A DNA stretch of 37,705 bases from Phycisphaerales bacterium. GTDB lineage: Bacteria; Planctomycetota; Phycisphaerae; Tepidisphaerales; Tepidisphaeraceae. Position 1 is the stretch's first letter. Each line of letters starts with the position of its first letter. A program made the position numbers and the translations under genes. The notes under the pieces are model-generated. The model had not been told where the DNA came from. It saw only the letters and a list, made by a program, of their open reading frames with translations, and did not search any database. The DNA is taken from positions 1 through 37,705 of the forward strand of contig JADLBV010000049.1 of NCBI GenBank assembly GCA_020847545.1. The letters are read 5' to 3'. Positions 1 to 37,705 of the stretch are shown piece after piece.

Positions 1-5
1 CACTC

Positions 6-1208
6 ATGCAATATGCACAGGCACTCGTTGCCAAGGCGGGCCATGCCGTCAAACCGGCGGAAATCTTTGCCAAAATTCTCGCGCACAACGACGATGCGGG
101 CAGGCATGGTGTGGTCATTCCCGTTGCCGCCTACAGCTTCTTCCCGCACCTGACAATCACGGACCCGGAACAAAATGCAACCGCCTCTTTTCGCGTCTTT
201 GACGCGTTTTCGGCGTCCTGGAAGAACATGGCACTGAAGTACTATCAACGGTATCCCGAACGCAGAATCACGCGGCTCAATCCATTTATCAACAAACATG
301 CGGACATTCCGCGCATGCTTGTCATTGTCCGTGCAACCCATGCCGACGGCGAGCCGGCATATTATGTGGATGTCATAAGCGCCTCGCAGGAACAGCAATT
401 TGACAGGGTGCGTGATGCGATATTTGGCTTGGGGATGGGAACCGCACCTGACAACTTCATTGTCAGGCCGGTGGATGCCGGGTCATTTGCCATCGACCCT
501 CCCCTCGCACAGCTGCTTGAAAAATTCGACACGGTGAAGGCCAAGGGATGGGTCAAAACGATGCGCGCCGGTGATACCGGGATTGGCTACACCTTTGAGA
601 CGCTTCTCGGCATCAAGGAGAACAATGATCAAACAGCGGATTACCAGGGTATCGAGATCAAATGCAAGGGGGCGAGGGCGGACGGTCACCTGGGTGCCGG
701 GAAGATCAATTTGTTTCAAGCCGCCCCCATATGGGCTGACAAACTGACTGCGCGACAGCGAATAAGGGAGCTTGGTGCACGTGGAAACAATGGTCTTTTC
801 GCCTGTCATTCACAGGTGACCACGATTCCAAACAACCTGGACCTGCTTCTGGCTGTGATGGATCAGCAAGAAAAGGTTGATCTTCAAAAGCAATCCCGCA
901 TGCTGGGTCATTGGCCATACGAAAGTCTGCAAAACAGACTCATCGAGAAGCATTCCAGAGCTGTTTTCATCAAAGCCAGAACGCAGGGCAAGGGCGTTGA
1001 CATGCAATATCAGTATGAGGAACTCGTCTACTGCGACAGGCCTGACATCCGGCGTTTTATCAAACTGCTGATGCAGGATAAAATTGTTTTTGAATTTACC
1101 ATGCGGGAACGCAGCAACGGCACTGTCAGAAACCACGGGTATCCATGGCGGTTGTCCAGGGCTGATTTCCTCGGCGACCTCTTCGCATTTCGTCTGAAGC
1201 TGCGATAA
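6..1208 (+). CDS. MvaI/BcnI-family type II restriction endonuclease
   Basis: Predicted type II restriction enzyme of the MvaI/BcnI family, which cuts CCWGG or CCSGG sites as a monomer. The C-terminal half carries the family signature GIGYTFETLLGIKENN at about residues 191-206, followed by DYQGIEIKCK, whose D...E-x-K arrangement is the metal-binding catalytic motif. MvaI itself is about 250 residues. This protein has 400, with roughly 180 extra N-terminal residues that I do not recognise and that may serve target recognition or regulation. The window begins only five bases upstream, so the true start could lie outside and no ribosome site can be judged. No methyltransferase is visible; it would have to be upstream of the window. 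An unknown gene and a Vsr nuclease follow on the same strand, forming a restriction/repair group. Family assignment is firm; the recognition site is inference. Confidence 0.88.
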   Translation: MQYAQALVAKAGHAVKPAEIFAKILAHNDDAGRHGVVIPVAAYSFFPHLTITDPEQNATASFRVFDAFSASWKNMALKYYQRYPERRITRLNPFINKHADIPRMLVIVRATHADGEPAYYVDVISASQEQQFDRVRDAIFGLGMGTAPDNFIVRPVDAGSFAIDPPLAQLLEKFDTVKAKGWVKTMRAGDTGIGYTFETLLGIKENNDQTADYQGIEIKCKGARADGHLGAGKINLFQAAPIWADKLTARQRIRELGARGNNGLFACHSQVTTIPNNLDLLLAVMDQQEKVDLQKQSRMLGHWPYESLQNRLIEKHSRAVFIKARTQGKGVDMQYQYEELVYCDRPDIRRFIKLLMQDKIVFEFTMRERSNGTVRNHGYPWRLSRADFLGDLFAFRLKLR

Positions 1209-1237
1209 CCATGCCGGGGTGTGGGGTGATGACTGTC

Positions 1238-1262
1238 GCCATGCGGACAGGTCCCGCATGGC
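1238..1262 (+). terminator. Possible weak hairpin terminator after the restriction gene
   Basis: A perfect 9-base stem, GCCATGCGG pairing with CCGCATGGC around a 7-base loop, lies 30 bases after the restriction endonuclease stop. There is no T-run behind it, so it is not a classical intrinsic terminator. It could instead protect or process the mRNA. Confidence 0.3.
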
Positions 1263-1340
1263 GGAATTCACCTCCAAGGCGGACATGGCGGATATTTTCC
1301 TTTGGTCAAAGCCGGAAAATATGGTAATTTGCCAGCCACA

Positions 1341-1712
1341 ATGACCATTCCAAAATTCATTCCCGACTCAATCGGCACTGCTGCTTCGGAGTTGATCTTA
1401 TCGCTGATTAAACCACCGCAGACGCTGACAGGCGATGAATTCATCCGCGCATGGTCCTCACTGGCGTACCTCTTTCCGCAGCTTCATCCCGATGGACTGG
1501 ACGATCCGGATGGGGGATGGCCCGCCGTGTTGACTCCGTTGGGAATGGAGGCACGGCGGCGCGTTGATGCGGGCGAACTTGATGAGGATGGGCTGTATCC
1601 TTCCGATGCGCAATGGTGCGGCGTGTATGACCGGATGGATCGGCATACGGATGAGGAGGATGCAAGACGGCGCAGTCTGTCCGGACTTGGAGCGGATTCC
1701 GTCAATGACTGA
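1341..1712 (+). CDS. Hypothetical acidic protein between restriction and Vsr genes
   Basis: A 123-residue protein if translation starts at the ATG at 1341. A TTG at 1302 would add 13 residues, and neither start has a strong Shine-Dalgarno site. The sequence is soluble, with no signal peptide or membrane segment. It is acidic in the second half, with many Asp/Glu/Arg pairs (DDPDGGWP, RMDRHTDEEDARRR). I do not recognise a family. The last 8 bases overlap the start of the Vsr gene (ATG at 1705, stop at 1710-1712), which suggests translational coupling and a role linked to the restriction/repair group. It could be a small accessory protein of the system; function is unknown. Confidence 0.6.
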   Translation: MTIPKFIPDSIGTAASELILSLIKPPQTLTGDEFIRAWSSLAYLFPQLHPDGLDDPDGGWPAVLTPLGMEARRRVDAGELDEDGLYPSDAQWCGVYDRMDRHTDEEDARRRSLSGLGADSVND

Positions 1713-2130
1713 TGTGTTCACGCCGAACAAGCGGTCACAGGTCATGTCCAACATTCGCGGACGGGGCAACAGGCGCACCGAGCTTGCGATGGTTCAGTTG
1801 CTGCGCCGTCATCACATTACCGGCTGGCGACGTCATCCGCCGATGTTTGGCAGGCCGGATTTCATTTTTCGCGGCCCACGCATGGCCCTATTCGTCGATG
1901 GATGCTTCTGGCACGGCTGCCCGCATCATTCAACGGTTCCGGCGACCCATCGCGGATTCTGGCTAAACAAACTGGAGGGGAATCGTCGGCGTGACCGGCT
2001 GGTCAACCGGATGTTGCGCGCCATGGGGTGGCGCGTGCTGCGCGTGTGGGAGCATGAATTGAAGCCCAAACGGGAGTCGGCATTGGTGCGCCGAATCCAA
2101 TGCGCCCTGTCGCAACCACCACCTGATTGA
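1705..2130 (+). CDS. vsr: Very short patch repair endonuclease Vsr
   Basis: Predicted Vsr-type DNA mismatch endonuclease of 141 residues, the normal size. Vsr nicks next to T:G mismatches that arise when 5-methylcytosine deaminates, starting very short patch repair. The N-terminus reads MTDVFTPNKRSQVMSNIRGR and is followed by N-RRTE, the family's conserved opening. Further on are GRPDFIF and ALFVDGCFWHGCP (about residues 50-72), which contain the catalytic Asp and the Cys/His metal-site residues, then a W-x3-KLEGN-xxRD segment. An upstream in-frame ATG at 1564 would add 47 residues with no family similarity, so the ATG at 1705 is chosen. It overlaps the preceding gene by 8 bases. Presence of Vsr suggests that the partner methyltransferase, outside the window, makes 5-methylcytosine. 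Confidence 0.9.
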   Translation: MTDVFTPNKRSQVMSNIRGRGNRRTELAMVQLLRRHHITGWRRHPPMFGRPDFIFRGPRMALFVDGCFWHGCPHHSTVPATHRGFWLNKLEGNRRRDRLVNRMLRAMGWRVLRVWEHELKPKRESALVRRIQCALSQPPPD

Positions 2131-2203
2131 GCGGCATCGGGCGGGATTGATTCCGCCGATATGAAATGGCGCCGACCCACCCGGCACGGTGGTAATACAT
2201 ATT

Positions 2204-2291
2204 TGCCACAGAGCCACAGAGAACACGGAGACAAACACGGAGAATATTTTTATATTCTTCTCTTCTCTGTGAACTCTGTGTCTTTGTGGCA
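2204..2291. repeat. Long imperfect inverted repeat (MITE/REP-like)
   Basis: The left arm begins TGCCACAGAGCCACAGAGAA. The reverse complement of the right arm begins TGCCACAAAGACACAGAG, so the two arms can fold into a hairpin of about 40 bases per side, with mismatches and an A/T-rich centre (ATATTTTTATATT). Both arms are built from CACAGAG / ACACGGAG words. It lies 73 bases after the vsr stop. It could be a non-autonomous mobile element, a REP-type palindrome or a bidirectional terminator. No target duplication could be identified by eye. Confidence 0.55.
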
Positions 2292-2483
2292 CATTATATT
2301 TTGATTTCCAATTGAATGATCACCTTGTCACCCCCTCACCCCCTCACCGCGGAGCGGTCCTGCCCCCTGCCCCCTTGCCCCCATCCCCCATCCCATAATC
2401 CCCCCCCGCACAGGAATAAAAACCTCCGGTCCCATACAAGGTTATTTTCGAGACAGGAATTAGCCCCTTCGAGAGGGGCCAAC

Positions 2484-2693
2484 GCCGCGTATGCCCGGGC
2501 GGAAGCCGCGTATGCCAAGGCGGAAGCGGAGTATTCCCAGGCGGAAGCGGAGTATTCCCAGGCGGAAGCGGAGTATTCCCGGGCGGAAGGGGCGTATGCC
2601 AAGGCGGAAGCGGCGTACTCCCAGGCGGAAGTGGCATATGCCAAGGCGGAAGGGGCGTATTCCCAGGCGGAGAGGGCTCGCTCCCAGGCCTAA
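2484..2693. repeat. Ten 21-base tandem repeats
   Basis: Ten head-to-tail units of exactly 21 bases, with units starting at 2484, 2505, 2526, 2547, 2568, 2589, 2610, 2631, 2652 and 2673. A typical unit starts GCGGAGTATTCCCAGG and ends CGGAA; units 3 and 4 are identical, others differ at a few positions, and the last is the most degraded. Because 21 is a multiple of three and the unit lacks stops in most frames, the array stays open in several frames. One + frame would encode heptads such as AEYSQAE, a coiled-coil-like pattern. There are no spacers, so it is not a CRISPR array. Confidence 0.85.
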
Positions 2694-2861
2694 AAGTCTC
2701 CCGCCGGGGCCGATAAACCGCTCACAGGGGTTGGAATTCACCTTGCCCAGCCCCCATCCCCATCCGCTTTGGCAATCAAAAATCGCAAATCAAAAATCAA
2801 AAATAACCCCACAACCCTCCCAACGATCCAACCGGCCTCGCCCCAGCAGGCCGCTCAAAGC

Positions 2862-3587
2862 TCACCACTGAAGATTTTCCAGGTGCCGTTGTATGTCTCC
2901 CGCGCTTTGAAAACGTTCGAGGATCAGCGAATCCTTCAGGCCGCGCACGATCTCCTTCACGACTTTGGGTTGCTCGGCGTAATGTTCGCGCCCGCCGACG
3001 ATGGTGTGGAAGACCTGCACCAGGTTCAAGACATCCTTTTGGATCTTCGACTTGCTCGGCCGGCCCAGGTCAAAAAAATCGAGCAGCTTGACCTCAAAGC
3101 CGATCCCCTGTCGGCGGATCATGATGTTGTCATCGTGGATGTCACCGTGGTATTCGCCGCGGGCGTGGATGGGGCTGATCCCCTTGGCCAGCGTATAAAG
3201 CACGTGCAGCGCCTCAAAGGAGCTGAGGCGGTGGCGGGGTTGCTGGGCCAAGAATTCGGAGAGCTTCTGCCCCTCCACCAGTTCGCTGATGACGACCGTG
3301 ACCTTTCGTCGGCTGACGTAGGCGACCTCCTGGTGGTGGTATTGCATCAGGATCGGGCAATGGCGCAGGGCATCGAGTTTGCGGGCGTAGCTGATGGCGG
3401 CTTTGCCCATCGGGTCGCGGTGGGGGTAGAAGAATTTGGCCGCCCGGCGGATGCCGGTGGCCCGTTCGGTGATGACGTATACCTCACCCTCCCAGCCGCT
3501 CCCCAGGGGCCTTTCGATGGTGTATTTGCTCCCCACCACCCGCCCGGAGGGGAAGTCGAAACGCTTGACCTTGCTCGGGCGGTACAT
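2862..3587 (-). CDS. Divergent protein kinase linked to hopene cyclase
   Basis: A 241-residue protein with a protein-kinase fold and no membrane or sensor domain. Visible motifs are a glycine loop GSGWEGEVY (residues 29-37), the ATP-anchoring Lys in AAKFF (K51), a catalytic loop HGDIHDDN (147-154) and a metal-binding DFF (170-172). The usual HRD and DFG are thus HGD and DFF, as in divergent bacterial and choline/aminoglycoside-kinase-like proteins, so the substrate may not be a protein. The start at 3587 is chosen because a GTGGGGAGC ribosome site precedes that ATG and an upstream extension would overlap the cyclase gene. It lies 53 bases downstream of the squalene-hopene cyclase stop on the same strand and is probably co-transcribed. 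The fold is fairly sure; the role is unknown. Confidence 0.78.
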   Translation of the reverse strand: MYRPSKVKRFDFPSGRVVGSKYTIERPLGSGWEGEVYVITERATGIRRAAKFFYPHRDPMGKAAISYARKLDALRHCPILMQYHHQEVAYVSRRKVTVVISELVEGQKLSEFLAQQPRHRLSSFEALHVLYTLAKGISPIHARGEYHGDIHDDNIMIRRQGIGFEVKLLDFFDLGRPSKSKIQKDVLNLVQVFHTIVGGREHYAEQPKVVKEIVRGLKDSLILERFQSAGDIQRHLENLQW

Positions 3588-3640
3588 GCTCCCCACTATC
3601 CGCACCGCCCCCCATCCCGTCAACGTGATGAAAGGGGCAA

Positions 3641-5518
3641 TTATTCGCCCAGGAGCCGCCGATAACGACCCAAAGCCATCAGGGGGAAGTACAACCGGTA
3701 TAAATGGTATTTCAGGTAAAATACCTTGGGAAAACCGGTCCCCGTGAAATAGTGCTCCTCCCAACTCCCATCCGCCCCCTGATGGTCGATCAGCCAGCGG
3801 ATCCCCCTCTGGACGGCCGGGTCATGGGGGCCGGCGACGGCCAGCAGCCCCATCGTCCCCCAGGCGGTCTGCGAGGGGGTGCTGGGGCCTTGACCTTTTA
3901 ATGCGGGGTTTTCGTAGCTGTCGCACGATTCACCCCAGCTCCCATCGCTCTTTTGCGCCCCGCGCAGCCAGTCGGCCGCCCGGCGGACATAATCCGCCTC
4001 CATCTCCGCCCCAACTGAGCGCAGCCCCGCGAGCACCTGCCAGGTGCCATAGACATAATTGACACCCCAACGGCCGAACCAGCAACCCTCCTTCTCCTGC
4101 TTGGCTTGCAGGAAGCGGATTCCTTTTTTGACGGCCGGCAGATCGGCCGACAGGCCGCAATGGCCGAAGCATTCGAAGACCCGGCCGGTCAGGTCGGGGC
4201 AACTGGGATCCTGCATCGCGTTGTGGTCGGCGAAGGGGACTTTTTCGAGGATCGGGCGGTCGCGCGTCCGGTCGAAGGCGGCCCACCCACCATCCTCATT
4301 CTGGAAGGCGAGGATCCAGTTCAGGCCGCGCTTGAGGGCGCCTTGGGCGCGCGGCCCACCGGTTCGGCGCAGGGCCATCAGGACCATGGCGGTGTCGTCG
4401 ATGTCCGGGTAGTGGGGGTTGGAGAATTCAAAGAACCAGCCGGAGGGGTCGATGTCGGGGACATTGGCCTTCCAGTCGGAGGCGACTCGGCATTCGTTGT
4501 TTAAGAGCCAGGTGGTGGCGCGGTGGGTCACTTCGGAATTGGCCGTCAGGCCCGTTTCGGCCAGGGCGTGCATGGCGATGGAGGTGTCCCAGACCGGTGA
4601 ATGGCACGGCTGGATGCGGATCGTATCCCCCTGGCGGATGAACAGGTCGTGCAGTTCCTTGTGCGCCTTGAGGACGCGCGGGTGGTCATCGGGATATCCC
4701 AAGGCGCGCATGACGATGAGGATGTAGACCATCGGCGGGAAGATGGCGCCCAGGCCGCCGGCGGCGTTGGTGTGCTCGTTGATCCACGCCTCGGCCGCCC
4801 GGATCGCCTGCCAGCGCGAGACCTGAATGGGGAACTTCTGGTAAATCTTGAGCATCTTGTCGATGAAGACGAACAGCTCGCGCCAATTGGTGGGCAGGCC
4901 GCGCAATTCATCGAAAAGGGTGGGGCCTCCCGTGACCAGCTCCGCGATTCCCATGTTGGCGGGGAGTTGCCGCATGGGGCGGAGGGTCGTCACGATCGAC
5001 AGGGGGACGATCATCGTCCGCGTCCAGGCGGAGACATTGTAGAGGTTGAAATAGAGCCAGCGCGGGAGAAAGAGGATTTCGGGTGGAATGGCGGGGCACA
5101 GGTCGTAGCTGATCTGCCCCAAAACCGCGAAATAAAAGCGGGTGTAGCTGTTGCACGCCTCGATGCCGCCCAGCTTGAGGGCGACGTCGCGCGCCTTGCG
5201 CATGTGGGGGGCATCGGGGTCATCCCCCATCAATTTGAGGACGAAATAGCTTTTGACCGTGCCCGAAACATCATCTGCGCCGCCGGGATAAAGGCTCCAG
5301 CCGCCGCTGGCGTTTTGTTGTCGGCGGACATAATTGGCGATCAGGGGCAGATCAGGGTCGTTGTCCTGGCCGAGGATGAATTTGAGCAGGAGATATTCTG
5401 TTTCGAGGGTGGTGTCACCCTCCAGCTCGCCCACCCAATAGCCGGCCGGGTTTTGGCGGTCCAGCAGGTTGTACTGGGCGCGGGAAATGGCACGATCCAG
5501 ATCCGATTTGGCATCCAT
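3641..5518 (-). CDS. shc: Squalene-hopene cyclase
   Basis: Cyclises squalene to hopene/diplopterol, the committed step of hopanoid membrane-lipid synthesis, as a monotopic membrane enzyme. The 625-residue product matches the family length. The catalytic acid motif DIDDTA sits at residues 372-377 and corresponds to the DVDDTA motif of Alicyclobacillus acidocaldarius; the central Asp (D374) would be the proton donor. At least six QW repeats (Q-x3-G-x-W type) are visible, among them QNPAGYW, QNASGGW, QNEDGGW, QEKEGCW, QKSDGSW and QGADGSW, and they stabilise the double alpha-barrel. The ATG at 5518 gives the normal N-terminus; longer in-frame starts would add a low-complexity leader unlike the family. 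No strong ribosome site is seen at this start. The HpnO-like aminotransferase lies divergently upstream, and a kinase follows. Confidence 0.96.
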   Translation of the reverse strand: MDAKSDLDRAISRAQYNLLDRQNPAGYWVGELEGDTTLETEYLLLKFILGQDNDPDLPLIANYVRRQQNASGGWSLYPGGADDVSGTVKSYFVLKLMGDDPDAPHMRKARDVALKLGGIEACNSYTRFYFAVLGQISYDLCPAIPPEILFLPRWLYFNLYNVSAWTRTMIVPLSIVTTLRPMRQLPANMGIAELVTGGPTLFDELRGLPTNWRELFVFIDKMLKIYQKFPIQVSRWQAIRAAEAWINEHTNAAGGLGAIFPPMVYILIVMRALGYPDDHPRVLKAHKELHDLFIRQGDTIRIQPCHSPVWDTSIAMHALAETGLTANSEVTHRATTWLLNNECRVASDWKANVPDIDPSGWFFEFSNPHYPDIDDTAMVLMALRRTGGPRAQGALKRGLNWILAFQNEDGGWAAFDRTRDRPILEKVPFADHNAMQDPSCPDLTGRVFECFGHCGLSADLPAVKKGIRFLQAKQEKEGCWFGRWGVNYVYGTWQVLAGLRSVGAEMEADYVRRAADWLRGAQKSDGSWGESCDSYENPALKGQGPSTPSQTAWGTMGLLAVAGPHDPAVQRGIRWLIDHQGADGSWEEHYFTGTGFPKVFYLKYHLYRLYFPLMALGRYRRLLGE

Positions 5519-5736
5519 CTGTTTTGTGCGGAGGGTCACGTACACCGGGGAGTGGGGTGCCGACCCCGCGGAGCGCGGCGAAGCGGTATGGGGGGATGTC
5601 GTAACTGTCACTGCGTTCCTTGCCCTGATACAAACGATCCAAAGCGGCCTGATCGGGCCGCCCACCGGGTATATGATAATAATACACCCAATAATCGGAA
5701 AGGTAGCGTATGAAAGCATTAAGGACAAATCCCGAT

Positions 5737-5766
5737 TTGTGAGTCACCATGAGGGGGCGGTATACT
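5737..5766 (+). promoter_or_regulatory. Candidate sigma70-type promoter for the HpnO-like gene
   Basis: TTGTGA (5737-5742) and TATACT (5761-5766) with an 18-base spacer lie about 50 bases before the aminotransferase start, inside the divergent intergenic region shared with shc. The match is good but was found by eye. Confidence 0.4.
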
Positions 5767-5813
5767 GGGAGGCTTATACGGGTCAGTGGGGGCAGGTTTA
5801 GGTCAAACCCCGA

Positions 5814-7229
5814 ATGACGGAAAGCGGACGGATGCACACCGATTTTTTCTCGTGGCTGGAGCAGCATCAGGGAAGGCAATATGAGCTTCATCAGAAGCAC
5901 ATGAACCCCTCGTTTGTCAAAATGCTGCGGACGATTGGTTTTGACAAGGGGTATGTTCGAGGGGAGGGGGCCTATTTGTGGGATGCCGAGGGGTACAAAT
6001 ATCTGGACTTGTTGACCGGGTGGGGGGTATTTGCCCTGGGGCGGAACCATCCGAAGGTCAAGGCGATTCTTAACCAGTTGATGGAGCGGGATTTACCGAA
6101 TCTGGTGCGGATGGATTGCAGTTTGTTGAGCGGTTTGGCGGCCGAGAAATTGATTTCGCACACGCCCGAGGGGTTGTCGCGGGTCTTTTTCACCAACAGC
6201 GGGACGGAGACGGTGGAGACGGCCATCAAATTCGCCCGCTGCATGACCGGCCGGCAGGGGATCGTCTTTTGCGACCATGCGTTTCATGGTTTGACAACCG
6301 GTTCGCTGGCGATCAACGGGGCGGATTTTTTCCGTGAGCGATTCGGACAGTTGATGCCGGGAACTGAGAAGGTTGCGTTTAATGATCTGGAATCATTGGA
6401 GAAAGCATTAAGCCGCAAAGAGGCGGCGGCTTTCATCGTCGAACCGGTGCAGGGGAAAAGCTGCGAAGTGGTCAAGGATGGATATCTGGCCGAGGCGCAG
6501 CGGCTTTGCAACAAGTACGGGACGTTGCTGGTGGTGGATGAGGTGCAATGCGGGCTGGGACGGACGGGAAAATGGTTCTGCTTCCAGCATTGGCCGGAGG
6601 TGGAGCCGGACATCATCTGCTGCGCCAAGGCGTTGTCGGGTGGATATGTGCCGGTGGGGGCGGTGATCACCCGGCCGAAGATCATGGATTGCGTCTTCAA
6701 TTCGATGGAGCGATGCGTCGTCCATTCCAACACATTCGGCCAAAACGACATGGCGATGGCGGCCGCGCTGGCGAGTCTGCATGTGATCGAGGAGGACAAA
6801 CTGGTTGAAAACGCCGCGGCGATGGGCCAGTATGCGATGACCAAATTGCGCGAAATCGGCGAAACCTGTCCGTTCGTCTCCGAGGTGCGCGGCAAGGGGC
6901 TGATGTTCGGCATCGACTTCGCACGCCCCAAATCATCGCTGAAACTGAAGATGGCCTGGGACATGCTCCACAAGATGAACTTCGGGGTCTTCGGCCAGAT
7001 GATCATCATCCCATTGCTGCAAAAACACCGGATATTGACGCAGGTGGCGGGTTTTCACACCGAGGTGATCAAGTTCCTGCCGCCGATGACGGTGAATCAG
7101 TCGGACATGGACTGGTTTTTGGGCGCGATGAAGGATGTGCTGGAGGACAGCCAGCGGATACCCGGCGCCGCGTGGAATACGGTGGCGGGACTGGCGAAAA
7201 GAGCGATGACGGCGTCGGTGGCGGGGTGA
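5814..7229 (+). CDS. hpnO: Class III PLP aminotransferase, HpnO-like
   Basis: A 471-residue fold-type I, class III (ornithine/GABA-type) aminotransferase. Cofactor features include the phosphate-binding NSGTETVE (about 128-135), Asp242 in VVDEVQCGLGRTG that contacts the pyridine nitrogen, and the Schiff-base Lys272 in CCAKALSGGYVPVG. Divergent placement next to squalene-hopene cyclase supports HpnO, the enzyme that forms 35-aminobacteriohopanetriol by amino transfer to the hopanoid side chain. The family call is certain; the HpnO substrate call is inference from context and length. The start may be the ATG at 5832 rather than 5814, since AAGCGGACGG precedes the former. HpnG and HpnH, needed to make the side chain, are not in this window. 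Confidence 0.8.
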   Translation: MTESGRMHTDFFSWLEQHQGRQYELHQKHMNPSFVKMLRTIGFDKGYVRGEGAYLWDAEGYKYLDLLTGWGVFALGRNHPKVKAILNQLMERDLPNLVRMDCSLLSGLAAEKLISHTPEGLSRVFFTNSGTETVETAIKFARCMTGRQGIVFCDHAFHGLTTGSLAINGADFFRERFGQLMPGTEKVAFNDLESLEKALSRKEAAAFIVEPVQGKSCEVVKDGYLAEAQRLCNKYGTLLVVDEVQCGLGRTGKWFCFQHWPEVEPDIICCAKALSGGYVPVGAVITRPKIMDCVFNSMERCVVHSNTFGQNDMAMAAALASLHVIEEDKLVENAAAMGQYAMTKLREIGETCPFVSEVRGKGLMFGIDFARPKSSLKLKMAWDMLHKMNFGVFGQMIIIPLLQKHRILTQVAGFHTEVIKFLPPMTVNQSDMDWFLGAMKDVLEDSQRIPGAAWNTVAGLAKRAMTASVAG

Positions 7230-7273
7230 AATATTGTTGCGATGCCAAGGTGTATGAATGGTATAAGTAACGA

Positions 7274-7534
7274 ATGGTTAATTTTATCACTCAACTCTGG
7301 ACCAATGAGAAGGGCAAGCGGTTTGTCGTCATGCCGGAGGAGGAATTTGTTCGCCTCTCGGAGATGATCGAGGATCGCGGACTGTCACGGATATTTCGTG
7401 AGGCTATTGCCACGGATGCAAATGAGCCTTCGATTTCTTTTGATGAGGTCAAGCGACAATTGGCGGCCAGCCGCCGCAATCGGACAAGAATGGCTCGGCG
7501 GAACACACATAAAGGCAAAATATCCGCGAAATAA
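7274..7534 (+). CDS. Small antitoxin-like protein
   Basis: An 86-residue protein. The N-terminal part, with VVMPEEEFVRLSEMIEDRGL, resembles the Phd/YefM or prevent-host-death style of antitoxins, in which a beta strand is followed by EEF-x-x-L-x-E-x-x-E. The C-terminus is rich in Arg and Lys (RRNRTRMARRN-THKGK) and could bind nucleic acid or a partner. No toxin gene follows within the 215 bases before enolase or precedes it, so if it is an antitoxin it is orphaned. It starts 44 bases after the aminotransferase stop, with no obvious ribosome site. Family assignment is weak; it could simply be a small conserved protein. Confidence 0.5.
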   Translation: MVNFITQLWTNEKGKRFVVMPEEEFVRLSEMIEDRGLSRIFREAIATDANEPSISFDEVKRQLAASRRNRTRMARRNTHKGKISAK

Positions 7535-7581
7535 TGTTGACCCACTCCGTATGGAGCAGACAACACGACTTCTGCCCTTAA

Positions 7582-9039
<1,458 letters not shown>

Positions 9040-9049
9040 GGCCCTCGCC

Positions 9050-9613
9050 ATGGATGGTGAACACGACAACCCGAATGACCAGACTCCCTGGGAGCAGACC
9101 GCGGTCGCATCACAACCGGTTGTGGCGGAAACTCTTGATACACCCGCCACGCCCCGCGCCGGGGGCTGGACGATCACGCTATTGTGTGTCGGCATCGCCT
9201 TGCTTGCCTGCTGCATCATCATCCCGCAGGCGGATGCCAACCGTCGATTGGCCTATCAACATCAAAAATTGCAGGCCGATCTGAAGCAAATCCAAAAACA
9301 GGGGGCCGTCAATGAGGAATTTCTCAAAAAAGTCGCCAATGACCCCACGCTGGCCGAACGTCTCGCCCAGCGGCAGATGAAATTCGTCCGCGAGGGAACC
9401 AGCGTCTTGAAATTGGATGGGCGCGACCCCATCGAAGGTTCACCTTTTCTGCTGGTTCGCGTCCCGCCTCCGCCACCGCAGCCCCCATTTCACCCTCCTG
9501 GCGGCCGGCTGGCATCCATCTGCCGCGACCCCCAATCCCGCACTTATGTCATGGGCGCGGGCATGCTCCTGGTCGCCTGCGGCCTGATTCTGGGTTATTC
9601 ACCCCGTCGCTGA
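9050..9613 (+). CDS. Two-TM protein with short coiled coil, unknown function
   Basis: A 187-residue inner-membrane protein. After a polar N-terminus of about 38 residues comes a first membrane segment (WTITLLCVGIALLACCIIIP, about 40-59). A charged, probably coiled-coil stretch follows (ANRRLAYQHQKLQADLKQIQKQ, in two blocks), then a soluble part with a Pro run (RVPPPPPQPPFHPP) and a second membrane segment near the C-terminus (YVMGAGMLLVACGLILGY). I do not recognise a named family, though the layout is reminiscent of lineage-specific planctomycete proteins. The ATG lies 10 bases after the enolase stop and is probably read on the same transcript. Nothing in the sequence links it functionally to glycolysis. 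Confidence 0.75.
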   Translation: MDGEHDNPNDQTPWEQTAVASQPVVAETLDTPATPRAGGWTITLLCVGIALLACCIIIPQADANRRLAYQHQKLQADLKQIQKQGAVNEEFLKKVANDPTLAERLAQRQMKFVREGTSVLKLDGRDPIEGSPFLLVRVPPPPPQPPFHPPGGRLASICRDPQSRTYVMGAGMLLVACGLILGYSPRR

Positions 9614-9685
9614 ACCAATCGACTCGCTTGGAATCATCCCTCATTCCGCTATGATCCATTGCAGTTCTCCGTTTAGGATCAACCA

Positions 9686-10717
9686 ATGCCCGGTCTGCCG
9701 TATTCCAAAGTTGAAGAGCTGGAGTTGGCGCTCAGCGAACCAACACCTGCCGTCGTGGAAATGTTTCGCCGATTAAATGGGGATCTGCTGATCCTCGGCG
9801 TCGGCGGTAAAATGGGGCCGACACTCGCCCGCATGGCCCATCGCGCCAACGAATCGGCCGGAACCAAACGCAAAATCATCGGTGTCTCCCGTTTTGGCAG
9901 TGGCGACCTGCAACAAAGACTCAACCAGTGGGGCATCGAAACCATCGCCGCCGACCTGCTCGATGAACAACAGCTTCGCAATCTCCCCGACGCCCCCAAT
10001 ATCGTTTACATGGCCGGCATGAAATTCGGCGCATCCGGCAACGAACCGCTCACTTGGGCGATGAATGCCTATCTGCCCGGCATGGTCTGCCGTCGATATC
10101 CCAAAAGCCGCATCGCCGCCTTCTCCACCGGCAACATTTACGGCCTGTTGCCGATCTCCCGCGGCGGGTCGGTCGAAAGCGACACCTTAAACCCCACCGG
10201 CGATTACGCCATGAGCTGCCTTGGCCGCGAACGCATTTTTGAACATTTCGCCAAGGCCAATCAACAGTCGATTTCCATCATCCGCCTCAATTACGCCTGT
10301 GAATTGCGTTATGGCGTTCTGGTGGACATGGCCCGCAAGGTCTGGGCCGGCCAACCGATCGATCTGGCGATGGGCAATTTCAACGTGATCTGGCAGGGCG
10401 ACGCCAATGCAATGTCCCTGATGGCACTATCCACCGCCGCCAATCCGGCGTTTGCCATAAATGTCGCCGGGCCGGAAATGATGAGCGTCCGCAGGGTCTG
10501 TGAACAGTTTTCCCAATTGATGAAAAAACCCGTCCAGTTTGTCGGCGCTGAAGCACCCGATGCGCTGTTAAGCAATGGCCAACTCGGCCATCGACTTTTT
10601 GGCTATCCCCGCGTCGGGGCCGAACGGATGATCCACTGGGTTGCCGACTGGATCATGCACGGCGGGCCGGACCTGGGCAAACCCACACATTTTGAAACTC
10701 GGGATGGAAAATTTTAA
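9686..10717 (+). CDS. NAD-dependent epimerase/dehydratase-like protein lacking the active-site Lys
   Basis: A 343-residue extended short-chain dehydrogenase. The cofactor loop is LLILGVGGKMGP (about 35-46), a variant of GxxGxxG. Later come a sugar-nucleotide-type FSTGNIYGLLP and the Tyr motif YAMSCLGRER near residue 174. The catalytic pair is normally Y-x3-K; here Cys stands at the Lys position, so dehydrogenase chemistry may be lost or altered. The C-terminal half keeps the substrate-domain pattern, including FNVIWQGDANAM. The DapA-family gene starts 40 bases later on the same strand, and the pair suggests processing of a sugar or sugar acid. The fold is certain; activity and substrate are unknown. 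Confidence 0.85.
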   Translation: MPGLPYSKVEELELALSEPTPAVVEMFRRLNGDLLILGVGGKMGPTLARMAHRANESAGTKRKIIGVSRFGSGDLQQRLNQWGIETIAADLLDEQQLRNLPDAPNIVYMAGMKFGASGNEPLTWAMNAYLPGMVCRRYPKSRIAAFSTGNIYGLLPISRGGSVESDTLNPTGDYAMSCLGRERIFEHFAKANQQSISIIRLNYACELRYGVLVDMARKVWAGQPIDLAMGNFNVIWQGDANAMSLMALSTAANPAFAINVAGPEMMSVRRVCEQFSQLMKKPVQFVGAEAPDALLSNGQLGHRLFGYPRVGAERMIHWVADWIMHGGPDLGKPTHFETRDGKF

Positions 10718-10757
10718 TTACTTCCGGAGGGTGTCGATCCCGGACGCCACAATTACA

Positions 10758-11816
10758 ATGAACCCCACCATCCAAAAAACTTTGCAAAAAGGCGTTGTCA
10801 TTCCCGCCCACCCTCTGGCATTGACCGCCAACCGCACGCTTGATGAACGCCGCCAGCGCGCCCTTGCGCGGTATTACATCGCCGCCGGTTCCGGCGGGTT
10901 GGCCGTCGGCGTTCACACCACCCAATTTGAAATCCGCGACCCCAAAATCGGCCTCTTCAAACCCGTCCTGCAATTGGCCGCCGAGGAAATGTCCCGCGCC
11001 GATGCAAACCGGGTCACTCCACTGGTGCGGATAGCCGGCATCTGCGGCACAACCGAACAAGCCACCAAAGAAGCCGCTCTGCTTCGTGAGCTGGGATATC
11101 ACGCCGGCCTGCTCAGTGTGGCCGCCATGCGCAATGCCGATGAAAAGACCCTGATCGAACACAGCCAAGCCGTTTCACAAATTCTCCCCATCATCGGCTT
11201 TTATCTCCAACCCGCCGTCGGCGGCAGGGCGTTACCCTTCTCATTCTGGCGTCGATTTGCCGAAATCCCCAACGTTGTCGCCATTAAAATGGCCCCATTC
11301 AACCGCTATCAAACCATCGACGTGGTGCGTGCCGTCGTCGAGTCCGGCCGATCCGATATCGCCCTCTACACCGGCAATGACGACAACATCGTCATGGACC
11401 TGCTGACTCCCTATCGTTTTGTCGTCAAGGGCAAACCCATCGAACGCCGAATCACCGGCGGTCTTCTCGGCCACTGGTCGGTTTGGACTCAAAAGGCTGT
11501 TCAATTGCTCGATGAATGCCACCGTCTGATCGACGCCGGCGGTGGAATCTCGGCCGAGATGCTCCGCCGCAACATCGAAGTCACCGATTCCAACGCCGCC
11601 TTTTTCGACTCCGCCAATGCCTTCGCCGGTTGCATCGCCGGCCTGCACGAAGTCCTTCGTCGCCAAGGTCTGCTCGAAGGAACATGGTGTCTTAATCCCA
11701 ACGAAACCTTCGGCCCCGGCCAACTGGATGAAATCAACCGCGCCTACGCCGCCTATCCCCACCTCAACGACGACAATTTCGTTGCCAAACACCGTGACCA
11801 ATGGCTCCGTGGCTGA
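10758..11816 (+). CDS. DapA-family (dihydrodipicolinate synthase-like) aldolase/lyase
   Basis: A 352-residue TIM-barrel lyase of the DHDPS/N-acetylneuraminate lyase superfamily, which makes a Schiff base with a keto acid. The Schiff-base Lys is K177 in NVVAIKMAPFNRY, and the catalytic Tyr is Y149 in IGFYLQPAVGG. Their spacing of 28 residues equals that of classical DapA (Tyr133/Lys161). The protein is longer than DapA (about 290) with an extended C-terminus, so it is unlikely to be the lysine-pathway enzyme and more likely acts on a sugar-derived acid. An alternative ATG at 10704 would overlap the upstream gene and add 18 residues. It is probably co-transcribed with the epimerase-like gene. 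Substrate unknown. Confidence 0.85.
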   Translation: MNPTIQKTLQKGVVIPAHPLALTANRTLDERRQRALARYYIAAGSGGLAVGVHTTQFEIRDPKIGLFKPVLQLAAEEMSRADANRVTPLVRIAGICGTTEQATKEAALLRELGYHAGLLSVAAMRNADEKTLIEHSQAVSQILPIIGFYLQPAVGGRALPFSFWRRFAEIPNVVAIKMAPFNRYQTIDVVRAVVESGRSDIALYTGNDDNIVMDLLTPYRFVVKGKPIERRITGGLLGHWSVWTQKAVQLLDECHRLIDAGGGISAEMLRRNIEVTDSNAAFFDSANAFAGCIAGLHEVLRRQGLLEGTWCLNPNETFGPGQLDEINRAYAAYPHLNDDNFVAKHRDQWLRG

Positions 11817-11839
11817 TGGTGTCCTAAAATCGGTTTCCC

Positions 11840-12322
11840 ATGGCCGATCAGTCGGATCAATTCGCCGCCGCCGTACGTCAAGCCGCCAATAGGTCCGAAG
11901 TATCGTCTGCCATTGCTTTGATCCATCAACAACTCCAAGAGCGTATCGACCAGCGCCAGCCCATCTGCGTCGCATCCGGAAAGTGTTGTCAATTCGAGCG
12001 TTACGGCCATCGGCTCTACATCACCACCGCCGAAATGGCCGCCTTCGTGGCCTCGCATGGCCAGTTACCACGCCCTCCTGCCAATGCCGATTGGGATCGC
12101 ACCGGCTGTCCGTTTCAGATTGGCCGACTGTGCGGCGTCCATGCCATCCGTCCCTTTGGCTGTCGAATCTTTTTCTGCGACCCAACCGCCACTGAATGGC
12201 AACAGCAAGAATATGAAAAGTTTCATCGCCAAATCAAAGACCTGCACCAAACCCTGCTAATCCCATATTTTTATATGGAATGGCGTCAGGCGCTGATAAA
12301 TCTCAATCTGATCTCCATTTAA
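11840..12322 (+). CDS. YkgJ-family cysteine-cluster protein
   Basis: A 160-residue soluble protein of the YkgJ type (zinc or iron-sulfur binding). The cysteines are C43, C49 and C50 in CVASGKCC, C90 and C98 in GCPFQIGRLC, then C108 and C113 in GCRIFFC. The middle part VHAIRPFGCR matches the usual R-P-x-x-C block of the family. Some planctomycete and proteobacterial members are linked to metal or iron-sulfur handling, but no function is established for this one. It starts 23 bases after the DapA-like gene and may belong to the same transcript. No ribosome site is obvious. Confidence 0.85.
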   Translation: MADQSDQFAAAVRQAANRSEVSSAIALIHQQLQERIDQRQPICVASGKCCQFERYGHRLYITTAEMAAFVASHGQLPRPPANADWDRTGCPFQIGRLCGVHAIRPFGCRIFFCDPTATEWQQQEYEKFHRQIKDLHQTLLIPYFYMEWRQALINLNLISI

Positions 12323-12370
12323 GTCACAGCACTGATTTGTCCGAAAAATTGTTGCGCAGCGAACTTGGCT

Positions 12371-12400
12371 TTGACAAGCGTAAAGCCTAGTCATTAAACT
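12371..12400 (+). promoter_or_regulatory. Candidate sigma70-type promoter for the small lipoprotein
   Basis: A perfect TTGACA (12371-12376) is followed after 18 bases by TAAACT (12395-12400), a 4 of 6 match to the -10 box. It lies 57 bases upstream of the lipoprotein start, in the only long gap (134 bases) in this part of the + strand. Confidence 0.5.
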
Positions 12401-12456
12401 AGATCGATTGATGTGAAGTTGCCCTGCATCCGGATACTCAACAGGAAGGCGTTGTC

Positions 12457-12699
12457 ATGAAGGCACTTGCGATTGCGACACTCTTGGGACTGACGCTGCT
12501 CAGTACCGCCTGCACCGGCCCAACCCGTCTGAAAAACGACATTGGCGCCACTCCCGCCTATTCCTCACGCGAACGGTTTACCATGATCGGCCGCAACTGG
12601 GATTATGAAGGCAAGCAACTCATGGACGACATCGACCATGCCCTGTTGCTTCGTCCGGCCAGCCGAAATTCCCTCTGGAACGTCCACGAAGATTATTGA
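12457..12699 (+). CDS. Small predicted lipoprotein
   Basis: An 80-residue protein with a hydrophobic N-terminal signal (residues 1-18, KALAIATLLGLTLLSTA) ending in Cys19, a plausible lipidation site although Ser rather than Leu stands at position -3. The mature part is short, with RNWDYEGKQLMDDIDHALLL and ending in NVHEDY. I do not know its function. A good ribosome site, AGGAAGG, lies 9 bases before the ATG, a promoter lies upstream and a strong terminator downstream. It is therefore probably a single-gene unit with high expression, which would fit an abundant envelope protein. Confidence 0.75.
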   Translation: MKALAIATLLGLTLLSTACTGPTRLKNDIGATPAYSSRERFTMIGRNWDYEGKQLMDDIDHALLLRPASRNSLWNVHEDY

Positions 12700-12734
12700 T
12701 ATCAGATTCTTGCGAAGAATCGAATCGTGCCAGC

Positions 12735-12778
12735 AAAAAGGTCCGTCACTTTATCAAAAAGTGCGGACCTGTTTTTTA
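12735..12778 (+). terminator. Intrinsic terminator after the lipoprotein gene
   Basis: AGGTCCG...CACTTT pairs with AAAGTG...CGGACCT (stem 12739-12770, one bulged T, short ATCA-type loop) and is followed by a run of six T at 12772-12777. An A-run in front (AAAA, 12735-12738) makes it usable from the other strand too, for the convergent gene ending at 12815. Confidence 0.88.
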
Positions 12779-12814
12779 TCTCGCAGTGGTTGCGCGGTGG
12801 TTATCAGACCGGCA

Positions 12815-13000
12815 TCAGGAGACCAGCCGCAGTTTTGGCTGTCGGCGCACCCAGCCGGCGATGCGAATTCGCTTTTCCTGGGCGCTTTGCAGGTGCTGCA
12901 GGTACTGTTTGAGCGATTCCTCGTCGAACTGTGCCAGAAAGCTGGGTTCGACCGTGGTATTGAACCGACGGATGTCATCGATGAGTTGACGTTTGTTCAT
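12815..13000 (-). CDS. Small conserved-looking protein, 61 residues
   Basis: The ATG at 13000 gives a 61-residue protein opening MNKRQLIDDIRRFN and continuing through SFLAQFDEESLKQYLQHLQ to a basic tail (VRRQPKLRLVS). It is mostly helical and charged with no membrane segment. A longer frame reaches 13144, but GGAAAG lies about 10 bases before 13000 and the extension overlaps the divergent gene. I recall similar short helical proteins in planctomycetes, but assign no function. It is divergently transcribed from the DUF4190-like gene, with 81 bases between the starts. Confidence 0.6.
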   Translation of the reverse strand: MNKRQLIDDIRRFNTTVEPSFLAQFDEESLKQYLQHLQSAQEKRIRIAGWVRRQPKLRLVS

Positions 13001-13081
13001 GTGGTGTTTACTTTCCAAAATGGCTTGTGTAACGGCCTGAATGTCTGAATCGGAAAAGGGGGCATTCGAACTTGAAAGTAC

Positions 13082-13852
13082 ATGATGGCTCAAGTTGAAA
13101 ATGAATCGACCAACGCCGGACAGGACTCGATCCGCAACCTGCACCGGATGTCCACCACCGCAGGCGTGGGCAGTCAGGATTATGTGGCAATCAACGGGAC
13201 GGCCATCGCCGCCGTGGTGCTGGGTTTGGCCAGCTCGTTGTCACTGGTCAATAATATCCTGCTGGTTGTGCCGCTGACGGGCATTGTTTTTGCCATCGTG
13301 GCGTTGCGGCAAATCAGCAACAGCGGCGGCACGCAAGGCGGACGAAGTCTGGCGTGGGCGGGCATCTTGTTATCGGTCGGTTTTGCCGGCTATGGGCTGG
13401 CTCAGCAGGTGATTCAGGCACAGGCCACCAAGCAGGACCGTCAGGAAGTGGGCAAACTGATCGATCAGTTCAGCACCGAATTGGCGGCCGGCAATTTTCA
13501 GCAGGTCTATCAGTTGTTCAGCGGGCATTTTCGCGAAGACCGGGTTGATTTGCAGGAGTTTACCAACCGACTCAAACCCGTTCAGGTCAATCCGCTTTAT
13601 GGGAACCTGAAAAAAGTGGGATGGAATGGTTTGGCGGAATTTCGCATCGACCCGCGATTGGGATATCAGCAGGCGGTGACTCTGTTGGACTTTGATTTTG
13701 AAAAGACGCAGATGCCGCTGCGTGTGGATGCCCATTTCCGCAAGGAAGGCAACCAGTGGAAGATCGACGACATTCCGCAATTTTTTGCCAAACAACCGGG
13801 ACCACCCGGACCGCCCGGCCAACCTGGTTCACAAATTCCACCGGCACATTGA
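13082..13852 (+). CDS. DUF4190-like membrane protein with collagen-like tail
   Basis: A 256-residue inner-membrane protein. After about 35 polar residues come two or three membrane segments (AIAAVVLGLASSLSLVNNIL, LLVVPLTGIVFAIVAL, and LAWAGILLSVGFAGYGLA), with the small-residue pattern of DUF4190: a loop RQISNSGG-QGGRSLAWAGI lies between the helices. A soluble domain of about 120 residues follows (LIDQFSTELAAGNFQQVYQLFSG...), which looks like an NTF2/DUF4878-type domain that ends in ...GNQWKIDDI. The C-terminus is a Pro/Gly tail with GPPGPPGQPG. Start could be either of two adjacent ATGs. It ends 2 bases before the convergent phosphatase gene ends. Function unknown. Confidence 0.75.
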   Translation: MMAQVENESTNAGQDSIRNLHRMSTTAGVGSQDYVAINGTAIAAVVLGLASSLSLVNNILLVVPLTGIVFAIVALRQISNSGGTQGGRSLAWAGILLSVGFAGYGLAQQVIQAQATKQDRQEVGKLIDQFSTELAAGNFQQVYQLFSGHFREDRVDLQEFTNRLKPVQVNPLYGNLKKVGWNGLAEFRIDPRLGYQQAVTLLDFDFEKTQMPLRVDAHFRKEGNQWKIDDIPQFFAKQPGPPGPPGQPGSQIPPAH

Positions 13853-13854
13853 TT

Positions 13855-14745
13855 TTAGGCGGGTTCAACCGCTTCCATCGCTATGATGGTCAGGTCATCC
13901 TTGGGTTCGAGGCTGCCGGATTCCGCGTCGAGTCGGCCGGCAAGGTCGTTGACCAGTTCCTCGGCCGACAAATGCCTGCGGTCGTACAAATCCTGTTGCC
14001 ATTTATCGCTGTCGAATCCCTGTTCATTGGAAAAGGCGACTTCGATTCCATCTGAAAAAATCAAAAGCCGATCGCCGGGGCGCATCGACAAACTGCGGTC
14101 CTGAAACGATTCATCGTCGAAAATGCCCAGCAGAGAGCCGTCGCATTCGAGAAATTCGATCTGTCCTTCGCGGGTCAGCAAAATGGGGGTGGGATGTCCG
14201 CCGCGGGCGAATTGAATCCCCAGCGTGTTGACGTTGATGATGCCGTACAAGGCGGTGGCGAAGGTGGCCTGTGAGAGGTTTTGTTCCAGCAGGGCGGTGT
14301 TCAAATGGGCCATCGACTCGCCCGGCTGAAGCAGGCGATACCCCTGTGGGGTGATCTGTTTGGTGATCAAGGCCCGCTTGAGATACATCGTCAGCAGCGC
14401 CGCCGGGACGCCATGACCCACCGCATCCGCCATGTAAAAGCCGACGTGTTGCTCGTCCAGACGCATGACATCGTACAAATCGCCGCTGACATAACCGGCC
14501 GGCCGATAGAGCGCATGAAACCGAACCTGACCGATCTGTGGCAATGATTTGGGAAGAAAATCGCGCTGCAATTTGGCGGCCAGCCTCATCTCCTCATCGA
14601 GGCGGTCCATCTGAAATTGCGCGGTCCGGTCGCGACGATGTTGGGCATCCAGTTCGCCGCGAAGCAGATGAATTTCACGCTGCATCGCCTCAATCCGTTC
14701 CAGCGGATCGATGTTCGTCAGGTTCGACTCAATCGCAATATCCAT
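13855..14745 (-). CDS. SpoIIE/RsbU-type PP2C serine phosphatase
   Basis: A 296-residue protein with an N-terminal coiled coil (about 12-60, ERIEAMQREIHLLRGELD...) leading into RLAAKLQRDFLPKSLP, the usual linker of RsbU-type phosphatases. The PP2C-like catalytic domain follows, with GYVSGDLYDV (metal-binding Asp), ADAVGHGVPAALL, a GGHP motif, FSDGIEVAF and a C-terminal KDDLTIIA. These proteins dephosphorylate anti-anti-sigma factors or other STAS-domain partners, controlling stress or general responses. There is no sensor domain beyond the coiled coil. The start at 14745 keeps the coiled coil and avoids a Cys/His-rich leader; no strong ribosome site is seen. No kinase or anti-sigma partner is adjacent. 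Confidence 0.9.
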   Translation of the reverse strand: MDIAIESNLTNIDPLERIEAMQREIHLLRGELDAQHRRDRTAQFQMDRLDEEMRLAAKLQRDFLPKSLPQIGQVRFHALYRPAGYVSGDLYDVMRLDEQHVGFYMADAVGHGVPAALLTMYLKRALITKQITPQGYRLLQPGESMAHLNTALLEQNLSQATFATALYGIINVNTLGIQFARGGHPTPILLTREGQIEFLECDGSLLGIFDDESFQDRSLSMRPGDRLLIFSDGIEVAFSNEQGFDSDKWQQDLYDRRHLSAEELVNDLAGRLDAESGSLEPKDDLTIIAMEAVEPA

Positions 14746-14858
14746 ATCACGTCCGAGAAAAGGCCTAAAATGATGCGATGCCGGCGTGTGAGATACAATA
14801 CAACCGGCTCCTATCATGGATTCGGCGATTGGCGGATGGGGCTTAAGCAAAATGGCGA

Positions 14859-15305
14859 TTATTTCGGCAGGGCGGGGATGTGCAATTGATCGCCGACGGC
14901 CACACCGGATCGACCGGCCGCGCCCTGATTGAGTTCAATTGCATACAAGGCGGGCGAGCCGCTGGATGTGGTGTTCCAGTCATAGGGACGCATTGATGCG
15001 ATGGAGATCACCTTGGCGTTTTCGTCAAGAAAAATGATATCCAGCGGGACGCGGGTGTTTTTCATGTAAAAATTCAGTTCCTGTGGAGCGTCAAAGATGA
15101 AAATCATCCCATGGTCGGCCGGCATGGAATCGCGGTGCATCAGGCCTCGTTCGCGGGTGGAATCGGTGTCGGCGACTTCGAGCTGGAAGGTTTGGGAGCC
15201 GATTTTCATCCCGACAACCGGCAATCCACCGGCGGGGGGGTGATCGCAGCCGCCCGGCAAAAGGCATGAACAGAGGATCAACAGGCAAACCAAAATGCTC
15301 TCCAT
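14859..15305 (-). CDS. DUF192-family exported protein
   Basis: A 148-residue protein with a hydrophobic signal (residues 1-19) and Cys residues at 12, 14 and 20, so it is secreted or a lipoprotein. The rest is a single DUF192 domain: a TRERGLMHRDSMPADHGMIF block, a run FYMKNTRVPLDIIFLDE and a C-terminal ALYAIELNQGAAGRSGVAVGD. This is a beta-barrel-like fold of unknown biochemical role, common in bacteria and archaea. Its ATG shares one base with the stop of the upstream membrane-protein gene (TGATG), so the two are translationally coupled. The phosphatase gene follows 113 bases later. Confidence 0.88.
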   Translation of the reverse strand: MESILVCLLILCSCLLPGGCDHPPAGGLPVVGMKIGSQTFQLEVADTDSTRERGLMHRDSMPADHGMIFIFDAPQELNFYMKNTRVPLDIIFLDENAKVISIASMRPYDWNTTSSGSPALYAIELNQGAAGRSGVAVGDQLHIPALPK

Positions 15306-15643
15306 CAGCGTTGATCCTTGTTTTGTCGCCGGCGCAGATTCATGGTCAATCGCATGTCCACCATGGCCAAGATGACGATGATCGCCAGCAGAATCAACGC
15401 CGCCAGCCAGATGAGCAAATAGGCCACCGGCGAACTTTTTTCATCAACGGTCCGGAAACCGGCAAAAAAAGCCACCGCCAGCAGCAGCATCATCAGCCCG
15501 TTGATCCGTCGAAGGAGCATTCGCCGGTTGTTGACGCGCTCCCCCTCAACCGACCGCAGCGCCTCGGCCGCCTTGGAATAGAACAGGTAATACCACCCGG
15601 CCGCCCCGGCCAACAACGCGAAGATCGCCGGCAGCCATTGCAT
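15305..15643 (-). CDS. Small membrane protein coupled to DUF192 gene
   Basis: A 112-residue protein with about three hydrophobic segments: residues 2-22 (QWLPAIFALLAGAAGWYYLF), 48-63 (INGLMMLLLAVAFFAGF) and 74-95 (VAYLLIWLAALILLAIIVILA). A basic tail follows (MNLRRRQNKDQR). The longer frame up to 15784 runs through the tRNA gene and is not a real N-terminus, so the ATG at 15643 is chosen. The stop overlaps the DUF192 start by one base. I do not recognise a family. Confidence 0.7.
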   Translation of the reverse strand: MQWLPAIFALLAGAAGWYYLFYSKAAEALRSVEGERVNNRRMLLRRINGLMMLLLAVAFFAGFRTVDEKSSPVAYLLIWLAALILLAIIVILAMVDMRLTMNLRRRQNKDQR

Positions 15644-15708
15644 GGGAACACTATAACAAACGGGAATGCAAAATGGTGAGCGGTGTTGATCCGCCCGCCA
15701 AATAAAGT

Positions 15709-15790
15709 GGCCTCTGTGGGACTCGAACCCACACGCCTTTGGGGCACAGGATTTTGAATCCAGCGCGTCTGCCAATTCCGCCAAGAGGCC
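15709..15790 (-). tRNA. tRNA-Leu (anticodon CAA)
   Basis: An 82-base tRNA on the - strand with a perfect 7-base acceptor stem (GGCCTCT...AGAGGCC), a D-arm starting TGGCGGAATTGG, anticodon loop TTCAAAA between GGA-type stems giving anticodon CAA, and a long variable arm (TGCCCCAAAGGCG) typical of class II Leu tRNAs. The T-arm contains GGGTTCGAGTCCC. CCA is not encoded. It sits alone between the TM protein and the GH98-like gene. Confidence 0.95.
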
Positions 15791-15867
15791 GATCTTGAAT
15801 GTGACGAAACTGTACGCCCTCCGAACGGATCGTCAAGCCTGCGCGCAACCGAAACTGCCCCGTTTTG

Positions 15868-17679
15868 TTACCCTTTCAAATGGATGTCAATATGCGCAAA
15901 TCCATTAAACGACAGATTGATGCTCGCCTTGCCGTCGGTTGCATTCACATCTGGAGTATTTTGGGTTTTGTTGTATCGCACATTGGTCGTGAAATCACGC
16001 CCATCCGCATCGATCTGAATGGCCATCTGTCGCTCCGGCATGTTTTCGAGAAAATTGATCACGTCGATGGATAGTCCATCCTTTTGCTTTTGCGCGATCA
16101 TACAGGTCAGGGCGGGAATCTTTCCTGATAAGCCAAAAGACTCCACCGTAACAGCATAGGTGTCATCAATGGGTTGGTTTTCGTGCCTGTTGATGATGTA
16201 AGCGGTGGATCCGATTTTTGTTATCCATGCGGTTCCTTCACCATCCGCGGTAAAATTTTTATCGGCCAGGAATTGGTCAATCTCCTGCCGTGTTTTGAAG
16301 TCACCCGATCCGATCACATCTTTGCCGGCCGGTACGGTGTCGAGTCCCGCGTATTTCGAGAAGATGGGGATCCAGTTGAATCGTGATGTCTTGGGAATCA
16401 GGTCGCTGCCATCGGTCACACCATATGTGGCCGGGTAAAGGTGTCCCATATAGTAATGTTTTTGTGGTATCGGCATGGACCAGAACGCGGGCAGCGCGTC
16501 GATGTTGTCGTACTGGCCGCCGGCCCAGCTCATCCGCCTGAACATTTCCGGGTTCCACACGGGGGTCACATCGTCCGGAAGATAGCGGGTCTGATAGATC
16601 AGTTTTGCCTTTTCCAACACCTGCTTGCGGTCTGGAATCGCATCTTCCTGAAGGACCAGCTTCAGTGTCGGGTATATGGCGTACTTAAACGTATCGCTCA
16701 TATCCCATTTTTCGGGCAATCGCACTTTTTTCAGCTTGCCGATGTCCGGATCCCACTCGGAATCCGTGGATTCGCCAAATTTCCCCCGAAAATTCCAGAA
16801 CCAACCTTCCGTGCCTTCAAAGAAATAGGCGCCGGCGCCGGATGTGAGGCCCAGGATCGCCATCAACCCCCACAGGGAGTCCGGGGCGGCCGATTCGGTT
16901 CCGGACATGAATGCGCCCGACCAGAGTTTGCGATACCCCGCCTCAAACCAATACCACCCGGCCTGCGGATTGACCCCCCAGCGATTCACCAACCCTGAGG
17001 CCCACAGCCCAAAGGGCATCCCCTGATCGGAATAGCCGCACTTGGAGCCGTTGGTCTCCCAGATGGGCAGGAACGTATCGGGATGCCGGCGAATCAGGTC
17101 AATAAACTCCTCATCCAGCAAAAGGATTTGCCATAAGTTGGAATGATCCCAAAGGCTGACGACCCGGCCATATTTCGCCGCCAGCCGGATGCAATCCATC
17201 AGATATTTCCGCTCCTCGGCAAAAAAGCCCGCCTCACCGGCCAGTTCGCCGATCTGCACACCACGCAGATATTTGTACCGCTGGAACATCGTCTCCAACT
17301 CATCCAGCGGAACCTCCGCATCGGCCTGCCATTCACGGCTATTACGGTCGTAAGCCATGCGAATGTACGGATGAATCGGAATGGCGTGTTCATCCGACAG
17401 TTCCAGAATTTCCTGCCGCACACCCTTGCGGGACATCTGGTCGTCCCCAAAGCTCAAAAATCCTTCCGGCGGGCCGACAAAAAAGGGCAACAGTCGGCTG
17501 TACGGCTTGATGTCATCGGGAATGAGCTGCCACGCCTGAACGAACATCTTCTTCCGCAATGACCCATCCTCGTCCTGTGCATCGACCTCCGATGGGATGT
17601 ACGCGTAATACGAAAATCCGACCCACGGTTTTTGTTTCAACTCACTCACAGGGTCAATTCTCCAATCAGTTTTGTCCAA
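15868..17679 (-). CDS. GH98-like glycan-degrading enzyme
   Basis: A 603-residue protein that I assign, with moderate confidence, to the glycoside hydrolase family 98 type (endo-acting enzymes on galactose- or xylose-containing chains). Features are IPIHPYIRMAYDRNSREW, MFQRYKYLRGVQIGELAGE with likely catalytic Glu, WETNGSKCGYSDQGMPFGLW, then a C-terminal beta domain with PVWNPEM, ALPAFWSMPIPQKHYY and LYPATYGVTDGSD. It has no signal peptide, unlike most enzymes of this class, so it may act in the cytoplasm. The only start near the N-terminus is a TTG without a clear ribosome site, in the same frame as the upstream DegT gene and separated from it by a TGA and four codons. It is the last gene of the GntR-DegT-GH98 unit. 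Confidence 0.6.
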   Translation of the reverse strand: MDKTDWRIDPVSELKQKPWVGFSYYAYIPSEVDAQDEDGSLRKKMFVQAWQLIPDDIKPYSRLLPFFVGPPEGFLSFGDDQMSRKGVRQEILELSDEHAIPIHPYIRMAYDRNSREWQADAEVPLDELETMFQRYKYLRGVQIGELAGEAGFFAEERKYLMDCIRLAAKYGRVVSLWDHSNLWQILLLDEEFIDLIRRHPDTFLPIWETNGSKCGYSDQGMPFGLWASGLVNRWGVNPQAGWYWFEAGYRKLWSGAFMSGTESAAPDSLWGLMAILGLTSGAGAYFFEGTEGWFWNFRGKFGESTDSEWDPDIGKLKKVRLPEKWDMSDTFKYAIYPTLKLVLQEDAIPDRKQVLEKAKLIYQTRYLPDDVTPVWNPEMFRRMSWAGGQYDNIDALPAFWSMPIPQKHYYMGHLYPATYGVTDGSDLIPKTSRFNWIPIFSKYAGLDTVPAGKDVIGSGDFKTRQEIDQFLADKNFTADGEGTAWITKIGSTAYIINRHENQPIDDTYAVTVESFGLSGKIPALTCMIAQKQKDGLSIDVINFLENMPERQMAIQIDADGRDFTTNVRYNKTQNTPDVNATDGKASINLSFNGFAHIDIHLKG

Positions 17680-17691
17680 GTCGTTTAGCGA

Positions 17692-18914
17692 TCAGGACAA
17701 TTGCCGGATGGTTTTGGCCAATATTTCCGCCTGTTGTTGCGCCTCGTTCGTGTTCCAGTAATTGGTCTTGAACTGAAGCAATCGTGGCTGAAGGCCCTCT
17801 GCGACGGGACACAAGCCGGGTCGATAGCTTTCAAGAATTTCCGGCGAGATGAACCGCTCCCGCCCTAACAGCTTTCTTTCCTGAAACATCGGTTCCAGGT
17901 AATTGATCCTCCACGCGGCGTAGATGCCATCCCCACCATTGGCGGCGAAGGCATCCCGGAAGGCGCGCCATCCGATCCGGTTGGTGTCCAGCGCGGCCAC
18001 AAAAGTCCACCAGGAATGCGTACAATCGGCCGGGATTTTTTGGGGCGTCATCCAACTGCAATTTCCAACCGCCTCTTGAAACAGTTCGGCCGCCGCGGTC
18101 CGCCGTCGAACCAGCTCATCAAGATTTTCCAGTTGCCCCAGCGCCACCGCGGCGCACAACTCCGGAATACGGTAGTTCCACCCCATCGACGCATGACGGG
18201 CATAATCGGGGTCCTGAATGTCCGTCCGTTGCAGCTTGGCCTTGCCGGCCCCGACGCCGCGATACCCCAGCGAGCAGACCCGGCGCACGTTTAGAGCCAG
18301 TTCCTGATCGTCCGTGATGACCATCCCTCCTTCGCCGCTGGTCATGTGCTTGGAACTTTGGAAGCTGAAGCTGCCGGCGTGGCCGATCGTCCCGGCCAAC
18401 CGGCCCTTGTATCGCCCCAGAAAGCACTCGGCATTGTCTTCGATTACCAGCAGATTGTGCTGCCGGGCCAGCGACATGATTGGGTCCATGTCGGGAGATA
18501 GGCCATAAAGCGCCACGGTGATGATCGCGCGCGTTTTGGAGGTGATGCGCCGACGGATCGCATCGGGCGAAATCAAAAACGTGTGCGGATCCACATCGGC
18601 ATAGATGGGCGTGGCATTGGCCTGAATCACCACGTGGGTGGTGCTGGCCATGGTCAAGGGGGGACGATCACCTCATCCCCCGGTCCGATGCCGGCCGCCT
18701 CCAGGACGGAATGCATGGTGGCCGTCCCGTTGACGTGGGAAATGGCGTACGCGGAGCCGAATTTCGCGGCGAACGCCTCTTCCAGCCGCCGCATCATCGT
18801 CGCGCCGCTGGAGGTGCGAAATTCCTCCGCGAGAACCTCGCGGACATAGTTCAGTTCATTGCCGAAAATTCGCCCGCCTTCGGCCGGTGTTTTCAGATTA
18901 TTTTGTGTGCTCAT
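17692..18914 (-). pseudogene. DegT/DnrJ/EryC1-family aminotransferase, frameshifted
   Basis: A PLP-dependent sugar aminotransferase (class V-like, DegT/DnrJ/EryC1/StrS family) that would transfer an amino group to a keto-sugar. The 5' part (18914-18654) encodes residues up to GDEVIVPP and then hits TGA. The 3' part continues in the -1 frame with LTMASTTHVVIQANATP, the expected continuation, then VIEDNAECFLG and the PLP-Lys motif SFQSSKHMTSGEGGM. Restored, the protein is about 409 residues, a normal size. The break falls in GTC CCC CCT TGA, a C6 run; one more C would give GTC CCC CCC TTG and an intact gene. It could be an assembly error, a recent mutation or slippage. The start at 18914 avoids overlap with the GntR gene. 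GH98-like follows 12 bases later. Confidence 0.85.
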
Positions 18915-18948
18915 GTTGTTATCCGTCAGTTTGGATTGGAAATTCATC

Positions 18949-19659
18949 TCACCCATGGGAATCATCCGCAGGGTCATCAGACTCCTTGTTTGGGTTCATC
19001 TGGTTCCATCGCAGAATATGCGCCTCCATCAATCGTCCCGCTTCGTCGCCATTTTTGCGTTTCATCGCCTTCAAAATCCGCCGATGCTCATCGGCGCCAC
19101 CGAATCCCGATCCATTGATCCGAGTCGCCTCCCGGAAAAATTCGGTCAGGAAATTCATCATTTCCATCAGTACCGGATTTCCCGTCACTTCCACCAGGCC
19201 ATGATGAAACGCCATGTCGGCCGCGATGTCCTGCTCAAAAGTCTCGGCATGATCGGACTGGCGAATCGTCTCCTCCAGTTGATCCATCTGATCGCCCGTG
19301 ATGCGCTGGGCCGCCAATTCCACGATCGCCCGTTCCATCGTGGCCCGCGCCTCAACCCAATGGGCAAAATCGCTGGGTTGTCGTCCGATGGCGAAATTGA
19401 TGTGCGATGCGATTTCGCCGTAGTTGAATTTTGCCACGAAGATGCCGTGGCCGGGCCGAATATCGAGAATTCCAGTCGCCTGAAGGGCGCGGATCGCCTC
19501 GCGTGTCACATTCCGGCTCACCCCCAACACCCTGGCCAGTTCCCGCTCGGCCGGCAACTGAGCGCCCGGCCGCAGGTTGTTGTCATTGATGAAGCCTTTG
19601 ATTCGATCAATGACCTGTGCCGTCAACTGCAGCCGTTGTACGGGTTCCATTTCCAACAT
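18949..19659 (-). CDS. GntR/FadR-family transcriptional regulator
   Basis: A 236-residue regulator. The N-terminal winged helix-turn-helix contains RPGAQLPAERELARVLGVSRNV-TREAIRALQATGILDIRPGHGIFV (about 31-75), the classic GntR signature. The C-terminal alpha-helical FCD effector domain (about 95-215) includes the metal/ligand-type HH and His residues (DMAFHHGLVEVTGN, DEHRRILKAMKRKNGDEA). FCD members usually respond to sugar acids such as gluconate or galactonate. It has a good ribosome site, AAGGAG, 6-10 bases before ATG, a promoter upstream and a perfect palindrome between. It probably controls itself, the DegT/GH98-like genes downstream and possibly the + strand genes. The ligand is unknown. 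Confidence 0.92.
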   Translation of the reverse strand: MLEMEPVQRLQLTAQVIDRIKGFINDNNLRPGAQLPAERELARVLGVSRNVTREAIRALQATGILDIRPGHGIFVAKFNYGEIASHINFAIGRQPSDFAHWVEARATMERAIVELAAQRITGDQMDQLEETIRQSDHAETFEQDIAADMAFHHGLVEVTGNPVLMEMMNFLTEFFREATRINGSGFGGADEHRRILKAMKRKNGDEAGRLMEAHILRWNQMNPNKESDDPADDSHG

Positions 19660-19674
19660 GGGTGGCTCCTTTTA

Positions 19675-19701
19675 TTGGATGGTGGTAGGACCACCATCCA
19701 A
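19675..19701. promoter_or_regulatory. Perfect 27-base palindrome, likely GntR operator
   Basis: The half-site TTGGATGGTGGT is followed by AGG and then its exact reverse complement ACCACCATCCAA. The core TGGTAGGACCA has the TGGT-N3-ACCA shape of FadR-subfamily operators. It lies 15 bases before the GntR start codon and overlaps the region just downstream of the candidate -10 box, which would give autorepression. Confidence 0.8.
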
Positions 19702-19703
19702 GT

Positions 19704-19731
19704 ATCGTATTCGATTTTTACCCGCTGTCAA
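19704..19731 (-). promoter_or_regulatory. Candidate promoter of the GntR-DegT-GH98 unit
   Basis: Reading the - strand, TTGACA (19731-19726) is followed after 16 bases by TACGAT (19709-19704). The palindromic operator starts 3 bases further on, a typical repression geometry. Confidence 0.55.
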
Positions 19732-19849
19732 TGCCTGTTTTCCGTACACCAGATAGACGGAGATGGCTTGCGACTCGGCGGAAGAGCAATAATTTTGCAA
19801 TCATGCCACATCCCAAAATATACGAAAAATGACTGAAATAACGCACATG

Positions 19850-19868
19850 TTCTGGGATGGTCCCAGAA
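19850..19868. promoter_or_regulatory. Second palindrome TTCTGGGATGGTCCCAGAA
   Basis: A perfect 8-3-8 palindrome in the divergent region between the GntR and PEP-CTERM genes, 16 bases upstream of a candidate -35 box for the + strand. Its sequence differs from the GntR palindrome, so a different regulator (for example the LacI protein encoded in the right arm) may use it. Confidence 0.6.
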
Positions 19869-19884
19869 TATCGCAAAATTATTC

Positions 19885-19912
19885 TTGACAATGAAAAAAT
19901 CCGGTGTAAATT
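19885..19912 (+). promoter_or_regulatory. Candidate promoter of the right arm
   Basis: TTGACA (19885-19890) and TAAATT (19907-19912) with a 16-base spacer, about 160 bases upstream of the PEP-CTERM protein start. The long leader contains no recognisable riboswitch. Confidence 0.5.
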
Positions 19913-20071
19913 GTCATCGTTGTCATAGTGGCGACGACGACGATAGTTCGATGAGGTTGGCCACGGATGAGTCGGCATGACTTGATGCATTTACTTGATA
20001 ATCCTCAATGCCGTCGGCGGGTGTTCCGCCATGGCGAATTCAGGAGCACTTCTTTGAAAGGAAGGCACGTT

Positions 20072-20740
20072 ATGCAGAGGAATTTATTGTCGGGACTGCG
20101 AACACTCACGTTGGGCGCGGTCGTTGTGGGAATGGCGTCTGTTGCAGCAAATGGTGCTGTAATTGACGGCAGCTTTGAAAGCTACGTCCTCAGCGATGGC
20201 AATGTTACGGCTTTGCCTGCATCCGCCTGGCTAAAGGCCGGTGGTGGCTCTGGCTATATATATAATCCGCCAGAAAGCGAAATGCCGGCAGCGCAGTTTG
20301 ATGGGGCAAATTTAATGCTGATGGATACACAGGTCTCTGACGTAACCATCTACCAAGTTCTGTCTGATACGGTGGATACTAGCAAGCAATACGAACTCCG
20401 TTTTCTGGTTGGACGCGGCAATGGAACGACTCTGAATGATTATTTGGTGTCTTTATATGCCGGCAGCAACTTGGTGGCCAGTGTTCACAATGGAGCGGGC
20501 GGAACGGGCCCATCGCCCGCTGAGGGAACGATGCAGGAAGTGGTGTTGCCGTACAATCCTCAGCTTGCCGATTCGGGTGCATTTACGATCTATTTCGACA
20601 ATTACAATTCCTCAAACACCGGATTGATCTATTTTGACAATGTTCGACTGTCCGAAGTTGCAGTTCCCGAACCGGCCTCGATTGCGCTGCTAGGTCTGGG
20701 AGCCAGCGCTCTGGTGATGCGTCGGCGTCGTCAGGCCTGA
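20072..20740 (+). CDS. PEP-CTERM sorting-domain protein
   Basis: A 222-residue exported protein. It has an N-terminal signal peptide (about 1-30, ending AANGA), a central domain rich in Gly, Asn and Ser that looks like a beta-sandwich (FESYVLSDGNV...YELRFLVGRGNG...LIYFDNVRLSE), and a C-terminal PEP-CTERM sorting signal: VPEP, a hydrophobic stretch and RRRR. Such proteins are cut and sorted by exosortase, which is not in this window. The sequence from the FES motif to FDNVR suggests a carbohydrate-binding-like module. AAAGGAAGG precedes the ATG at 20072. It is the first gene of the right arm and could be a surface glycan-binding protein. Confidence 0.85.
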   Translation: MQRNLLSGLRTLTLGAVVVGMASVAANGAVIDGSFESYVLSDGNVTALPASAWLKAGGGSGYIYNPPESEMPAAQFDGANLMLMDTQVSDVTIYQVLSDTVDTSKQYELRFLVGRGNGTTLNDYLVSLYAGSNLVASVHNGAGGTGPSPAEGTMQEVVLPYNPQLADSGAFTIYFDNYNSSNTGLIYFDNVRLSEVAVPEPASIALLGLGASALVMRRRRQA

Positions 20741-20753
20741 TTTAGGGGTATCT

Positions 20754-20789
20754 ACCTCCTCCTCGCGTCAGCAGGCGCGGGGAGGAGGT
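20754..20789. repeat. REP-like hairpin between the two PEP-CTERM genes
   Basis: ACCTCCTCCTCGCG pairs with CGCGGGGAGGAGGT (14 bases, one G-T pair) around an 8-base loop. There is no T-run. The right arm holds GGAGGAGGT, an ideal Shine-Dalgarno-like sequence, but it is 60 bases from the next start. It may stabilise or attenuate the mRNA, and it resembles dispersed REP elements. Confidence 0.6.
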
Positions 20790-20848
20790 GAGGGGGATTC
20801 GGTTGAGGGGAATCCGTCCTTGAACTGGACGGGGCCGGAGAGCTTGTC

Positions 20849-22426
20849 ATGAGATCCAAGGCATTTCAACGATGGTTGATGGTCGTCGGCCTGTTCTGTT
20901 ATTCGGGTCAGCAGACGAACAGTTTCGGCCAGACGCAGATCAATGCCGCTGCTCCGGGGCAAGCGATCCATCGGGAGATTCTCGGCAGCACGCTGGCGCA
21001 CGGTCGGTATGTGGTCACGGGGGACAAAGCCTCGCAGATCGGTGTGGCCGGGGGGTTGGAAGCCGAGTTATTCAACTGGCAGACGCTGCAAAACAACTAC
21101 CAGTGGCCGACCTATGGGTTCATGAAAACGACGCAGAACATGGACAGCATGTTCATGCCAATCGTGAACATGCGAGGTGTTTATGACTCGGGCAACAATT
21201 ACAAGACGGACCTGGCCCCGCTGGTGACGCTGGCGTCTGATTGGGTTCGATACAGTAATTTCATCATTCAAAACTACCATCAGGGCGATCCCGTTGGCGC
21301 ATCGGATCAGGCGATTCTCAATAAAATCAACTGGACGGCGTATCCGCAGAAGCTGCCCGCCGTCGGCGAAACCGCGCCGCCGCCGGTGAAATACTGGATC
21401 ATCGGCAACGAGCCGGAGATCAAGGTGAACGGGAAGTGGTTCTCCAGCAATTTCATTGATACGACATTCGGTGGCGCTTGGACGACGGCGGAATACGTCA
21501 ACCGATATACACAGCTCACCAGCGCGATGAAGGCGCAGGATCCGACGATCAAGGTCGGCCCGGGGATGCTCGGCGGCGCCAACGAGGACACCTTCGGCCC
21601 GCTCCTGCAAAGCACTGCCCCGATCGACTTCTGGGCATATCACATCTACGACAATATCAGCGATTCCTACGTCCCCAATGGCAGCGCATCCCAGGTCAAC
21701 GCGATGGAGGCGCAACTGCGGGGCGTCCGGCCGACGCAAATCAACCGACACAACGAGATTCGTCAGACCTTTATCAACAACGGGCGGAATCCCGACAACG
21801 TGGAGTTCATGGTCACGGAATGGAACGTGATGAACGGGGATTTGAACGACGCCAATATACCTTCGATGTACCAAGCTCTCGGGACAGCCGAAACGTTCTT
21901 TTCCTTTGCCGCGATGGGATTGAAGGCGGGCAACTACTGGGGTGAAACGGTCTATCAGCCGGATGTGCCCAACCCTACCAACATCTATCCGATGGTGAAG
22001 GTCTGGTGGAAGCTGCGGGATGAGATGGGGGATACGCTGGTCAACAGCATCATCGACGATGCCAACAACCGGCATATTTATACCACACGCGACAGTCAGA
22101 CGGGTGAGATCAAGGTGTGGGGCATCAACCTGGACAATGACGCGGCCACGAGCATCAACTTGTCGTTGCTTGGAATAAATGCATCCAGCACGGCCACCTT
22201 GTCGATCTTTGGCGGAGATGGCACCAAATTCTGGACAACCGATGCGAACTGGTCATCACAGACCCTGAACAATTTCAATGCCGGGAATTTCAACCTGAGC
22301 ATCCCCAGCGCCAGCATCGCCTTGCTGGAGATTCATCCCGTGCCGGAACCGGCGATGATCGGTTTACTCGGATTGGGCCTGCTGGCGATGGGGCGGCGGC
22401 GACGACAATCGGATAACCTGAATTAA
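20849..22426 (+). CDS. PEP-CTERM glycoside hydrolase (GH-A clan, GH51/GH39-like)
   Basis: A 525-residue secreted enzyme. A signal peptide of about 27 residues is followed by a TIM-barrel domain with an acid/base Glu in WIIGNEPEIK (about 182-191) and a nucleophile Glu in FMVTEWNVMNG (about 320-330). These two strand-end Glu residues are the hallmark of clan GH-A. The overall look (EAELFNWQTLQNN, YTQLTSAMKAQDPTIKVGPG, DFWAYHIYDN) recalls arabinofuranosidase or xylosidase-type enzymes such as GH51, GH39 or GH44. A C-terminal beta domain and a PEP-CTERM tail (VPEPAMIGLLGLGLLAMGRRRR) follow, so it is probably held at the cell surface. Its stop shares one base with the LacI start. The family is inferred; substrate unknown. 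Confidence 0.78.
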   Translation: MRSKAFQRWLMVVGLFCYSGQQTNSFGQTQINAAAPGQAIHREILGSTLAHGRYVVTGDKASQIGVAGGLEAELFNWQTLQNNYQWPTYGFMKTTQNMDSMFMPIVNMRGVYDSGNNYKTDLAPLVTLASDWVRYSNFIIQNYHQGDPVGASDQAILNKINWTAYPQKLPAVGETAPPPVKYWIIGNEPEIKVNGKWFSSNFIDTTFGGAWTTAEYVNRYTQLTSAMKAQDPTIKVGPGMLGGANEDTFGPLLQSTAPIDFWAYHIYDNISDSYVPNGSASQVNAMEAQLRGVRPTQINRHNEIRQTFINNGRNPDNVEFMVTEWNVMNGDLNDANIPSMYQALGTAETFFSFAAMGLKAGNYWGETVYQPDVPNPTNIYPMVKVWWKLRDEMGDTLVNSIIDDANNRHIYTTRDSQTGEIKVWGINLDNDAATSINLSLLGINASSTATLSIFGGDGTKFWTTDANWSSQTLNNFNAGNFNLSIPSASIALLEIHPVPEPAMIGLLGLGLLAMGRRRRQSDNLN

Positions 22427-23514
22427 TGATGCGTTCGTCCACAATCTCATTATCGAAGCTCGAACTGATCGCCAAAGAGGCGGGGGTCTCGGTGCGCACG
22501 GTCTACCGTGTGCTTCGGGGGGATAACAAGGAAAACTGGACCAGCGCCAGCAAGCGCGGGCAGCTTATACGCAAGATTTCCCGCCGGCTGGAGTATTCTC
22601 CCGATGCCAGCGCCCGCAGCCTGCGAACGGGCAAAAAAATGCAGATCGCCGTCCTTGTGCGCAACACGGAAGGGGGGGAACGGCGGGATGATTACTTCCT
22701 GGACGGTTTTGAAATCGTCCTTGGCATGGTGGGGGTGTTGGAGCTGGCCGGCTATTCGCTGACTTTCGCGACGCTGGGGGATGTGACCAATCCACAGGAT
22801 GCCCATTCGCGCATTTTCCGCGAGCATCTGGTTGAGGGATTGATCGTCATCAGCCAGATGCCGCCGGATTTGTTGGATTCGATCGACCGGCTGACACCCA
22901 ATTGCGTGTGGGTTCACTCCAATGTCTGGCGGCCGCAGAATTGCATCCGCCGAGACGAGGTTCATGCCGGTGAAGAGACGGCCAGGGTTTTACTCAATCA
23001 GGGTTACAAAAAGCTGGCCTGGGTTGGACCGCCTGCGATCAACCCGAAAGACCCTGATCGCCACCATAGCGAGGCGCAGCGACTGCAGGGTGTTCGTTCG
23101 ATTGCGGCAAAAAACAACATCGAATTGATCGAGATCATTGCCGACGATCCCGGCCAGATGTTGGATCACCATGCCTTGTTCAGTGATCTTCTGCGGCCGG
23201 AGGTGGGGGTCGTTGTCTACTCCGCGCATTATGCAAGCTGGTTGACGCAGTGTACCCAATCGCTGGGGCGCATCGCGCCTTATGATTTTGGGCTGGTCTG
23301 CTGCGATGATTCGCTGGCCATCAAACACCGCTGGCCGGGGCTGAGCCGGATGGGGTTCAGCTTGATTCATATGGGTCGACAGGCCGGCGCGATGATGCTT
23401 AAGAATCTGAAACAGAAAGAAGGAAAGGGGATTCCCAGTGTGATGATTCGCGATCCATGGGTTCCCGGCAACACGGCTTGGGGACCGCAGGCGGCCGCAT
23501 ATCGGCCAACCTGA
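22426..23514 (+). CDS. LacI-family transcriptional regulator
   Basis: A 362-residue regulator. The N-terminal helix-turn-helix KLELIAKEAGVSVRTVYRVLRGD (in two blocks, about 11-33) has the LacI/DeoR-type layout, followed by a hinge YSPDASARSLRTGKKMQIAVLV. The periplasmic-binding-like effector domain follows (about 72-345), with DGFEIVLGMVGVLELAGY, VEGLIVIS, CCDDSLAIKHRWPGLS and HMGRQAGAMMLKNL. It probably senses a sugar released by the locus. Its ATG overlaps the stop of the glycoside hydrolase by one base (TAATGATG), so it is coupled. A second ATG immediately follows. Confidence 0.9.
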   Translation: MMRSSTISLSKLELIAKEAGVSVRTVYRVLRGDNKENWTSASKRGQLIRKISRRLEYSPDASARSLRTGKKMQIAVLVRNTEGGERRDDYFLDGFEIVLGMVGVLELAGYSLTFATLGDVTNPQDAHSRIFREHLVEGLIVISQMPPDLLDSIDRLTPNCVWVHSNVWRPQNCIRRDEVHAGEETARVLLNQGYKKLAWVGPPAINPKDPDRHHSEAQRLQGVRSIAAKNNIELIEIIADDPGQMLDHHALFSDLLRPEVGVVVYSAHYASWLTQCTQSLGRIAPYDFGLVCCDDSLAIKHRWPGLSRMGFSLIHMGRQAGAMMLKNLKQKEGKGIPSVMIRDPWVPGNTAWGPQAAAYRPT

Positions 23515-23556
23515 CTTGGGCCAGGTAGTTAATGTGAATTACGACAGAGGTAAAGC

Positions 23557-26500
23557 TTGAAACGGAATTCAGTAACTTGGCTTGGTGGGGCGTGGGTGAC
23601 GGCACTTGCACTGCTGTGTGTGAGTGTAAGTAACCTCCACGCGGCCGGAAAGCCGGCTTTGGGGGATGGTCTCTCCTTTTACGCCGGATTTGAAGGGACG
23701 GATGAGCCGGCCTATGCGCGGGGCGCTTCAACGGCCGGGGGGAATTATGTTCAGACCGATGGTGTTGTCGGAAAAGGGGTTGATGTCGGCAGTGGACCAC
23801 CCAGCTACAGCCAGCCCGGCAATCTGGATCGTACCGAGGGAACCTTGAGCTTCTGGATCAAGCCCTCCATTGACATGGCCCGACATGTTGGGCAGGGGGA
23901 GGCGATTCGCCACATCATCAAGGCGGTTGTCTTTCAGTTCAGCGCCTATGTGAATCTACCCAATACCACGCCGGCCATCTATTTCATGACCGGTACTTCC
24001 CTGCCGGGTCAGGATTTTCAGTGGGATTATGGCACAACCGCCCCGATCAATTCATTGCCGGCGGAACAATGGACGCATGTGGCGCTGACATGGAACACAC
24101 CCAAAAAGCAAAAGTCGATCTACATCAATGGCAAACGAGTGGCAAACCAGACAACGCCGCTTATGCTGGATGGGGACAGTGGGGAGGGGTTCACATTGGG
24201 CGAGGGTTTGCCGGGGGCCTATGATGAATTGGCGATTTGGAATCGCGTCCTGACACCCCTTGAAATCAGCCAATTGGCCCAAAAGCCGGCCGATGCGGCC
24301 GAAACACTCAATACGGCCGCCGGGATGAAGGCGGATGAGAAGGCCGGCCAGACGGTGCAATGGACGATCTATCCGGAGCTGATTTATCAAAACTACGCCG
24401 ATTCGCTGATTGAACCCAATGAGGAATTGGCATTGAACCTTCCATTGGAGAACCGCGGCGACAAACAACAGGCCGGTGTCGTCACCATCGAGGTGCAGGA
24501 TGTGTGGGATCGGCCGGTTGGCAAGGCACAAACCTTTAATGTCGATTTGGCGGCCGGTGAAAAAAAGGAATTGCCCTTCAAGGTTGCCGTGGACCACTAC
24601 GGCGCGTTTCGCATCGCGGTGACGGTGGATGTGGGTGGCAAGAAGGCCGGCCGTGATGTGACGACATTTGGGTGTTTGCCCAAGGATCCGCCGCCGATTC
24701 ATCCATTTTTCGGAGGACATATCAGCCAGGTCGGCACGATTCCGCAAATGGGTCGGCGGCTGGGTTTTGCCCGTAACCGTGTCCATAACATGACGCAGTT
24801 CACCTGGTGGTGCCGGATGGAACCCCAGCGGGGCGATTGGGCGATGCAGGGATTTGGGACGTATCAACATTATATGGACCTGGGGTACACCCATTATGGC
24901 CAATGGATGTATGCACCCTATTGGTCGGTGACATTGCCTGATGGCAGTCATCCGGTGGATCCGGGCAATGAAGTGGGATGGCGGCCAACGGACATGGAGG
25001 CGATGAAGATTTATGTCCGTGAGTCATTGAAGCGTTTTCCTGAGATTAAAGAGTGGGAGATTTGGAACGAGCCGTATGTTTCGATGTTCTGGCAGGGGTC
25101 GGCTAAGGATTACGTGGACATGTGCCGCGTGGTCTACACAGAGGCCAAAAAAGATCGGCCGGACATCACGGTCTATGCGCAGCTCTATTATGAAGGCCCC
25201 TGGACGCGCGACGCGATGAAACTGGGTGTGCTCAACTATTGCGATGCGGTTGCCTACCACAATTATATGCAGCCCAACGGCGACCCACAGGCCGCCGCCG
25301 AGCCTGTGCGGAAGCTTCGCGCTCTCCTCAAGGCGTTTGGCCGTCCCGACATGCCGATCATCTGCTCGGAATCGGGCATGAACTGCACGACGTTCCTGCG
25401 CGGGTTGGATTTCAAGCAGTTGCCCCCGCCGTCGGTCCGCCAGCCGATGGATTATCGACAGGCGGCTGAGGAACTGGTGCAGGCGCATGTGGTGATGATG
25501 GCCGCGGGCGTTCAGGCTTGGTATTACTATTTTCACCAGCCGGTATTGCCAACCGCCGAGGGGGTCTGGCCCTATGTCAACTATTCAACCCTTGAGGTGA
25601 CCCGCTCGCCCAAGCCGATGGCGATTTCGCGTGCCCAGTTGGTGTGGCAACTTGACGGCGGCCATTTCGTATCCGAAATGCAAACCGCGGCCGATGGTGT
25701 GCGGGCGTATGCCTTTGAGCGTCAGGATGGCCATGCAGTTGCGGTTTTATGGGCCGAGAATGGCGCATCAGCGCAACTGAAAGTGCCCGCCGGCATGAAT
25801 GTGGTCGAACTGATGGGAAATCCGGTTCAATCACCGAGCGTTGAGATTGCGCATACCCCGCTTTATCTGCACGCGACGGATGTTGCGCAATTGCAGTCGG
25901 CGTTGCGGGATGGCTCGGTCATCACATCGACGCGACCGCCGCAAAAGATTGGTTCTTCCACCGGCGGTGTGGCACCTCCCATGAAGATGGAGGATTTTTC
26001 CATCGCATCGGAAGTCGGCCCCGGTAAGCTAGTGCCGCTGGACCTCTCGCCCTTTGCCAATATGGCGCGCGCCGATGAGCAACTGGGCGATGGCAAGGGT
26101 GGGTGGATGGATGAGGGGCCGTATAACGATGGCCGCGATTTACGGCCGGGAAAACACACCTGGCTGGGCGTTCCATTTGTGGTGGGGGGCCAAAACGACA
26201 CAGACCCGGCCGTGATCACGCTCAAGGGCAGAACATTCCCCAATGGCCCGCAGGAAGTCGGCCCGATTGCCGTCAACCGAAAATTACGCGGCCTGTTCTT
26301 CGTTCATACGGCCAACTGGACGCAGATTGGGAAGACCGTCGGGGAATACATCATCCATTACACCGATGGGAAGGATGTGAAACTGCCCATCATCGTCGGC
26401 CAGAACATCGGCGACTGGTGGTCCGACCATCTGGAAGGCGAGGATAGCCGAACCGTCGGTTTCAAGGCCGCCAACCCGCTTGAGCCGGCCAGCCCATACC

Positions 26501-26625
26501 GCTATTTGCGCATCTGGTATTGGGAAAACACACGTTCCGATGCAACCATTGAATCGATCAGCGTCCGTTCACTGAACAACGATATGACCTTTACGGTGGT
26601 AGCGGTTACCGCCGCAACACATTAA
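23557..26625 (+). CDS. LamG plus GH-A glycoside hydrolase, 1022 residues
   Basis: A large secreted enzyme. A signal peptide (about 1-29) is followed by a LamG/concanavalin-type jelly roll (about 36-240, with GLSFYAGFEG, EGTLSFWIKPS, EQWTHVALTWN and AYDELAIWNRVLTPLEI). Then comes a linker/beta domain (about 260-380), and a TIM-barrel domain (about 380-700) with acid/base Glu in EWEIWNEPY near residue 502 and nucleophile Glu in ICSESGMN near 603. A C-terminal beta domain follows (about 780-1022), including RGLFFVHTANWTQIGKTVGE, as in discoidin-like or carbohydrate-binding modules. The start codon is TTG, preceded by AGAGGT at good distance. I place it in clan GH-A near GH39/GH5-type proteins; exact family and substrate are open. 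Confidence 0.8.
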   Translation: MKRNSVTWLGGAWVTALALLCVSVSNLHAAGKPALGDGLSFYAGFEGTDEPAYARGASTAGGNYVQTDGVVGKGVDVGSGPPSYSQPGNLDRTEGTLSFWIKPSIDMARHVGQGEAIRHIIKAVVFQFSAYVNLPNTTPAIYFMTGTSLPGQDFQWDYGTTAPINSLPAEQWTHVALTWNTPKKQKSIYINGKRVANQTTPLMLDGDSGEGFTLGEGLPGAYDELAIWNRVLTPLEISQLAQKPADAAETLNTAAGMKADEKAGQTVQWTIYPELIYQNYADSLIEPNEELALNLPLENRGDKQQAGVVTIEVQDVWDRPVGKAQTFNVDLAAGEKKELPFKVAVDHYGAFRIAVTVDVGGKKAGRDVTTFGCLPKDPPPIHPFFGGHISQVGTIPQMGRRLGFARNRVHNMTQFTWWCRMEPQRGDWAMQGFGTYQHYMDLGYTHYGQWMYAPYWSVTLPDGSHPVDPGNEVGWRPTDMEAMKIYVRESLKRFPEIKEWEIWNEPYVSMFWQGSAKDYVDMCRVVYTEAKKDRPDITVYAQLYYEGPWTRDAMKLGVLNYCDAVAYHNYMQPNGDPQAAAEPVRKLRALLKAFGRPDMPIICSESGMNCTTFLRGLDFKQLPPPSVRQPMDYRQAAEELVQAHVVMMAAGVQAWYYYFHQPVLPTAEGVWPYVNYSTLEVTRSPKPMAISRAQLVWQLDGGHFVSEMQTAADGVRAYAFERQDGHAVAVLWAENGASAQLKVPAGMNVVELMGNPVQSPSVEIAHTPLYLHATDVAQLQSALRDGSVITSTRPPQKIGSSTGGVAPPMKMEDFSIASEVGPGKLVPLDLSPFANMARADEQLGDGKGGWMDEGPYNDGRDLRPGKHTWLGVPFVVGGQNDTDPAVITLKGRTFPNGPQEVGPIAVNRKLRGLFFVHTANWTQIGKTVGEYIIHYTDGKDVKLPIIVGQNIGDWWSDHLEGEDSRTVGFKAANPLEPASPYRYLRIWYWENTRSDATIESISVRSLNNDMTFTVVAVTAATH

Positions 26626-26645
26626 GTCTCATTTGGAGTCTCGTC

Positions 26646-27401
26646 ATGGAAAAATCACATCAATCCCGTCGACAGACCGGCCGAATCACCGCATTTACAC
26701 TGGTGGAACTGCTGGTCGTCATAGGAATCATAGCGCTGTTGATCAGTATCCTGTTGCCGTCGTTGAACAAGGCTCGCCGGGCGGCCCAGGCGGTCGCGTG
26801 CGCTTCAAACATGCGTCAGGTGGGAATAGCGATGCAATTTTATGTCAATGATACGAAGGGCATGTATCCGCTCAGCTTTCAATACCGAACCGCATCCTAT
26901 TATCCTGATTTTGTATCAACCGCCATTCGCTGGGATGATCTTTTGATTATTAAGGGATATATCGCAAACAGCGGCATCCTTTTATGCCCGATCGCGCAGC
27001 AGATTCAAGTGCCATATCTCTACGACTACAATGGGAAACAGGTGCTCTACGATAGCCATCGAAACTATGGTGTCGCCGTGTTTGGCATTGGTGGGGGCAA
27101 TAACCCGAGTTGGAACTGGTATGATCCGGCCAAGTTTATCGGGATACGCCAGGGCCAAATCAAAGATTCAGCGGCGAGAATTGCTGTCGGAGAAGCGGAT
27201 GAACAGGGATACCCAAACAACAACGGCTTTAGAATGAATGGTGATACCGCCTATTCATTGTATGGGGTTCCGGCCAAATGGCATAGTGGCGGGGGGAATT
27301 ATCTGTACCTTGATGGTCATGTGACGTACAAGAAATTTGAAGAAGTTGCCTGGCCCAATGAGGTATCGCTTTACATATGGTTCTATCCGAATCAATTGTA
27401 G
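26646..27401 (+). CDS. Prepilin-type pseudopilin with H-x9-DG-like tail
   Basis: A 251-residue protein with an N-terminal prepilin motif: basic leader, then AFTLVELLVVIGIIALLISI, in which cleavage by prepilin peptidase precedes the Phe and the Glu at +5 is present. The helix continues into LPSLNKARRAAQAVACASNMRQ. The C-terminal globular part ends in WHSGGGNYLYLDGHVTYKKF, the H-x9-DG block found in many planctomycete pseudopilin-like proteins. GGAG lies about 10 bases before the ATG, and the enzyme gene ends 20 bases upstream. It may form a pseudopilus or a surface scaffold that positions secreted enzymes. Its truncated paralogue follows directly. Confidence 0.88.
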   Translation: MEKSHQSRRQTGRITAFTLVELLVVIGIIALLISILLPSLNKARRAAQAVACASNMRQVGIAMQFYVNDTKGMYPLSFQYRTASYYPDFVSTAIRWDDLLIIKGYIANSGILLCPIAQQIQVPYLYDYNGKQVLYDSHRNYGVAVFGIGGGNNPSWNWYDPAKFIGIRQGQIKDSAARIAVGEADEQGYPNNNGFRMNGDTAYSLYGVPAKWHSGGGNYLYLDGHVTYKKFEEVAWPNEVSLYIWFYPNQL

Positions 27402-27425
27402 TGATATGATTGCGGATTAAAGCCA

Positions 27426-28049
27426 ATGGCATCACAGACAGTACAATGCGCCTCGAACATGCGCCAGATCAGCCTGGCCATGAAAATGTACGCCAACGAT
27501 TCCAAAGGCAAATACCCGATATGGAACACGTACGCGCCGCCGGCCGGCTGGCCGTTGATAGACATCCACTGGGACGATTTGTTGATTGTCAACGGATATA
27601 TCAACAACAGCCGGATCCTTCAGTGCCCGGTCGCCAAGGATATTCAGGTACAATATTTTTATGATTTTCAGGGGAAACAGGTGCTGTATATCAGTTGGCG
27701 GCATTACGGCATCGACATCTACGGCGTCGGCGGGATGAACTATCCGGCCAATAACTACTGGTGGCAGGGCGGCGTGACGAAATATGTCAGTGACGCCCAG
27801 ATCAACGATGCTTCCGAGAAAGTGGCGGTCGGTGAATCCGACGGGTTGCAAATCAACTCAAACACCTATATTGCAAGCGGCGACAATTGGCCCAGCGCGC
27901 AAGGTATTCCCGCCACATGGCACAACGGCGGCGGCAATTATCTGTTCATGGATGGGCACGTAAGCTATAAGAAATTCGCCGATATCTGCTGGGTCAATAA
28001 TCCAAGGACTTACGCGATGTGGTACTATCCCATTCCGAAGACACCCTAA
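27426..28049 (+). CDS. Pseudopilin paralogue without N-terminal prepilin helix
   Basis: A 207-residue paralogue of the preceding gene that begins inside the family, at MASQTVQCASNMRQISLAM, equivalent to residues 46 and on of the upstream copy. The shared blocks run to the end: W-DDLLI-NGYI, QVLY, VAVGE, WHNGGGNYLFMDGHVSYKKF. The leader, the cleavage site and the membrane helix are missing. As written it would be a soluble cytoplasmic protein. It may be a pseudogene, a 5' deletion after tandem duplication, or a soluble partner. The ATG has no strong ribosome site. The stop shares one base with the next gene's ATG. Confidence 0.75.
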   Translation: MASQTVQCASNMRQISLAMKMYANDSKGKYPIWNTYAPPAGWPLIDIHWDDLLIVNGYINNSRILQCPVAKDIQVQYFYDFQGKQVLYISWRHYGIDIYGVGGMNYPANNYWWQGGVTKYVSDAQINDASEKVAVGESDGLQINSNTYIASGDNWPSAQGIPATWHNGGGNYLFMDGHVSYKKFADICWVNNPRTYAMWYYPIPKTP

Positions 28050-30259
28050 TGAGTTCATCAACTGTATCTGAATTAAGGCCCTCGCACGGGACACGACATC
28101 GAGTATCGCACCATTTGTCGGGGTTTGGTGTCGTGTTGCGCCTGGCTCGTCGTGAGAGTGACGCCGATTTGATGTTGGAACTCGGGTTTCCGGACGGCGG
28201 GATAGTCGTCCGGACGCCCTATTCCCGCTTCACGCCGATCTCACTGACGCGGCCGTGGGCGATTTCGCCCGATCCCCGGCCGTTGGAGATCGTCTCGGTG
28301 GAGTCAATGGATGATGTGTTGAGGGTTGTCACACGGTCCGATCTATTTGAAATCACTGATCAATTTACGTTTCAGGACAATCTGTTAAAGGTTCATCGTC
28401 AGTGGCAGTGCACGGCAACGCAGCTCGTGGACAATATCGCCCTGGGGACGGCCTTTTGCGTCGGCAACGGCATCGCCCAGCAGATAACTCTGCCTGGCGT
28501 GCTCTACAACAACAACCCGTCGGCTGCCGCGAACCGCCTGGTGCCGCACCTGGAAGGAACTGCGGAGGCACTGGTGGTTGAAGAACACCGCTTGCCAATT
28601 CCCGGCGTCAATGTCGAGTGGCGTCAGGAGAGCCAGCACGTTTCATTAACGATGCTGGTTCAGCCGGATGTTCGCGCGGTTGATCGCGATGGTCAGCCAG
28701 AATGCGATTCACTGGGCGTTATCACGCGCGGCGCGCAAGTGGAGCTGGTCAGTCTCAGTGGTGTGGTGGCGTTCAATGGAGAAAAAGATCACGTCTACGG
28801 CGGGCAGAATCATTCCATGCCGGCGCTGACCGATGGATATCTGTCTCTGCGGCCGGGCCAGTGTTATACCAAGACGCTCTATCTGACACTGTCCAGTTGC
28901 AAGCAGGAAGGGCGCGGTTTTCGGTCATTGGTGACGGCTGGTTGGGACCTGCTCAAACCCCAAACTCAGCCATGTTTCGCTCTGGATACGACCGTTGGAC
29001 TCAAGCTCAATGCGTTGCGTGGTCGATGGCGGGATTACAGCGGACGTCGAGGATTTATTTATCTTCCCGAGCCGGGCAGACCGGGGAATGTCTATTCTTA
29101 CCCCCCGACCATCCTTTATGGTTGGACCGGGCAGGCGATGAAACTGGCGTGGTGCGCTCTGAAGGCATCGGTCAGCGGGTTTGATGATGCGCCGTGGCAA
29201 GAGATGGGGACAACAGTTCTGGATCACTTTGTCTCGGCGCCGTCGCTGGAAGGGCATCCTGGTTGTCGTTTGGGCGGTCAGAGTCTGACGGATGGGCAGT
29301 GGTTCGGTGTGGACTGGGGAGGCTCATCATCGTTGATGAGCAGCCGGTCGCTGGGCGAAACGCTGACCTCGCTGGCGGACTGTCTGACGCTTTTACATGA
29401 GCATCGATTGCCGATCAAACCCCAGTGGCGCCAGGCGCTGGTTGAGGGGGTGCAGTTTTTATCCAGTACGCCATTGACGGATCGGGGAATCTTCCCCGCA
29501 GCTTTCTCCGCGGCAACGGCTGATGGGGAGCTCTCGAATACCCCTTCGACAGCGGGGGTTACGTGTGTCATGGCGATGCTGGCTGCGGCAGAGTTTCTGA
29601 ATGATGCGAAATTGACTGATGCCGCATGCCTTATTCTGGATCGTTACGCGGAAATTTATACAGCAGACTTTCGGCACCCGTTCAACGGAGCGACGCTGGA
29701 TGCGGCGTGCGAAGATAAGGAAGCGGGTCTGTTTTATTTTCTGGCCGCCGCCCGTGCCTATGCGCTGACTCAAGACGCGCGTTATGCCAAACAAGCCGAA
29801 CTGGCCGCCGACTGGGTTGCCACCTTTATCTATCACTGGAATGTTCCGATGCGACCGGGGACGACGCTGGCGGACGAAAAATTTTGTAGCTGTCTCTGGC
29901 CAGGAGTCAGTGTCCAGAACATGCATCTGGATGTATTCCATGCACCGTATGAGCTGTATGCGTTTGGGCGGTCGATTGGCAATGATCGATTGATGCAGAT
30001 GGGACAGGGAATTATGCAGGCCTGGACGCACGGCATCGCCCAACGCCCCGGCCACTGGGGCTATGACATCCCCGGTGAGCAGGCCGAACAGTTTTTTCAA
30101 ACCAACTACATTCAAGGCCCCGGCGGACCGGAACTGTGGCGCGGTGGATTTAATCCATGGAACCCCTCCTGGATCATCGCCAACGTGCTGGAAGCGGCGC
30201 TGAAGTTTCGTGACAGTCCGGCGGCGCTCAACATGTGGTTTTATCCGAAAGTACACTGA
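28049..30259 (+). CDS. Large toroid-like protein, possible glycan hydrolase or lyase
   Basis: A 736-residue protein I do not recognise at family level. It has an N-terminal region of about 330 residues rich in beta strands (a possible beta-sandwich), then a C-terminal region with repeated alpha-helical hairpins and aromatic residues (LYGWTGQAMKLAWCALK, FGVDWGGSSSLMSSRSLGET, TDAACLILDRYAEIY, KEAGLFYFLAAARAYAL). This recalls the six-hairpin (alpha/alpha) toroid of glycoside hydrolases, lyases and epimerases. There is no signal peptide or sorting tail, although its neighbours are secreted. The ATG at 28049 overlaps the previous stop (TAATG), so it is coupled. It could process oligosaccharides after uptake. 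Confidence 0.6.
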   Translation: MSSSTVSELRPSHGTRHRVSHHLSGFGVVLRLARRESDADLMLELGFPDGGIVVRTPYSRFTPISLTRPWAISPDPRPLEIVSVESMDDVLRVVTRSDLFEITDQFTFQDNLLKVHRQWQCTATQLVDNIALGTAFCVGNGIAQQITLPGVLYNNNPSAAANRLVPHLEGTAEALVVEEHRLPIPGVNVEWRQESQHVSLTMLVQPDVRAVDRDGQPECDSLGVITRGAQVELVSLSGVVAFNGEKDHVYGGQNHSMPALTDGYLSLRPGQCYTKTLYLTLSSCKQEGRGFRSLVTAGWDLLKPQTQPCFALDTTVGLKLNALRGRWRDYSGRRGFIYLPEPGRPGNVYSYPPTILYGWTGQAMKLAWCALKASVSGFDDAPWQEMGTTVLDHFVSAPSLEGHPGCRLGGQSLTDGQWFGVDWGGSSSLMSSRSLGETLTSLADCLTLLHEHRLPIKPQWRQALVEGVQFLSSTPLTDRGIFPAAFSAATADGELSNTPSTAGVTCVMAMLAAAEFLNDAKLTDAACLILDRYAEIYTADFRHPFNGATLDAACEDKEAGLFYFLAAARAYALTQDARYAKQAELAADWVATFIYHWNVPMRPGTTLADEKFCSCLWPGVSVQNMHLDVFHAPYELYAFGRSIGNDRLMQMGQGIMQAWTHGIAQRPGHWGYDIPGEQAEQFFQTNYIQGPGGPELWRGGFNPWNPSWIIANVLEAALKFRDSPAALNMWFYPKVH

Positions 30260-30309
30260 TTGGCTTGCCGTTTACGACAAGCACCAGCGGTAGAAATATT
30301 AAATCCATT

Positions 30310-31815
30310 ATGACACAAAACACCCTTATCGTCGATTACGACTGCAGCAACGTTTTCGTCTCACATGAACCCGATGAGTTAAATCTTCAGGGACTCCAAG
30401 CGTGGGTCGATCAATATGCCGACACGCAGGTGTCGCATCTGTTTCTCAATCCCAATGCCCAGCGCACGGACTATGACAGCAATGTCTGGGAGTCGATGTG
30501 GCGACAGGACGACCCGCAACGATTGAGCAGGGCATCGGATGGCGCCCGCAAGTGGGCGAATCATTTGCGGCTGCTTTATGAACGGGGACTCGATCCATAC
30601 GCGGTGTGGATCGATCGCTGCCACCAGAAGGGGATCAGTCCGTGGTTGTCGATGCGCATGAATGAAGTGCATGACACCGATAATCCGGACAGCCCGCTCC
30701 TGAGCACATTCTGGAGGAAGCATCCTGAGTATCGCCGGGTTCCCGGCAGTCCGCGCGGTTATGAGGATCAGCAGTTGGATTTCGCGCACGAACCGGTGCG
30801 CCGCTATGCGCTGGCCCTTCTGGACGAATTCATGCATCGCTACGATGCCGACGGCGTATCCCTCGATTGGATGCGGTTTCCGTACAATATCCGCCCGGGG
30901 CATGAGCAGGCGGGCCGACTCATCCTCAACGAATTCATGACAACCGTTCGGACGATGGCCCGAAAACGATCACAGGATCGCGGCCGTGAGCTGAAAATCG
31001 CCGCCCGCGTGCCGGCCGACCCGCAACTGGCAAGGGGATTCGGACTGGATGGCATCGAGTGGGTTCGGCGCGGGCTGGTGGACATCCTGATCGTCACACC
31101 CTTCTGGGGATCGGCGAATTTTGATCTTCCGATGGAACTGTGGCGAGAAATGCTGGGCAAGGATGCCGACCGAATCAAGCTGGTCGGCGGGACGGAAGTA
31201 TTGGCCGCCGCTTGGGCCTTTCCACATGCCAAGCGATCCCATTGCGACATCGAGGCGTTGCGCGGTCTGGCGGCCGGCATTCTCCACCGCGGGGCCGACC
31301 AGGTCTATCTATTCAACTTTTATGACCGCCTCCACTGTTTTTACACCGATGAGGAGTACGGCCGCATGCTCCGCGAGGTCGGCGATCTCCAGACGGTTCT
31401 GGACAAGCCCCGACGGCATATCGTGACCTACATCGACGCGCTGCCACCGGGCGTACCATGCGGTTATCTGCTCCCGCACCAGTTGACCTATCCCAACCCA
31501 GCCCAATTCCGCATCTACACCGGCCCCAAACCCGCCGGAGGCCGCGTCACTTTACGAGTCGGCCTGGAAGGGGACAATGATGACCTAGCGCACGCCACAC
31601 TGGCCGCCCGTTGCAACTGTGAGCCATGCGCGGCATTGCCCGACATCACCTCGACGCTGCCGCCGCATACGAATCGGTATCTGGAGTATGATATTCCGCT
31701 GCGGGTGATGCAGGAGGGATACAACCTTGCGGAGCTATTTACGAAAAAGGAAGCATCCGCGCGAATCGTATGGGTCGAACTGAGGATAGATCCAACATAT
31801 GAGGTGGCAAAGTGA
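30310..31815 (+). CDS. GHL10-like TIM-barrel protein
   Basis: A 501-residue protein with a TIM-barrel part of about 370 residues: CHQKGISPWLSMRMNEVHD, ADGVSLDWMRFPYNI (the family-10-like 'GHL10' signature, with an acidic residue pair), then RVPADPQLARGFGLDGIEWV and GADQVYLFNFYDRL. A C-terminal beta domain follows (about 390-501). GHL10 proteins are thought to act on peptidoglycan or polysaccharide, but biochemical evidence is thin. There is no signal peptide at the ATG at 30310, and an upstream start at 30235 would overlap the previous gene. It is the last intact gene before the GH98 remnant. Confidence 0.7.
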   Translation: MTQNTLIVDYDCSNVFVSHEPDELNLQGLQAWVDQYADTQVSHLFLNPNAQRTDYDSNVWESMWRQDDPQRLSRASDGARKWANHLRLLYERGLDPYAVWIDRCHQKGISPWLSMRMNEVHDTDNPDSPLLSTFWRKHPEYRRVPGSPRGYEDQQLDFAHEPVRRYALALLDEFMHRYDADGVSLDWMRFPYNIRPGHEQAGRLILNEFMTTVRTMARKRSQDRGRELKIAARVPADPQLARGFGLDGIEWVRRGLVDILIVTPFWGSANFDLPMELWREMLGKDADRIKLVGGTEVLAAAWAFPHAKRSHCDIEALRGLAAGILHRGADQVYLFNFYDRLHCFYTDEEYGRMLREVGDLQTVLDKPRRHIVTYIDALPPGVPCGYLLPHQLTYPNPAQFRIYTGPKPAGGRVTLRVGLEGDNDDLAHATLAARCNCEPCAALPDITSTLPPHTNRYLEYDIPLRVMQEGYNLAELFTKKEASARIVWVELRIDPTYEVAK

Positions 31816-31864
31816 ATAAGGCGATCCTGACCGCTGGGGATTAGCCTTCCTTATTAAAACATAC

Positions 31865-31945
31865 GTGGATTCAGTTAGCAGCAACGCCGATATCAGCCTG
31901 TCTTTTAGCGGATATGCGCATATTGCCGTCTGCTTGAAGGGTTAG
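31865..31945 (+). pseudogene. 3' end remnant of a second GH98-like gene
   Basis: The gap between the GHL10-like gene and the UroD gene contains 26 codons and a stop that end ISLSFSGYAHIAVCLKG. The intact GH98-like protein ends INLSFNGFAHIDIHLKG, so 11 of the last 17 residues agree and the stop falls at the same place. About 40 of the last 54 bases match. The remnant is on the + strand, while the intact copy is on the - strand 16 kb away. The frame upstream is closed at 31817, and similarity fades beyond the last 20 residues, so this is a leftover, not a gene. Confidence 0.72.
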
Positions 31946-32013
31946 CGACCCAGAACTGATCGGGATCATTCATTTCGCCCGCCCCCTCAGAATGATCCAA
32001 GAAAAGGTCAACC

Positions 32014-33099
32014 ATGAACCACAGAGAACGCGTCTTAACCGCCCTCAATCACGAAACTCCTGACCGGTGCCCGATGCAAATCAGCTTCACGCCCGAATTT
32101 GCCACGCGGCTGCGCGCGGACATGCGGATGGCCGGCAAGACCGGGCACAACCCGCACGGCGGCGGCAACACCTACGAACTCGAACGTGCCTTGGACGAAG
32201 ACCTCTTGCTCACAAGCGTCGGCTGGGCCAATTGTTATTACCATTCGAAAGAACCGTATACCGATGAATGGGGCGTTGGTTGGAGTTCCGCCGAGTACTC
32301 CACGCCGTTCGGTAAAGGTTTCTACACCGAGATCACCGACCACCCGCTCGCCGCCGACAACGCCCTCTCCTCCTACCGGCCACCCGACCCCAACAGGCCC
32401 GAACTCTACGAGGACGCCGCGCACCTGCTCAAGAATTACAAGAAGGACTACTTTATCGTCGGCGTGACGGTGACGACCATCTTCGAGACGGCGTGGGCGC
32501 TGCGCGGATTGGAGACGTTGCTGATGGATTTGGTGACTGATCCCGATTTGGCGAAAGCCATTCTCGAGATCCCCTTCCGGTATCACCTGACAGCGGCAAA
32601 GAAACTTGTACAGATGGGGGTGGATGCGATTTGGGTCGGCGATGACGTCGGCGCACAGAACGCGATGGCAATCTCACCGGAGTTGTGGCGCAGAATCTTC
32701 AAGCCGATGTGGGCTGAATACTTTAGCGAGCTGAAGCATCTCAACCCGCAGTTGAAGATCATGTACCACTCCGACGGTGTGATTGATCCGATCATCCCCG
32801 ACATGATCGAAGTCGGCCTTGATGTGCTCAACCCGATTCAGCCCGCTTGCATGGATCCGGCAACGTTGAAGAAGCAATACGGCGATAAGCTCTGTTTCTG
32901 GGGCTCGATTGACGAGCAGCACACGTTACCGTTCGGCAAACCGGAAGATGTACGCAAAGAAGTCCTCACACGCCTCGAGACGATTGGCAAAGGTGGTGGC
33001 CTCATCATCGGGCCGACCCACCATGTCCAACTCGACACCCCCATGCAAAACTTCTGGGCAATGCACGAAACAATTACCGGAACACCGTACCAGAGATAA
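32014..33099 (+). CDS. Uroporphyrinogen decarboxylase (UroD)-family protein
   Basis: A 361-residue UroD-fold protein. The N-terminus MNHRERVLTALNHETPDRCP matches the family opening and is followed by a TIM barrel with DAIWVGDDVGAQNAMAISPELWRR, KIMYHSDGVIDPIIPDMIEVGLDVLNPIQP and FWGSIDEQHTLPFG. Two such families exist: heme-pathway HemE and the MtaA/CmuA/MtbA-like methyltransferases. This one has the longer DDxG/ISPE pattern of the second group, so it is more likely a methyltransferase or unknown than HemE. It lies 198 bases beyond the previous gene at the end of the glycan locus. Such genes often accompany planctomycete glycan loci, perhaps for demethylation. Confidence 0.85.
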   Translation: MNHRERVLTALNHETPDRCPMQISFTPEFATRLRADMRMAGKTGHNPHGGGNTYELERALDEDLLLTSVGWANCYYHSKEPYTDEWGVGWSSAEYSTPFGKGFYTEITDHPLAADNALSSYRPPDPNRPELYEDAAHLLKNYKKDYFIVGVTVTTIFETAWALRGLETLLMDLVTDPDLAKAILEIPFRYHLTAAKKLVQMGVDAIWVGDDVGAQNAMAISPELWRRIFKPMWAEYFSELKHLNPQLKIMYHSDGVIDPIIPDMIEVGLDVLNPIQPACMDPATLKKQYGDKLCFWGSIDEQHTLPFGKPEDVRKEVLTRLETIGKGGGLIIGPTHHVQLDTPMQNFWAMHETITGTPYQR

Positions 33100-33189
33100 A
33101 AGGATGGGACTTAAAGCCATTGGGGGAATTCAATTAAGAGGCGCAACACCGGGTCTGAGAGTGAACAAGACATCGCGTCCGGGCATCGA

Positions 33190-34095
33190 TCAGGGGGATG
33201 AGGTGGGATCGATGAGCCAATGGAGGTGGCGTTTGAGGCCGTCGAACATGGAGGTGGAGGGGACGGTCAGTCGATCATCGGCCAGGGGTCGAAGGTCGTA
33301 TATGCGGTGACACAGGAAGGGGCGGTCGGCGGGGTTGGAGCGCAGGTGTTCCTGAAGGGGTATCTCCTGAATGGTCAACGGCACGTTCAAGTCATTGGCC
33401 AGCAGTTGATAATAATGGGCGGATTCGATCATTTCGGGACCGGCGGCGGGATAAGTCTTGCGCTCGGCGCGAGAATTTCCGATGGTGGAGAGGGCGAGAT
33501 TGGCCAGATCGTCGGCAAAGATCGGCTGTTGGAGAAAATGGCCGCCGCCGACGAGATGGAGGGGTTCGCGTCGGCGCAGGCGTTCGATCAGTTGATCGTC
33601 GCGGCCGTGCCGGGGAAGACAGCCCAACAGGGAGCCGGGGCCGTAGATGTGGTTGGGGCGAAAGATCGTCCATGAGAGTTTGGGGGATTGATGGAGGAGT
33701 TTTTCGCAGCGGAATTTTTTGCCGCCGTAGGAATCATCGTCAAGTGTGGGTGAATCAACGGGTTGAGGAAATCGGCGTTGATTGGGGTCGAAGACGAAGT
33801 CGGTGGAGATGAAGATGAATCGGCCGCAGCGGCCGGTGAACCATTCGATGTCCTGACGCATCTCATCGGGGTGGTATGCGATGCAATCGATGACCGCATC
33901 CCAAGTGTCGGTGGCGGAGCGCAGCGCCGTGGTGGCGGCGGGAATATCGTGACGGTCGGCGACGATCGGACGGGCGCCGGCCGGCAGGGGCTTGCGGCCG
34001 CGGGTGAGGCAGTCCACCTTCCAGCCGCGGGCCATCGCGTTGCGTGCGATGGTGCCGCTGACAAAACCGCCGCCGCCGATCAATAAAAGGTTCAT
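33190..34095 (-). CDS. NAD-dependent epimerase/dehydratase family protein
   Basis: A 301-residue extended or atypical short-chain dehydrogenase. The cofactor-binding loop is LLLIGGGGFVSGTIAR (3-18, GxxGxxG type). Later come FISTDFVFDPN and the catalytic Y-x3-K in DSYGGKKFRCEKLL, then IFRPNHIYGPGSLLG. It is related to isoflavone-reductase-like and nucleotide-sugar epimerase-like proteins of planctomycetes. The ATG at 34095 starts directly at the Rossmann motif, as expected, and the gene lies 24 bases after the small coupled gene. The convergent UroD gene ends 90 bases away. Substrate unknown. Confidence 0.87.
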   Translation of the reverse strand: MNLLLIGGGGFVSGTIARNAMARGWKVDCLTRGRKPLPAGARPIVADRHDIPAATTALRSATDTWDAVIDCIAYHPDEMRQDIEWFTGRCGRFIFISTDFVFDPNQRRFPQPVDSPTLDDDSYGGKKFRCEKLLHQSPKLSWTIFRPNHIYGPGSLLGCLPRHGRDDQLIERLRRREPLHLVGGGHFLQQPIFADDLANLALSTIGNSRAERKTYPAAGPEMIESAHYYQLLANDLNVPLTIQEIPLQEHLRSNPADRPFLCHRIYDLRPLADDRLTVPSTSMFDGLKRHLHWLIDPTSSP

Positions 34096-34119
34096 GCTTA
34101 AACGATAGCCAACAGGCGG

Positions 34120-34329
34120 CTATTCGCATTTCGGATCAGGGTTGCGTTGTTTGGCCTGTGCGGCGACGTGGTCGTAGACGGTGGCCAGAAACCCCAAAAA
34201 GGGGAATCGATTTTTGGCAAAGGGGGATGGGCCGAGTTTTTCCAGCGCGGCAGGGAGATCGGCCTCCAGTTTCAGCTTTGGAGGAGGTTGCGGGCAGCGC
34301 CACGGATCGTTTTTGGGTTGGTCGGTCAT
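34120..34329 (-). CDS. Small hypothetical protein coupled to the helicase
   Basis: A 69-residue protein rich in Pro and charged residues (DPWRCPQPPPKLKLEADLP...NRFPFLGFLATVYDHV). The ATG overlaps the SNF2 helicase stop in an ATGA arrangement, a strong sign of translational coupling, so the protein is probably made with the helicase. Only one mildly hydrophobic segment (FPFLGFLATVY) is visible. I recognise no family. It might be an accessory factor of the helicase. Confidence 0.6.
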   Translation of the reverse strand: MTDQPKNDPWRCPQPPPKLKLEADLPAALEKLGPSPFAKNRFPFLGFLATVYDHVAAQAKQRNPDPKCE

Positions 34330-37300
34330 GATTCAAAATCCCCCACGGCATCCTGTGACAGCATCAGATAGTTGCGCAATTCATCGGTGGAGAGATTGGT
34401 CAGCCATTCATCGCCGCTGGAGACGATTCGGTCGGCCAACGCCAGTTTGTCACCCAGAAGTTTGTCGATGCGCTCCTCGACCGTCCCGGCGCAGATGAAC
34501 TTGTGGACCTGCACGGTGCGGGTTTGGCCCAGTCGATGGGCGCGGTCGGTCGCCTGCGCCTCGACGGCCGGGTTCCACCAGCGGTCAAAGTGAAAGACAT
34601 GGTTGGCGGCCGTCAGATTCAGCCCCAACCCGCCAGCCCGCAGGGAGAGGATGAAGAGCCGATGGTCGCGGGTCGGCGATTGGAATCGGTCGATCATCGC
34701 CTGACGTTGTCGGGCGGGTGTGCCACCATGCAGAAAGAGGATGGGCGATTTAAGCCGTTGATGCAGGACTTTTTCGAGCAGATGGCCCATCTGGCGGTAT
34801 TGGGTGAAGATCAGTGCCGCATCCCCCTCCTCGATGACTTCTTCGAGCATCTCAACCAGTCGTTCAACCTTGCCGGACCGGCCGGCCAGGGCGGTGGCGG
34901 AGGGGATGGGGTGATTATCACCCTCTTCCGGTGCGGGGTTGGTTTCAATCAGTGCGGGGTGGTCGCAGACCTGTTTAAGGCGGGTCAGGGCGGCCAGGAT
35001 CAATCCGCGTCGGCGAATGCCGGCGGCCGAGTCGATCCGGTCGAGCATTTGCGAGGTGATCTGCTGATAAAGGGCGGCCTGTTCACCTGTCAGGTTGCAG
35101 AAGACCTTCATCTCCATCTTGTCGGGCAGTTCACCCGCGATGCGCGGATCGGTTTTGGTGCGCCGAAGGATGAATGGGCGGATCAGTCGGCGCAATTTGT
35201 CAGCGCGGGCCGAATCGGACAGACGTTCGATGGGGATGGCAAACCGCTCGCGAAATTCGGCGGCGGATCCCAGAAATGTCGGGTTGAGCAGGTCCATGAT
35301 CGACCACAATTCAGAGAGATGGTTTTCGATGGGCGTGCCGGTCAGGGCCACGCGAAGGGTGGCATTTAAGGCGCGAATCGCCACCGATGAGGCGGCCGAT
35401 GGGTTTTTGATCTTCTGCGCCTCATCCAGCGCCAGCCGATGCCAGGGGACGGCCGAGAGTTCGGCCTGATCGCGGTGAGCCAATGCGTAACTGGTCAGGA
35501 TCACATCGTGCTGTTTGGCCGCATCGGCAAAGGATTCTCCGCTGAGCCGGCCCGGCCCATGATGAACCAGCACACGCAAACTGGGGGCGAATCGCTCAAG
35601 CTCCCGCTGCCAGTTGCCCACGACGCTGGTGGGGGCGAACAGGAGTGTCGGCCCGGTGGTGTTGCCGTTGGTGGCGGCCGAGCGTTCGTGCAACAGCAGG
35701 GCGATCAACTGGATCGTCTTGCCCAACCCCATGTCATCCGCCAGACAGGCGCCAATGCCCAACTGGTCAAGAAAAGCCAGCCACTGCAACCCGCGAAGTT
35801 GATACGGCCGCAAGGTTCCGCCAAAGGATGTTGGTTGCTCCATTTGTGCAACCGTGACCGAAGGGGTTTGTTCAAGAAAATCGGCCAACCAACCCGTGCC
35901 CCGCACGCCCACAACGGGCAATCCCGCCTCGGATCGACTGGCCCCCCACGCGGTGCGCAGGGCCTGAGCCAGGGTCATTTTTCCGGTGGAATGGGCGCGG
36001 AGATATTCCATCGCCGCCTCGGCCGCCTGTGGGTCGATCTCCAGCCATTTGTTGCCCAGCCGCACCAACGGTTGTTGCTGTTCAACCAGCCGGGAAAAGT
36101 CATGGATCGACAAATTGAGATCGCCGACCGCCACCTGCCAGTCAAAATGCAACAACGCTCCCAGCCCCATCCGTCCGGATGAAAAATCGATCGGTTTGTT
36201 TCCATTGCCGCCGACCGATGGAGGGGCATCCTGTTCATCGAGGTCACTGGGTCGAATATTCAGGAACAATCCCAATTCACCTTCGCCATTGCCCGCCCAG
36301 GTGGGTAAAAAGCATCGGATTTCCAGTTCCCGCAACGAGGCCGACCAGCGCCTGATGAACAGATGAGCCTCGGTGACGGACAAGTCCAGCCCGGCCGGCG
36401 AGGGTTGGCCTTCCAGCCGTTCCAGCGGCGGGCAGATTGCGGCCGCACGGGAGAGTTCACTTGATAATTGTGCGCGGTGGTGGGCAACGGTTCGTCCCAG
36501 CAACGGTGGCTGATCGAACAAATCGGCCGCCTCGACCACCTGGCTTTGATCTTCCGGCGATTGCAATGAAAAGCTCAACCGCCATGGGGATGTCGGCTGT
36601 TCATTCTGGGGATCGATGTCCGGCTCAAGCAGTGTGATGCAAAGCTGCCAGGGGATGCGCTGGCGATGTTCATCCAATCGGCCGGTCCAGTTGCGAACCT
36701 GTTCGAGGAGGATGGCCTGGTCGGCCGATTCGCCCAGTACCCGGCTGTCCGATCCCAGAAGGGCGGATAGCCACCGCACCTCCATGGGGGTGGAAAATTG
36801 CCCGGCCAGTTCGTGCGGCCGGTTAAAAAACTCATCAACCGACACCGCACGGCGAATCCACTGGTCTATGGCATGATTGAGAAATGATTCAACCCGCGCC
36901 AGCGGCTCGATCTCCCGCATCGGTTCGTTGTGGCGATGAACCATTCGACAGGCATCGGGCATCGCGGCCGCGTATCGGGGCAATAATTCCGTCAATTGAA
37001 CGCCCGGCGCGGGATGCCATGCACCCGCCAATTCCCCCTGCGGCCTCTCCTCCAGATCAGGGAAAAATCGTCGGCAGACCAGCATTTGCATCACCAAGCG
37101 GGCCAGTTGGCCCCAGTATCGCACCGATTGCCCGATTTGAACCGCAGGACCGCCATTTTGATCTCCCCCTTCAAAGAGCGAGCCTTCTTCCTGTTCATCG
37201 CCCGCCAGCGACAGGAGCGCTTCCATCCCCTCGGCCGCACCCCATGTGAGGGTTGGGATTTCCTGTTCCGGCCCGATGAGAATCCGCCCGATCCGACCGG

Positions 37301-37466
37301 CCGAGAGCAACAAAGGCTCGATTGGAGGAATGGCCGAAGAATGTCCGTTGCCCGCCAGCAGTTCGCGCAACTTCTCGGCCGGCATCGGCGCTGTGCCATC
37401 CGATTCCCCGGGGGCGCACAAATGCACCTCCTGCCCATCCCATAACGCCTGCACCGTTGGCTTCAT
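34326..37466 (-). CDS. SNF2/HepA-family DNA translocase (helicase)
   Basis: A 1046-residue SNF2-type ATPase. The N-terminal half (about 1-530) is a long, poorly recognisable region typical of bacterial SNF2 proteins, opening with ALWDGQEVHLCAPG. The motor domain begins with LRPYQLRGLQWL (Q-motif-like), Walker A ADDMGLGKT near residue 577, the DEAQ-type Walker B in ALDEAQKIKNP near 684, LTGTPIENHLSELWSI, then the second lobe with FTQYRQMG, FLHGGTPARQR, LRAGGLGLNLTAANHVFHFDRWWNPA and DRAHRLGQTR. It translocates on double-stranded DNA to remodel protein-DNA complexes. The ATG at 37466 is chosen; a longer frame to 37574 adds an unlike, Cys/Arg-rich leader without a ribosome site. Confidence 0.93.
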   Translation of the reverse strand: MKPTVQALWDGQEVHLCAPGESDGTAPMPAEKLRELLAGNGHSSAIPPIEPLLLSAGRIGRILIGPEQEIPTLTWGAAEGMEALLSLAGDEQEEGSLFEGGDQNGGPAVQIGQSVRYWGQLARLVMQMLVCRRFFPDLEERPQGELAGAWHPAPGVQLTELLPRYAAAMPDACRMVHRHNEPMREIEPLARVESFLNHAIDQWIRRAVSVDEFFNRPHELAGQFSTPMEVRWLSALLGSDSRVLGESADQAILLEQVRNWTGRLDEHRQRIPWQLCITLLEPDIDPQNEQPTSPWRLSFSLQSPEDQSQVVEAADLFDQPPLLGRTVAHHRAQLSSELSRAAAICPPLERLEGQPSPAGLDLSVTEAHLFIRRWSASLRELEIRCFLPTWAGNGEGELGLFLNIRPSDLDEQDAPPSVGGNGNKPIDFSSGRMGLGALLHFDWQVAVGDLNLSIHDFSRLVEQQQPLVRLGNKWLEIDPQAAEAAMEYLRAHSTGKMTLAQALRTAWGASRSEAGLPVVGVRGTGWLADFLEQTPSVTVAQMEQPTSFGGTLRPYQLRGLQWLAFLDQLGIGACLADDMGLGKTIQLIALLLHERSAATNGNTTGPTLLFAPTSVVGNWQRELERFAPSLRVLVHHGPGRLSGESFADAAKQHDVILTSYALAHRDQAELSAVPWHRLALDEAQKIKNPSAASSVAIRALNATLRVALTGTPIENHLSELWSIMDLLNPTFLGSAAEFRERFAIPIERLSDSARADKLRRLIRPFILRRTKTDPRIAGELPDKMEMKVFCNLTGEQAALYQQITSQMLDRIDSAAGIRRRGLILAALTRLKQVCDHPALIETNPAPEEGDNHPIPSATALAGRSGKVERLVEMLEEVIEEGDAALIFTQYRQMGHLLEKVLHQRLKSPILFLHGGTPARQRQAMIDRFQSPTRDHRLFILSLRAGGLGLNLTAANHVFHFDRWWNPAVEAQATDRAHRLGQTRTVQVHKFICAGTVEERIDKLLGDKLALADRIVSSGDEWLTNLSTDELRNYLMLSQDAVGDFES

Positions 37467-37603
37467 CGACAATTCAATTCCACATGAGACATTCCGGGCC
37501 GGTCCCGGGTCGAAACGAGCCAGTCTATCGCATTTTCGATGATAAAAAAGGCCTTGATCATGAAATGTGGTCATCAGAACAGGGCAAACGCATTTATATT
37601 TCC

Positions 37604-37705
37604 CCCTCCCCCGGTATTTCCGGGGGAGGGTTGGGGAGGGGGCCGTATCGCCGAATTCGAGGAAAAACCCCCACCCTAACCCTCCCCCGGAGTACCGGGG
37701 GAGGG
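37604..37705. repeat. Paired REP-like hairpins at the window edge
   Basis: Two copies of an 11-base stem, CCCTCCCCCGG pairing with CCGGGGGAGGG, at 37604-37630 (loop TATTT) and 37680-37705 (loop AGTA). The material between them is itself nearly an inverted repeat (GGGAGGGTTGGGGAGG and CCCCCACCCTAACCCTCC), so the whole block can fold into a larger cruciform. It lies upstream of the SNF2 gene. It looks like a dispersed REP element and probably continues past the window end. Confidence 0.75.

Follow-up and report, generated by a model that had tools for sequence, protein, structure and literature searches.

A putative carbohydrate-active enzyme family with a beta-rich domain and a predicted (alpha/alpha)6 barrel, found in Phycisphaerales and other bacteria

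The 37,705-nucleotide Phycisphaerales contig that we analysed (the window, JADLBV010000049.1) encodes a 736-residue protein whose family is likely to consist of carbohydrate-active enzymes. Judging from its conserved residues and a low-confidence structural model, we put at roughly 0.5 the probability that this protein is a cytoplasmic, carboxylate-catalysed glycoside hydrolase that would trim imported oligosaccharides. The initial annotation of the window had described an unrecognised 736-residue reading frame coupled by TAATG to a pseudopilin-like gene, with a beta-rich N-terminal part, a helical C-terminal part, and neither a signal peptide nor a familiar family signature, and this description held in every respect. 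Translation gave the expected length; the stop codon TAA of the previous gene (28047-28049) overlaps the ATG at 28049-28051 as read from the sequence, placing the start inside that stop; no signal peptide was seen by eye or in the hydropathy profile; Pfam returned no family at E up to 1 and NCBIfam none at 0.1, leaving no family above the curated cut-offs of Pfam-A or NCBIfam; and the two domain parts appeared in the two structural models, each at low confidence (mean pLDDT 33 for the full-length model and 43 for that of the C-terminal domain). The features discussed below are collected in Table 1.

Table 1. Features of the window around the gene under study; residue numbers are those of the 736-residue protein, and A1 and A3 are the 17-row and 35-row alignments of the family.
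Feature	Position	Strand	Remark
PEP-CTERM protein with sub-threshold GH39 similarity	20849..22426	+	E 0.062
LacI-type regulator	22426..23514	+	family match
1022-residue LamG-containing protein, same operon	23557..26625	+	homologue in L002
DUF1559 (PF07596)/H-X9-DG pseudopilin-like gene, translationally coupled upstream	27426..28049	+	above cut-offs
Gene of the 736-residue protein (subject)	28049..30259	+	translation gives 736 residues and a stop
Beta-rich N-terminal domain	residues about 20-290		limits from low-confidence models
(alpha/alpha)6-type helical domain	residues about 310-725		limits from low-confidence models
EEHRLPIPGVNVE motif of the beta domain (E178, E179, H180, R181, P185, E190)	28580..28618	+	each in 16 or 17 of 17 rows of A1
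TLDAACEDKE motif (D551, D556, E558), start of an inner helix, proposed catalytic carboxylates	29693..29722	+	conservation in A3
VSVQNMHLDVF motif (N624, H626, D628), start of the next inner helix	29906..29938	+	invariant in A1
GEQAEQFFQTN motif (E680), last long loop, proposed second catalytic carboxylate	30074..30106	+	E680 in 34/35 rows of A3
GHL10-like next gene	30310..31815	+	weak match; start 30310 chosen by eye

The nearest named relative of the protein is encoded in a Phycisphaerales MAG (78% identity), and a search of its own 3.75-Mb, 162-contig assembly found no second copy of the gene at E ≤ 0.01. When the gene was compared with its orthologue at locus L002 (78% identity over 725 codons; L002 and L003 were counted as a single locus), differences at codon positions 1, 2 and 3 numbered 117, 93 and 300, and the comparison with L004 gave 198, 150 and 364 over 711 codons. 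Since the differences are massed at third positions in both comparisons, we take the frame to encode a real conserved protein under selection, which is more than a chance open reading frame would be.

The description of the surroundings as a glycan operon is reasonable, in that the GH39- and GHL10-like neighbours give weak or moderate matches that fall below the Pfam cut-offs in the window and above them in L002. Homologues of the GH39-like protein scored E 3.7e-7 in L002 and 9.4e-4, below cut-off, in L058, and a GHL10-related gene directly follows the orthologues in both of those loci, passing the Pfam cut-off in L002. The LacI-type regulator probably provides local sugar-responsive control. 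None of the window genes scanned was recognised as a transporter. Calling the upstream gene pseudopilin-like (27426-28046) is likewise fair, as it passes the cut-offs for both the DUF1559 and the H-X9-DG domains. Missing from it are the prepilin motif and the hydrophobic helix that stand at the N-terminus of the gene before it (26646-27398, with a Pfam N_methyl match below cut-off), and it looks like a shortened duplicate. Close to the subject gene we also saw a gene of the uroporphyrinogen-decarboxylase family (MtaA-like, 32014-33096), a homologue of which (L059:10685-12031) adjoins a 36%-identical relative of the subject protein in genome G080. The window opens with a gene for an MvaI/BcnI-type restriction endonuclease (6-1208).

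Relatives of the protein are patchily distributed and accessory. Within the class, a tblastn search at E ≤ 1e-3 had matches, some of them weak, in 27 of 397 genomes; in a sample of 392 genomes from the phylum, a 17-row profile at 1e-10 matched 20; and a search at 1e-10 of the genomes of 101 relatives matched five, with the protein's own genome included in all three counts. Plasmid records with relatives came from Streptomyces (two records), Catenovulum, Segatella and Bacteroides, and a Deinococcus plasmid relative was reached with the Bacteroides protein as query; in those annotated plasmid records that we examined the relatives were labelled 'hypothetical protein'. The two Streptomyces records share 17 of 25 tested proteins at 94-98% identity, the second stretch being shorter, and they are therefore not independent. 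Phage records gave no match, and pattern scans of viral contigs returned 38, 37 and 39 pattern matches, none of them a relative. In a tree of 24 rows, for which a long-branch warning was raised, the window protein, two orthologues, the G080 relative and the Streptomyces relative formed one group with support of 100/99. Among 13 rows inspected by eye, a hydrophobic N-terminal segment was absent in the five loci of this group and present in the other eight; each frame was taken from its first start codon, a position that precedes the homologous start in L002 and L058, and the highest hydropathy value of the Streptomyces relative L032 (1.63, away from the start) nearly reached the 1.69 of the weakest exported row.

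A distant group of sequences (A7) proved homologous to the 17-row alignment (A1) over 579 columns (hhalign 100%, E 1.2e-43), so we regard the superfamily as real. The initial annotation had suggested a new intracellular hydrolase, lyase or epimerase family. An unassigned intracellular enzyme of one of these types fits the barrel class, the conserved carboxylates and the carbohydrate-degradation neighbourhoods described below; the lone novelty does not stand, and on the sequence comparisons the protein is one member of a broad uncharacterised superfamily, not an orphan. Among the members scanned with Pfam and NCBIfam no model above cut-off spans the family's length, and we found no description of the family in the literature under the terms searched, where one may still be in print. 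Judged on Pfam and NCBIfam, then, the family is apparently unmodelled, and it may already carry a CAZy number.

Partial profile matches and a low-confidence model suggest that, behind the beta-rich domain, the C-terminal half most likely folds as an (alpha/alpha)6 barrel. A profile of 35 members (A3), picked by hand for diversity and length, matched the following PDB entries at E ≤ 0.001: GH76 (the best, 1.9e-10), LanC-like proteins, the polysaccharide lyase 5a29, GH127, GH105, GH88 and the glycosylhydrolase BT_3782, all of which we take to be (alpha/alpha)-barrel proteins. None of these matches spans the whole helical domain, each extending over about 25 to 135 profile positions, and the helical hairpins of the family also weakly match designed repeat proteins and squalene cyclase. 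The full-length AlphaFold2 model, made from two rows, was left out of the fold search on account of its mean pLDDT. The C-terminal domain modelled alone, also from two rows (pTM 0.51) and treated with caution, was matched best by GH76 (Z 13.5, 264 residues, rmsd 5.1), followed by PL17 (Z 13.3) and AlgL (Z 13.0) and by AGE, GH105 and GH88 barrels, with cellobiose 2-epimerase at Z around 12. The best 50 matches (Z 11.1-13.5) aligned along most of the model's length, although a Z of about 13 can be ordinary for helical models according to the comparison tool, and Foldseek returned nothing for this model at E ≤ 0.001. A profile of the beta domain (A8, built from 31 of 35 listed N-terminal parts) found no significant relative in the PDB, the best match being a methyltransferase at E 0.04, and no Pfam family was matched by more than one of the 31 members.

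It is the conserved residues that lead us to favour a glycoside hydrolase over a lyase or an epimerase. Only four charged residues of the barrel occur in at least 80% of the 35 diverse members, and all four are carboxylates: D551 (33/35, thus missing in two rows), D556 (29/35), E558 (32/35, missing in three) and E680 (34/35), which sit near the barrel mouth in the low-confidence model. No barrel Tyr, His, Arg or Lys reaches that level, and N624 and H626 are each present in 24 of the 35 rows, D628 in 27. With the carboxylates kept and N624/H626 retained to this extent, acid/base hydrolysis would be favoured over elimination by Tyr, His or Arg. The 17-row alignment, which excludes contig-end fragments (e.g., L012 and L018), divergent sequences and near-duplicates, adds positional detail; four of its rows are the close relatives L006-L009, so '17 of 17' overstates independence. 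Its invariant residues in the helical half are found mainly where inner helices begin and in long loops (GWxGQ; TLDAxCEDKE; VSVQNxHxDV; GxQxEQ..TN), and of the 36 invariant residues from position 291 on just two fall in five outer helices, whose limits were partly set by hand on the low-confidence model. The beta-domain motif EEHR...P....E is also conserved in these 17 rows, and among the 35 rows R181 occurs in 30, E179 in 28, E178 in 15 and E190 in 16. In glycoside hydrolases with (alpha/alpha) barrels, the last long loop commonly supplies a carboxylate for the reaction. In the mechanism we propose, the active site would lie where the long loops enter the inner helices, one of D551, D556 and E558 together with E680 would serve as acid and base (or nucleophile), and the EEHR..E loop of the beta domain would close the pocket.

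Membership in the known families closest to the protein could not be claimed. GH76 alpha-1,6-mannanases gave the best profile and structural matches to the helical domain, the best profile stretch being about 75 positions; to our knowledge GH76 enzymes carry no N-terminal beta domain, and GH76 (PF03663) was set aside, as the window protein had no match and its relatives singly reached at most 19.9 bits against a cut-off of 25.9. For GH127 beta-L-arabinofuranosidases the PDB profile match was 8.9e-5, and hhalign against one protein annotated as such gave 88% (E 2.9e-6, 111 columns), compared with 1% and 0.2% for one GH88 and one GH78 protein, all single sequences. That alignment pairs residues 96-213 of the 651 in the GH127-type protein with 458-584 of the window protein, and this N-terminal position there suggests a different domain order; in GH127 the catalytic barrel precedes the beta domains. 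GH127 as defined by PF07944 was rejected as well, with no match in the window protein and all relatives scanned below 24.9 bits (the nearest, L020, at 24.8). In predicted architecture the likeness is to PL27, the L-rhamnose-alpha-1,4-D-glucuronate lyases, which have an N-terminal beta-sandwich followed by an (alpha/alpha)6 barrel (PMC8377490). The domain order here, from low-confidence prediction, is like that of BACCELL_00875 (PDB 5no8/5nok), and the length is similar (a 694-residue chain). There is no significant sequence match between them: the beta-domain profile misses 5no8, and the 35-member profile matches it co-linearly but non-significantly, at E 0.19 over 82 profile positions, so that membership in PL27 cannot be claimed.

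The main rival to the hydrolase, though in our judgement a rather unlikely one, is an (alpha/alpha)-type polysaccharide or oligosaccharide lyase or a uronate dehydratase, in which N624/H626 and an arginine would abstract the C5 proton of a uronic acid. In its favour, N624, H626 and R326 are invariant in the 17 rows, and Y533 and R698 are kept in 16 of them; N624/H626 and R698 could serve a lyase and count against hydrolysis. The structural comparison also brought up PL17 and AlgL lyases, and the Bacteroides relative has a GH88 neighbour. These residues are outdone across the 35 members by the four carboxylates, present in 29 to 34, while the PL27 structure 5no8 was absent at E up to 10 from our other PDB profile searches and the 19 window proteins scanned with Pfam include no GH88 or GH105 match. 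GH154, recently re-described as a uronate dehydratase (BcGDH, BT3677; PMC12269599), was considered and kept as a rival because of the GH88 neighbours; that paper links it to GH88/GH105 partners and gives BT3677 a similar size and a second domain. Judged by the residue types conserved in the barrel, the mutation-sensitive residues reported there for BcGDH (Y229, R285, Y289 and Y354) have no apparent counterpart among the 35 rows. The GH154 structure 8OI4 did not appear among the PDB profile matches listed, which does not speak against GH154.

Quite improbable, in our estimate, is a sugar epimerase or isomerase resembling AGE or D-glucuronyl C5-epimerase and acting on free or polymer-bound sugars, a proposal prompted by partial AGE and C5-epimerase matches in Pfam and the PDB and by the cellobiose 2-epimerase structural matches noted above. 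Seven of the 17 members match C5-epimerase (PF06662, C5-epim_C), and relative L013 passes the cut-off (28.7 bits vs 23.3), but in this best row the match extends over 40 of the model's 188 positions, and no match was obtained with the window protein, and we set that identity aside; nor do we know of AGE enzymes with a beta domain. We give as little credence to a non-catalytic protein for glycan binding or assembly that would work with the pseudopilin-like genes. The TAATG coupling invites it, and the L002 orthologue also directly follows a pseudopilin-like gene; yet among the loci compared, pseudopilin-like homologues were found only in L002 and, kilobases away, in L058 and L065, the acidic residues are conserved across phyla, and the window clade shows no export signal by eye.

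Returning to the glycoside hydrolase, the gene contexts of relatives favour a role in glycan breakdown in part of the family, with no single substrate. The Streptomyces relative is surrounded by three GH28 genes, a GH127-type gene, a pectinesterase, two GH78, a GH2, a beta-galactosidase and a fucosidase, together with genes for a RuBisCO-like protein, a four-carbon acid sugar kinase and a protein resembling apiosidases that passes the cut-off of PF13204, a set which we take to be a rhamnogalacturonan-II-type pectin cluster with apiose catabolism; our best guess at this relative's substrate is an RG-II-type pectin side chain. In the pectin-degradation cluster of Streptomyces sp. NBC_00184, which likewise includes the RuBisCO-like protein and the sugar kinase, the homologue is directly preceded by sialidase-like, apiosidase-like (PF13204) and DUF5605 genes (L072:18915-22419), and a 573-residue hypothetical protein (L072:30491-32212) with trace similarity, below cut-off, to the GH127 middle domain is another candidate enzyme. 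The Catenovulum relative adjoins a DUF5060 protein (apiosidase match below cut-off) and sulfatases, and the G526 relative also has sulfatases nearby; for the secreted, sulfatase-linked relatives a sulfated glycan is our best guess. The Bacteroides relative adjoins GH2, GH130, GH88 and GH43 genes, and the Deinococcus relative occurs with transporters, a sugar kinase and a KDPG-type aldolase. At several other loci the few neighbours that we scanned included no obvious glycan genes: the G056 relative, for example, adjoins transglutaminase-like and mannosyltransferase-like genes, and the G365 relative a peptidase.

As a tentative extension, the window protein may represent a new family of carbohydrate-active enzymes in which an (alpha/alpha)6 barrel is combined with a new beta domain and which would cleave a linkage without an assigned enzyme, e.g., a rare RG-II side-chain linkage in Streptomyces, possibly within a new clan of several families, secreted and cytoplasmic. 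If these proteins are enzymes, they would form a group in Phycisphaerales and the rest of the phylum, Streptomyces, Bacteroides, Segatella, Catenovulum and Deinococcus that, among the members scanned, has no full-length Pfam or NCBIfam model; the Streptomyces locus would then point to a testable class of substrate, and the four carboxylates to testable mutants.
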